The notes under the pieces are model-generated. The model was not told where the DNA came from. It did not search any database and saw only the letters and a list, made by a program, of their open reading frames with translations. Shown in pieces: positions 1 to 64,000 of a stretch of 64,000 nt of DNA; position 1 is the stretch's first letter, and each line of letters starts with the position of its first letter. A program made the position numbers and the translations under genes. This DNA is from Linnemannia elongata (taxonomy: Eukaryota; Mortierellomycota; Mortierellomycetes; Mortierellales; Mortierellaceae). The DNA lies in contig JAXBDG010000008.1 of the NCBI GenBank assembly GCA_036320915.1, forward strand, positions 558,001 through 622,000, in the 5' to 3' direction.

Positions 1-3000
1 TCCCCTCATTTATTCTCCTGAGAAAGAGTCAATAAAAGAAATAAAGGAGGCGTGTGAGAATAGAAAAAAAGGAACACGAAACGAAAAGACAGAGCTGGGC
101 ATGTGCTATGAAAGATAGCGATTTAGTGTACGCATACTTCAAGCAAACGTCGCCAATAAAACAGTAGTAGGTCGTTCTTAGCGCCCAGCGCATCTCATAC
201 GCCGCATCTCAATATTAGGAATGGCACACACGAGATGGTAACGAAATACTTTTTTTCTTTTGCTGGTCATTTCTTTCTTCCTTTTTGAGTCTTCTCAGGG
301 GAACAAAATCTTTCTTTCATCCATCGCAGGAGAAGAGGAGCCAAAGCGTGAATAGGAGAGATAGGAAGCAAGGAGAAGAAGACATGATGTGAGGACATAG
401 CAGTAGCTTTTCTCTGTTGAGCGGCTCATCATTTGCTCGTTAACCTCCAGAACTGCCGTCTTTTTTTTGACTTTTAAAGTCACTCACTCGCCTCCGTCTC
501 GATCCAAAATAACTTCATGGAGATGAACCACAAGCGGCGTAAACGCACATAAGTTCAACCATATACAGGAAAGAAATAGAAACAAGTCTATCCAAGGGCA
601 CGATGCTGTTCAATTCTCGCACAAAGAAAGAAGGAGGTGCCAACAAAGGACATAATGGTAGTGTGCCTGTACAGGTTGGATCGTCCATCATTTCTTTTTG
701 TTTGTGGAGGAAGTAAGGAAGGGGATAAATATAAGGATGTGAATGAGTAACATAAGGGTCTAACAAACAACTTGATAAACGATTCGTATGAGTGGATTTT
801 TGATTGGGTGGTGATTGGATCAATTGCGCAGACGAAGGCACGGTTTGTCCAATCGCATTTGACGCGTTTTGTCTTATTGTGAGCGATCATCCATGCTAGG
901 GTTGCGCTTCTTGCTTGATGGCGTTATAATAAAAAAAGACTCTGAGCAATTAATCGAAAGAGAGGCTATAAGGTCAGAGGAAGGAGGAGAGAAGAGCGTA
1001 AACGAGCATATCTTTAAACAAAAGACCAACCAGAGAATCACTGAATCGGACGTGGTACTTTTGTTTTACTGGGTTTTTTTTGGCGTGTGCTTATCTTGGC
1101 AAATAGACAAAACGTCTCTCAGAAAGTAAACACCCGAGATGTAACACAAAGCATAGCGGTAATACTTTGTCCATTCTCCAGTCGACTTCCTACACGCTTT
1201 TTCCTTGTTGCCGCTCGTGCATAACTATTCTCTATCTTTGTAGAAAACACCGAAAGAATATCTCTCGCGTTTCTACCCATGAGGCGATCTCCTTGGATGT
1301 TACCAGCACGATCGGAATAAAAAAATGCTTGCAAGAATGGCATACAGGTGGGTATTAATAATAATTCTAAAACGTGTACCTGGACTTCTCATTTTCAATA
1401 GATTTTGCAATGAAAAAAAAAAGAGGTAATCTCTTCCGAAGCAACCTGATGTACCGAGTAAATCCAACTAAGAAGAAGGGGTATTACAAGCTCCGCAAAC
1501 TTTCAAGGCGATTGCCTTTTGCCCATGTCGCCTCTTCTTTTTTTCCTACCCCTGTTACCGACTAAAGAATGGCGTCTCTATTGTCATGTATTCATCTCGT
1601 TAGTTTTTATGTGCCCTCAAAAGAAGATAGAAGAAGACTAGATAGAAGGTAGTAAAGAATGAGACAAAACGTGTTGAAATGAGAGCGAGTGGAGAATTCT
1701 TTAATACAAAGAATGAATGATCACACGTAACCTCAAATACACCAAGACGACATGTTAGTCCCGGATAACAGTTTGACAAGCACAACAGCAACACAAAGCA
1801 AAGAATAATGTGAACATGTTTTTTTTTTTTTTGGGCAATTCTTCAAAATGAATGAAGAAAAAAGGGACGAGACAAAGGCTGAACAATACCATCGTAATCT
1901 TCTCCACCGTACACAACAGCAACACAGACGACAACAGCAGCAGAACTAACTCAAACTGCAAAAAAAAAGGGACAACGATTGAACCGTATTGCCATTTGTC
2001 ATGCCGTGTCTCGCACGATTTCTCACAACACTTAGCCGACTGCCGTGCACAATCCCCTCCATTCTACATTTGTGGCACTAACGCTACAACGCTCTTACCT
2101 GTTTGACGCTTTGAATATATGGGCTTCCGTTTTTTTTTTGTTTGTTTTGGGTGGGTTACACGCTCCTGACACGGAGGCTAGGAAGCCTTGTCGGACTTGT
2201 TGGGCGTCTCGAAGGTTTCTATCGATCAGTCTAAGTCTTGTTGTTGATGTTGTTTGCCGAAACATCCGAAGAATTGGATTGTGTGTGCATGCTTTAATGT
2301 TATATGTCACGTCTATGTTGTGTGATGGGCTAACTAGCGGACCAGCGATGTTCTCGGTTGGATAACACCAAGAGAATGTTCGTGTGCAGAAAGTATTATT
2401 GTGCTCTACTCATGCTGGCATTGCAAACAAGATCGACGTGACATAAGGGGTATTCTGCAAACCGTGTATAAGTGGCGATTGTTCTTATCTTCAAGAAACG
2501 ATGTAAGAACCGGAAATATGTACGAGATCGATGGGTCGATCGATGCAAGCAGAAAAGATTGGGTTGATTGCAAGGGTGCCGTAAATGCGTTGTTAGAGTA
2601 AGCAAAACAAAGCAATACAGTCGGCTAAACCTTTTAACACAGCTCACCCTCCCCTCCTCTCCCCTCATGATCCTCATTATGCCGATGTGAGAGGTGAAAA
2701 AGTCGATGGGGAAGAGAGGGAAACACATAGGGCATGGAGTAGACGAGAGGGAAACTATGATCCCTCTTTTTCTTGCTTCATTCTCTCTCGCTCTCTCTTC
2801 TTTGATGATCAAGGTCGTTTCCTTTCCTCTATCCTTGCTCATATTCACCCTCTCTCTTTCCTCTGGATGAACTAAAGGAGTACCCAAAGAAACAAGCAAT
2901 GGCGATGCTGTAGTCTACCCCTTTCCTACATATTAACCTCGCCAGTCACTTTTAGTGCCTGAAAAAACTGCCGAAGAAAAAAAAATAGAGTTGGCCGAGG

Positions 3001-3728
3001 CTTCAGAGTCAGGACAAACAGGTTTGGAGGAGATGGCGAACGATTTGCAGCCCAACCTAAAGAACATTAAGAGTGGTCGAGGCCAATCGAAATGCTTTCC
3101 AAATTAGACGTTCTTCCTCCTGCTCTCCTTCCTCCTCGTCGTCTCTCCTCCAATCACCTTTGTCAGTGGACCCCGACTAGGCAAGGAGGGGATAGGAGAA
3201 AGACAGTTTTTCTTTTTTCATCCTCCACAAAGCAGGTTAGAGTGGCCGTCATTCGTGCTGCACACCCCTAGTCCGAGCGACAGAGATGCATGCAAATCGA
3301 CCACCTCGTTCGTTTATATATGCTCCATTGCTCCGTCCTCCTTTATTGTGATTAAACTGCGGGTTTCTCTATTGTCCTTGCCTAAAGGTATTGCCGAACC
3401 CATTCACACCAAGAGAGGGTGCAAAAAAACAATTGGCCTGGCTGGAGGAGGAAAGAGAGAGACACCTGGACACAAATAAATACCACCTGAGGAACCCCTG
3501 GTTGTTCAAGACCTTTTGTTCTCCCCTTCCTTTGACCTGGTTTCTTCACCTCTTCCCTCTTCACCGCTCTTAATCGCTTTACGACTAATACATCCTCATT
3601 CCCTTTTCCCTCCCTCTTCTACCTTTTCCTCTCCATTATACCTGTCTTTACCTCGGAGGATCACACTTTCATTTCCAGATACCCCTTTTCAATTTATTGC
3701 TGCCTTTTCGAAAACCCGATCATACAGA
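1..3728. other. gene-poor 5' region of the window and leader of the MFS gene
   Basis: No reading frame here has family motifs, plausible splice structure or sustained coding character on either strand. The longest open frame (complement of 2396-2899, about 167 codons) is Arg/Ser/Thr-rich with no recognisable domain and looks like chance. The sequence is AT-rich with many short T and A runs. From about 3490 it becomes CT-rich, which fits the leader of the gene starting at 3729. Confidence 0.6.
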
Positions 3729-5766
3729 ATGGGTTCTCCGGCACCAACACCTTCGGTCCATTCCGACAATGCGACCGTTGTCATCGAGTCCGAAAAGTCT
3801 CATTCCAATGTCGATCCCTCGTCATCCAACCCCAACCACATCACCAATGTTGAAAAACAAGAATACGCCGAACCAACCCGCGGCGAAAAGGAGGAAATTA
3901 TCGACGACCAGGAAGTTGTTGGAACTGGTGAACAAAAGATCGAGGATACATCAGCAAAGGTTGCATCCTCGAGCGCCTCTTCTTCCAAGGGATCTTCCCA
4001 CGGCAACATTGATCCTGGCCCACACAACCCGGCCCATGAGGACTTTGTGCCCATGCCCTTCAAACAGTTGATGCTCGTCTTTACGGGATTGATGCTTGGA
4101 ATTTTCCTTGCCTCGTTGGATCAGACGATTGTCTCGGTATGCTCTGCCAAGATTGCGGGCGAGTTCAATGCCTTGGACGAGATTCCTTGGATCGGAACCA
4201 GTTACCTCTTGACCTCGACCACCTTCCAGCCCCTGTAAGTCCTGCACCTGGTGTCATGTTTACATCCGAAAGCAATTGGCCGTTCTGAACCGATGAATTG
4301 ACCAAACGCGTCCTGTTTCACATCAATATTAGATACGGAAAAGGAAGCGATATCTTTGGTCGTAAGTTGACCTTCTTGTTCTCCATCAGTGTCTTCTTGA
4401 TCGGTTCGGCTCTCTGCGGTGCTTCTCAGAGCATGATCATGATGATCATCTCAAGGTAACAACGATTATTTTTTTTGACTTTTATAACAAGTAATAATTA
4501 GGGATCCATTCCACTTATTGAACATGCTGCTAACAGACATTCACTTTGGATACAACTTTTAGAGCTATTGCGGGAATTGGTGCAGGAGGAATCATGTCAT
4601 TGGTCATGATCATTATCACTGACTTGGTCTCGCTTAGAGATCGTGGCAAGTACCAAGGTATTATCGGTGCCGTCTTTGGCTTCTCTTCGGTTCTTGGACC
4701 CCTTCTTGGAGGTGTCTTCACCGATCACGCCTCTTGGCGCTGGGCCTTCTTCATTAACTTGCCTATCGGTGCCGTCACCCTCGTCGCTGTTGTCAAGCTG
4801 CTTCACTTGCCTCACGCCAAGGGCTCTCTCCGCGAGAAACTTGCCCGTATTGACTTTTATGGAGTCATCGCCCTGGTTATCGGACTTGTCCTCATCCTCC
4901 TGCCCTTGAACTGGGGAGGCAACACCAGGGAATGGAACGACCCTCTGATTACTGGTCTCCTCTGCGGTGGCTTCGCCGTTCTCCTTATCTTCTGCTTCAT
5001 CGAGGCCAAGGTCGCCGTTGAGCCCATTCTCCCCTTCCGCCTGTTCAAGAACCAGACCAACTCTGCCGTCTTTGCGACCTCGCTGTTTGTCGGAATGGGT
5101 TTCTTCGGTATCATGTTTTTCATGCCCCTGTACTTCCAGATCGTTCGTCAAGAATCTGCCACCTCCTCTGGTCTTGAGATGTTGCCCCTGATTGTCGGTC
5201 TTTTGGTCGCCTCGATCTCGTCTGGCTTCATGGTCTCCAAGTGGGGCCAGTACCGCCCCTTCATTTGGATCGGCCTTGCCCTTTCGACCATCGGTACCGG
5301 TCTCTTGACCCTCTTGAAGGAGGACTCTTCCCGCGGTATGATCATCGGCTTCTTGTTCATCAACGGCTGCGGTCTCGGTTTCTCGATGCAGACGATCATG
5401 CTCGCCATCCAGTCCTCGGTCGCGACTGCCGACATTGCGGTCGCCACCGCCAACGCGACTTTCTTCCGTACCGTTGGCTCCGTCTTTGGAGTCGCCATCT
5501 CCGGAACCGTCTTCAACAACGCCGTCAAAACCAACATCCAGCCCTTGCTCCGCGTGAACCCCAAAATTGCTATTGTCCTTGCAAACTCGTATGCTGTGAA
5601 CGAATTCGATGACGCGACCAAGGCCGAGATTCTCCACGTCTTCATGATCGCCCTCAACAAGGCCTTCACCGTCTGCATCCCCTTTATGGGCATTGCCTTC
5701 TTGTTCAGTTTAGCTATCCAGCACAACAAGTTGCGCAAGAACCTTGGACCCACCCCTATGGAGTAA
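3729..5766 (+). CDS. DHA2-type major facilitator superfamily drug/proton exporter
   Basis: Predicted 610-residue, about 14-helix MFS permease of the drug:H+ antiporter-2 type, expected to export toxic or xenobiotic compounds across the plasma or vacuolar membrane using the proton gradient. Exons 3729-4234, 4333-4455 and 4563-5766 join in phase. Residues 1 to about 110 are a Ser/Glu-rich soluble tail. The first membrane segment carries LASLDQTIV, the usual DHA2 start. YGKGSDIFGRK fits the loop 2-3 signature (motif A), RAIAGIGAGG follows, and VLGPLLGGVFTDHASWRWAF is the antiporter motif C. The length and the long N-terminal tail suit the family. The start at 3729 (MGSPAPTP) is the first ATG after a CT-rich leader; the frame is open further upstream but without a better start. 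The substrate cannot be told from sequence. The family assignment is firm. Confidence 0.93.
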
Positions 5767-8700
5767 AAACATGAAGTAAGGCGGGGCAAGGAGCAACTAG
5801 TTAACTAATAGATAAACATACGCATTTGTCTTTTGCTTTGTATCATAACACACACACACTCACACAACATACCCATATCCTTCCATTTATTATCCAATTT
5901 ACGAAACAATAAGCCAATAATAATAATAAAAAAAAGGCGCTTCAGCTACAAAAAAAAATGTATAGCAACATGCGCCCATGCAGTAGCTCCCTTTGTCGCT
6001 TCTTCCTGCCGTTGTGCTTCTAAGCCGACGTTTTTTTTCATGCGCCAGAGTCGCCTCTTTCTTGCTAGGCTAGAGAGAGGTTTCTTCATTCATGACGGAT
6101 AGGAGATCCTCTGCTGTGTTTTGAAGAATCTTCGGCTGCATGTGACTTCATGACGCGAAAAATGGTAGAACCATGCAGGAGATAGGGGTAAGGATGGAGG
6201 GGGAAATTACATGCATAAGGAGCAAGTGGAAAGGGGGGGGGGTTCTGTTTGGGATGCACCTGGTAAGATGAAAGGGAGTCATCGAAGAGTCAAGCATAGG
6301 TCGGATCGACGCGTTAGGGTATCTTTTGTTTGTTTGGCGCTTTTGGTCTGAGCAAGGGGGTAGGTCAGCAAACAGGTGGTTTTCTTTGAGTTCCTTGTAC
6401 CTAGTCTCTGAATTTTTCGTGGAAAAGAAGAAATATCAAGCAGAATCAACTTTGTAGGGGGGGGGGAGCAAACGGGAAAAGAACAGACTGGTAGAAATCT
6501 ACATGCAAGCGTCACATGGAATGGGCGGATGGATGAATGAAGGAACGAAGGAGAGGGAGAGAAACGAGGCTCGGGGTGGCGAGCGTGGGCTTCTAATGCA
6601 TCTGCATTGCACTACGCTTCTTTTTATGTCCGTTTCGACTCCTTTTAGAGAGCTCTTGGTGTGCTTTTCGTTTGGGTGTTGCGCCCAGGCTTTGCTTTAC
6701 CGAAAGTGATGCATGCTGCAGAAGTTCCTGTTTTTTCCCTTCCTCGTCATTCCTTTCTTCCGTCCTTCGATGAGTTAGCCATGTGAAGAAACATTGCAAA
6801 TGAGGAGCTGATGCACCATCGCAGCAAGCACTGACATTGAGATTGAGTTTAAGATACGGATTGACACCTTTTTCTTCGTTCTCATGCTTCCCACACTAAC
6901 AACGACAGGGAACGAACGTGGTAAAATGCGCCTAGTCATCTTTTGATTGTTGTACGCCCAAAGCCATGAAAATTTAACGAGCCAACGGAGCCAACCAACC
7001 AACCTCATCTCTTTCTTCCACCTCGCACGCACGCTCTCTCACCTTTTCCCTCTATCTGTCGACAATGCATATTTATTGATATGCCTGCAATGTTTTCGCC
7101 TCTCTGTTCGGGAGGAAAGCAAAAAGAAACAAAGGACATCAACAAAAAAAGGGATGCTTTTTTGTTTGTTGACGAGTAAAGGGTGATGATTGTGCAAGTT
7201 ATCAAATTGGTCTCCTGTTTTGATGCATCTTTTTCTCATGCTAGCCGTAATGGTTTTTTTCCGTTCTTTTCTGTGTATCTTGATGTGTGTGCAGGCAGGG
7301 CCATAGCCATTTGTTCGATTGGTTCACCCAAGGGGTTCGTTGTCTATCTGTGAAGTTATTTTGCTTTCTTTGTTAGAATGGCTTTGAGCGGAAGCAGGAA
7401 GAATTGTGCAGTCGTGTATCTTCCTCGGAGCAATTTTGCTTTGTTGTTGTTTTCTTACTTTTTTTCCTTTCCTCTTTGTCCAGTTGTTGTTGTTCTGAGG
7501 CTGTTGTTCAATGAGTTTTTACTGTGGAATTGAGCGTGGATGATTTGTTGTTGTTATTCTTCGTTGGTTCAACTTGTTGTGGAAGTTTGCCGCATGGTTG
7601 ATTTTGCTGAACCCCCAAGATATTTTTTGCGTATCCTGTGTTCATCGCCACAGAATAGGAAAAGAAAGAAGAGGAGGTGATAAAGGAGAAAAGAACCCGG
7701 CGTAATAAAGGAAAAACAATATGTCTTGAAAGACCTCTATCGTTAGGAGAGAGGCGAACGGAAAGGTGGTTTGATTGGGATTGAATGCGATCGTGCAGGT
7801 ATCTTTGTACGGTAAGGTCCTTCCCGTATCTGAATAGAGTTGTTGCGTTCAGTGGCTACACCCCAGGATCTAGGAATGGGTGGGCGGGCTGACAGTGAAA
7901 CACAATACCCAGATGTGTCGTTTGAACGACAAATCTGGGCATGGACCCAAAAGGATACAACAAAGCAGTATGTTAAACAGAAGAGCAACTATTTCTCAAT
8001 GTGGCCTATAAAGAAAAGTAAAGGCGAAAACGCGCGAGTGCTGGACTGCGCACGAAGTGGAGAAGGTTGTAGGTGACTGAGGATCAATTATTACGAGAAA
8101 ATATTGGCTTATGTGAGGATGTGACAAAACAAGGGGGAAGCAACACATAGACAGAAAAAAGGGGGAGAGGGCCGAATGGGCTTTTTCTATTGTTTTCGTA
8201 CACTACATGTCCTCACAGAAACTGCTGTGTGGATGAAACAAGTGTGACAGAGATGATTGTTAAGGTTGTGGTTATTCTCTTGGATGGGTGGAAGGCAAAA
8301 GGATGGGCGAATGTCCATAGTTTCAAGGTATTATATGGGAGAGAAAAAGTAATGATGATATGAACAAAACATGATGATGTGGGAAGCAGATGGGGAAGGG
8401 AGTGACAAAGACAGGGTGGGTGAGTTCATTTCTGTGCAGTTGTTTTGTTTGTCTCTTTCATCGCCCGATCATCGCTCGTGAGTGAATGAGAGTGGGCAAG
8501 ACGAAGACTACAAGAAGATGTTCAGATTGGCAGGTTGATCGCGCAGTCGCCAAACCCTCAGACATAATGAAGCGCCCATCTACTGTAGATGAAAAGTGTT
8601 GCGCCCTGACCGTGTCTCGCCCTCTCAGCAAATGGCGTTTGTTCCAATTGTCTCGAAATCCAAACTCAGACATAAAGAAGGTCAAGTGTATGTGGATGTG

Positions 8701-9131
8701 TGGGTGGAAGACAACGGTTGCCATGTCCTCCTTAACGCTGCTTTTTTCCTCTCGAGCAATAGCCAACTCTTTCCACCACCACCCCTGATTGACTCATTTC
8801 TTCTTGCTTGCCACTCACTCTATGTGTCCTCATTCATTCAATCATTGCACACATACTCTCCATTCCAACTCTCATTTGCAATGCAAACAGCCCCTGTTGC
8901 CCTTTCCGTTCACCTTTTTTTTCTTCTCTTTGATTGATTGCTCTCCTTTGTTCGACAGCATAAATAGCGCTTTTTCAAATTTCACTTTCCCCTCTTCCTC
9001 CTTTCTTCACTTCCAACCCTTGCTCTGTTCATTGTTCACATCACAGAGACATATACCCTGAACACACATCCACCCTCTACGGTGATACAGATCAACAGAC
9101 CTTTATCCTCATCCTCACAACCCAACAAGCG
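5767..9131. other. 3.4 kb intergenic region upstream of the BTB gene
   Basis: I see no supportable gene. The stretch holds two long G runs (about 6232-6242 and 6457-6465), GT-rich segments around 7240-7600, and a near-perfect 32-nt palindrome at 7908-7939. The end is probably promoter and leader of the BTB gene: a TATA-like cataaatag at 8959-8967 is followed by a CT-rich and then A/C-rich tract up to the ATG at 9132. Open frames such as 8486-8788 lack any domain and start inside low-complexity sequence. Confidence 0.5.
7908..7939. repeat. 32-nt near-perfect palindrome
   Basis: The two 16-nt halves are reverse complements at 14 of 16 positions. The outer 7 bp (CCCAGAT/ATCTGGG) and an inner block (TGTCGTT/AACGACA) pair fully; one mismatch lies between them and a T-G wobble at the centre. 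It can form a hairpin in either strand or be a dimeric protein-binding site. It lies about 1.2 kb upstream of the BTB gene in otherwise featureless DNA, and its role is unknown. Confidence 0.6.
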
Positions 9132-11572
9132 ATGGGACCCGTCATGGCTGACTGCCACTTCCAACACACCTTCTTTACTCAGTCACCCCTCTCATCAACG
9201 CTCTACATCACCGCCGACAATAATAACAATACCACCTCATCGGCAAACCCACCTTCACCCTTTCCCTCCTCTCCTTCTATCCCTTCCAGGCACCTAGGAC
9301 AGCATCAGAACTATCACTTCCACCAACATCACAGCCTCCATGATCATAATCCACACCAACACCCTACTCCCAATCACAATCCCGCGCAAATCTCTACATT
9401 TTCTACTGATCAAAGTTCAAGCGCCACTCCGCCTTTTCCTGTCAATGACAGGAAAGACAGCACCTGCTACGGTAGTGGTTCCTTTCCGCCGGACACCTAC
9501 TACGCGCACGCGGTCGCCAAATACCTCCTCCCAGACGGCCCCAGTATGTTTGGAAGAAGATCGGATGCCAATTGCATACTCTGTGTAGGGGATGTCAAGT
9601 ATTATGTTCATGTTCCAATGCTTGCTGTAAGTGTCTTATTTTTTTATTTTATTTTTTGCCTGATTTGCGAATGAGGCTGTAACAACGTCGTAAGTACAAC
9701 ATCAGCAAGCAACCCCTCTTTGGCACTCAATCGACTTTCTTACTGCGATCTTATGCGATTTCATTTTTATTTGAGTTTTATGTTTCTGAGGGTCAATTTC
9801 TTTCACCCCTGGGTCTCTTTGCCCGCCTGTGCCCCTGCCTCCTTCGCCCTGGCCTTTACTTTTGGTTACCAAACATCTTTCTGAACTCTTTCCTTCCTCT
9901 TCCTCCTTCGCCCCCTCCCCCTATTTCTTTTTTTCTATCTTTCTTGCCATTTTTCGTCCGTTCTTTCACTCAGCCTCACCTTTCAGTACCCCGTTTTTTC
10001 CTCTTCTGATTGTTATTTTGAACAGTTCGTCATTTGTTTGTCATGTTTTGTCGTGCCCTATTGTTGCAATTTCAACAACCCCTCACTATCCCTTTTTCGA
10101 CTATAAGAAAGTATAACAAAATGGAGCTAGCAATGTGGGTGCTTGGGTTGTCGGGGGAACAACCACCTCCACCACCATCACTTTGAACAAATGATGGATC
10201 GGGTGATTGACAAGTACCACGGTATAATACATTCAAACGAGCTAACCTGAATAACTTTTCTCTCTGTTTCTCTGCACCTATTCACTTCCTTTTCCCTCTC
10301 ATTTTTTTTTTTTTTTTTTTTTTTTTTTAATCTGACGAAACAATAACGACGACTTGAACTTTTAATTTTAGTCGCGCTCTCCAATATTCCGGAGGATATT
10401 CACCGAGATGATTGATAGTGAGGCGTGGGGACCCAATGGCGACGTTTCGAGTGATGACTGCAGCACCAACAGCAACATCAGCGTCCACGATGAGCAACAC
10501 GACGATCTAGACGTTGGCCATGACAATGATGGTCATCACTTGCTGTCGGGAGAGGTGGGAGGCGAACGTGGAAGAGGAGGAGGAGGAGGCTGGAGCGCGC
10601 ACGCATCGACACCAACATCCTTGTCCACATCCACTACAAATACAAAAACACGAACAGCAACAACAAAAACAACAACAACAACAGCAATAACAACAGTAAG
10701 GACATTAACAACGTCCATGGCAACAACTCCAACCACCTCAATAACGTCCACAACAATGGATGCTGATTCGTCCATGGATGAAGATCAGCATGGTTGTTAT
10801 GAAGACGACGACGACGACGAAGAAGAAGATGATGATGAAGGTGAAGATGAAGAAGGTGATGATGAGACAGAACAGTCAAAGGCGGCAGTGGAAGGAGAGG
10901 AGGAGAAATTACCGAGGCTGACCCTGCACTTTGCCGACCCTGTCGGCAGTCGATTTGATGAACTTTTGTACTGGGTAAGTATGGGGTTTTCAATGTATCG
11001 CAATAACAATGCTTTATCATGGGTTTGTGGAGGAAAGAGAGCTACGCTAAAAGACAGAAGAGAAGGAGGGAGAAGTGGCCGCTGGAAAAAGGAGAGGTGC
11101 ATGGAAAAGAGATGGTTTCAACTTATCCAATTACGTGCGAACGCGCTTTGAAGGCGCGCCTCCTTTCACACACCCCTCCTCATTTGATAGGCAAGACAAT
11201 AGGAACCAAAACCCAATTGAACACATGTCCTTCAACAAAGAATTAACTTCCTCAACCCATCTCTATTTTTCCGCACCTAAACCATGCTAGATCTACACAG
11301 ACCAAAGCGACCGGTGGCTGACCCACTTCACCCCTCAGAACTATGCAGCCATCCTCCAGAACATTGCCCTCCTCAACCTGGCCACACCCACAGTCCTGGC
11401 CATCTGTCGGGCATTCGAGCAGTCCTCTGCCAACGCTAAGGGTGATGTTCCCATGGGGTTTGCCGATGAGTATTTTATGTTGCCAAGATCAACACTTTTC
11501 CCTATTCCTCAACCCCCTTCCTCCACTTCTATATTCTCTCCCGTAGTGGAGGGTGCAACACATTTTTTGTAG
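9132..11572 (+). CDS. BTB/POZ-domain protein interrupted by a low-complexity acidic insertion
   Basis: Predicted 459 residues from exons 9132-9626, 10372-10974 and 11291-11572, all joined in phase 0. Residues 1 to about 135 are Ser/His/Asn/Pro-rich and probably disordered. A BTB/POZ fold then begins: SDANCILCVGDVKYYVHVPM, followed across the first splice by LASRSPIFRRIFTEMI, the usual strand-helix start of BTB domains. About 160 residues of Gly/Thr repeats and an Asp/Glu run are inserted before LPRLTLHFADP and the second half (LLYWIYTDQSDRW, then a helical segment around NIALLNLATPTVLAICRAFE). BTB domains mediate dimerisation and often recruit cullin-3; no Kelch, MATH or zinc finger is attached, so the partner is unknown. 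Intron 1 is long (745 bp) and holds a 27-T run. The BTB call is fairly strong; the start is less certain. Confidence 0.78.
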
Positions 11573-11654
11573 TTTCATTCTTTTTTCATGAATATCAAGA
11601 CAGAGGCATGAGAAAACCATGTACTGTACTTTGTACCCATGGATAAATTGATGA

Positions 11655-11686
<32 letters not shown>

Positions 11687-12443
11687 GGCTTGGTTTGGTT
11701 TGTGGGGTACGGGAGTTTGGCAACACCAAACGGGGGAGAAGTAGGGGATGAATGGAAGTAAAATTGGGAGGCGAAAGAAGAGTCCAAGCGTCCAACGACA
11801 ACCAAAGGGGTGAAAAGACACAAAAGGGTCAGTAAGAGATGAACTCCCCCCCCCCCCCCTTTGAAAAGGTCTACGGGAGTGTGATGGATGACAATGCAAA
11901 ATCGTACAAGCAACAAAGGAAAAAAACAAGAAGGGTGTGTGTGCATTGCTGTTCTTGCTATCTTCCTTTTCCTTGCGAACAAACTAGGGAGGGTAGGGGG
12001 GGGGGGGGCAAGGAGCAGGGAGCAGGGAGCAGGGAGCAAGGAGCAGGGAGCAGGGAAAAATGGGATGGAAGGGGTGGCATTGCTTCATCGTTATCCCTTT
12101 TCTTCCTTCTCTCTAAGTTTGTCCTTCTCTTGTTATTGTTCTCAGTATTTACTTCTGTTTTCAACGTCCAGTCGAGCCAATTTTTGTTCTCTCGTAAACG
12201 AAGCCGCGCCGCGGCTCTACATAGCAGCAATATGAACACGAAACGCGTCGCGACTCCTAGAACTGATCAATGATGACAACGACACCCACCAGGCTCTAAT
12301 AGTCTCATTCATGCGCCGATCACTGGTCACTTCTCAATAGAGGATAAATACAAATTTTTATTACTTTTGTCCAAGACCTCCCTCCACAAGGCCGCTCTAC
12401 CATCTTCATACCCACCGGCCACTCTCTCTCTCCACCCGCCTTC
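11573..12443. other. convergent 3' region between BTB and polyphosphatase genes
   Basis: No gene seen. It contains a 29-T run (11658-11686), a C run near 11850, a G run near 12000 and a 7-bp minisatellite (12009-12056). The two flanking genes converge here, so it should hold both terminators. Confidence 0.6.
12009..12056. repeat. GGAGCAG heptamer minisatellite
   Basis: About six tandem copies of the 7-bp unit GGAGCAG, one or two with a G-to-A change, directly after a G run. It lies in the intergenic space between two convergent genes. Confidence 0.85.
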
Positions 12444-14833
12444 TCAAAAGTGTTCATTCTCCGTTCCAGTGAGAACGACCATCCACGCCATATACTGATT
12501 CTTCACCTCCTCACTCTTGACAATCCGTTTCGCCAGTCCCAACCACTCGGGGACGCTCAGATCCTTCAATCCGTAATCCTCTCGACTCCGGTACTCGACC
12601 TGGTACTCAACCGGCTTGGAGGGGTCCAGGACAGCCTCCGAGTTGGCCATGGTCAGATTGACAAAGTACTGAGTATAGTTGAGGGGGAAGCCGAAGGTGA
12701 AGGGTGGGACTGCGGGAGGGTTGGCAGGTCGGGTGGGCTTTGTGGGCTTCTTGGGTTTCTTGGGCTTCTTCTTCTTGCCGTCACTATCCGTCTCTCCCAA
12801 TGGCTCATACTCATCCTCCTCGATATAATCCTGATCCTGCTGCAAAGTCTGGTGCGGTTGGCCAGATCTTCCGGGCTTCTCGATGGCGAGTTGATAGGTG
12901 TAAACGCGGAGGGCAGGGTTGTAGGTCGGGACGACAGAGGGCGCCACCAGGGCTATCGCGAAATCAGTCATCTTGGCTTTTTTGGGGATATCCTCGTACT
13001 GCTCCCAGAGCTCGATCAGATAAGAATTCAAGCCCAGGGTGTGGAAGGCGTAGTATTCGTCCTCATCTGCCACATCGAATGACATGGCTTCCTCTTCGAG
13101 ACGTTGACGAGTCCGGCTAGATGCTGTCGATATTGAGGAGGGGGGTATGCTCCTATTACTTTTGCTGTTGATCCATGCGTCTAACGCCGTCTGCCTGTTG
13201 CTTCCTTGATCCGATTTACTGCTCGACGACCCCTGAATCTTTCTCTCACCCTCCTGCTCCTGCTGCTGCTCTACTAAGTCCTCCTCTGCCTCCGCATCGA
13301 CAGAATCACTCCTGAGGGTCGCCTGGGAGAGTATAAAGAAATGATCAATGTTGGCGTGTCCAAACAAATGTCCGACAATGACATCCTGGAACCGGAGTGC
13401 AATATCGGTATATCGGACAAAACAAGTCGGCGAATAGGACTTGCGGGCAGGCGGGACATGCCCTGTCAGATAAGCCGTCATCTTCCTCCTCCGCAACGAC
13501 TCCAACTCAACCTCCAGCCAGTCCATCTGGTCTGTCCCGGGCTCATCCTCGTTATCACACCCATCCACAGCTGCGTTCTGGTTAAAGAAATAAAGGGTGT
13601 TGAGCGCCACGACAGTGATCTTGCCAGGGACGACCTCAGAGGCATAATACCCTCCATGCTGGAAGGTATGGTACTGGCTCTCGGGGATAAAAGGCGACCA
13701 GATCTCAGAGAAATGTTGCAGGATCCTGTTGGGACCGGCTTCCATAATGTTGTGGGGATAGACATCGTTGTTGCCGATCGAGGGGACGATGGGGATGCGC
13801 TGCTCAAAGGGGTCATCTTTGTCGGGCGTGAAGGTCTCCAGGAACTTGTTGGCGATGGCCTTGTTGAGGTTTTCGATCTCCTCTTGTGTACGGGGACGTT
13901 CGTTATCGGAATCGTGCCTATTTTAGATGGGAATATTTTTTGTCATGCAAATCCCGACACACGCAAGAAACAAAAAGAGACGTCAGTACAGTCAGTTCAG
14001 GCAGGGAAATGAGAATATCTCTTTTTCCAGATGGTAACCAGATTTCAGGAGTCTCTAAGAGGACCTCTTTTTTCTTTTCTCTTCTTTGACTGAAACACCC
14101 AAAACACACAACACGCACACGGAGGGAAAGTGTGTTCCTCAGACTAATGATAGACGTCAGCAGCCAGCCAGTCTCAAAGTCATTTCTTTCCTCCTGGTCA
14201 GTTGTTCCAGTTCCGCCTCCTCCGACCCGCAATGCAAGTCCTTCGTATCGTCAGACTCTGTTCCAGGACAACCCACCCACGAACGGACAAACAAACAACA
14301 TCAAAAGTAAACAAACAAAATGCAATAGAAGCATAAAAAACTTACCGTGCATTGTCACCAGTCCAGACCACAAAATCAAGAGATCCAATCAGGTTGCGGT
14401 CGATCCAGTCAAAGGTCGCATTGGCAAGCGAGAACGGGCTGTCACAGATCGAGTAAGGCGATCCATAACGCCCACCATAACCACCATCCGTCCGTCCGGG
14501 TCTCATCATCCGCATCATGTCATCATCATCGTCGTCAGTCGTATTTCTGTGACAGGAGGTCGAAATGGATCCTCCGTTGATATAGAACTCGTCAGGGTGA
14601 ATGTCGGTGATGTGGAGGAACTGGCCTACGAGACGAGACTTGTCGGGGTCGTAAGGGTATGGATGGTGATCGGGCTGAGCTCTTGCTGGGGAGGGTAGGT
14701 GCCACAGAGAGGTGGTCACCATGCAGCAGAGGAGAAGGAGCCTTGTGGAGGTCGAGCGTCGCGTCGTCCTGAGAGGTGCCTTTGTACGCTTTGGCCGCCA
14801 TGGCGTAGAGTGACCCACTGGTTGTGTGTTCAT
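12444..14833 (-). CDS. PPN1: vacuolar endopolyphosphatase (calcineurin-like metallophosphoesterase)
   Basis: Predicted 653 residues from two exons, complement 14346-14833 and 12444-13917, joined within an Arg codon. Family knowledge: Ppn1-type enzymes cut inorganic polyphosphate internally in the vacuole and are type II membrane proteins. A basic N-terminus is followed by a hydrophobic signal anchor (about residues 30-50). All metallophosphoesterase motifs are visible in order: FLHITDIHPDEFY (DxH), WTGDNARHDSD (GDxxxHD, spanning the splice), GNNDVYPHN (GNxD), LTGHVPP (GHxxP) and FGHANIDHF (GHxH). Two low-complexity inserts stand out: an Asp/Met/Arg/Gly stretch near residue 105 and a Ser/Gln/Glu-rich one after the GHxH motif; a Lys/Pro run (KKKKPKKPKKPTKPTRP) lies near residue 550. 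Family length and motif set fit well; the exact substrate is by homology only. Confidence 0.9.
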
Positions 14834-15746
14834 CCGTATGTGCTTATCTATCAGGGCTTTGAGGCGGTCCGTTGCGGAGTCTCCGTTGTTGGAAGTGGGA
14901 CTATGGAAGGAAGACGGTCGTTTGTTTTTTGAAATTGTTGTGAGAAAAAAAAAAAAAAAGTTGGTTGGTCCTTGTGGGGAGGTGTGATCTCGTATGAACT
15001 GCGAGAGGAGTGATGAGTGTGAGACGACGGGCGTCCTGTGTTTGTTCCTGATTGAGAATGAGACCGCAGAAAGGGAATAAACTGGAAGTGAGTGCTGGAA
15101 TGAAGAAATAAGAATAAGAAAGAAAAGAGAAATGGAGAAACAAGAGCAACAGAAACTAGCCTACCTTCCTCAGTGACTGTCCATGGCAGCACAAGGCAGA
15201 CACGTCAAGCTAGTGGCAGTTGAATCAAAGAGAAAAGGAGTGGAATGAGCACAACGAGAAAAAGTAGGGATGAGGGTTGTTTTTGTTCATGCCTGTTGTT
15301 GGGTGTGCTTTGGCATTTCGTTGGTTTTTTTTTTTTTTGTCTATGTCCCTCTGGACAGACCAGATAGGCAATGCGTTACATGCACCCTTTGTCAACACCT
15401 GCAGAAACGTTTTTTTATTCGACGCGCTCTGTGGAGTAGCAACAGGAGCCAAAAGAGGGTGATCCTTCACTAGCTTTGCTCAACAGCCAAGCTCGTCCCC
15501 ACGTGGGCCACACACGAAACGGCACTGGGTAAACGCTATTTTCTTTTTTTTTCAATCCACGCAGGATAAAAAACAGTTGTTACATGCAAATCATTCCTAT
15601 CTTCGGAAGAAAAAGATATGGTACATTAACAAAAAAAGACACTACTATGTACAAGATGAAGATGTAACTACGACTCGGTGTCCTTTTCTAGATTAGAGAT
15701 GGAAGCTCTAGTAGTCCAGTACTTCAGTTCACGGCTTGAGCATCCT
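14834..15746. other. upstream region of the polyphosphatase gene and 3' flank of URC1
   Basis: No gene recognised. Both neighbours are on the minus strand, so this should hold the polyphosphatase promoter and the URC1 terminator. It is Pu/Py-biased with short poly-A and poly-T tracts. Confidence 0.5.
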
Positions 15747-18130
15747 TTACAGATGAGAATCATCCCAGCCTCGACCAACTGTGCGCGACAGGTCATCCGC
15801 GTCAGGGATGTGTCCATTGGTGAAATATCCTGCCGCAATCTTGGCGTCAATCTCCACCTTGGAATCCGCTGGGATCAGCTCGTCTGGGATGGGAACACGT
15901 TCCAAAATCTAGGCGTACATTGGAAAGTGAGGGAATACAACGTAAAAAAGAGTAAGTTGAGTATAGCGTCTGCGTAAGTGTGATAGAGGGTGCTAGCATG
16001 TGCAAATTAAGTAACGGGATGAAGAGTAAAATGAGTATGCACCTGGATGCCGGCGTCGATGATCGCGTCATGCTTCATATTTGACATTGACATGAATCGG
16101 TCGATTTTGGTGATCCCGAGCCAGTGGAGCACGTCAGGCATCAGACCCTGGAATCTCATGTCCTTGACTCCTGCGACATTCTCTGTCCGTTCAAAATACT
16201 TGGCGGCAGAGTCGCCCTTCCTTTTGCGAGCGTTGTAGACGAGGTATTTGGTGACTTCCCCCAAGGCACGACCTTCCTTGCGGACTATTATTATTTTCCC
16301 AGTCAACAAAAAAAATAGAATTTGAGTTAAGACGAATCGATGGGTCAAGTGGACAACAGGAGAAGAGTTCAAAATTTTGGTGGCGCACTGTCAATAGAAA
16401 CTTACAATAGATGATCAGTCCAACACCGCCACTCTGGGCTTCCTTGATGGCCTCAACCATGCCAAAAATGAGGTAAGGACGGCATGTGCAAATGTCGGAG
16501 CAAAACACGTCCGAGCCATTGCATTCGTCGTGCACCCTGACTGTCAGTCGTGTCTTTGGATCGGAAATGAGCTCATGGTTGCCAAAAATGTATACAGTCA
16601 ATCCCCCGATGGGCGGCAGGAACACCTTGATGTCTGGTCGACTGATCAATTCAGGATACATTCCACCTGTGCTCTCACTAAATTGATCAGAATGGAAAAA
16701 AAACATGACAGTGAGTCTACCTGAACCAAGAACTGTCATTGCAATATTGTAAGTTAGAAGGACAAAAAAAAAACGTACAAGAGAGAGCGACGGAGGAAAT
16801 CTTCCTCGACGTTGAGGCGAGCAGCGACGCCAGGGAGAAACCAGACGGGATCAATGGCAGCTTTGTGGACGTTGAGCTCTCCTGCGTTCGTGATAACAAC
16901 CTTGCCATCAACAGCCAAAGCGCCACTCTTGACTTCTGCTTGGATTTCGGGGACGAGCATATGGGCACGCGTGATGGCGATAGTAGGGCGGATATCCAGA
17001 CCCTGCTCAATTTCCTTCTTGTAAAACTGAGTTGTCATGTGCCCAAAAGGATCGAAGGAGACAATCTTAGTGGGGTCGGACCACTGGGGTTGCTGCGGAA
17101 TGTTGATGACCGGCTCCGTGTGATCAAAGTTTGGCCGATGCTGTAATGTGATCGAATGAAAGCGCAAAATTGGATGAGTTTCATTGGTGTCTTAATAAAT
17201 ACTTGGGTCAAAGCAGTCCATGACGTAAATAATGGCAAAGAGCCCAACATACATCTTCGGCGAGTTCCTCCATGGCAACAGCCAGAGCACGGTAGATAGA
17301 GTAAGGGCCGCCATACGCCCCCAGGGCATTTCTACAGTTATGGAAAGATGACAAATATATGATAAACAATGTTCAATTTTCAAGAGCCATGCAGCTCGAC
17401 ACAATATGGTCTCATACATACAAACGCACAGACGCCTTACCGAATGTTCATAGATGAAGGGTGACGGGAGACAATGACGGGTCCTCGGACTTGCGGGTCT
17501 GCGTCGCCCCAGTTCATAGCGTATGGCTTTACTCCAAGCTGGTCCGGGTGAGCTATTGTCAACGGCGCAGTTGATGTTAATGATAGACTTGTATCAGTGA
17601 TCAGAGAACCAACATAGAGGAGTGATATGCTCGTTGTAGCGATGATAAAAAAAAATGATCGTACTCAATAAGACGGGACTTTCGGCGAAAAGACTTGCGT
17701 GGTCCATCGTTGGTGCAAACGTGGGCGATACAACTGTGTCATGATCCGAGTCAGAGTGCCCTATTCCCAATAATTCCAAATCGATAGCATGTCCTCGTCA
17801 GCTTGAATTCTGTCAAACATAGCAGACCATGTGAAACGCCAGAATGCAAAGAGACGTAGCTTACCCGAGTAGTGATTGTTGTGGATGTGGAGCTTGCCTC
17901 TATGAAGGTGATGCTCGGACTCTGTTTGGATCTTGTCGACCTGTTTTAAACAAGAGGTGAAAGATCGCGTATAAAGGGTATTGGTCAGCAAAGGGATGGT
18001 AGCACCAAAAAGAGTTGTGGCATGTCTGAAGCAAGGTAGAGAAGAGTACCTTATGCGAGAGAAGGTCTTGACTTGCTTTCAAGTCTGCAAGTGTGGTCAG
18101 GATTTGTGCGAGAACAACTGAGTCCGACAT
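15747..18130 (-). CDS. URC1: URC1-type GTP cyclohydrolase II-like protein (uracil catabolism)
   Basis: Predicted 493 residues from nine exons on the complement: 18050-18130, 17865-17940, 17665-17760, 17441-17552, 17253-17331, 16779-17140, 16406-16677, 16043-16284 and 15747-15908. All junctions keep phase. The N-terminal half fits the GTP cyclohydrolase N-terminal domain (GPVIVSRHPSSMNIRNALGA, then GGPYSIYRALAVAMEELAED). The C-terminal half is GTP cyclohydrolase II-like: VRVHDECNGSDVF followed by ICTC keeps the three zinc-ligand Cys, and FRKEGRALGEV is the active-site EGRxxG segment. This two-domain layout marks the fungal Urc1 group, a paralogue of riboflavin-pathway RIB1 shown in yeast to act in uracil degradation. 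The start (MSDSVVLAQ) gives a short first exon. It is divergent from the septin gene. Function is by family membership; a riboflavin role is less likely given the N-terminal domain. Confidence 0.88.
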
Positions 18131-18727
18131 TTGTTGAGATGAAAGTTCAGGTAGTACGATGTGAGTTGATATGACTGAGTGAGAGGTATGAGGAGAAAAA
18201 CAGGTAAAATGGAGGAAGAAGATAACTGCAAGGGAGAACCAAACGAAACAGCGGGCGAACTCGTCTTTTATACCTTTGCCTTTGTCATGTGCACAATCCA
18301 GCATAACTGAAAAAAAAAAAAAAAAAAAATGTTAGAAACTGGCCAACCCGATTCTCGCGTGGATGGATGGCTGTGTTTCTCGAAGTGTTGATTAGGTTAA
18401 GGGCCGTCCAACAGCGATCGAGAGAAAGAGAGGGGTCCTGCGTTCCCCTTAATGAATTTGCAAAAGTTGCTTCTTCCCTTCTCTCTCTCTCTCGCCTTGA
18501 ACCAAGACGCAGACATACAGAGACAAAGGAAGACACCCGTTGCATCCCACCCTTCTCTTTTACTTCATTCACACTTTTCCCTTCTTCGCTCCCATTCCCC
18601 TTCTTCCTCACCTCGTCCCACCCTCTTCTGTCGCCCTACCCCTGCCCCTCACACTCCCTCTCTGTATTACAGCCCCCTAACTCTTCACCCTCAACCGCCG
18701 ACTCTCACTCTCAACCTCGACTCGACC
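18131..18727. promoter_or_regulatory. divergent promoter region between URC1 and septin genes
   Basis: 597 bp separate the two divergent starts. On the URC1 side a TATA-like element sits in the tract tcttttatacc at about 18265-18275 (minus strand tataaaag), 130-140 bp upstream of the ATG. A 20-A run lies at 18310-18329. The septin side is a long CT-rich leader from about 18470 to 18727. Confidence 0.5.
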
Positions 18728-21517
18728 ATGCCTCTCGTAAGCAAGCCTCGCTCATCACTCAACACTTACACTCTCCAACCTCTCCGGAGAGGATATCAAC
18801 TGTACCCGGCAGTTGATTATCTTTCGTTCTCAACGACTTTAACAAACATAAAACGAGGGGCCAATGTTTGCAAAAAAAACCAACGACAATCTCATATGGA
18901 ACAAACAAGGGTTCACACACACTCACAACAACGAACTTTTTTTTTTCTCTCTCCTTTGTTTCCGTTCAATTGTTCAATTGAACACCACTCATATCTTCTC
19001 GCTGGATCCTCTTCAACGACATGGTTATCGTTAACAGGAATTCGCCCACCAGCATAGGTAAACAGGAAAAAAAACAGTTAACAAAAAGGCGTTTATTATC
19101 ATGCGATATCGAGGTTGCTTTGGTAACAGGAATGAAGTTGCCGCGGGCTAATCCACGTTTAATATTATTTTTTTTCGACCTCCTATTCAATTAAACAACA
19201 GTGGCCAGTTCCCCGACCCTGGCCCCTGGAAGCACCCCCAGCCAAGGCCATTGGATTTGACATCGCCCCTCGGTCTCGATGCTCTTCCCAACCAGCACTT
19301 CACCAAGGTCAAGCGCAACACCTTCGACTTGAACTTGATGGTTGTCGGTAGGTCAATTAACTCAGTCTTTGTCCGATCCTGCCTCGTCAATTGCACAGAA
19401 ATACTTTGGGTGCCTTGTACGACAGACAATCAAAAGCCTCCGTTCTTTTTGTCCTTTGTAAACTAACATGTGCACGTCAATTGACTGGTTCTGATTCTTC
19501 TAGGCGAGAGCGGCCTCGGAAAGACTACCTTCATGAACACCCTCTTCAACACCGACCTCAAGGAAGAGATCCTCCCCCGCAACCCACAGTCAACTCAGAC
19601 AGTTCAGATCCAGCCTTCGTACTATGGTACCGTACCGACACATATCTAAATTTGCCAGTTGTGCCGTCTTTGGACACTTTGCCGAATAATTGCAAGGGAT
19701 CAAGCCGCCCAGGATACTCGCCAGCATCATCTTCGCTAAACGAACGAGAGCTAAAACTGTCACCTTTGTTTTGTACTTTCAAATTAGAATTGGTCGAGGA
19801 TGGGGTCATCTTGAACCTCTGCATTGTAGATACGCCAGGATTTGGAGATGAGCTGAACCGTGAGCACAAGTAAGTCCGTCGTCAGCTCCCGCCTTTTTAG
19901 ATGGCATGTCCTCTTTCTTTCTTTTGGCATTCACCCTTGTCCACTTCATGGTTCCTGTGGCACATCTACAAGCTCACTGCCCCTTTCACCTATATTTACA
20001 TGTTGTTGTTTTTTTTGCTCAGAAAGAAACACATACAGACCGACAGATGTTTTTGATGTTGGGATGAGAGCACTCATTTTATATAGCAATCTGGACTCTT
20101 TGTTGTCTCTGAATAATGTGGGACTCATTCTCTTCTTTTTGTGGTGTCTTTCTATCTCTGCTTTGAACTAGTGTCACCCCTATCATGGAGTATATCGACA
20201 AACAGTTCGAGGAGTACATGACCGCTGAACGACACCCAGGATTCCGAAAGGCCATTCCCGATACCCGCATTCACGCCGTGCTTTACTTTATCGCACCCAA
20301 CGGTCATGGGTAAGCTCCAAAGATCAGGACAAAGGAGAAGATAGAAAAAAAAAGGGATTAGCGTGGCTCACTGTTGTTGCGTATTTGTTTTTGTTCAAAG
20401 GGCATTTTTTTTTTCAAACCAGGAGAGAGCTAATGTTCCTTGTTGGGCTCACACATATGCTTGTTTTTCTTTGTTGCTAGTTTGAAGGAACTTGATGCCA
20501 GAGCTCTTCAGACTCTGGCCAAGAAGGTCAATGTCATCCCCATTATCGCCAAAGCCGACACCATGACTGCCGAGGAGAAGGTGTCGTTCAAGCACATCTT
20601 GTTGCGTGATTTGCAGGAGCATGGAATTAAGACCTTCCCTTCGGATTACCCTGATGAGGTCGATGGCGCAGAGGAGCTTTTGGTAAGCGCATTTTAGTTT
20701 TCCACTACAGAGCCAGGAGCAGATCATGCGGGAACGAAACTTGCAGCATGGACATATAGCGGAGAATTCTTTTGTGTGAAGAGAAAGACTGATTATGTTC
20801 TCTTTTTTTCTGTGGTGTTTAGCAACACATTCCTTTCTCAGTCATTGGAAGCGACACCATTGCCCGCATTGGAAACAGAGATGTCCGCTGCAGAACCTAC
20901 CGCTGGGGTGTTGTTGAAGGTACCGTGCCTCGACGAGGATGATTTCTTGTGAAAGATGGAAGTAGACTAATTTGTATACAACATTCCATTGTTGAAATGA
21001 GATCTAACCGCGTGATACGTCTTTTCTTTTTTTTTTTTTGCATAATGCATGCACTTGTATAATAGTCGAGAACGCAGAGCACTCAGACTTTGTGTACTTG
21101 AGAGAGTTGCTGATGTCAACCTGCTTGCATGATCTGGTCGAGACAACACACAACGTCCACTACCACAGACACCGTGGTGATGCCCTCCGCAAGTTGGGTC
21201 GCCCCGTTTCGATCTTGGAGTGCGATGACACCTACGACAGCCAGATCGAAGGCACCAAGTCGCAGAACAAGCAGGAGATGGATCGTCGCGAGGAAGAGAT
21301 CCGTCAGATGTTTGTGCAAAAGGTTAAAGAGAAGGAGATTGCTCTGCGCGAGCGTGAGGAACAGTTGAACGCCAAGAAGGCTGAGCTGATGGCCGAGCTG
21401 GAGCAGGCGCGTTTGCAGCTTGAGGCTGAGCACCGTGAGGTTGAAGAGCTTGTGACTTTGTCGCGTAGCGGCACGTTAAGCAAGTCCTCCAGCAAGCTCT
21501 TCAAGAACCCCAAGTAG
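18728..21517 (+). CDS. septin GTPase with C-terminal coiled coil
   Basis: Predicted 422 residues from nine exons: 18728-18736, 19038-19057, 19202-19347, 19504-19626, 19788-19869, 20172-20309, 20481-20682, 20823-20919 and 21066-21517. Septins assemble into filaments and rings at the cortex and septation sites. Visible hallmarks are the polybasic stretch before the GTPase, P-loop GESGLGKTT (split by a splice), switch-II DTPGFGD, AKAD for guanine specificity, the septin unique element around RCRTYRWGVVEVENAEHSDF, and a C-terminal heptad region (about residues 340-400, Glu/Lys/Leu-rich). The coiled coil and LPNQ near the start suggest the Cdc3/Cdc12 type rather than Cdc10, but I did not resolve the subgroup. 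The first exon has only three codons and the second is a 20-nt microexon; this is the only join I found that avoids stops. Divergent from URC1. Confidence 0.93.
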
Positions 21518-22685
21518 ACAAAAAAAAAAAAAAAAAAAAGGTTGGATGGATGTATTTATTTTGTCTCCCTTACATACACTCTATCTATTGTTTTTCTCTT
21601 AATGTTCATCTTTGATCAGCTAGCTACTCATTCACTCACTCACTACCAAGCTGGGGCCTATCTATCCCTTATGCATACATTCCAACACATCAATTTTACA
21701 ACAAACAATAACAATAATATTCTCTTTTTTCTAATTCTCTCGACTTTTGTTGTGCCCTTGCTTTATGTTCATGACAACAGCAAGGCATATGTGGATCGTC
21801 ATTGGGCATTGTTGTAGCGTCATTGCGGAAATCGGAAATGGCTATGCAGTAACAGACGAAAAACAAGGGATCAGGTCCATGCCGAGTCTTCTAGATGTAG
21901 AGACACTGGACACAGAAGTGACAAGTAAGGTTTCGGTGGTCCTAAGAAAGAAGGTGTGAAATAGAGATAAATAAAATCTTTGTTGAGAACGGTGAAAGAT
22001 GGGAAAGGGTAAAAGGGAAGTAAGGACATCTACGAGCCAAAGACACGAGGTCACGGGAGGGATTGGGAGGCCGATTAAAAGAGTAGGAGACAGCTGTGCC
22101 TGCAGGAGGTGTAAAAGGGAACATTTGAGGTGTTGTATCGACGACGACGATGACGATGATGATGAGTGTGAGTCAGTGAATGGAGGTTGATAGGTACTGG
22201 GTCCTTGCACCATGAACGAAAGCGATGCTGGCAGAGACGACAACGAGGAAAGAAGGAAGGATGTGATCCAAGCGGGACTCCAATTTGTACGGAGATGGAT
22301 GTGCGTTTGCGTGTGTGTCTGTGGCACGGGTGTCGTTGAGGATACAAAACGGTTGTGAATGAGGTGAGTGTGTGCGTGCTTACAAAAACAAAGCAAGTCG
22401 ATGTCTGTGGTCCGCACATACAGTATTTATTTCCCTTCCCTTCTTTCCTCGCCTTTCCTTTTTATCCTTTCGTTCTTCCTCCTTCCTTCTTTTCTCTTTA
22501 CTCTTCTTTTTCCGTCCGCCATCTCTTCCCTTCTTTACGACTTCACTCCTGGGAACATTCATCATCACTCGCAAACTACAACAAACAACCCTTCCCCCCA
22601 GGATTGACACACATACACACACACACACATATACATACATCACCTCCACCGACAACAGTAGCAACTTCTACCACCTTCACCCGCC
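21518..22685. other. intergenic region between septin and ARL8 genes
   Basis: A 20-A run directly follows the septin stop. A short (GAT/GAC)n tract lies near 22140-22162. From 22430 the sequence is CT-rich, then A/C-rich with a CA dinucleotide tract at 22608-22630, consistent with the ARL8 leader. No gene recognised. Confidence 0.55.
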
Positions 22686-23846
22686 ATGGCATCCTTCATT
22701 CAGTCCATCCTGGACTGGCTGCGTAGCCTCTTCTTCAAGGTATACACACACCCAACCACCTTTCTTCCTATTCATCTCAAGAACATTGTTCTTTGCTCTT
22801 TGTTGCCACCACACCGCTGTACTCCTCTCAAACTACTATTACTGCTTTCGCAGTGCTCTCGCTCCTCTGTCTCCTCGTTTTTTGTTTTTCACACACACTT
22901 TACAAGGATATGTACCTCAAGGACAACCACGCTGACATAAGTAGTTTTTCCTCTTGCTGACCTTCTCACCTGTGCCTTCCTTCTACTTCAATAGACCGAG
23001 ATGGAATTGACTTTGGTCGGCTTGCAAAACAGTGGAAAGACCACCCTCGTCAACGTTATTGCTGTAAGTTTCGCAACTTCTTACACTTCTGGTACTTTTC
23101 AGCCAAGAAAAAAAAACTGCAGGAGGAACACCTTTTTTCCCGTTCGGCAACAAAAGAAGCACAGTCAGCTTGCTTGTCTACCAGCCACCTCTTTTCCCAC
23201 AAAGCAGTAGTGGATGTTATGGCGAAAGGCTGGGAAAATGGAGAGAGTATGGTCGCCTACACGGCAGAGGAAACATGGATGGAACACTGCAGTGGCGTCA
23301 TCTTGGGAAACGATGGACTACAACTATTACTATGGAACCTGTACTCTTTTTTGTTGTTGTTGTTGTTGTCTCGTGTGAACGAGTGAGGGACATGGACTTG
23401 GCTGGGTTGTTTGTTTCGAGACACAAACAGGAACGCAAAGTCGCCTCTTTTCTCTCGCTTCCCCACACTTTTGGACCTCTTTTTTTGTTTGTCAACTCGT
23501 TTTTTCTTTGTTGTTGCACACACACACACACACACACACATACACATAAGGACACGCACGCACGCACACACAACGGACATTCCGTCGACCCACTGGCAGA
23601 CAGACGGCGAGGCGGGAATCGTATCACTCCAGAAAATGACGAACAATGCAGATATCATTTTTTTAGTGTTTGGAGGGGACGAGAAAAAAATGACCTGTTT
23701 GCAACAAGAGTGCAGCGCACAAAAGTAACATGGACCACGAGTCATCTTCAACAGCAGCAGTAGTAGCTACGATGACAGCAGCAAATAGAATGGAGAGGAG
23801 GAACAGGTCGTGGACTTCAGCGGACAAGCGTGATAGTCAAGGACAT

Positions 23847-23928
<82 letters not shown>

Positions 23929-25055
23929 AAGCAGGACGACATATTTCTACTTCGCCCTCCTTATTTTGGATATTTTTATCACTCCGAGGTTGCAATCACG
24001 GGCAGTTGAGGACCACACGATCATAAAGGCGAAGAAAAGTAGGGGGTGTAAAGAGAAAAAGCGAGGAAGGGTTGTCAGCTGGTGATACTCACGACTGACT
24101 TTTGATATGACGAGGTCAAGAAAGCTGTCTTGACACACACGGAGAACAAAAAAGCAAGAATAGGCGACCGGCATTCACACAGCGCAAAAAACAGAAGCCA
24201 TAATGACCTAATCAGACGCCACCCCCTAATTATGGATTCTTCTTTTTTTCTCCTGTAAATAGTCTGGGCAGTTCTCAGAAGACATGATCCCTACAGTTGG
24301 GTTCAACATGCGCAAGGTCACCAAAGGAAATGTGACCATGAAGCTGTGGGATATTGGCGGTCAGCCCAGGTAAGGAGCTGCTGTTCTACGTGGTCTTCAG
24401 AATGCATCCTTGTTGAACCTGCGACACTTGGAAACCCCGAATTTTTTTTCTGACACGTCTATGCTGTTTGTTTGCTTTTTTTTTGACCTTATTAGATTCC
24501 GAAGCATGTGGGAGAGATACTGCCGAGGCGTTAATGCCATTGTGTAAGTCTACCAGTCAGTGGACCAGGATTACCATGTTCTGAAGTTGACAGACATTTT
24601 TATCAGGAACTTTTCAGGGATTATGTATTTAACCGTTATGACCGATAACATTATCAACGTAATTAGGTTTGTTCTGGATGCGGCAGATCATGATAAGCTG
24701 GATGCAGCCAGGACAGAGCTCCGTAACTTGCTGGACAAGCCTCAGTTGGCCAGTATCCCTGTCTTAGTCCTCGGAAACAAAAACGACTTGCCTGGCGCCC
24801 TTACCGTTGAGCAGATCATCGAAGTCATGTAAGTATCTTCTATTCTTTTTGGGTGGCGAGTAGCTGTTCAGTTTTCCTTAAGTTAATGAATGCGACTCTA
24901 ACACCTGCTCTGAAACGAAACAACGATCGACGATATATAGGAACTTGAAACAGATTGCAAGTCGCGAGGTGTCGTGCTACTCGATCTCGGCCAAGAACCA
25001 GGTCAATATTGACATTACGCTTCAGTGGTTGACCAAGAAGGGCAAGGGCAAGTAA
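22686..25055 (+). CDS. ARL8: ARL8 family small GTPase
   Basis: Predicted 184 residues from exons 22686-22739, 22995-23063, 24263-24369, 24496-24543, 24667-24828 and 24941-25055. Arl8 binds lysosome/vacuole-type membranes and links them to motors and tethering complexes in animals. The protein starts with an amphipathic helix ([18 protein letters not shown]) instead of a myristoylation site, typical of Arl8. P-loop GLQNSGKTT, the diagnostic block [44 protein letters not shown] and [17 protein letters not shown] are all present, so identity to Arl8 rather than other Arf/Arl types is clear. Length matches the family. Intron 2 is about 1.2 kb and contains CA and CAA microsatellites, while the other introns are 110-260 bp. 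Budding yeasts lack this gene; its fungal role is not established from this sequence. Confidence 0.95.
23517..23542. repeat. (CA)n microsatellite in ARL8 intron 2
   Basis: An uninterrupted run of about 12 CA dinucleotides, followed by more degenerate CA/CG steps up to about 23570, inside the long second intron of ARL8. Confidence 0.9.
23855..23927. repeat. (CAA)n trinucleotide repeat in ARL8 intron 2
   Basis: About 24 uninterrupted CAA units, with a few degenerate units just upstream (from about 23846). It creates an artificial polyglutamine reading frame on the plus strand. It is intronic, so it should not be translated. Confidence 0.92.
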
Positions 25056-25391
25056 ATCACTCGCTCAGTCAGAGAGTCATTTTCGCTCCATTTACCTACC
25101 CTTTGCGACTTTAGTTTATGTTTTTTATATTTGCGCTTCAGCTGTCCATTGTATCCCAGGATTTCAGGAAGGCAGACAGACAGACAGACGAACAGTTCGC
25201 TACCATTTTTGATACACCCACTCATCCATTCGCCCATCCCACCAACATCAACAAAACTTTCACCAAAACTCCAGAATAAACAAACAAAAAAAATGAAAAA
25301 CAAGAGATGAAGAGGCGATGTCAATATTATGTCTATTTCTATGATTCAAAAAATGGAGAGAGAGAGAGAGAGAGAGATAACGACGTGAACA
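25056..25391. other. convergent 3' region of ARL8 and GUP1
   Basis: 336 bp without a gene between two convergent stops. It carries a GA dinucleotide run at about 25355-25376 and A-rich tracts near 25275-25305 suited to 3'-end formation. Confidence 0.6.
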
Positions 25392-27881
25392 CTAGCAGTT
25401 CAAGAAGAGACCACGACGCTTCTCGGATTCTCGGACTTCAAACTGGATCTGGGCACAAACAAACAGTGCGCCCAGGCAGCCCAGCAGAGTAATATATCCT
25501 TGTGTAGAAGAGAACATCTCGGCGATCAGCATTTTGGTACCCTCGAGGCCTGTGCAGAACCCGACCAGGTTTGCGGTGATCATTAGGAGGATGTTTCCGA
25601 CGGCTCCCACTGCACAGAGGTGTCTGTAGTATGGCCAGCTTCCCCACTATTGTTTGTTTTGGGAGGTGAGATTGGAGGTTGAGGTAGTAGGGGTTGGTTG
25701 GTTGGGGGAATTAGAAAGGGGTCACGCGGAAGTGATTGAGAATTAGTGAAATTGCAAATTAATTAATATATGATTAACGAGGGTGGCAAAGAACATCAAC
25801 ATCAACAATAGCAGTAGGAACCAAGGTGAACCCAGTCTTACCTTCTGCTTGGAAAAGACGCGTCCAGCAACAATCTCGGGCAAGATGAACAAAGAAATCA
25901 ACCACCCCCACGCCAACAACTTTAAATTGATATCATGCCAAACCGCCACAAACGTAAAAACCACCCAGATATTATACATCGCATACCGCGTACCCCCCAA
26001 CGGGACATAGATGTACCGAATGATCCACAGATTGAAACTCTTATGCCAACTCCTCCAGAACCCGAGCGCTGAATAATTATTAGTAACGCAACGGATCATA
26101 TTCTCGGGGGCTTCGATGCCGTCAAGAAGGGCCCAGAGCCGGAAGAAGCGCCAGATGATGAGGAGTTTGAGCCAGATGAGGACGAGGTTGAAAAGAGCGA
26201 TCATGGCGATTTGAAGGATGGTGTCATTGTCCCAGGCTTGAGTTTTCGAGATGGCGACCATGTACATGTAGTGGTTGACGAATTCCATGGTTATGAGGGA
26301 GAAGATCAGACGGGCGACCCACATCAGAAGGGTCTTTGCTGGGATCGTCTTTGGGTACCTCAGCTATTATTTTTTTTTGTTACAAAATTGAGAGTGAAGC
26401 AAAAGATGTTAATAATTTGCTCCGTGAGCGGTTTGGGGCGCTTTTTTCGTTGGGTGAGAAAGCAGAATGAGTACCTGAGAAATAAAATCGTTGAATGTCA
26501 TGATAGGTCCAGCAACATAAAGAGGGGCGTAAAGGGCAAATGCGACGTAGTAGGTGAAGCAGTAGTCCCCTGCGAAGGCTGGTTGGCTCACACGTTCCTT
26601 GTCATTGCTGGGGGTCCTGTCACGATCCTCCATGATGAGCTCGTGGTCAGAGTTGAAGGACCAGTAATAGTCGAGGTTGAAGGAGACGAGGCGGAGCATC
26701 GTGAAGTTGAAATGCACATCCCACCGCCGATCCATTCCCGTATTGTCATCCTGACATTTGAGAAGAAGAAACATAGTGTATAGTTAGTTTTCGAGCCGAC
26801 GAGACTTGGATCCAGCCTTCAAAGCAGCAACAGGTAATAACTTGAAGATACTTACCAGCCAAGTCAGGGCTTCATGGAAATCCGAAAAGTTGTACCCTTT
26901 ATACCCCTCATTCAAGAACAAAACCGCGATATTAAACGCCCAAGTCGCCACCGGCATCCAGCGTGCATTACGTCCCAGTTTCGCAATCGCATAATTAGTC
27001 GAGACGATAAGCATAATCTTGAGGATACTGTTGCCGTACATAAAGTAGAGGTAGATGGCCGAGAAGGCGAGGAAGAAGTAGGTCCGGACGAGAGGTTGTT
27101 GCGGGGATTTGAGGCTGTTGGTGGTTTTGGAGGGGACAAAGAAGGAAGTAAAGAGATGGCTGAGGGGGATGTAGATCGAGACGACGATTAGGAGTTTTGG
27201 GAGGTTGTTCCTGAATCCTGCCCATTGACCATCGCTGTTATCCTATTTTAGGATAAAGGTAGATCAGAGGAGATGGTGTGAGTTTGGGATCGCTATTATT
27301 TGAAGCTTGTTCAAGGGTTTCAATTGGTTAAATTGCTTTCAGTCAAGTCGTACCAGCTTGTATCCAAAGAACCCGTCCGAAAGCAGATGCTGATACTTTT
27401 CGTAATTGGGGTTATCGGCTATGCAAGGAAGAAAGAAAAAAATGGCCAGCCGACAAGAAAAAAAATGGTAGGTTTCCAGTTAGTTGACAAAAAGCAATCC
27501 CAAATTTCAATGTTGCACAATCCCTTTCCTTGGCCGGCAACGGAGTAAATATCTCCGATCTGAAGGAAGTTGTGAGAGCAAACTGCATGCCTATTTCGTA
27601 CCTGAACTAGCCTCATGTGCTGTCTTAAACATGTAGGGGACACAAAACATGAAGACGAGGTAGTAGACGTAAAACTCCTTGGTGTTCCATAGTGAGGGTT
27701 GTGTCGTCCGGTCTTGTTGGCGTTTTGTGTACTTGGGGGCGGTTGTGATGGGCTGATGATGATGGTGATGATGGGAGGAGGAGTTGTCTGCTTGTCCGAC
27801 GAAGGAGGAGGATGAGTCGTCGTGGTTTTGATTGTGTGAGTTTAGGTTGAGCAACAGATGATGCTCGTGTTCTTGTTGCAT
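25392..27881 (-). CDS. GUP1: GUP1-like membrane-bound O-acyltransferase (MBOAT)
   Basis: Predicted 594 residues from six exons on the complement: 27602-27881, 27354-27418, 26856-27242, 26475-26750, 25842-26363 and 25392-25646. In yeast Gup1 is a multispanning ER protein that remodels GPI-anchor lipids and affects glycerol uptake, membrane rafts and wall. Support comes from [19 protein letters not shown], the [10 protein letters not shown] and [17 protein letters not shown] segments, [14 protein letters not shown], and the MBOAT core: [20 protein letters not shown] followed by TFVAVWHDI, which carries the invariant His. There are about ten hydrophobic segments. The N-terminus is His/Ser/Asn-rich (HHHHHH run). 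The frame is open to an upstream ATG at 28148 (683 residues), but the extra part looks like leader; I prefer 27881, close to the yeast length. A shared ancestry with HHAT exists, but the family call is firm. Confidence 0.93.
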
Positions 27882-28344
27882 CTGCTTCGTCCTCCTGTGT
27901 GGTGAGTTTTTCCTTGTGGGTTGAGGTTGATGACTGGTTCCTGTTGGATATGTTGGGTTGTCCTGTTCTTCGGCTCGGGTATGTTGTGTTTGCAAGATGA
28001 TGAGAGAAGAGTAAAAAGAAAGAGGAGAAAAGCAGGGGCGAAATAAAAAACGAGGGACAAAAAAAGAAAGGGTCGCAGCCTCACTTTTGTTTTGTTTTAT
28101 TTTTACTTTCTCTCCTCGATCCTCAATTGGACTCGCGCGGATCCCCATGTGCCTTTTCTTTTACTGGAACCCAGGCGCTTTCGCTCACTCCTTCATTTTG
28201 GTGGCAACATTCCACTTTTTGTATTTTCACCCTTGGATCAAAAATGGAGACTAGGCGGAGATTCTACAGACGACTGAGAGCGCTGCACCAAGAGTCAATG
28301 GTGACCATAGAACCAAGAAAAAGTTGGCATCAAAAACAGCAAGC
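27882..28344. other. GUP1 upstream region and 3' flank of the amino-acid transporter
   Basis: 463 bp, with both neighbours on the minus strand. The part up to 28148 is in frame with GUP1 and could be coding if the upstream ATG is used. No other gene seen. Confidence 0.5.
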
Positions 28345-29776
28345 TTAAATGGCGGTGGGATCGTTCTCGAAGTCGTCTTTGAGCGCCTGGATGGCATCGA
28401 TCGACCCAATGACCGCGCTGACAATGCCAATGACAACAATGGTGGCACACCAAGCCAACTCAAACCACCTCATCTGTCTCCATCCAAACAGCTTGGCGTA
28501 GAAAACAACCGGCAAGACAAAGATCAGCGTACATTGCGAAAGCGCACCCAACAGCGACAGGAAATCGCCAAAGTAAGGGACAGTGCAAGCAATGCACGCA
28601 CAGAAGCCAACCATGACGAGCCGGAGAACTGTCCGGTAGACGCGTTCCATGACCAGACCACGCGAACAAACAGTAATATCGGCCAGACGTTCGATCTCCA
28701 AGGCAAACGATGTCAATAAGAGAGGCGCAGTAAGGAGGACGTGGGCAATGATGAAGATGGTTCCGATCGTTCTAAAGCCATCCTTGGGTAGGTTGTTGAA
28801 GATCGGGGACTCGGCAAGGTCGCCATAAGCCATTTAACAAGGGATGGCTACAGCAAGGTAGAAAATCGTGCATGTGCAAAGGGCGCCTGTCACGACGCGG
28901 TTCCAGGATTTAGGGTACCGCATAGACTCCTCGACATGGACGTAGATGACATTGCCGCCGAAACATATCGAGATGGAGGCGACGGCGGTGGGGAAGTGTG
29001 AGAAGATAACAAGGTTATGATTGACGTCAGCATAGACTGGATTATCCAAGTCCAGGATTGAGCCACGAACAGCGACTACAACCAAGACTACAGTCGCAAG
29101 GGCCCCGAGGACGGAGGTAATGACAGCCTCCTTCATTGTCTTGATGAGGACAAACGGGACCGCAACAATGATAGCACAAATCCAAATCCAAGACCTGGCG
29201 CTAATGTCTAGGGCAAACATAGGCTTGAGCCCCGTACCTGCCAGGATCAAAAACATGACAGAACCGCCGATGACGGTTGTTGCATAGAAGAACCAGACAG
29301 TCCACAACCCCACTTTCCCAAACGCATGTCCGTCTATACCGCCGTCCTACTTGTGAGGTGCTTGTACTATGACGGTGTCCACCGTCTTTCGTCCTATCAG
29401 GAGGTGGGTCGACACGAGCAAGGATAAGACCAACACACCAACGCCAATCCATCCACCCAACTTGAGAGCATACGGTAAGCCCAAGGTTCCACTGCCTGAA
29501 CACATTCAACATATTGATAAGGTACTCATTAGTCTAATATTCTCTTCTGAAATCGTTAGCGAATAGCGTAGTCAGGTAGCCACTGAAACAAAACAAGACA
29601 ACGCCATCTTTACCTGCAACAATACAAACGACAACGGCGTAGGCTGCAAAGCTAGAGCCTTGTTCAGGTCTTTCCGCGAGAAGATCTGGGCTACAGTTGT
29701 GATCAGTGGGTGATGGCTTGGTGACCTCGTAGAGACTGGAGTTGGAGAGGAGTGGGCTCGTCTCGGTGCTGCTCAT
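28345..29776 (-). pseudogene. amino-acid/auxin permease family transporter with two in-frame stops
   Basis: Two exons, complement 29614-29776 and 28345-29495, join in phase and would give 437 codons of an AAAP (vacuolar amino-acid transporter, AVT-like) protein. AGSGTLGLPYALKLGGWIGV is the family's helix-1 signature, and about ten hydrophobic segments follow to the end. Two stops interrupt the frame: TAG at 29347-29349 in a segment before GGIDGHAFGKVG, and TAA at 28834-28836 between AVAIPC and MAYGDLAESPIF, where relatives usually have GY. Both are one substitution away from a Tyr codon, and coding similarity continues in the same frame after each. No GT-AG intron of sensible size removes either. 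It may be a recent pseudogene, need stop readthrough, or contain sequence errors. The start at 29776 (MSSTETSPLL) has a typical dileucine-like N-terminus. Confidence 0.75.
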
Positions 29777-31394
29777 CTTGTTGATGCCCAAAGTTGAAAA
29801 ATGAGGAGAGAAGGTAGAAAGAAAGAGAGGGTGTGTGTGTGTGTATTGAAGGAGAGTTTAGAGAAGGAGAGGAATATAGGCAACAGGTGATGGATACTGG
29901 GATGGAGAAAGGGAGAGGTAATTTATAAGGTAAAGAAAAGTCGACTAGAAAACAAAAGGCAGCCACGAAAAGAACGATAAAAGCTTGGATTTGATCACAG
30001 AGGCATGAATGAGGGACAAGTAGTAAGAAGGGAAACATGGGAGAGAATGAGTCAAGAAAAAACAAGGCCTGCAGGTTACAAGGCTTCTATCGTCTAAGAA
30101 GAAGACGATGGATTATGTGAAATAGACTTTGACAGATTTGCATAATGGCATTGGCGTGTTTGTACGCACGGCGAAGGCATAGGCGATAGTCATTGTGCAT
30201 TGGTCAGATAGTGAAGGTGCTGTGCCATATCATGCCATTGGTGAACCATGGCTTGCATTGTGTTGGTTGAGGTGTAATCCACATCTTCCCGTTTGTTTGT
30301 CGATCTAAAGTGGCGACATTTTCCTTCCATCTTGTTTATTCCGCTCCTTATGAGGGAGGTGGAACTTTCAATGGCGTGAACCAGTGTCCTAGGCGGGCAA
30401 AGACGCGTGCTGCGTACCGCGAGGTCAATAGAGATCGTAGAAAAGGATAGCGATAGCAAAATGAGATCGAGAAAAATCGCCCGTGAATGATCTGAGTGGA
30501 AGTTAGGAATCCCAGTCGCCACCACAACATTCAGCCTATGCTGTGTTATGCGTAGATCACAAAGGCAATCGAAATCAATTTCCATGAGAGGACATAGAAA
30601 CCATTCTCATCTTCACCCACACCACAAGAACGAATCAGGACATACGATCACCAACAGCTTGTCTTGAGACTTCAGAGACTGAAGGTACGTGTTGACGGAA
30701 TTTCTCATTGCATCGGTAACCTTCCCATCAAGGAAACCGCCATGAAGCAAGCGAATATGATTTTCCAAGGAGAATGGGTATCGGCAGTTTTAATTGCTTC
30801 GGGTACGCGACCGGGAAATTAACAGAAACGACCGAAACGACCGAAACGACAAAAGCAATGCTGCTGTTGGATCGCCTGCAGCACTACCAGCGCCAACGGT
30901 CGAACCCATGGCGCCTTTCGTCAAATCCATGGGTTAAAACATTCAAGGATGTAGAGCTGGACAAGCTGCTCGCTAGAGTGGCTCTGCTTTGCGACCAACC
31001 GGATTCCTAACTCCTATCCGACCAAGAATGCCACCACCATCGAAGCCACCACAAAGCACCGAAACAAAACCGCACCACGACCATCGCATTTAAACCGATC
31101 GTATTGCAATAGGCGCTTTTTTCGGTATTAGGCTCAGAAAACTGAGAATGCATTTTTAATGCCTTCTTTTTGGTGGCAAATGTTCTCAGCTCTCTTTTTC
31201 TTTTTTAGAGCCATGCCCAATGCCACTAGACACCACGAAATCGCGCGATCCAAGTCACAGTATGATTCATCATTTAGTTGATAAAGAAGCCAATTGCTTC
31301 TTTTTAGCGGTTTCTATTCTTCTTACCCTTCCTCCTTTTTTTCCCACCCACCCAAACAAGTCCCCCTTCCCCCTCCTCTTCTCATTCCAACATA
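29777..31394. other. 1.6 kb region with weak or decayed open frames
   Basis: No gene can be named. A minus-strand frame (30190-30585, 131 codons, ATG) and two overlapping plus-strand frames (about 30599-30811 and 30774-31010) look partly coding but have no recognised domain. A TG dinucleotide tract is at 29831-29843. The end (31330-31394) is a CT-rich leader for HOM6. Confidence 0.4.
30774..31010 (+). CDS. small hypothetical open frame, possibly a gene fragment
   Basis: 78 codons starting with ATG; I do not recognise it. The first part contains three Thr-Glu-Thr units encoded by a 9-bp repeat (GAAACGACC, about 30825-30850). The rest, from LLDRLQHYQRQR to LDKLLARVALLCDQPDS, is helical and Leu/Arg-rich and looks more coding than its surroundings. 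An overlapping frame upstream (about 30599-30811) also reads protein-like up to SAVLIASGTRPGN, so the two could be pieces of one frameshifted gene. It could also be chance. Confidence 0.25.
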   Translation: MGIGSFNCFGYATGKLTETTETTETTKAMLLLDRLQHYQRQRSNPWRLSSNPWVKTFKDVELDKLLARVALLCDQPDS

Positions 31395-32649
31395 ATGGTT
31401 GTCAACGTTGCCATCGTCGGTGTCGGTCTCGTCGGATCCGAATTCATTGCCCAGGTCATCGCCACCCAGTCCAAAAAGATCGCCGTCGTCGCTGTCGCAA
31501 ACTCGCGCCAGTTCCTCACCTCCCCCACCCCCCTCACCGCATCTTGGAAGACCGACCTCGCCTCTGCCTCAAAGGCATTCACCCTCGACGCCTTCACCGC
31601 CTCCCTCGCTGCCTCCAAGGTCACCAACCCCACCGTCGTTCTCGACTGCACCTCCAACGAGAACGTTGCTGCCTACTACCCCACCTGGCTCGAGGCTGGC
31701 TTCCATGTCGTCACCCCCAACAAGAAGGCCTTCTCGGGTGACTTGAGCCTCTACAAGAAGATCAAGGAGATTGCTAACGGTGCTCCTGGTGCCCCCTTGG
31801 TCTACCATGAGTCGACCGTTGGCGCTGGATTGCCTGTTATCAACACCTTGAACGATCTGGTCAACACTGGAGACAAGATTACAAAGATCGAGGGTATCTT
31901 CTCGGGAACTTTGTCTTACATCTTCAACAACTTTTCGACCCTCGATGCCTCGGCCGAGCCTGTCCAGTTCTCCAAGGTCGTCTCCGTTGCCAAGGATCTC
32001 GGCTACACCGTAGGTTCCTTTTTTTGTTTGTTTTTCTGGGATCCTCATTTTTTTTTTTTTTTTTTTTGGGTTGCAGTTCACAGTGTTATCTTGTTCTTGC
32101 TAATTGGGTGTCAAATCGATGACTTGTCGAGAAGCGATAAACTGAATACGAAAAAAAGAAAAAAATGTCCGACCGCCGTTTTCTCCAATGACTCTATCTC
32201 TTTTTGACTGTTACTCATATTACCTTCTTCCTTTACCTCTATGTGTACCGACGACAACAACAACAAAAAATAACAGGAGCCCGATCCCCGCGATGATTTG
32301 AACGGAATGGATGTGGCCCGCAAGGTCATTATTCTCGGCCGTGTCGCAGGACTGGACTTGACCCAGGAGACCGTCAACGTCGAGAACATTGTTCCCGAAT
32401 CGCTCCGCTCCCTCTCCTCTGAGGAGTTCATGAAGAAGTTGCCCGAGTTTGACAGCCACTTCGAGAAGCTCAACAAGGAGGCGATCCAGAACGGTCAGGT
32501 CTTGCGTTATGTTGGTCTTGTTGACCCTATTCATGGAAAGTCCAGCGTCACTCTTGCCAGGTATGTCAGAAGAAAAAAAAATGAACATAATGATATGATA
32601 TAATAGAGGTTTCTTGATGGTTAATGTGCCCTATGAGTGCTCTTGCGTG

Positions 32650-32681
<32 letters not shown>

Positions 32682-32943
32682 TTCCATTCTTTTCCCCTCG
32701 TTTGCCCGCGAAAAACCCTGTGTATTAAACTTTTCTCCTCCTCATGCGTTGGTGACACATTGAAATAGATACCCTGCCAGCCACCCCTTCGCCTCGTTGA
32801 AGGGCAGCGACAACATCATCGCATTCACCACCGAGCGCTTCCCCAGCCCCTTGATCATCCAGGGTTCCGGCGCCGGTGCTGCCGTCACTGCTTTCGGTAT
32901 CTACTCTGATATCCTCAAGATCGCCGAGCGCACCCAACAGTAA
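31395..32943 (+). CDS. HOM6: homoserine dehydrogenase
   Basis: Predicted 357 residues from exons 31395-32009, 32277-32560 and 32769-32943, close to the 359 of the yeast enzyme. It reduces aspartate-semialdehyde to homoserine with NAD(P)H, the branch point to threonine and methionine. The Rossmann loop is VAIVGVGLVGSEFI. VTPNKKAFSGDL holds the conserved Lys, and GIFSGTLSYIFNNFS the substrate-binding loop. The family signature AKDLGYT/EPDPRDDLNGMDVARK spans the first splice exactly and includes the catalytic Asp and Lys. It is a stand-alone enzyme without a fused aspartokinase or ACT domain, as in fungi. Third codon positions are rich in C, suggesting strong expression. Intron 2 contains a run of 30 T. 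Confidence 0.97.
32651..32680. repeat. 30-T homopolymer in HOM6 intron 2
   Basis: Uninterrupted run of 30 T. Comparable runs of 20 or more lie at 10302-10328, 11658-11686, 37914-37940, 42902-42929 and 46653-46682 (T) and at 18310-18329 and 21520-21539 (A), all in introns or intergenic DNA. Confidence 0.95.
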
Positions 32944-33353
32944 ACATATTTGTATCTTAACACCAACCCACTGTTCATAGACCTCTTTAGTTCTCTCAAT
33001 ACACTTCAAAACGAGACAAAAAAAAAGAATGACTGAAAGTGGATCCATTGGGTGCGAGGGAGCATAAAATGAAGAGATTTGTTATTGGGATTGATGTTAC
33101 AAAGAGTAGAAAGAAGAGCAACTATACAACGATGGAAGTGGGGGTGGAAACAATAGCAATAGACTCAAAAGAGAGAAAGAAAGATGTGACGAAGGGAAGG
33201 GCGCAACTCGTGAGAGTAGGCAAGTATGAAGGGTATGGAAGGCAGAAGGTGCACCTAAGCGAATTATCCTGCGAGAGAAAAAAAGGAAACAATATGTACA
33301 AATGGGCTGACAATGAGCCTCAGAAAGAAAGGTTGGATATGAGTACTAACCCT
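32944..33353. other. convergent 3' region of HOM6 and the securin candidate
   Basis: 410 bp between two convergent stops, A- and GA-rich on the plus strand; nothing else recognised. The plus-strand open frame here (33039-33377) is Lys/Glu/Arg-rich with no domain and is rejected as a gene. Confidence 0.55.
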
Positions 33354-35001
33354 TCAGAGCTCAAAAGAAAAATCTGAGAAGGGTGCCTGGACCTTGCTCT
33401 CGTCCTCCAGATCGTCGAGACCAAATGCCTTGTTGAAGTCATCCACTTTCTCCGCTGCCACTCCCTTGACCTGGTCTTTGCTACTCCTGCTACCAGTGCG
33501 GTTGCTGCGGTTGTTGCTGTTGCTGGTTGCTCCAACTCCAATGCTACCAAAGATATCATCCTCGTCCTCGCTCAATGAATCCTCTGACAGATCGAACATG
33601 AATCCATCAAACGGCGCTTGGAGCTTGTCCTCATTTGGCAGATCCTTGATTCCAAATCGACGACCACTGCCGATGGGACCAGTGTGGCTGTGGGTGATAC
33701 TGCCAAATGGGTGAGGCGAACCGTCGTTTTCCTCGTCAGCGTCGTCATCGCTCCAGGTAACGTCCAAATGACCATCCGCAGTGAGGGTCGTCTTGGCGAC
33801 GGGGATATGTAATTCGGTGTCAGACAATTCCGGCGAAGATGAGAATGCACGGGAAGGTCGTTGGGTCGGGAGAAGCTCAAAATCGGGCAGTGGAGGTTCA
33901 GAGTAATCAAAGTATTTGTATTGGTATGCCAATGCTGGAGGATCGGTCTTCAGGACGTCGTAGTTGATCACTTCGAAATCTGGCTCATATGGTCGTTCTA
34001 ACCATTAAGATAGTTCGAGAGGAACCGTGTAAGTTGTAGTGTGCCTCACATCTGAGTATCATAGCATTTCATTCCCGCCAGTATGTGTTATGAAAGGTTA
34101 CCTTCAACGGGCGGAGGACAGTATTCGATTTCGAGTTTGTCATCCTCGTTGGTGAGGGCACGTCGCTTGGTCTCAGCTTTAGCTTGACCAACAACGACCT
34201 TGTCCTCGCTCTCCAGTGATCGTCCAATTGACAGAATCGTGGTGGTTGATTCCAGTGGTGCTGCCTCGGCAAGACGAGTTACTGGTCGGTGAGATGTTGT
34301 AGCGCCTCCTTCTCCTCCACTGCCACCACCGGTTGCCTTGATGTTTTGGCTAGTACCGAGGTTAATTTTGATGGGTGCCTGTGTGACATCTTCTGGTGCT
34401 GGTTCGTCCTTGCGGACCACAAGTCTGGCCTTTGCAGATCCGCGCTTGGTCAAAGAGAGGCGTCTGGAAGAATCGGACTTGACAGGCGTGGAATGTACTT
34501 TAGTGGAATTGTTGTTGTTATTGTTGGATTCGAGAACAGTGCTGAATGTCCGTGCCAATCCGCTCTTCTTCTTTTGGTTTGCGTTAGCAGTGTTGCTGTT
34601 ATCGACCACGGATGCTGTCGGTGGCAGCTGATAGTTGGTCTTTGGTCTCAGAACGCTTTGAGCTATCAGTAATAGGCGTAAATAATCCGAGTCAGTCACA
34701 GTGCAGTAAGTCGACTTCATAATAACTGCGTGAGAAACTGCATCTCTCGTTTACCTGAGGGGGAGTTGAGGCTCAAGTTGGAGACCTTGCCCTGCTGCAT
34801 AGGGGTCTTGGAGCCAGCAGGGTTCATCTTAAATCCTTGGGGCTGCTGCTTTGAAGGGGTTCGACTTCCCATGAGAGAGTTCTGTTTGACGAGATTGGCA
34901 TGGAGTCCGCCTGGTCCTGTGGCTCCAGTGCGGCCAGCATTATTCTCTGAGACGATGTCGTTCTCCTTGTCGAGAGCTCGCCCGCTTTGATTCGGGTACA
35001 T
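33354..35001 (-). CDS. securin (Cut2/Pds1-like separase inhibitor) candidate
   Basis: Predicted 483 residues from exons on the complement: 34755-35001, 34102-34662 and 33354-33997, all in phase. The protein is mostly disordered and rich in Ser, Asp and Pro, with no fold recognised. Features matching securin: an N-terminal KEN box (residues 12-14, in RALDKENDIV), basic Ser/Thr-Pro stretches with RRLSL (a minimal RxxL), and at about residues 260-275 the segment EIEYCPPPVEERPYEPD, which resembles the DIEYMPPPV segment of fission yeast Cut2 that binds separase. An acidic C-terminal half with FDGFMFDLSEDS and repeated LQAPFDGF / VQAPFSDF motifs follows. Securins are anaphase inhibitors destroyed by APC/C and are poorly conserved, so this rests on motif order, not alignment. 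It is divergent from PTPA. Alternative: an unrelated disordered protein. Confidence 0.6.
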
Positions 35002-35304
35002 GAAGGTTCTTTGACTAGTGGTGTGAGAATGGGGTGGTTGGTTGACGGGCTTGCTGTCGTTTGTTTGCTGTATGGCTGTTTAGTGGTGGATTGTGTCAAG
35101 AGAGAAAGACTCACACCGCATGCCATCCTTTCTTGAAAATAAAAAAGCAAGGGTGCAGCACCCCTTAACCACAGCTTGTCCCTCATTCTCGTTGAGGTTG
35201 CCCCACGCCCTTTATTTCAGTCAGTTTTCTGTTGGCCTGCCCACGCACCTTTCTTTTTTCAATTACTACAGCTTACTCCCCTTGCTCCATTAACTTTTCA
35301 CAAA
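35002..35304. promoter_or_regulatory. 303-bp divergent promoter between securin candidate and PTPA
   Basis: The two ATGs face away from each other with only 303 bp between them, so both promoters must lie here. The PTPA side has a CT-rich leader (35190-35300) with a TATA-poor core. I see no exact MluI (ACGCGT) box. Confidence 0.5.
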
Positions 35305-37632
35305 ATGGCTGAACAAGTTCACTCGTCCTTCGCAGAGGGAACCGCAACAGCGGACTCAGAGATGACTTCAACCAGCTTCCTCACACCCGCAACAAACCCC
35401 TCAATCACCCATGCCGCTCGCCACTCGATCGATTTCAACGACAAGGTGCCTCAGGTCATGGAATGGACCTCAACTCTTGCCAAGGAACCCGTCCAGATCC
35501 CTCCCATCTCCACCTCAGACCTCGACCAGTCCCAAGGTACCGACCAGGAACCTAGAACTCCTACTGCCTCATCCATCCCTACCGGTGGACTCGAAGCCGA
35601 CCTGGAGGAACTCCACAAATTGACACCAACTCTTATCGAGGTCTCGTCTGCGCCTGATATCCCTGCTCTCGGGGATCTCTCCCTGAACCTCTCCTCGTCG
35701 TCATCGTCGTCTTCGTCGTCCACCAACCCATCTTACCTGTCCTCAAAGCCTTACAGCGTCAGCAGCCATTATGCCAAGGGATTGGACGTGCCTTCTTCTG
35801 CTGTCCCGTCGCCTCCTTCGTCCATCATTGCTGAACCTCCTTCGCCAACTCTTTCTCACGCCTCATTAAAGATGGGAAGCACATCCTCGACCGCAGGGGA
35901 CGACCTCGAGCAGGACCGGGAAGCCATGGAACAGGATGATCTTAACCCTATCAGCCAACACTTTCAACAACAACAGTCAAGCTCGATCGACACGACAATG
36001 TCTCAGAGCGCAGCAACCGCTGACCCCGTTGCTGCTCCTGTTGAAGATATCCCAACAGGTGGGTTCGTAGTGCCAAGGAGAGAGATCTTGACAAAGGAGG
36101 ATCTTGACCTGTTCCACGAGTCGCCTACCTATGCCGCGCTTTTTGCCTTTTTGGATGCGTTGAACGAGAGTGTCGTTGGTGTTGTGAGCACTGCTGACTG
36201 CTACCAAAGTGAGGTACAGCATCCATCTCTCTTTTTTTTTTTATCTGTTTTTTTTATTTAATTGTGAATGTATTGACTCGTGATCAATCTCAGACGCGCT
36301 AAACCGTGTGGCGACGACTTGCATTTTCGTTATACTAGGTTGTCAAGGGTATGCTGGAGACCTTGGACTTGGTCAACCAAGTGACAGAAGAGTACCCTCC
36401 TGAGACGGGCCATGAGAGTCGATTCGGCAACCCCGCATTCCGCAAGTTTTACGACCAGATCGGCTTGGTAAGAGGAAGAAAGACAAAATAAGAGGAATGG
36501 AGCGACGAGAGAGAGAGCCCTGTTACGGAAAAAGAATAGTAACTGTGCCAGGTGGCAGTAACAAAAAGGCGCATTGACCATCAAAGAAAAATCCATTAAC
36601 CGTACCTTTTTTCTCCCTTTGTTCCTCTACTTTGTGTCTTCACTAGTCTGCACCTAGTTGGATGGAGAAACTTTCGCTCCCCAAGGAAGCTGTTCCTGAG
36701 GTGACGAAGTACTTTGTGGAGTGCTGGGGAAACCGCAAGAGAATCGACTATGGTACAGGACACGAGGCTAGCTTCTTGGCCTGGCTCTATTGCTTTGCCA
36801 AGCTGGGACTCATCAAGAAGGAGGACTATAAGGCCGTCGTCGTCAATGTCTTCTTCAAGTAAGCTCTCTTTATTCAGTGTAGTCCGACGTGGCCATCTGC
36901 GTGGCTCTGTTGCTAACAATATGTCCGTACATTTGCTTTGCAATAGATACATTGAGGTGATGAGGAATCTTCAGTTTGCGTACTGGCTTGAGCCCGCTGG
37001 ATCGCATGGAGTGTGGGGCTTGGATGACTACCACTTCCTGCCTTTCTTGTTTGGAGCCGCACAATTGAGAGGACACAAGTATATCCGACCCAAGTCCATC
37101 CACGACAATGACATTGTGTCAGAGTTCTCCAAGGACTACATGTATCTCTCCTGCGTCAAGTTCATCAACTCTGTAAGCCATCGTTGTACACCTTGTTGTC
37201 AATGTCAGTGTTATATTAGAAGCTTTAGTTTGTTTTTATTGACAATGGCAACCTCTTCCGATACATTGATGACATCAGGTCAAGTCGGCTTCGTTGAGAT
37301 GGCATTCACCTATGTTGGACGATATTAGCGCGGTCAAGACATGGGACAAGGTCAACACGGGAATGATCAAGATGTACAAGGCTGAGGTGTTTGGCAAGTT
37401 GCCGATTATGCAGCATTTCCTGTTTGGATCGTTGCTCCCGTTCAAGGGCCAGAGCGATAACCGGATTCTGGATGAGGATGAGGAAGATGCGGGAGTGGAG
37501 GGACATCAGCATATCCATGCGTTTGGCCAAGAGTTTCCTACCTGCTGCGGTATGAAGATCCCTAGTGCGATTGCAGCAGCGGCGGCTTCTGGTGGTGCCA
37601 GCAGTGGAGCACGGAGACTGCCCTTTGACTAA
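35305..37632 (+). CDS. PP2A phosphatase activator (PTPA, Rrd/Ypa type) with long N-terminal extension
   Basis: Predicted 609 residues from exons 35305-36213, 36339-36467, 36647-36858, 36947-37172 and 37279-37632. PTPA is a peptidyl-prolyl isomerase and chaperone that activates the PP2A catalytic subunit. The C-terminal 350 residues hold the family blocks: [73 protein letters not shown] and the basic YIRPKSI. About 250 N-terminal residues are Ser/Thr/Pro-rich and disordered, with a run of about ten Ser near residue 133. Yeast Rrd1 and Rrd2 (about 360-390 residues) lack this, so the tail may be regulatory. The start at 35305 (MAEQVHSSF) is the first ATG after a CT-rich leader. Divergent from the securin candidate. 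Confidence 0.93.
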
Positions 37633-38489
37633 AATTACATGGTGTGGTCTACTGGTTGTGGTGATGTCACGAGTTTGTTTGATAGAAACATGTGAACCAT
37701 GGATGGGAGACAAGGGCTTCTTAAAGCAAAGCAAAGCAAAGCATACCAAACACATTTTCTTGAAATCTAAATACAACTTTCATTCCATGGACATTTCTTT
37801 GATGCGCCTCTGATTTTACTACCATTCAGTGTTGTTCTCTTGTCGCTGATGTTGTTGTTGCGCAATGGTGGTGGCACACCTCTTGATGAATTTCCCGCCT
37901 TTTCCATTTTTTCCTTTTTTTTTTTTTTTTTTTTTTTTTTCCTTTTCTTTTTCTTTGCATTTGTTTCACCAGTGATCAAACCCATTTGTGACACAAGAGA
38001 CAAATGGCTGTCTCTCTGGTCTCTCACGATTGGTTGGTTAAGGTGTCGTCCTCATGTCTCTCCTCTTTTCATCTCTCTCTCTCGCTCTCCCTTGCATACA
38101 TACACACACGCTTACTTAGTCTGGTCAGGTAATCCTTCTTTCTTTTCTTCAGTCGTTCACAACTTCTGGTTCTGCTTAGCATACCCTGCCGCTCTTTCAC
38201 CCACCTTGTCTCTCGAGTTCATTTCTCTCTCTTTCTATTCGTCTTCTCTTCTCTTCCATACTTTCCCTCCCTTTTTTCATTTTTCTCCCTTTCTGTACTC
38301 TACCTTCTCGTCTCTCGGTCTCGCTCTCTCCTTCTCTCTCTCTCTCTCCTTTCATTTCGACACAACAAGACAACGACTACCACAGCAACCACAAGCAGGA
38401 TCGTAACGCAAAAACACTCTCCGGGAAGGACGCACAAAAAGTACATAGCGAAACACCTTCAACATATAGGCAAAGCAGAAAGCACAACC
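37633..38489. other. intergenic region upstream of NF-YC
   Basis: Contains a five-fold AAGCA repeat (37724-37743), a T run (37914-37940) and a very long CT-rich tract (38060-38350), probably the NF-YC leader, which may itself be spliced. No gene recognised. Confidence 0.55.
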
Positions 38490-40126
38490 ATGGCCCACCA
38501 AAGACAGGACTCGGCAGGGTCGGCATACGACCCCAGTGCGGCCTCACACTACCAACACCAAATGCAACTTCAACACCACCAGCAACAGCAGCAATACCCG
38601 ATGATGGGCCAACAGCAACAGCAACAGCATGATCCTATCAGCGGCGCTTCACATCAACCACCGATGCAACATGCTCATATGCAGTTATTGCATTCGTTCT
38701 GGATGAACCAGATGCATGATATCGAGAATGTGCCGCAGGACTTCAAGATCCATCATTTGCCGTTGGCAAGGATCAAGAAGGTTATGAAGACCGATGAGGA
38801 TGTCAAGGTAAAAATGAAGGAGTAGCAGCGGTCTTTTTTTGTTGTTTTGAAAGTTTCTGTTGTCTTCTTGCGTTGTTGTTTCTCATTTGTTTTGCTGGGC
38901 TTGTTATACTCGATTGTTGGCATGGATGCGAGAGGAAAGTTGATTGGGAATGGTATCTAACATCTATTGCGTCTTGTACGACGAATAAAATACTTATGCA
39001 TGTTAGGCGAAGATGATCTCGGCGGAGGCACCGATGATATTCGATAAGGGATGCGAGATCTTCATTACAGAGCTGACCATCCGCGCATGGTAAGACACGT
39101 CCATCTTTCTCTCTCTTTCTCACTCTCTCTCTCTCTCTCTCCTCTCTTCTTTACCCTCTGTGTGTTCTCTCCCTTCCGTCCTCCCCAGCAACAGCGGCCG
39201 CTATATTAAAAATATAGGGGCACAAGTTCGTTCGCTTAACCAACCAGATGACGGATACTAATCATGCAAAATCATAATATAACGGTCATCTTTTCGTTTG
39301 ACATGGTCACCTGTACCCATCTCCTCCTATATCCTCTCCTCTCATCTCACTTTCTTCTCTCGTACGTTGTCTTTTGTACATATCTATATTACAAACATTA
39401 TTAGGATCCATGCAGAAGAGAACAAGCGACGCACACTGCAGAGGAGCGACATTGCGGCGGCAATCTCTAAAACCGATATGTTTGATTTTTTGATCGACAT
39501 TGTCCCTCGTGAAGAGTTCAAGGCTGCAAAGGAGGCCAAAGAGGCCGCGAGTGGTCATAGCAAGTCAGCGTCTGGTGGGGGGATTGAACATCGACGTAGT
39601 CAGGAATCGTTTCCTAACATGGGCGGTGCTGGACCTGGTGGGCCCACTGCTGCAGGCGGAAGTGGAGGACCGATTGGGTTGGAGGGATATGGGTATCCTT
39701 ATGGTATGCTTGAGAATGGACAGTTCGCCATGGTAAGGTTTCATCTCGCTAGGTTTTGACGTTCGCTATTCATTGTGTGTTTGAATCAGAACGTGGTATG
39801 AATGGATGGACATGTGAGCTGTGGAATGAAATGGGCTCTTTATCATCTGGCTTTAGGAACCCGCTCTGACCAACTTCTTCAATGTTTCTTGTGGCATAAT
39901 GACTGAAAATCGTGAATAATAGGGTCCTGGCGGTGGCGGTGAAGGTATAGACCCATATCAGCAGCAGCTTCAATTGCAGTATATGCGGGCGCAAATGGCG
40001 CAACAGCAGCAACAACAACAGCATGGTAATCCACGGTATGACTTTCAGCAACATCAACAGCATATGTCGCATGAGCAGCATTCGTCGGAGGACGGGTCGC
40101 AGCAGTTGCCCCCTGATGGTTGGTAG
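38490..40126 (+). CDS. HAP5: CCAAT-binding factor subunit NF-YC (HAP5)
   Basis: Predicted 310 residues from exons 38490-38807, 39007-39089, 39405-39732 and 39923-40126. NF-YC pairs with NF-YB through a histone fold; the dimer recruits NF-YA to bind CCAAT promoters. The N-terminus (residues 1-70) is Gln/His-rich. The histone fold follows: [48 protein letters not shown], then [20 protein letters not shown] and FLIDIVP, all standard NF-YC blocks spread over three exons. The C-terminus is Gly-rich, then Gln-rich ([15 protein letters not shown]), typical of activation regions. The upstream leader is a long CT tract. The assignment is firm. Confidence 0.96.
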
Positions 40127-40559
40127 TTTCTGTGCCAAGCATACTTCCATACTTGTTTCCTTTTATCGATATCCTTTCCATTCTTGCACCTACTACGCCT
40201 ACTACTATTACATCTACACTAATTCACTGCTAATAATAAATCAAAATGCAGCACACGTCCATGCCGTCCGATGCGTGTCATATGAACTCTCTTTTTTTTT
40301 CCCTTTCATTTTTGTTCCAACCGTCCGCCTGCTATGGAACCACGTCACAGAACTCAAAGTTGGACGCCACTGATCAGCTTTCACACCATTTTTGACACGT
40401 CTTCTTCCTTGCTTCATTCTCACTCTCTGTCATCTCCGCTTTCATCACCATTTTTTTCACTTTCACCCCTCAATTCTCACTCATCACTCCTATCACAACA
40501 CCTACACCTCTCCCACACTCCCTTTCCACCTTTTAACGAAAAAAAAACACTATACAACG
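40127..40559. other. intergenic region between NF-YC and GOT1
   Basis: 433 bp; the second half (40380-40550) is a CT- then AC-rich leader of GOT1. An AATAAA-like signal (aataataaatcaaa) sits at about 40232-40245, likely the NF-YC 3' end. Confidence 0.55.
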
Positions 40560-42065
40560 ATGACCATGTGGCTTTCAGACACACAGAGTAAACGCAACAA
40601 ACTTTAGACAACAAAACGGTTGACCATAACCTACCTTGTCGTCATCTACTGCAGAAAACTGACTTCACTTCTTTTTCATTACTTCTTGTTAATGAAACAT
40701 AGAGATTGGAGTGGGACTGACGGCGTTTGGATTGTTCTTTATGCTGATGGGCGTGATGATGTTTTTTGATGGAGGACTCTTGGCCATCGGAAACGTAAGC
40801 TAAACTACTTCCTTCTACTTTGGAGGGTGTCATTCGATTGACAGATGGAGGAAAAGTTTTCGACTCGAAGGGGAACAGTCAGCTGGACGATGACTTCGGG
40901 AGACCTCTGTGCAAAAGAGGAGATAGGCAGGATTCGGACATTACAGGATTCGGTTATACCGGCCAGGGTTTCGATGGAAGGGGTTTTTTTTATTCCAGGA
41001 AGAAAGAGAGAGAGAGAGAGTATTGGTACAAGTGATTTGAGGCGGGAGATATTGATCCTTTGGTTTGCATAGCATGGTATGGCTCCAAAGTATCGATTGG
41101 ACACGGTTCGTTTTCCAGCAGCAGGAAGAGTTCAACCTTTGGCTGGACGGGACAAAGTGAACAAGGACAAGTCCGGACAAGGATCAATTGTACACATTGT
41201 CTGATCGATCAAGGATATACGAAACGCAACACCATTCCACTAACCCTTCTTTTATCTCCTGGACCTTGTTACCCCCTCTCAAAAAATAGATCTTGTTTTT
41301 GGCAGGACTGACAATGGTTATTGGGCCTCAAAAGACAATGTTCTTCTTCGCGCGGCCTCAAAAGATCCGGGGGACGGTCTGTTTCTTTTTGGGCATCCTT
41401 CTCATCTTTATCAAGTGGCCCATCATCGGCATCCTCGTCGAGCTCTTTGGATTCATCAACCTCTTTGGGTAAGGGGGCCAGGATAGCACATCATCGTCTT
41501 TGGTCCTCATGTCCTTTGCCCTAGCTTGCTATTGATGCATACTAACGATCTTGTCCTTCCTGTTATTTAGTGATTTCTTCCCTGTGATTGTTGGATTCTT
41601 GAGGAGATTACCCGTCATTGGAAACATTTTGAGCGCGCCTGGAATCTCCAAGGTAATTTTTGGGGACAAATAGCAATGGAGAATGACGGTGATGTCTATG
41701 AACTCTTTCTTATCATTTGAGGGATAACAGAGCTGAATAGTGGACGTGTTGATGGTAGTCTGGATGCTCATCACGTCTTTTCATCTCATGTCTCTCTCTC
41801 TCATCCCGACACGTCCCTTATTCCTATTTCTCCGTGGACTTGCGCGGATCGAAAATGGGCGTTGTGGAAAACAGTTCCTTCCTGAACCTCGGGATCCTTG
41901 AAAGAAGGACACGGTCGACACTAGCAACAACCAAGGACTCTATTCACGGATTGAGCGCCAATGACATTCAAAAAGGTTATTAATCACGCTTCGTCTACTT
42001 TTTTTACATCATCGGATGATCGATAGATTGTGGATCGCATCAGCGGACAGAGACTTCCTGTCTAA
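40560..42065 (+). CDS. GOT1: Got1 Golgi vesicle transport protein
   Basis: Predicted 139 residues from exons 40560-40587, 40703-40794, 41290-41468, 41571-41652 and 42027-42065. Got1 is a small four-helix membrane protein of early secretory vesicles that helps ER-to-Golgi transport and fusion at the Golgi. The sequence KIGVGLTAFGLFFMLMGVMM, then FFDGGLLAIGN, LAGLTMVIGPQKTMFFFARP and KWPIIGILVELFGFINLFGD matches the family from end to end. The C-terminal exon is only 13 codons (IVDRISGQRLPV) and matches the usual RLPV-like ending. A second ATG two codons in (40566) may be the true start, since the family often begins MWLS. Intron 2 (495 bp) is much longer than the others. Confidence 0.94.
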
Positions 42066-44309
42066 GCATAGAGTCGTAGTTCTTTGTTTAAAGGAAAATA
42101 GCGATCTTTTTCTTAACCATTTAATTTGTTTACGTATTTTTTTTTTACGCGAAACCTGTTGCATACCCTTCCTTCTCGATTAAACCATACAAAGTAATTA
42201 CCCATACCACACCCTCAACATCACTACCATCGAAGACGCGTTTTTGTTTTTTCCTGGTTGTTCTAGCCATCGGTCGTATATGTTAAAGAAGGACCCCCCT
42301 AAAGCCAGCAAGTATGGGTGGGCTGAGATAGAAATGAAAAATATAGCATCATTGGGAAAGTCAGTGACACACGATGGCATGACAATCACGGCAGTCAGTC
42401 TTCGTGGAATTGTATCTATGGACTACAGTGGACCCAGAAGCAAGTTTCGGAGTGGCTGTTTGATGTCAGTCGGGAAGATAAAACCCAAAACAAAAAAGAC
42501 GCTAATTCATCGTCATTGACCCCGGTATGACATGAGCTATGCGGTACTTGGAGTTGTTGTTACTGCTGTTGTTATTTGTTGCAAAGATATTACCGGTTTT
42601 GTGTGCCTTTGAATTTACGTTATGCTTGAGTTGAAGTTCTTCCTTCTCCCCCCTTACCTTCCTTCCCAGAAAACGCCACGATTCGAAAGTTTATTGTGCC
42701 ACGCTCCGCCCTTGCCCCCCCCCTCGATGGATAGGTTAAAAGTAGAAGAGATGAACGACGAAGTTGAACAGTGAGCAAAAGAAAAAGAGAAAAAAAAAAA
42801 AAAGAAGTTTTGGAATTTCGGTCAAAAGTCGCTACAGCCCTGTGCTTGTCTATTTTGTTGACCACAAAAAAAAAAAAATGGAAGTGGTGAGCAATTTGCT
42901 ATTTTTTTTTTTTTTTTTTTTTTTTTTTTGTTTGTTACACGCTTTTTTGATTTCCAAATGCAAGCGGGAGAGCTGGGTGATTCGCTTTTGTGGCGTGAAT
43001 AAGGTGGCGTGGCGCAGATGGGATGGTTTGCGTTGGAGGTGAACATGGTGTGATGTAAAATGGGAGGAGATTGAGGTAGAATATTTAGGGAAAATAATCG
43101 ATAGTACTTTGAGGTGTGAGTGTGAGAAAAAAAAAGAAGAAAAAAGAAAAGACAAAGCGAAGGCTAGATGGAAGGGGAGAGATGGAAAGAGAGCAGAAGA
43201 GATACAGGAAAGAGAAAAAGATCAAGGTTGTCGCGAACGTTTATTCCCTGCAGTATCAACCAGGTTTCTTCTCGTTTGTTTTTTGTTTGTTTTGTTCCCA
43301 CAGGTTGGTTGCTAGCTTTTCAATTGATAGATGTGGTTGGCTTGCATGGGTTTCGGATGGTATTTGCTCCATACTCCACAAAAAAAAAAATCAATTGACC
43401 ATGCGACCTTTCGGGTTAAATCATGGCGTGTGGCACGGCATGGCATGGCATTGAGTGGCAATGGCACAGGCATAAAATCCCCTCGTCCCGTCGAGGTTAA
43501 AACGACTAGGGCGACGATGGGTGAGATGTTTACCATCGGATTTCTTGATTTTACTTTTTTAGTACCGTCTTTACCTGCTTTCTTGGACGCTGTTGGGTTT
43601 TAGCATCGCGGGAAGAATATTGTGCGACGAGCAAGGGAAAGAAGGAAGGAAGGAAGGAAGAAGGGAACGAAGAAGAAGAAGAATAAACGGAGGGAGAAGG
43701 AAGAAAGGGGATGAATGATGACAGGCTGCAGGCACAAGTTCGCTCCAGATGACAATTAGTCGCGCGTGCGATGAGTGCTGTCTGAGTGAGAGAGAGAGAG
43801 AGAAATAGAGATAGGAGTGCAAGAACGATCAAGATGTCCTTGTCCCCTCCCCCCTTTTCCCCTTTACTCCTCCTCCCTTCATCCATCCGATGATACATTT
43901 TTTTATATATATATGGTTATTTGACACGGCGTGGATCATCATTTTTTCTTCTTGTGAACCTGATTCAATTCAGATAGATCTGTGCCTGGTCTCAACCCTC
44001 TCAAAGCAAAATCCCTCACTCACTTGCCTCGATTAGTTTTTTTTTTTCCTCTTTTCTTTTCTTCTCCTCCTCCTCTCTTCTTTTTTTCGTCTCCTCAACT
44101 CTTCTTTCACTCCCATTCGCTCTTCGCCGCCGTCACCACCACCACCCTCGCTCTCTCACCGACTGCACTCCTCTCACACATACCCAGCACCCACCTTCCT
44201 AACCTTCTCGCCCCTGCCCTTTTCCCTTCCTCTAAACTCATACCTTTTCACCTCCTCCCCTTCTTCACCACCCACACAACTAGCCAACCTGAATCTCTCA
44301 CAGCACACC
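42066..44309. other. 2.2 kb intergenic region upstream of MO25
   Basis: No gene named. The plus-strand frame 42244-42519 (about 91 codons, no ATG at its start) reads protein-like in its middle but has no recognised domain. A T run of 28 lies at 42902-42929, GA-rich tracts at 43620-43800, and a CT-rich leader from 44030 to 44300. Confidence 0.5.
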
Positions 44310-46650
44310 ATGAACTTCTTCAAATCAAAACCAAAGACTCCTTACGAACTCGCCCGCAACCTCAAGGAGTCCATCCAGAAGCTTGACGGGCCAGACAGGA
44401 AAAAGGTACCTCATTCAAACTCATTGACCTTCTAATTCAGATCACACATCCAAAAATATTCCTTAGGTGGAATAACAGGGCAAGACACTATCTTTCTTTT
44501 TGTTTTTTCCTACCTCTCCCCGGTCATTCTGTCTTTCAAACAGAGACTAGATACACTCTCTCTCTCCTTTACTTTTTCGTTATTATCGAGAACCCAATTT
44601 TTTCTTATTGTTGAGTGGTCCTCCACGTCTCTTGCCGACCATTAACACACACACGTCAGTTCTGTTGGTTATCGATGTTGACGAGTGGTGTTCACCCGGA
44701 GGGTTGCTGTACCTTACGGTGTACCTGAACAAACACCAACCAAAAAGAGAGGTGCTTGTATAGTAGCTGTGGGGAAGACACGTTATTTGTTCCACCTACT
44801 CTTTTTTTATGAGCTTTTTGTTCTTTACTTTCCTTCTCGTCCACTTTTTTCATTTGCCTCGTTTGTTGTTGTGTTCCTTCATTCTTTTTGAGTCTCGCTC
44901 GCTCACTCGCCCGGCAAAATCTCAATAACCCCAACAATGTTGTTCACACCTCGTCCTTTATATTGTTGTCGACCCAAGGAAAACGATATATTGTAATCAG
45001 AGCAAAAATGTAAAAGAGACTCAGGACAGGAGAATAAGACTTGAAAGAGTGTGAGAATGTACGAAGGATGAAGACGATAAGGGAAAGTGAGCTTTTTATT
45101 CATTTGTAAAATAAAACCAGCGAGAGTGAGAAATCCAATTGACTCGACCTAGAACGCGTCCATCGACCTTCCCTCCGATTTCTTTGCAACAAAAAACAAG
45201 AGACTAAAATATATCGTCGTTATTTTGCGCACACTAATGAACTGCCACCTCTTCGCTGTACTGACGATCGCAAGATGCTCTTCTCTTGTCCTTATTTCGC
45301 ACTTTAGGCCACAGAAGATATCTCCAAGATCCTGGTGGCCATCAAGACTATGCTCTATGGCGATAGTGGCAAGTCAGAAGTCTTTTTTCTCTACCTTCTC
45401 GTAAATACGAGGACCTTTTTTTTTTACCAGATGACAATGTACTTTCTCTAACATAGAAAAGGCACACTCGTTATGATCTCACCCACGTGGGTCGATGACG
45501 GATTCCTTTGTTATTGTTTTTCTTTCATTCTCCAACCCTCATAGAAAACGACCCCGTCCCAGAGACTGTTGCTCAATTGGCACAGGAGGTGTACACCAAC
45601 AACTTGCTGCAGCTGCTTGTCGACAACATTGGCCGGTTTGAGTTTGAGGCCAAGAAGGACGTTGCCCAGATCTTCAACAATTTGCTCCGACGTCACATTG
45701 GATCTCGCTCTCCCACGGTTGAATATCTCTGCACGCGCGACCAGATTCTCTTTACCTTGATCCAAGGGTATGTGTTTCTGCTTTCGTTGCATTGTCTCAT
45801 TCGCCATTATCATCTCCACGGAAATCAGCAAGAGCGGTGCAGAGCAATGCAAGGAAAAAAGGGCGGGATGACAAGAAGACCGACAGACAAAACAGGGCAG
45901 GCGAGCACATACAAGCGGACAGTCGGATGGACAAAGTTTGGCATGACCTCTCACTTGTGGGTCATCATGTTTGGTTCTTTTTCCACGGAAAGCGCCTTCA
46001 CCAAAAATAAGTTGGCTACGATCGTGCGTCACAGGAAAACAAGAAGGTCTTGAGACCCCTTGTACAATTGGATTCATCATAGTTGTTACAGGAAGGGAGT
46101 CGACAGCCAACAAACCCTAGCCAACTTTTTCAGGAGAGGATTTTGGCTTGAGTCGAATTGAATTGGCTGAAAAGGAGAAAAAGGAGTAGGGGTGGGCGAA
46201 CTCATGGGACATCTTCGTACTTTTGAACCAACCACAGTCACGACAGGAACGATATTCTACAGGTGTACTCCTGCTTGTTGCGTATTCCCTACTGCCTCAC
46301 TGTATGTCCTACTTGGCCACTCACAACGTCAAAAAGGGGACAATAAGGAAATCAGACAACAATGAGGTCTTGTTTCTTGTTGCTTGGACTCGCCCTCCTC
46401 GCTTTCATTTCGTTTTTCCCTTTCCTTGGTCAACGTCGACCCTTGCCCTGATCTTACTCTGCTTTGCAAAACAAAAAAACCAAAACACATCTTCATCTCC
46501 TTGGCTTGTAACACTTTTTCGCCCTTGGCCAGGGATAAGTGCATGAATGCAGCGGATTTATTTGCCTCACCATGCGCAGAACAGGCGTGAGTTCGAAAAA
46601 AGGGGGGTGGAGAGAGAGGTGATCGTGACACCAGGGGACGCGTTCCTACA

Positions 46651-46683
<33 letters not shown>

Positions 46684-47981
46684 TCGTGAGGAAACAAAGG
46701 GGCTGGTGGAATAATGGGTATACTTGTTATTATGTATACTTTCGTCATGGCAGGAGTCCTCCTGTTCTTTTACTTAACCCCTATTCTCTGGGCGATGCAA
46801 AGCTTGACTTTTTCCAACTATTTTGACACAACAACAACAACAACAACAACACAACAACATAGAATGCTAAATAGACTATCCCTAACACTATTCTGCCTCC
46901 TATTTGTTTAGGTACGAAAACCAGGAGATTGCTTTGAACTGTGGCATGATCTTGCGGGAGTGTTTGCGACATGAGGTGTTGACCAAGATTGTCTTTAACT
47001 CGAACCAAGTATACAAGTTCTTTGACTATGTGGAGATGAACACGTTCGATATTGCCAGCGATGCCTTTGCCACATTCAAGGTACGAGAGCATTCCTTCTC
47101 GGTTATTTATTAACGAACAAATGGGCCGACAAGGATGAGATTGTGCGTTTCGTATTCCCCTCGGACATATCATGAACCTCCGTTATTGACGTTTTACAAC
47201 ACTGATTACTTTACGGTCTTCTAGGAAATCTTGAGCAGGCACAAAACTCTTGTGGCTGACTTTTTGGAGCGCAACTACGATGTCTTTTTCGACAAGTACA
47301 ACCAGCTTCTTCAGTCGAACAACTATGTCACCAAGCGTCAGTCATTAAAGGTACGCACAGTTCCTATCGACTGTCAAATGTGTCCAGCTGACAGGGAGGA
47401 AAGGCGAAGGCTGAACTTTTTCTTTTTCTCTGGCGAAGACATGTACTAACTGCCTTTATTGACTGTATGTGTAATAGCTGTTGGGCGAGATTCTTTTGGA
47501 CAGGACTAACTTTACGATCATGACGCGGTACATTGCCAACGCCGACAACTTGAAGTTGATGATGAACTTGTTGAAGGACAAGAGTCGCAACATCCAGTTT
47601 GAAGCCTTCCACGTCTTCAAGGTACCATTAGTGTCTTAATTTGACCCCTCCCATTACTGTAATCTCACATGGCATGAAACTAACTTGACTATTTGTCTAT
47701 CTTTGTCATAGGTCTTTGTCGCAAACCCCAATAAGAACAAGCCTGTGCTGGATATTTTGGCAAAGAACCAGGACAAGCTCATTTCTTTCCTGAGCACTTT
47801 CCACAACGACCGCAATGGTAAATTGCCGTTGTCATGGTATTTAGTGTATGCGTGTGTTGACAAACAATGTTCGCACTAACTCTAATTAACGTGCCTGACT
47901 ACTCTCTTACAATGTGTAATAGAGGACGAGCAGTTCAACGATGAGAAGGCGTTCTTGCTGAAGCAGATTCAGGATTTATAA
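44310..47981 (+). CDS. HYM1: MO25/Hym1 scaffold protein
   Basis: Predicted 327 residues from eight exons: 44310-44405, 45308-45368, 45545-45767, 46912-47080, 47225-47350, 47478-47621, 47712-47817 and 47923-47981. Mo25 proteins are helical-repeat scaffolds that bind and activate STE20-type germinal-centre kinases; yeast Hym1 works in the RAM network for polarity and cell separation. Family blocks: [135 protein letters not shown]. The whole length is covered. Intron 2 starts with GC (GCAAGT) instead of GT; the frame requires this. Introns 1 (902 bp) and 3 (1144 bp) are unusually long, and intron 3 holds a run of 30 T. Confidence 0.95.
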
Positions 47982-48298
47982 CCTTGCGGTTCAGGAGTAC
48001 TAGAAGGGAAGGCGTACGTTTTAAGACAAACATGTGGGCGAAGCTAGCTGGAGATTTGCTTTCTCAGGCTTTCATCCACCTGCGCCCTCAGTTCCAACCA
48101 CTATTTTCTACAGTTCAAACAAGAACACACCCACACCTCACCCTTATTTGTTTCTCCTCCCAAAAATGAGCATTCGATAAAAAAAAAACAGACGTCAAAA
48201 ACATCAGTATTCTTGGACTAAATTGATCGCGACAGTTTTTATTATTGGGTATTGGGTAATAATATAAGGTTGCAGGATTGAGATGTGAGTATGGATAT
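47982..48298. other. convergent 3' region of MO25 and lipase
   Basis: 317 bp between two convergent stops, with a short A run near 48180-48188 and AATAATA motifs near 48257. Nothing else seen. Confidence 0.55.
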
Positions 48299-49683
48299 TC
48301 AAGACGAGGAGGTGTCGGTACAAGGAATAGTGGCGTCAAGCGTGCTGGAATCGGATGACAGAAAGGCATTTGTGGCATGGAAAGCGAAGGGACTCTGGAA
48401 GATACCAAAGTGGTTCGAGTGTTCGGGATTGAAGTCACAGTGATTCTCAATTACCAAGTTTTGTAACCAAGGTGCTTTTGCCTCGACTCCCACCCTCTCC
48501 ACAGAAGTGGATTCGAGTGCTTCAGGAAAAGTCATGACGCCGTTGGTGAAGGGGGTCACCATATTGTCGCGACTGGTGACGATGTTTAAGTACCGGACGC
48601 CCGGTACCTCGGCTTGCATACCATCATCTCCGTATAGCGCCTTCATTAATTCGGAGCCTTCGAGGAGCTGAACACAGGCGGCGCAGTACTGCTGGACGGC
48701 GTCTTTGAGAAAGTCAAAGACCCCCAGGACTTGTGTCATTGACACTAGGCCCTGGACGGATGTGCCCTTTCCGACGGGTGCGATGCTCACCAACGAGCGA
48801 ACGCGTCCTGGCCGTTCTTGGTGGGTCTTCTGATCCGTGTTGTCCTCCTCAACGTTTTGTTGTGGCTGACCTTGGCGATCGAGGAACTTGAGGTAGTAGC
48901 GGGCGAGGACTGTGCCCTCGGAGTGGCCGATGAGGTCAACTTTTTGGGTGGATGGGGAAGAAGTGGTTGCAAGGACTTTTGTGATGAAGACATCAAGTTC
49001 CTTTGCGGACTCGCGGATATCTGTGAGGCCGCCTATAGTCTCGAAACCTGGGATCATCCCGTACTTGAGCTGCAAGAAGAACGGGGAAGGGTGGAGGGGA
49101 TGTTTACGTGTCAGGGAACGAGGGTCGGGGGCTGTTAAATTGAAGAAAATTAAGTACCAGCGCTATTGTTGGATCATGTTGAATGGAAGTAGTTTACCTG
49201 GTAGACACAATATCCTTCTTCTGACAGGCGTTCAGCCATGACTCTCCAGCTTGTATATCGCCATCGCAACACAAAATCGATATTTATCGTTAATTATTTT
49301 TTTTCCTTCAGGGTGCGCCTAAACCTCTGCTTCAACCTTTGCTCACGAAATGGTTTACCCCTATCTGTTTACCTTGTAAATGAAGGAGCAATGAGTCCAT
49401 GAAGCATGATGACAGGGTTTGGATGCTCATCCGTCAATTGACAGGACCAGTCTGTCTGATCGGATTTGGGGGACGAGACGCCAAGAAAGATGTCTGCGAT
49501 TGAACCTAGTGCTGCCTCGACCGTGTGTACTAGATCTGATGGTGGTGTAGGTTGCGCGGTGTCAACTTTGATAACCTCAAGACTGTCTGAGGTATCTGGG
49601 ATGGGGATAGGAGCCGGTGCAGCATTCGCGCTTGAGAGGAGGAGGGATATAGCAATTGTAAGGAGTAACGTGTTGGCGCGCAT
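48299..49683 (-). CDS. secreted class 2 (EstA-like) triacylglycerol lipase/esterase
   Basis: Predicted 377 residues from exons on the complement: 49373-49683, 49198-49249 and 48299-49069. It is an alpha/beta hydrolase cutting ester bonds of lipids, probably outside the cell. The N-terminus MRANTLLLTIAISLLLSSANA is a classical signal peptide ending at an Ala-Xaa-Ala-like site. The strand-turn HPNPVIMLHGLIAPSF carries the His-Gly oxyanion motif; DLIGHSEGTVLARYYLKFLD has the nucleophile Ser in GHSEG, followed by the RYYLKF block typical of Streptomyces-type class 2 lipases. Cys residues at EGYCVY and QYCAACVQ could form disulphides. A likely acid and the catalytic His (candidate: PEHSNHFGIF) lie in the C-terminal third. 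ATG 49683 is chosen because it begins the signal peptide. Confidence 0.88.
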
Positions 49684-50819
49684 TTTTTTTTTTTGTATTT
49701 TGTGCGAATCGAGAGTAGTAAATAGCGACAAAGAAAAAAAAAAAAAAAGAAAAAAAAATCAGAGGAATGTAGAGAAAGAAAATGAAAAAAGAGCGACATG
49801 ACCAAGAGAGTGGAAAATTACTTTTAATCGGAAAGTGCGACAATTGCAAGCAAAACGCGAACAGCTTTTTTTAGTGGACGTTGATATGCATCTCAAAACG
49901 TGCGATCTCTCAGCACACCCGCCACAGCACATGTAGCTCCTCCTCGTTTGCGCTGTCGTAATTTGGGATGATTCTGATAACCTTTGTCCCCTCCGTGTCT
50001 CTGTCGTTGTGTGTATTTATGTGTGCACGAGTGTGTGCATACGTTACGTTAAGAGAGTGGGCAAAGAAGCAGGGAAGGGAAGGGTAATGCACGTTTGAGA
50101 AGGGACTGAGGACCTCCCAAACGTCTTTATTCCCATCTGGTTCTTGTTCGACCCCACATTTCTGTTGTCTGCTTTTTTTTCGACATTGGAGCGCGTGTCC
50201 AGATTTTTGTTTCCTTACCCATTCTTATTCTTGTTAGGTTATGCACATTTACGAAATCCAGATTTGGCGCCGGTGTGGTACACAGAGAGGGAAACCAGAG
50301 AAGCAATAGTAACGACGGGAGAGCAGACGTCTGCATGAGTGTCTAGGGCAGGTTGAGGATGGATCAAAGGCGAAGGATGAAAGGGAGAAAAGGGGATTTG
50401 TTGCTAGAATGAATATCGACTAACGTATTACTCCTCGTCATAGGGAAGATCGTAGAGGAAAATAGTTTGCCTCAGACAGGAATTGATTTAACTGTTGTTG
50501 TTGATCCAACATTGGGGTTCTTTCTAGGACGATGTAGCATTCCCAATGTAAATGTTGGGTTTACCCTTCTCTGCCTGCACATGTAAAAATGCACGACCGC
50601 CGTTTTTATCTGAGAGATGGATTGGCGATACAATAGTGGTCATTTGCTTTTTCCAATCCACGTATTGTCCCATTTGAGAGAACAGAGTTGAAGAGAATGA
50701 TGTGTGAATATTTATTTATATGTTACAGGAGATGAATGATGCAAGTGTTGGGTGTTGATGGTACAAGCCTATTGTAGGCGAATGCTTGAAGAGGGAGTGG
50801 AGCCATGGAGGAAGCCGTT
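49684..50819. other. lipase upstream region and border of the small-gene array
   Basis: 1.1 kb with no recognised gene. AT-rich; A runs near 49735-49760, and short frames without domains. The right end is the 3' flank of the first MSLFKS gene. Confidence 0.5.
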
Positions 50820-51002
50820 TTACATAAGGCTGAAGTTGGCGGGCATAGTCTGTACCGACTTGCGGAGGGCCATCTCAAGGGCCTGGTCGCGGGTCATCTT
50901 GACTTGAGCAGGGCGCTGGGCATCGACTGAGGAGCGAGGGGTCTGGGCTGGGGTCGAGGCAGCGGAGGAGGTCTTGTTCTTGTTGGACTTGAAGAGAGAC
51001 AT
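50820..51002 (-). CDS. MSLFKS small protein, copy A
   Basis: 60 residues, single exon. I do not recognise the family; it is defined here by six copies. Conserved core: MSLFKSNKNK, then Ser/Ala-rich SSAASTPAQTPR with two (S/T)-P sites, a Ser-Val and RP, then MTRDQALEMALRKSVQTMP, probably a short amphipathic helix, ending FSLM. No signal peptide, membrane helix or Cys. It is nearly identical to copy D (about six differences), which lies in the opposite orientation. Head-to-head with copy B over 753 bp. A TATA box (minus strand tataaat, 51141-51147) lies 139 bp upstream of the ATG, followed by a CAA-rich leader. Such a core promoter and leader suggest strong or inducible expression; the function is unknown. 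Confidence 0.82.
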   Translation of the reverse strand: MSLFKSNKNKTSSAASTPAQTPRSSVDAQRPAQVKMTRDQALEMALRKSVQTMPANFSLM

Positions 51003-51755
51003 GGCTGGTTGTATTGTTGGTTGGCTTGAGAGGGAGGACTTGAGATATGGAGGGAGAGTTGCTCTGGGTTGCTAGAGTTGCTGTTGTTTGTTGATGTTGT
51101 TGTTGAGAATGAGGAATGAAAAGGTGGGGAGAGAGCAAGTATTTATACAAGTTGTCAATCCAGGGGCCAAGGTGCAATTGGGATATCGTCGTCATAGTCA
51201 AGAGTGCAAAGAAGATCATTGTCTGCCTGTCACTTTGTTGTGGGTTGCACGGTTCATTTCCACTCTTGGCAAGCTTGGGTTTGTTGGTAGAGTTACACTC
51301 CGCTCTTTCTTCCCATCCGCCGCATTGGAAAAAAAAATCTTTATTTCTACTCTGTCTATCTGTTCACACTCAAAATGCCTCAGGCACAAGAAGACAAACA
51401 AACAGCGTCATAATTGGTGAGCAAGTGTCGACTCTTTTTGCCGCCGCAGAACAACGGCCATGACATGACTCTAATTTTGATCCCTGTCTCCGCTTCAAAA
51501 AAGATGATGACTATGACACAAAACGAAGAAGCAGCCAGAATGGTCCATGCTCGGACGGAGGCACGGTACTCGATTAGAAAGCAATTGGCAGCGAAACAAA
51601 GGAGTATAAAAATCCTCCGTTCCCCTCCTTTCTTTTCTGCATTTTCATCACCAACAAATACAACAACAACAAAGCAAGAACCAAGCTACCCAAGCAATCA
51701 AGGCTCCATTTCTCCTTCCAAGTCCCAATCACTCCTCACAAGCCAAACCACAATC
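51003..51755. promoter_or_regulatory. divergent promoter of copies A and B
   Basis: Holds TATA boxes facing both ways (51141-51147 minus, 51605-51612 plus) and, 50 bp upstream of the plus-strand TATA, the motif TGGTCCATGCTC (51541-51552) that recurs in the other two divergent promoters. Leaders on both sides contain CAACAACAA. Confidence 0.65.
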
Positions 51756-51944
51756 ATGTCCCTCTTCAAGTCCAACAAGAACAAGTCTGCCTCTGCTGCT
51801 GCCTCTCCAGCCCAGTCCCCTCGCACATCGATCGATGCACAACGCCCAGTAGTCGAGGGAAACACGATGACTCGTGAGCAGGCCATCCGTCTGGCCATGC
51901 ACAACTCTCAACAGAAGTTGCCTCACCACTTTAGCCTTCTGTAA
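51756..51944 (+). CDS. MSLFKS small protein, copy B
   Basis: 62 residues, single exon. It shares MSLFKSNKNKSASAAASPAQ, SPR-S and RP with its relatives, has a slightly longer linker (VVEGNT), then MTREQAIRLAMHNSQQKLP and the ending FSLL. The helix part (EQAI..AM) is closest to copy C. Unknown function. TATA box tataaaaa at 51605-51612, 144 bp before the ATG; the leader contains several CAA units. The ATG is the first codon of the conserved block; the frame is open further upstream only through the leader. A polyadenylation-like AATAAA is at about 52022. Confidence 0.82.
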   Translation: MSLFKSNKNKSASAAASPAQSPRTSIDAQRPVVEGNTMTREQAIRLAMHNSQQKLPHHFSLL

Positions 51945-52065
51945 ACATGGGACTACCGAGCTCACACCACATTTGCATATCATTCATCCTTCATTGTACA
52001 ATACCACCCACTAGCATCTTCAATAAACCCATTACATACTACTCTCTACACCATTTTGTTTGCTC

Positions 52066-52174
52066 TGAATGCTTGTATCCACCTTGTTGTTAGTTGTGAA
52101 TGCTTGCATACACCTTGTTGTTAGTTGTGAATGCTTGCATACGCCTTTTTGTTAGTTGTAAATGCTTGCATGCC
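52066..52174. repeat. 31-bp tandem repeat, about 3.5 copies
   Basis: Units of 31 bp (consensus begins TGAATGCTTGCATACACC) at 52066-52096, 52097-52127, 52128-52158 and a partial unit to 52174, differing by one to three bases each. It lies between the 3' ends of copies B and C, near the inferred centre of an older inverted duplication. Confidence 0.85.
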
Positions 52175-52667
52175 ATACCATGTCATGGAATGTGGAGGGG
52201 GAGTGATCAACAACTGTCGCCTTTTCATTTCATACTTCCGATTTTTCTCTCCATAACACGCGTCAGATTATTCATAAGAGAAAACGGTCAGGAGCAGAAC
52301 TGAAACTGATTGACATGTTGATGTGTCAGACTGATCAGTGCCTGTTTGATGGATCTGACTGATGGATCTGACTGACCAATCGTCCCTTCTTTTTTACTCT
52401 CTTGCTTCTTTCAATTGCTCAATCTCAGAACATCATTCGTTATAACAGACATAAAGGGAAAACCGGGGTAAATACAAGGTAGATAGAGTAGAAATAGGAT
52501 GCAAGTGTTTATTTTATATTAGAGGATTGAGAATGCAGGGTGGGGTATGATGAAGAGATGTGATGAAGAGATGCAAAGCGTAGGGGTATGAGAGGCAGGC
52601 CTTGAGGGAGACCGCCCTTGTGGGAGACCATCCTTGCGGGCCAGCTGGACCAGGTGTTGGAGCTTCT

Positions 52668-52847
52668 TTACATAAGGTTGAAGTTGAGGACGTTGGCCTG
52701 GACAGTCTTCTTCATCGCCATCTTGATGGCTTGCTCCTGCGTCATCTTGGTCTCAGGACGCTGCTCGTTGAGGGAGGCACGAGGGGTCTGGGCAGGGGTG
52801 GTGGCAGCAGAGGCGGTCTTGTTCTTGTTGGACTTGAAGAGAGACAT
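52668..52847 (-). CDS. MSLFKS small protein, copy C
   Basis: 59 residues, single exon, found by translating the complement directly. It reads MSLFKSNKNKTASAATTPAQ, then TPRAS, LNEQRP, and MTQEQAIKMAMKKTVQ before the ending FNLM. It is the shortest and most divergent at the C-terminus (ANVLNF replaces TMPANF). The QAI-x-x-AM pattern links it to copy B. Unknown function. TATA box on the minus strand (tataaaag, 53003-53010) 156 bp upstream; leader rich in CAACAACAAC. Head-to-head with copy D over about 1 kb. Confidence 0.8.
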   Translation of the reverse strand: MSLFKSNKNKTASAATTPAQTPRASLNEQRPETKMTQEQAIKMAMKKTVQANVLNFNLM

Positions 52848-53859
52848 GGTTGGTTGTGTGTGTTGTTGTTGGCTTGAGTGGGAGGGAGACTTGAGGGTGG
52901 GTTGCTTTGGTGGTTGGTCGCTTGGGATAGCTTGAGTTGTTGTTGTTTGTGTTTGGTTGTTGTTGTGATGAGGAATAGAAAAAGAGGGAGGGGATGCTGT
53001 GCCTTTTATACTCTTTTGAGTTCCCTCGACAATTGTCTTTAAGCGTTTCCTATCTTGGCAACGACGTTTGAAAGAGACGTCAACAACTCAGAAAATCGAC
53101 TGCCGACTGCCGACCATTGCCGTGGAAGGGGAGGAAGGTCGAGCATGGACCATTCCATTCGCTTCTGTGGCAAAGCGCGGAGTGTTCCCTTCTTTCCCTT
53201 CTCGAATTCTTGAATTAGACATGTTGCTTTTCTCGCAGTTCTTTCTTTGATTTTTTTGTCTCCGCACGGAAGAAAACAAATTCGACGCTCACATTTTCAC
53301 AACCAACCCTCAACCCTTGATGACGATTGTTGACATGAACGTGTAGAGAGAGAGGTGGGACAGGTACAAATATGGACTCCATTGGATGCAATGAGAGAGG
53401 CGGCAGAGTGGACAGGGGCAGTGGGGCAGTGGACCAAAAAGGGCAGCGGGCGGAGTGTATACCTTGGCACAGTTTGTTGCTTTGTTGTCTCCAACACTGC
53501 CAAGAGAGGAAATGAACAACCATGCCAAAAGTGGCGCGGCGACCTTTTTTCTTGCAATTAGTATATGCTGCGGGTATGGGAAACCCAAACTGCGGGTATG
53601 AAGAAGGAGAAAGAGAGAGAGAGGAACTACTTTATGATTCTTGGCTACAGTGCCGGTTCAGCCTTGGCAGGTTCGAGTCATGGAGAGACCCCTGCAAAGT
53701 AGAAAGGAAAGGGTCAGGAAACACATATAAAAGGTTGTTGACCACCCTCTTTTTTCCTCCATCACTCAACAACAACAAAAAGCAACAACAAAAAGTAAGA
53801 CCATCTCCAAGTACCTCTACTCAAGACCCATCTCACCAGCCAACACACAGCTACCAAAC
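52848..53859. promoter_or_regulatory. divergent promoter of copies C and D
   Basis: TATA boxes at 53003-53010 (minus) and 53726-53733 (plus). The minus strand carries TGGTCCATGCTC at 53141-53152, about 130 bp upstream of the copy C TATA. No gene is recognised between the boxes; a G/A-rich stretch lies at 53340-53460. Confidence 0.6.
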
Positions 53860-54045
53860 ATGTCTCTCTTCAAGTCTAACAAGAACAAGACCTCATCCGC
53901 TGCCTCGACCCCAGCCCAGACTCCTCGTCCCTCAGTTGACACCCACCGGCCTTCTCAGGTCCCCAAGATGACCCGCGACCAGGCCCTCGAGATGGCTCTC
54001 CGCAAGTCGGTCCAGACCATGCCCGCCAACTTTAGCCTCTTGTAG
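53860..54045 (+). CDS. MSLFKS small protein, copy D
   Basis: 61 residues, single exon. Identical to copy A over MSLFKSNKNKTSSAASTPAQ and over MTRDQALEMALRKSVQTMPA; differences lie in the linker (PSVDTHRPSQVPK) and the last residue (FSLL). It is on the opposite strand to copy A, so the pair is best explained by an inverted duplication. Unknown function. TATA box tataaaag at 53726-53733, 127 bp before the ATG; leader with CAACAACAAC. An AATAAA signal follows at about 54159, inside tacaataaaagc. Confidence 0.83.
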   Translation: MSLFKSNKNKTSSAASTPAQTPRPSVDTHRPSQVPKMTRDQALEMALRKSVQTMPANFSLL

Positions 54046-55319
54046 TCAGTTTTCTCTAGTTTTCTCTGGCGAGGGCATTTACCTCCTCTCACCTCCATTG
54101 CCTCAACGGGGGTTGTACATCATCTTAATACTCACTCGCACACTGTATCATACTACAATAAAAGCATACTCTTCCCAAGAATCTTCCATTACTTTTATTT
54201 GTTGTTTGTCAATGCTTCCAACTATTGAATAAGCCAACAATAACCAAAACGCGACTTTGTCACTGCACCCTACAGAATCGAAACTCAGAAACAAGGTCCT
54301 AGATGAATCAGGCCAGCCGAGACCTGGATCGAGTGCAAGACTGGCAAGGAAAGAGTCGATCCCACTACCATCGCCTCCCTTGAACACGTTCTCAGGAACA
54401 ACTAGAACAACTTCAATGTCAGACCCCCTGTGCTATTTGACCATCGGGCGACATCTTTTTTTAGACCACATTTTCTCAGGAGTAAACCCCACCTCCACCT
54501 CCACTCATGCTTAATGCCTTTTAGCCCTGACCGTGCGCGATTTTCCTTTTTTCTCAGCAAAGGTGTGCCTCCCTCTGCCCAACTCCGACTTCTCCGATTC
54601 AAATTGAAAGAAGTGGATGATTCCTTTTCGGACAACACAATGTCCATACACTATTGTATTTCGCTTGAACATGCTCTAGACCCCCTTCAAATAAGCATAG
54701 TATTAGTACGGTTCAAGTAAATTTATGATCATGAAACAACAGTAAAAATTGGCTTCAACATATCATTAACATTTGTCGTAAAACTCATAAACTGCTTTCT
54801 TCTCGGGGATGCGTCCTTTGGGCTCCTTGTCCAAGGTATACTTGTCAAGAGGGAGAATGATCAGCTGGAGACATTTCAATGGCAGGGAGAATGAAGTTGA
54901 CAAGGGTGAGGTGATGAATGCCAATGTTGGGGTTGAGAAAGGTGATGAAGGAAACAGAGAAACAGATGAGTTTGGTAGGAAACGAAGAATAGGATGATAG
55001 GCTGTGATTCATGGCTGAGAAAAACGAAGAGCTTGCCAACGAAACGACACATTCATAACCCACGGGTGGCGCGGTTCAGGTACCATCAGCTGAAGGTGAT
55101 TGATCGATACGTGTTCCTTTACTTGTAGTTTTGTTGATAAATAACGTTCTTGACCGTTGCCCATCGATATCGATCCACACGCTTATAATGATAATGTATA
55201 GTGAATGTTTATTATTTTGATATACAGGGGAATGGGTTGTATGCAGTGTAGTGTTACACGCCTGAGAAGGCTATGAATGCTTGAAGATGGAACCGAGAGA
55301 GGTGTGTCTCGCCTGGTGG
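54046..55319. other. region between copies D and E with coding relics
   Basis: Two protein-like stretches without a complete gene. Plus strand, 54233-54514: a frame running SLHPTESKLRNKVLDES, then QPRPGSSARLARKES and IPLPSPPLNTF. Minus strand, about 55063-54766: a hydrophobic frame (TKLICFSVSFITFLNPNIGI) followed, in another frame after a possible acceptor at 54865, by LIILPLDKYTLDKEPKGRIP and a stop. They look like decayed exons. The part from 54930 on belongs to the left arm of the inverted duplication. Confidence 0.4.
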
Positions 55320-55641
55320 TTACATGACGGTAGAGATGGAAGGCATGGTCTGGACAGCCTTGTGCAAGATAGAGTCAAGAGCTTGCTCGGTAGTCATCTT
55401 CTTGGTGGTCTGGGCGGCAGGGCGCTGGGCATCGACCGAGGGACGAGGAGTCTGAGCAGGAGAGGCAGCAGCAGAGGCAGACTGGTTCTTGGTAGACTTG
55501 AAGAGAGACATGATGGAGAATGTGATTTGGCTTGGGAGGGAAGGACTTGAAGGGATGGGAGGTTTGCTTTGGTTGTGTTGTTGTTGTTGTTGATTGTTGT
55601 AATGGAGAATAAAAAAGTGAGAGGTCATTGTTGCTTTTATA
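54930..55641. repeat. left arm of a large inverted duplication (copy E side)
   Basis: The reverse complement of this arm matches 56074-56820 from the TATA box through the leader, the whole coding region and the 3' flank, up to a shared ctttctcaaccc. The coding parts specify identical proteins; the flanks show substitutions and small indels that increase away from the gene. Confidence 0.82.
55320..55511 (-). CDS. MSLFKS small protein, copy E
   Basis: 63 residues, single exon, identical in protein sequence to copy F. It starts MSLFKSTKNQSASAAASPAQ (Thr and Gln replace Asn and Lys of the other copies), continues TPRPSVDAQRP, has the longest linker (AAQTTKK), then MTTEQALDSILHKAVQTMP and ends ISTVM. 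The FSL(L/M) ending is lost. Unknown function. TATA box on the minus strand (tataaaag, 55634-55641), 123 bp upstream of the ATG; CAA-rich leader. Head-to-head with copy F over 702 bp. Confidence 0.83.
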   Translation of the reverse strand: MSLFKSTKNQSASAAASPAQTPRPSVDAQRPAAQTTKKMTTEQALDSILHKAVQTMPSISTVM

Positions 55642-56213
55642 CAGAGTTGAGCATGGACCAGTAGACATTTGTTACAAAACACTACAAAGTCGACAATAAC
55701 GCTGCGTCTTGTCTTCACCCACAGTGTCCATTTCATGACATTCCAGGAACCGCCGTGTCGTTTTTTTTTTTGTCATCTAGCATGGTATTCTTATTTGTCA
55801 ATGGCTGTTCTTCTCTTGGAAAGTGTAAACAAACAATCGTCATTGCTGACGGACTGAATGAGGGGATAAAAATATGAGCAACAAAAAAAGCATGGAAATG
55901 AATGGGAACAAAATTTCCCTCAAGTCATTCACAGGGGCAATTGAGCGGACATTGTTCGTATTCTTGACTCCGCTAGCTATGGAAACAAAGAAATGGTCTA
56001 TGCTCGGCAACTCGGCCTTCGACTTTTAGGTCGTCATCGCCAGGATTAGCCTTCTAGAAGGGAAGAGACAAGGTATAAAAGCAGCAAGGGTCCTCTCTCT
56101 TTTTTATTCTTCATCACAACAAGCAACAACAACAACACAACCAACAACACAACCCAAGCAACCCTTCCTTCCCTTCAAGTCCTTCCCTCCCAAGCCAAAT
56201 CACATTCTCCATC
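55512..56213. promoter_or_regulatory. divergent promoter of copies E and F
   Basis: Minus-strand TATA at 55634-55641 with TGGTCCATGCTC just upstream (55649-55660, minus strand); plus-strand TATA at 56074-56081 with a one-mismatch copy, TGGTCTATGCTC, at 55994-56005. The plus side also has TTCTAGAA (56052-56059), which matches a minimal heat-shock element (TTCnnGAA), 14 bp before the TATA. The left side lacks this segment, so the two promoters differ although the genes are identical. Confidence 0.62.
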
Positions 56214-56820
56214 ATGTCTCTCTTCAAGTCTACCAAGAACCAGTCTGCCTCTGCTGCTGCCTCTCCTGCTCAAACTCCTCGTCCCTCGGTCGATGCCCAG
56301 CGCCCTGCCGCCCAGACCACCAAGAAGATGACTACCGAGCAAGCTCTTGACTCTATCTTGCACAAGGCTGTCCAGACCATGCCTTCCATCTCTACCGTCA
56401 TGTAACCACCAGGCGAGACACACCTCTCTCGGTTCCATCTTCAAGCATTCATAGCCTTCTCAGGCGTGTAACACGACACTGCATACAACCTATTCCCCTG
56501 TACATCATAATAATAAACATTCACTATACATTATCCTTATGTGCGTGTGGATCGATGAGTTTGATTACCGGTCAAGAACGCTGTCTATCAGCAAAACTAC
56601 AAGTAACGGAACACGCATCGAACAATCATACGCCTTCAGCTGATGGTACCTGAATCTTGTCTTGAGAGAAAAACCGCGCCACCTGTGGCTATGAATGTGT
56701 CGTCTCTTTGGCACGCTCTGTTTCGGTTTTTTCCGCCATGCAATATAGTCTATCACCCCATTCTTCGCTTTCTACCAAACTCATCTGTTTCTCTGTTTCC
56801 TTCATCACCTTTCTCAACCC
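56074..56820. repeat. right arm of a large inverted duplication (copy F side)
   Basis: Inverted match of 54930-55641, starting at the TATA box and ending at ttctcaaccc. Slightly longer than the left arm because of small insertions in the 3' flank (for example near 56660). Confidence 0.82.
56214..56405 (+). CDS. MSLFKS small protein, copy F
   Basis: 63 residues, single exon, identical to copy E at the protein level. Features are as in copy E: MSLFKS start, two (S/T)-P sites in SPAQTPR, a charged linker, a probable C-terminal helix, no Cys and no membrane segment. TATA box tataaaag at 56074-56081, 133 bp upstream of the ATG; leader with several CAACAACAA units. A heat-shock-element-like TTCTAGAA lies just upstream of the TATA. 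An AATAATAAA signal follows at about 56507-56515. Identity with E despite diverged flanks suggests recent duplication, gene conversion or purifying selection. Unknown function. Confidence 0.83.
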   Translation: MSLFKSTKNQSASAAASPAQTPRPSVDAQRPAAQTTKKMTTEQALDSILHKAVQTMPSISTVM

Positions 56821-57142
56821 TCATCCCAACCCACTTAGTGATGGACTGGACTCGAAACTAGTAAAGGACTGTATGTGATCAATACAAACCCTTAAGAGCA
56901 AAACAATTATCCCACATAGCATTTCAACGCCATCTCGAATTCTAATGAAGCAAAGATTGAAAGAGCCGACATCGAAGTATCAAAAGGCAATGTCGTTATG
57001 AACGCTTGGCTGCCACAGCCACCTGAAGTTGCACCCACCAAGGTATCTTCCACCAACATACACCTATTAAAAAAACATCCATCAAAGCACAGGATTTTTA
57101 CAAGATACTGTACAGTATGTAATTTAGTGTCCATCCTACCTT
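56406..57142. other. right flank of the array with an orphan exon-like segment
   Basis: After the inverted arm ends (56820), a plus-strand segment 56920-57042 is open for 41 codons in phase 0, bounded by an acceptor-like cccacatag and a donor-like gtatct. Its middle reads EAKIERADIEVSKGNVVMNA, then WLPQPPEVAPTK. No partner exon was found; it may be a relic. The end is the 3' flank of the carboxylesterase. Confidence 0.4.
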
Positions 57143-59232
57143 TTATAACTTTGAGCGAACTGTCGGGATGGTTATTTTGTTTCTATGAAGAGACGATCGT
57201 GCACTCGCTGTCCACTCGTCATTTCTTCTCCACAATTCTCTCGTTCTTTCATCCATTCTCTCAAACACGCCAGCTTGCAACGTCAAGTCTGATGACCAAA
57301 CAGTCGCCATTCTCTCATATCGCGCGCCGCTTTGCCCACCGTTCTTCTCATCGGACGAGAAATTGGTGATCTCTGACGTATCCAAGGCCTTAAATCCATG
57401 CCCATGCACAAAACGGAAATATCTCTCCATCACACGATGCCCAAACTCCCTTTCTACTTCCGTCAAGTACCACTGACCCATATCCGACATGAGAGTCTGC
57501 GCCATCTCAGTGCCATGAGGCACTCCGAGACCTAACCCTAACCCTTCTACGGCCTCCAGGGGGCGATCGACGTAATATCGATAAACGGTTCGGTCTGTGC
57601 CCTCCTGCTGAAGCAAACCCTGACAGGCGGCAAGTGTGGGGTAGTTCGTAAAAATATCGCCAACAATCTTGTCTGCGAATGACTTCGCCTCTGCATCCGT
57701 CTTGGGTTTCCCGTATATGGCTTCAACTTCTTGATGCAACCTCGTGTCCACCCAACGATCCAAGAAACTTTGCCATTGTTGCAATTTACTTGCTCCGAGT
57801 GTTCTTGTGAAGTGAGTTCCTTCGTCTTTGGCGCTTCCGAAGAGAACTGACTTGACCCCAGAATCGTAGAGGGTTGGGTTCCAGGCCATGGTCGATTCCG
57901 GACTTGGGAAAAGATACTTGTTGTCGACTATAGGGCTGAACATCCCATCAAATCCAGGGAGATCTGGGGCTTGCACAAGGCATTCCGCGGGAATGTCTCG
58001 TAGCATTTGCGAACGTTGCAGCTCAGGTGAGAGACGACTTGCCCCTTCTTGATTCGCCGGTAACGTCTCCTTGGTCTTGAAATGATCACATAGGTGATCA
58101 AAGACTTTTTGGCAATGGGTATCTGTAGTTCGTGTCAGAGCGACGCAAGCCGGACTCGAGTGGATGATGGCTTGAGTGAATAAGCCATGGTGGCTCTTGA
58201 TCCTCATGTGATGCAGGATGAGGTTTCCCCCACTTGAATATCCCATGGCTGTGACATTAGATGGACAACCTCCGAAGGCGGCAATGCTTCTTTGAACCCA
58301 TTCGAAGGCGAGTCTCTGATCCGCGATCCCCCAGTTACCGTAGGCTTGATCTTGGTCGTGTGTATGTTGTAGGCGAATGTTCTCAGGATCAGAATCAAAC
58401 TCAAGGGCTAGCTCTTTTGAAGAGAAGAAACCAAGGTAACCGAGACGATAATTGGGAACCACAACTATCACGGGTAGGTTTGCCTTGACGGAAGCCTGGA
58501 CAAAATTCGACGCATCTAACCAATTAAAAAATGGGGGGGGGGGGGAGACAGGCTTAGGACTTAAGAATCAATAAGCTTCAACGAAACAAGAAACAGTAGA
58601 TACGGTAATGATTGACTCTTACCAAACATTGGATGACCATTTCCTCCATGACGAAACTTTCCCCCGTGCATAAGAACCATCACGGGTATCCCTTTTTCCG
58701 GCTTGGTCTTGAGCACAGGTGCGTATATATCAAGATTCAGGCAGTCGCGCTCAGAGTACTTGAAACCATCCATCACAGTTGGCAAACCGTTGAGGTCAGT
58801 CATGAGCGTGCTCTTTTTAAGAAGTATTTGCGGGCACAGTGGTCTATTAGCATTTTTTTTTAAGAAAAATAAATAAATAAAGAGGCATATTAACCGGAAT
58901 TAGTTACTAAATCATGGCCTCCATCATGATGATGATGGTGGGAGGAGGAAGGGAGAAGGGGAGTTCGGATGATTGCATCAAGTCATATACCCTGGCCGAG
59001 TTGCATCCCGAACGCCAAGCCAAGGTTTTACAGAAGCTGCTTTGCGCCAACGTTTGTTCACCACGGCAAACGGAATGCCCAAATAGCGTGTGAGACCTCG
59101 AAGCTCGTCTCTAGTGCCCTGGACGGCGCCTTGATCTGGGATGTTCACAATTGGTGAGTCGCCAATGCGCTCGATACCCACAGTGGGATCAGGAATGTTG
59201 TCAGGAAGGGATGCGTGGTGAAGGAAAGCCAT
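57143..59232 (-). CDS. type B carboxylesterase/lipase (COesterase family)
   Basis: Predicted 611 residues from exons on the complement: 58991-59232, 58623-58843 and 57143-58515. It hydrolyses carboxylic esters. Visible features: the N-terminal GAVQGTRDELRGLTRYLGIP strand pair, SERDCLNLDIYAP, the oxyanion loop VMVLMHGGKFRHGG, VVPNYRLGYLGFF, NWGIADQRLAFEWVQRSIAA and the nucleophile block VTAMGYSSGGNLI (GxSxG; Tyr-Ser replaces the usual Glu-Ser). The acid is probably in SAKDEGTHF and the His in GVPHGTEMAQ, both at family-typical places. There is no signal peptide at the chosen ATG (MAFLHHASLP), so it is probably intracellular. The length is normal. Substrate unknown. A run of about 13 G/C bases lies in intron 2 (58535-58547). 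Divergent from the asparagine synthetase-like gene. Confidence 0.9.
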
Positions 59233-60987
59233 GACGTAAAGCCAAAAATGTATAAAAAAAACCCAAGGATATTTGTGAAGAATGATAGAGGGATTTGAGG
59301 TACAGGTTCAGCTTTTCTTATATATATGGCACAAATAGTGCCATAAGTTTTTCATCCTTCGTTGTTTTTATGGCGGCCTCCCCCTTCAAACCTTTTTCCC
59401 CTTGATCATTTCGGCTCCTTTTTCCCCTTGAATTTTTCGGATCCTTTTTTTTAAAAAATTCTTTCTCTTGTTTTTTTTATCTTATCTTTTTAGTATCTCC
59501 TCGATCTCTCCTTCTGCTCCCTTCTCTCTCTCTCTCTCTCTCTTCTCTTTCCCTCTTCACTCCATCCCGTCAATTTCTCCGTTCGCTCCATGCCGTCTCT
59601 TTCTCCTTTCACTCCATCCCTCTTTGTCCCTCTTTTTTTGCATCCTTCCTTCCTCTCCCTCTCTTTGATCTTTTTGTATCTCTCCTTGTTGTGTTGGTGG
59701 ATCTTTTTATGTATTCCCCCTTTCTCACGCTGCCTGTCGATCTATTACTGTGCATGGTTATGTTCGTATTTCCTTCCTTTCCTGTGTCTCCTTAATTTTT
59801 CCGTTGGCTCCTCTTTTTTTTCATGTTCCTCGAAATATATGCAGGACAAGTGATTGTGCCTTTCAACCAAAATGATGTAAAAAAAAATTAACCAATAATC
59901 CAGCTGTGAGCGGGGTCTGCATGGGTGTGGGAACAAAGATGTTGTCCTGAATAGCTGGCGAATCGGGATTTAGTTGCCAAAACAAAATATTTTATGTGAA
60001 ATTCCCAAGAAAAGAATGGTTATGTTTCTTGAGGCCAAGGAGAAGAAAGAGTCTGTTGTTTATTTTCCACCCTGAACAGGATAATAAGCATGTTCAGCTG
60101 GTAACAAGGGCCCATATGTGCGCTTCGTTGAATAAAAAGAGGTAAACAAAAAATAAACCCGCACCGCGACACAAGAGAGTGGGAACTGCGAATGGACAAG
60201 GAAAAGAACAAGGGAGAATAAGAAAGCGAGCAAGGAGAAGACCAGAGAGACAAAGATACTAGAGAACAAGAGAGACAAGGAGACTTGGGGACAAGAGCAA
60301 TAGAAATCAAGGTGTGGCGCCAAGACGTAGATGACCCTCTGTTGTTTGTGTGCAATATAACACTTCTCTTTGTTTTATGCAACACCGATCGATTGTTCCA
60401 CACCCAAATTGAACTTTAAGAAATATTGAATATGGTATTGAAATAAAAAATTGAACCAGAAATCATGGTCAGAATTTTTTTAGAGGGTTTCTGACAGACA
60501 AAGCGATGCCTTGAATCCTCCTTGCTCACCCCTTCCTCTCCTTGCCCTCGGCTTCTCTTGATCCTTGTCTCATTTTTGGAAAAAACGTCAATCAGGGATA
60601 GAAACATCATAAGAGAAGGATGAGAAAAGTTGGGAGGGAGAGGGGATATGAAGAACGTGAAAAATTGCCTAACCTGACGTGCACTATAAAGAAGGGAGGA
60701 TAGCCTATTGTGGATGGGCACCATGCCATTACCCATTGACATGCGCCCTCAAAGTCAGACCTAAGACTGTTGATAATTGGGCCTTACAAACTGGAGCCTA
60801 GATCATATCTATTGCTCTCAATTAACAGAAAGAAGGTGAGGCATTTTTTTCAAGCATGCAGCATCAGAATTTTCTCGAAGTGGATGATGGAACGTATAAA
60901 GGTGCAGAAAGGTGGAGCGGTTCTTTTCCCCGTTTATCAATTCATTCCTTCCTAAACATATTCCTCCCTTTTAAAGATCACAAAAAC
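59233..60987. other. divergent intergenic region, carboxylesterase to asparagine synthetase
   Basis: 1.75 kb. A TATA-like tatatatatgg (59318-59328 region) lies about 90 bp upstream of the carboxylesterase start. CT-rich repeats of a roughly 60-bp theme (TCTCTTTCTCC...CTCCATCCC) fill 59500-59700 and produce false open frames. Nothing else recognised. Confidence 0.5.
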
Positions 60988-63900
60988 ATGTGCGGCTTGT
61001 CAGCTTATTGTCACTTGGGCACTCCTCAAAAAGACACTAAAAACTTTCGTTTAGATCTCAAAGGCTCCTTGGAATCCATTCGGCACCGCGGTCCTGAGTC
61101 TGATGGCACCTATATTTCTCCATGTGGCCGTCGTAGTAAGCAAAATTAGTCATAGACTATACAGGAGCTTTGACAAGGTTCTCATATGTGTATTCTACGT
61201 TCTGTCTAGGCCTAGGTCATGTGCGTTTGTCCGTTATCGACTTGGAAGGCGGTCATCAACCTATCTCCAGTGCTAATGGCGACATCCAAGTTGTCGTCAA
61301 TGGTGAATTATATGACCATGATCGTTTGAGCAAGGAGCTTCAAGACAAGGGTCATGTCTTCAAGACCAAGAGTGATAGTGAACTGGCTCTTCATTAGTAA
61401 GTTCAATTATCGCCTTCATCCTCCTTCCCTCTCTACTCCATCTCCCATTACATCCAAGTGTCTTTAATCTCAATGTTTCCGTTCTTGTTTCATACCCCTT
61501 ATTTCAATACCAACATTCTGACTAAAACATAATTTTACCCCTTAGCTATGAAGACTATGGTACCGACTTTTTGCATCATCTTCGTGGTGAATTCGCCGTT
61601 ATCATCTGGGATGACAGCAAGAAAAGAATGTTGGTGGCTCGAGACCGATTTGGTGTTAAACCCATTTATTACACTACTGTGAATGATGTGTTTATGGCCG
61701 CAAGTGAAATCAAAGCCTTCTCTGCACTTGGCTGGAGACCTGAGTGGGTAAGACGAGAAAAAATGCCTCTGCATCCCCTTGGAGGAACTAGCCCACTCAG
61801 TATTATTTTCCTCCCTTTCATTTTCCTATAGGACTTGGAATCTATCATTAGTGGCGGCTATGCCACCGACCATCGTACCTGTTTCAAGGGAGTGTACAAG
61901 GTAAGTGACTACCGTTTCACGGATAGGAGGTATATAGAGAAACGCTTTCTTATTGTCTAATTCTAATACTCTATCTCGATACTTTTCAGCTACCGCCTGC
62001 TCATTATATGACAGTCTCTGCCAGTGGAACCATGGACACCACAAAATATTGGGTAAGCTTAGAGATTAGACTTTGAAGAGTGATTGAGATTAAAAATATT
62101 ATGGAGTCCAACTCATCATTTTCCTCACCATGAAATCATTAGGATGCCGAATACCCTGACAAGAATATCGAAGACAAGCGTACTCTGGAGGAGATGATTC
62201 AAGGTGTGCATGACCATGTCGTTGAATCCGTCCGTCTTCGATTGCGTGCCGATGTGCCTTTGGGTGTATACCTTAGTGGTGGGTTGGATAGCTCTTCTAT
62301 TGCCGGTGTAGCCACCAAGCTCTTGCGAGACAGCAACTCTGATGCCCAAATTGATACCTTTTGTATTTCCTTCAAAGGTAAGCTTTCAAAAAATGAGGAG
62401 TAAAATTCTTTAGATATTATTGGTACTATTGGGCATTTCACATAAAATGTTTTGTTTTGGCCACTAAACCCCGATTAGCCAGCTATTCTGGTCAACATTT
62501 TTGTTCTACACCCATGCGAACCCCGCTCACAGCTGGATTAGTGGTTGATTTTTTACATCATTTTGGTTGAAAGGCACAATAACTTTGTTTGTTTTTCATA
62601 GATGGTGGAATATATGACGAAGGCGACATTGCTGAACGTACAGCAGCTCATATTGGTTCCAAATTCCACAGACTCTCCTTAACTCAAGATGATTTGGTCG
62701 ATAACTATGAACGAACATTGTGGCACGTCGAGCAACTTATTCTCGACTTGAATGCGGTTGGCAAGTTCTTGCTCTCAGAGTATGTGCGTCATAAAGGCTT
62801 CAAGGTAATTAGAGCAAAGCAAAGATTGAACCATCTTCGTTTTTTTTTATTGCGCAGAGAAATAATTGACTCTACCTTGGATCTCGCTTGTGGGTCCGCT
62901 TTTTTAGGTGGTGATGACCGGCGAAGGCAGTGATGAACACTTTATTGGCTATCCCTTCTTCCACACGGATTACCTGCGAGAACAAGATCGTTCCACCCCC
63001 AAGGGTTTTGGTTGTATTGCTGAAGAAGATCGTCAAGACATGTTGAGCGATCGCTTGGCGGGAAGTTACAAATTCCTCCATTATGAATTGCCCAGAGAAA
63101 CCAAGATCAACACCAAGGCTCGATTCAACGACAGTGATCTACCTGACCAAATTGGCAAAATGCTTGCCTTGTCCACTGACTTTATGAATTCCAAAGTCGT
63201 CTCTTACCATGGCCCTGCTGATGTCGGCTCCACCGTATTGGACTCGATCCATGGCGATATAAGACTCAAGGCTACGACTAAATGGCACTCTGTCCATGCA
63301 TCCTTGGTAAGGAAGAGTAGATGTTTAACTCAGGTTGTTTAGTAGGGATATGATTATGGAAAATGTGCAAGGCGACTGATCACGTTTTTATAGTACTTGG
63401 AAACCCGTACCTTTTTCCCCAATGTTATGTTGACTTGGTTAGGTGATCGTGTGGAAATGGCTCATTCCATAGAAGCTCGCACCCCTTTCTTGGATCATCC
63501 TCTTTGTGAATATGCAAACAGTTTGCCTCCGTAAGTCAAGCAAAAGAATGGACATAAATGAAGTAACTGGGAGAGTTCTGTATTTTCACGGATGAGCACT
63601 GTGATCTCATCCATTTTTTTTTTACGCAACTATAGATCTGTCAAACTCTGCGGTCAAGATCCTAAAGGCAACCGTTTGAACGAAAAGTACATCTTAAAGG
63701 AGGCCATGAGACCCTATGTGACAGATGAAATTTACAATAGAACAAAGCAATAGAACAAAGCACCCTTACGTGGCTCCCGCTTCAAAACCTGGAGCTCAAC
63801 CCATTGTTCGTCTCTTGAACAAATGGGTCACCAAGGAACGCGTGGATCATCTGGGTTTCCTCAACTGGGAAACATGCGAAACGATCAAGGAACGTGTCAT

Positions 63901-64000
63901 CATGACTGGCGATTGTATGGCTTACAGCTCCATGCTGAAGGTGATCTCCCTCTTGATCTTGCATGAACAGTTCGATGTGGCTCCAGTCACCTATCTTTAG
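60988..64000 (+). pseudogene. glutamine-hydrolysing asparagine synthetase-like gene, last exon frameshifted
   Basis: Ten exons: 60988-61135, 61210-61396, 61546-61747, 61832-61900, 61990-62052, 62143-62377, 62602-62804, 62908-63306, 63394-63530 and 63636 to the window end. N-terminal glutaminase: MCGLSAY with catalytic Cys2, RHRGPESDG, LGHVRLSVIDLEGGHQPIS, NGELYDHDRL. Synthetase: VPLGVYLSGGLDSSSIAGVA (PP-loop SGGxDS), VVMTGEGSDEHFIGYP, VEMAHSIEARTPFLDHPL. It would make asparagine-type amides from Gln and ATP; the type is the large fungal AsnB-like group rather than a confirmed ASN1. In exon 10 a 13-bp unit is present twice (63736-63748, 63749-63761), shifting the frame into TAG at 63751-63753 after 586 codons; the original frame resumes and ends with TAG at 63998-64000 (about 664 codons). 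About 80 C-terminal residues are lost, so it is probably inactive unless this is an assembly error. Confidence 0.85.
63736..63761. repeat. 13-bp direct tandem duplication in the asparagine synthetase-like gene
   Basis: Two perfect adjacent copies of AATAGAACAAAGC. One copy alone keeps the reading frame through IYNRTKHPYVAPASK; two copies add 13 bp and create a stop five codons into the duplicated stretch. Confidence 0.95.

Follow-up and report, generated by a model that had tools for sequence, protein, structure and literature searches.

An array of small MSLFKS genes in inverted repeats of Linnemannia elongata belongs to a large protein family of the Mortierellaceae

Results

Six small genes in three head-to-head pairs

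The window, by which we mean the whole 64,000-nucleotide stretch analysed here, carries between positions 50,820 and 56,405 six single-exon open reading frames (ORFs) of 59–63 residues. Their orientation alternates (-,+,-,+,-,+), giving three head-to-head pairs (Table 1). The first-pass annotation had proposed six tiny MSLFKS genes on alternating strands with a common motif, and all six ORFs are present where it placed them, with the motif and orientations that it gave; a full-length alignment of the six proteins has 24 invariant columns. Each stop codon is followed after 77–149 bases by a polyadenylation-type hexamer, AATAAA in genes 2 and 4 and TATAAA or AATAAT in genes 1, 3, 5 and 6. Head-to-head pairing is not family-wide: the copies of one arm on contig C2 all point in the same direction (C31 denotes the window's own contig; C1, C2, C10 and C13 are further contigs of the same L. 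elongata genome).

Table 1. Features of the array; positions are those of the window unless the contig is given.
Feature	Position	Strand	Basis and remarks
Gene 1	50820..51002	-	ORF, 60 aa MSLFKS protein
Gene 2	51756..51944	+	ORF, 62 aa; ATG at 51,756; own cross-species class
Gene 3	52668..52847	-	ORF, 59 aa
Gene 4	53860..54045	+	ORF, 61 aa; 100% identical protein at four C31 places
Gene 5	55320..55511	-	ORF and alignment, 63 aa; protein identical to that of gene 6
Gene 6	56214..56405	+	ORF and alignment, 63 aa; protein identical to that of gene 5
Divergent promoter, genes 1/2	51003..51755	.	TATA 51147(-), 51605(+); CAA-rich leaders
Divergent promoter, genes 3/4	52848..53859	.	TATA 53010(-), 53726(+)
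Divergent promoter, genes 5/6	55512..56213	.	TATA 55641(-), 56074(+)
GGTCCATGCTCG element, upstream of gene 2	51542..51553	+	exact match
GGTCCATGCTCG element, upstream of gene 3	53140..53151	-	exact match
GGTCCATGCTCG element, upstream of gene 5	55648..55659	-	one mismatch
GGTCCATGCTCG element, upstream of gene 6	55995..56006	+	one mismatch
Large inverted repeat, left arm (genes 1-4)	50738..54492	+	blastn self-comparison; 3757 bp, 99.4%; core 0 substitutions
Large inverted repeat, right arm	C31:623932-627687		outside window; partner of 50738..54492
Inner inverted repeat, left arm with gene 5	54930..55642	+	750 bp, 88.4% vs 56073-56820
Inner inverted repeat, right arm with gene 6	56073..56820	-	partner of 54930..55642

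Two inverted-repeat blocks with homogeneous arms

Genes 1–4 occupy the left arm, and genes 5 and 6 the centre, of a larger inverted repeat that runs beyond the window edge, and four further copies lie in the same repeat just outside the window. A second inverted-repeat block is found 100 kb away on C31, bringing the copies in both blocks to 20. In block A, C31 608,738–612,492 pairs with 627,687–623,932 at 99.4% identity around a spacer of 11.4 kb; in block B, 709,814–713,835 pairs with 722,290–718,267 at 98.3% (4035 bp) around a spacer of 4.4 kb. In both of these long inverted repeats the arms are more than 98% identical. Genes 1–4 are present in every arm of both blocks, as multicopy genes within the arms, while the spacers contain genes 5/6 plus other sequence.

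A whole-genome search with gene 4 gave 43 matches at E≤10 and 36 at E≤1e-3. Twenty lie in the C31 blocks (608–628 kb and 709–723 kb), 11 on C2 and eight on C1; of the remaining four, two lie at C31:317–319 kb, and C10 and C13 contribute a single weak match apiece. We read the translations of the C31 and C2 arrays together with a subset of the copies on C1 and at C31:319 kb; no clear module was recognisable in the translated weak matches on C10, on C13 and at C31:317 kb. The matches on C1 lie at mirrored positions, and inverted copies on C2 share 80–95% identity. Amplification, which the first-pass annotation had put forward as the basis of a dosage-amplified small-protein system, thus reaches well beyond the genes originally in view. 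Mirror-image blocks with near-identical arms suggest that many copies are needed.

In alignments of the four arms, with substitutions summed over 200-column windows and gaps excluded, the arm cores show no substitution within block A (3174 sites) and none within block B (3456 sites), whereas 203 of 3030 sites (6.7%) distinguish left arm A from left arm B. All four arms, examined by eye, lose homology at one outer point a short way beyond gene 1; the final stretch inside this boundary is already diverged from arm to arm in block A. At sixteen columns the two left arms agree with each other and the two right arms do likewise, all at arm edges; we give these columns no weight because 15 of them lie where right arm A is no longer clearly homologous. 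From the identity of the cores, the sequence divergence between blocks and the common outer boundary, the palindrome most likely predates its duplication into two blocks, and in the assembled sequence its arms have the pattern of homogenisation after that older duplication. Arm-to-arm gene conversion, which these comparisons support well, would keep the duplicate copies identical and the dose high, although part of the arm identity could come from assembly consensus.

The identity of the arm cores would also be expected if the inverted arms were false duplications in the assembly. This is very improbable, and the least probable of the alternatives weighed here: the arms diverge at their edges and flank unique spacers, and in L. 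hyalina the family's locus tags likewise fall into two groups ~30 numbers apart (KI688_007104, 7106 and 7107; 7137–7140). Alternatively, the blocks might be a mobile element of the fold-back type with the small genes as cargo, copy number then reflecting transposition and not selection for dose. Such an element would account for long terminal inverted repeats and for the recurrence of one outer boundary in blocks separated by 100 kb, but the spacers differ in length, and none of eight ORFs in the scanned part of the spacers and flanks encodes a transposase (one has no match at all and seven hit ordinary families, in one case below the cut-off). No target-site duplication is evident by eye at block B, and the strong purifying selection described below also speaks against a fold-back element; we regard this origin as very unlikely.

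Purifying selection and codon adaptation

Between blocks A and B, genes 1–6 differ by 22 synonymous and two nonsynonymous changes, a dN/dS of 0.027. Random ORFs are ruled out by these counts. For older paralogues whose distance could be measured, dN/dS ranges from about 0.09 to 0.73. When six pairs were split, pN was 0.04–0.12 in the first 26–27 residues as compared with 0.27–0.56 in the rest, and in the pair formed by gene 1 and copy c1 the tail pN is as high as pS.

Codon adaptation, measured against five H3 genes and one polyubiquitin gene, is 0.39–0.63 in eight distinct members and 0.15–0.51 in 12 exons from elsewhere in the window, chosen by eye as likely coding; two of the 12 reach 0.51, and when these exons are cut into sixty-codon chunks, 13 of 48 attain the family's lowest value. 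For H3 and polyubiquitin, which make up the reference, the values are 0.77 and 0.76. The high expression suggested at first is therefore supported indirectly, by codon usage, as above-average expression, while an extreme level is not indicated.

TATA boxes, CAA-rich leaders and an upstream element

A TATA box and a CAA-rich leader had been claimed upstream of each gene, and both are found: relative to the start codons of genes 1–6, in that order, the TATA boxes lie at -145, -151, -163, -134, -130 and -140, and the final 110 bases of the array leaders hold 11–17 CAA triplets. All 31 array copies examined, which are not independent of one another, have the pattern TATA[ATC][AG] between -163 and -111, a range that had not been set beforehand; the background rate of the pattern is 288 of 7133 (4.0%) 70-bp windows of C31. 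Among five divergent family members, four carry it and the fifth has CATAAATA at -118; their leaders hold 4–12 CAA triplets. Within 260 bp, TATA was found in none of four control genes of the window and in three of six H3/ubiquitin genes, and nine family leaders carry 10–17 CAA triplets as against 1–5 in ten control genes. The contrast drawn earlier with housekeeping promoters thus holds, on a small sample.

Six 8-mers recur in at least five of 11 promoter groups (shuffles expect 0.5), all of them TATA- or A-rich. A further element, GGTCCATGCTCG, has 17 matches in the genome and one for its reversed control. Eight of the 17 lie in C31 block promoters, corresponding to two promoter positions in each of four arms. 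Among 15 family promoters it occurs within one mismatch nowhere beyond genes 2, 3, 5 and 6; within two mismatches it is absent from genes 1 and 4 and from the tested C2 promoters, whereas a match with two mismatches is present in a single promoter on C1 (f2). The nine sites outside the blocks lie mostly within open coding frames, as judged by eye, and hence do not point to co-regulated genes.

A family of the Mortierellaceae with old paralogue classes

A protein search found 229 relatives at E≤0.01, and two length-shifted searches at E≤10 found 37 and 70 proteins. Among the best 120 of the 229 and in both other searches, every listed protein bearing an organism name belongs to a Mortierellaceae genus. 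These genera include Actinomortierella, Modicella and Lobosporangium; membership was checked in the taxonomy for seven species, and Mortierella, Podila and Entomortierella we take to belong to the same family. The search requires shared five-residue words, which remote relatives may escape, and as far as these searches reach the family appears restricted to the Mortierellaceae.

The first-pass annotation had recognized no homologous family. This stands for described domains, since Pfam, NCBIfam and the PDB gave nothing above their cut-offs, but there are many unnamed relatives, all from Mortierellaceae wherever an organism is given. No precomputed Pfam domain lies on the best 120 of the 229 relatives; the best E-value in a Pfam scan of 62 members was 0.0037, in one member and below cut-off, and weak matches (P33MONOX, BORA_N and others) were scattered and all below cut-offs. 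The hypothetical proteins F5H01DRAFT_379465 of L. elongata and KI688_007139 of L. hyalina are examples of the same family and classes. Two relatives bear other source names that Pfam does not support at E≤10, P0078 ('N-formylglutamate amidohydrolase') and P0127 of Entomortierella parvispora ('SMP domain-containing', from UniRef). Several database models fuse two copies into one protein (for example, P0001 and P0123).

A tree was built from 139 proteins; those with two modules as recognised by our pattern, without a clear start or with fewer than 55 residues were left out. The tree rests on few columns and has 45 open forks. It contains a gene-2 type clade of ten proteins (support 100/100) and a gene-5/6 type clade of 14 (support 100/98), each with several species, and proteins of the gene-3 and gene-4 types also have relatives in other species. 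Because these classes span several species the paralogues are old, and pure dosage is therefore too simple an account of the amplification. In M. hygrophila the consecutive locus tags 009038–009041 encode proteins that, by eye, resemble those of genes 1, 2, 1/3 and 4 in that order.

An invariant basic module and a variable tail

Across 62 aligned proteins, one of them entered twice, K5, K8, N9, S13, A15, Q20, R23 and S25 are invariant, and a [ST]PxQ[ST]PRxS module is conserved upstream of a single predicted helix. A loose regular expression recovered 190 instances of this motif from 161 fetched proteins, and the arginine and the final serine are each present in 174 of them. The module resembles a site for proline-directed and basophilic kinases and may be one. 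An AlphaFold2 model, of low confidence (mean pLDDT 63.6), has no structure except a helix at residues 39–52; this tail helix is amphipathic beyond shuffles (5%) in one of seven members only.

The first 25 residues are basic and nearly free of acids, with a net charge of +3 to +5 in the seven members for which it was computed, and in the six pairs compared above the N-terminal module is more conserved than the tail. Both observations would fit targeted peptides, in which the N-terminus would direct the protein to a site such as mitochondria or nucleic acid and ribosomes, and the tail would act at the destination. We consider this unlikely, given that the N-terminus is predicted to be unstructured, has a low helical moment (0.07–0.23) and contains two prolines. 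A usual mitochondrial presequence differs from this, and a presequence was rejected.

The tails of genes 1–4 carry a core, [ILVM]xxA[ILVM]xx[ST] (LEMALRKS, for example), that resembles a ubiquitin-interacting motif (UIM), whose core is LxxALxxS, usually with an acidic patch. It occurs in 51 of 137 located tails, which are related to one another, with 1.9 expected from shuffles, and Pfam UIM_2 matches the tail helix below threshold in two of ten proteins, P0125 (E 0.0088) and P0127 (E 0.043). These observations raise a special case of the adaptor reading set out in the Discussion, namely that the tail helix is a single UIM binding ubiquitin or ubiquitylated partners. Because 86 of the 137 tails lack the core, those of genes 5/6 and three tested C2 types included, it would be better treated as a lead than as a class. 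UIM_2 is not among the best 25 of 27 families found for the 62 members, and the tails have little of the usual acidic patch. That the proteins bind ubiquitin is on this evidence rather improbable.

A further alternative is that the proteins are stress protectants, abundant disordered proteins that shield membranes or other proteins without a specific partner and are induced by starvation, cold or drying. Yeast Hsp12 and the LEA proteins are the obvious comparison, and the family resembles them in its size, modelled disorder and TATA promoters as well as in its many copies. STRE-like AGGGG is present in 13 of 15 family promoters, a rate that has no control comparison, and the UniRef name of P0127 points in the same direction, SMP being a plant seed-maturation/LEA-type domain. 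None of the 15 promoters, however, contains the heat-shock pattern used, nor the CRE pattern. No SMP or other protectant Pfam model matches P0127 or nine other members at E≤10, and no protectant model is among the best 25 of the 27 families for the 62 members; an SMP search of the fungus's own genome gave no match, but carries no weight because the control genomes were equally silent. The conserved [ST]PxQ[ST]PRxS module is, moreover, more specific than a bulk protectant would require, and Hsp12 and LEA proteins differ from the family in this module and in the family's lack of a Pfam match. A protectant role is thus conceivable but doubtful.

Discussion

The family is undescribed in the literature searched, and is real, large and strongly conserved in its lineage. 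A search outside whose scope most subscription journals lay found no description of it, and the portion of PMC8778642 that was covered holds nothing on it. That the array consists of real coding genes under purifying selection, carried as inverted-repeat copies and belonging to old paralogue classes shared between species, we hold to be very probable. The fuller reading that we prefer, tentatively and at somewhat less than even confidence, is that these are small disordered proteins of the Mortierellaceae, encoded in inverted-repeat arrays, that serve as phospho-regulated adaptors or inhibitors.

According to this adaptor reading, the family's genes, which lack introns and carry TATA boxes and CAA-rich leaders, would produce soluble, mostly disordered proteins of ~60 residues that may be abundant. 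Their invariant basic N-terminal module, with [ST]PxQ[ST]PRxS, would be a site for proline-directed kinases of the MAPK/CDK type and for basophilic kinases, and its phosphorylation could tune how the class-specific C-terminal helix (MTxEQAL...) binds a partner; the family would then comprise abundant adaptors or inhibitors under phospho-regulation. The reading draws support from the low dN/dS between blocks, the TATA boxes and CAA-rich leaders of array copies and most divergent members, codon adaptation above that of most of the 12 window exons, arm cores without substitutions in blocks that differ from each other and share an outer boundary, the conservation of the motif arginine and final serine, a model that is unstructured apart from one helix, and class relatives in several species. 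It is weakened by the scarcity of amphipathic tail helices and the low confidence of the model, by the comparison exons and chunks that reach the family's range of codon adaptation, and by the presence of TATA in half of the H3/ubiquitin controls; the arm identity, too, is possibly a product of assembly consensus. The phospho-regulated mechanism, taken by itself, is a possibility to which we attach limited confidence. Similarly speculative is a wider regulatory system, in which dozens of tiny disordered phospho-proteins would combine an invariant module with class-specific tails, some of them UIM-like, with gene conversion in palindromes holding the dose high and equal on C31 and divergent pairs driven via a dedicated GGTCCATGCTCG element.

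Ampliconic palindromes with arm-to-arm gene conversion are described, in parts of PMC3723533 and PMC8981503, for the human Y and X chromosomes. The C31 blocks resemble them in having near-identical inverted arms with multicopy genes, the arms being closer within a block than between blocks. Unlike them, they lie on a fungal contig, with arms of ~4 kb and genes of ~60 codons, in a fungus for which no sex chromosome is known.

The Mortierellaceae are common soil fungi, and oil production is among their uses. The large, strongly conserved gene family described here extends across this group without a described domain or function, and nearly all of the hypothetical proteins that belong to it are unnamed. 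Its palindromic arrays would offer a compact fungal model of concerted gene-dose evolution outside sex chromosomes. Proteins of the gene-2 type hardly differ between several species, so that the results of deletion and pull-down experiments with it should be easy to interpret.

Gene models and the upstream element in relatives

Several database relatives of the MSLFKS family (P0039, P0072, P0074 and P0144) carry MVHAR or MVYAR at the start of the model, or inside it close to the start. Read as codons, the 12-bp element GGTCCATGCTCG, which lies upstream of genes 2 and 3 of the array, could give these residues, and such starts suggest that the element is present in L. zychae as well.

In many gene models from several species, two adjacent family copies are merged into one protein (P0001 and P0121-P0130; for example, F5H01DRAFT_379468 on C31 and F5H01DRAFT_368294 on C2). 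These merged models are probably prediction artefacts, while spliced read-through from one copy into the next may offer an alternative explanation. P0127 (Entomortierella parvispora EMPS_05890) is named SMP domain-containing in UniRef; Pfam did not find SMP in it at E<=10.

Family copies and features around the array

On C2, family copies lie on both sides of other genes, which encode a helicase of the DEAD-box type, a Zn2Cys6 factor and a protein with weak similarity to PPR proteins. On C31, a divergent member is accompanied head-to-head by a weak candidate match. A Pfam scan of 752 codons of the open frame in the spacer of block B, the second block of the family on C31, returned no match. 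Within the window, the additional inverted repeat is located in the spacer separating the two arms of the larger one.

Features of the window and of other contig regions carrying family copies
Feature	Position	Detail
Class-2 lipase	window 48302-49162	one side of array
~31 bp unit, ~3 repeats	window 52066-52175	downstream of gene 2; spotted by eye
Carboxylesterase	window 57146-58567	other side of array
Additional inverted repeat	window 59882-60008 and 62429-62554	pieces of 78 and 56 bp, 86-90% identity
Asparagine-synthase-like exon	window 62908-63339	
786-codon open frame	C31:715901-718258 (L012-L013)	spacer of block B
Copies flanking other genes	C2 1301600-1331400 (L015-L018)	
Weak candidate match	C31:317336(-)	
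Divergent family member	C31:319470(+), within C31:316801-320200 (L051)	(CA)n leader
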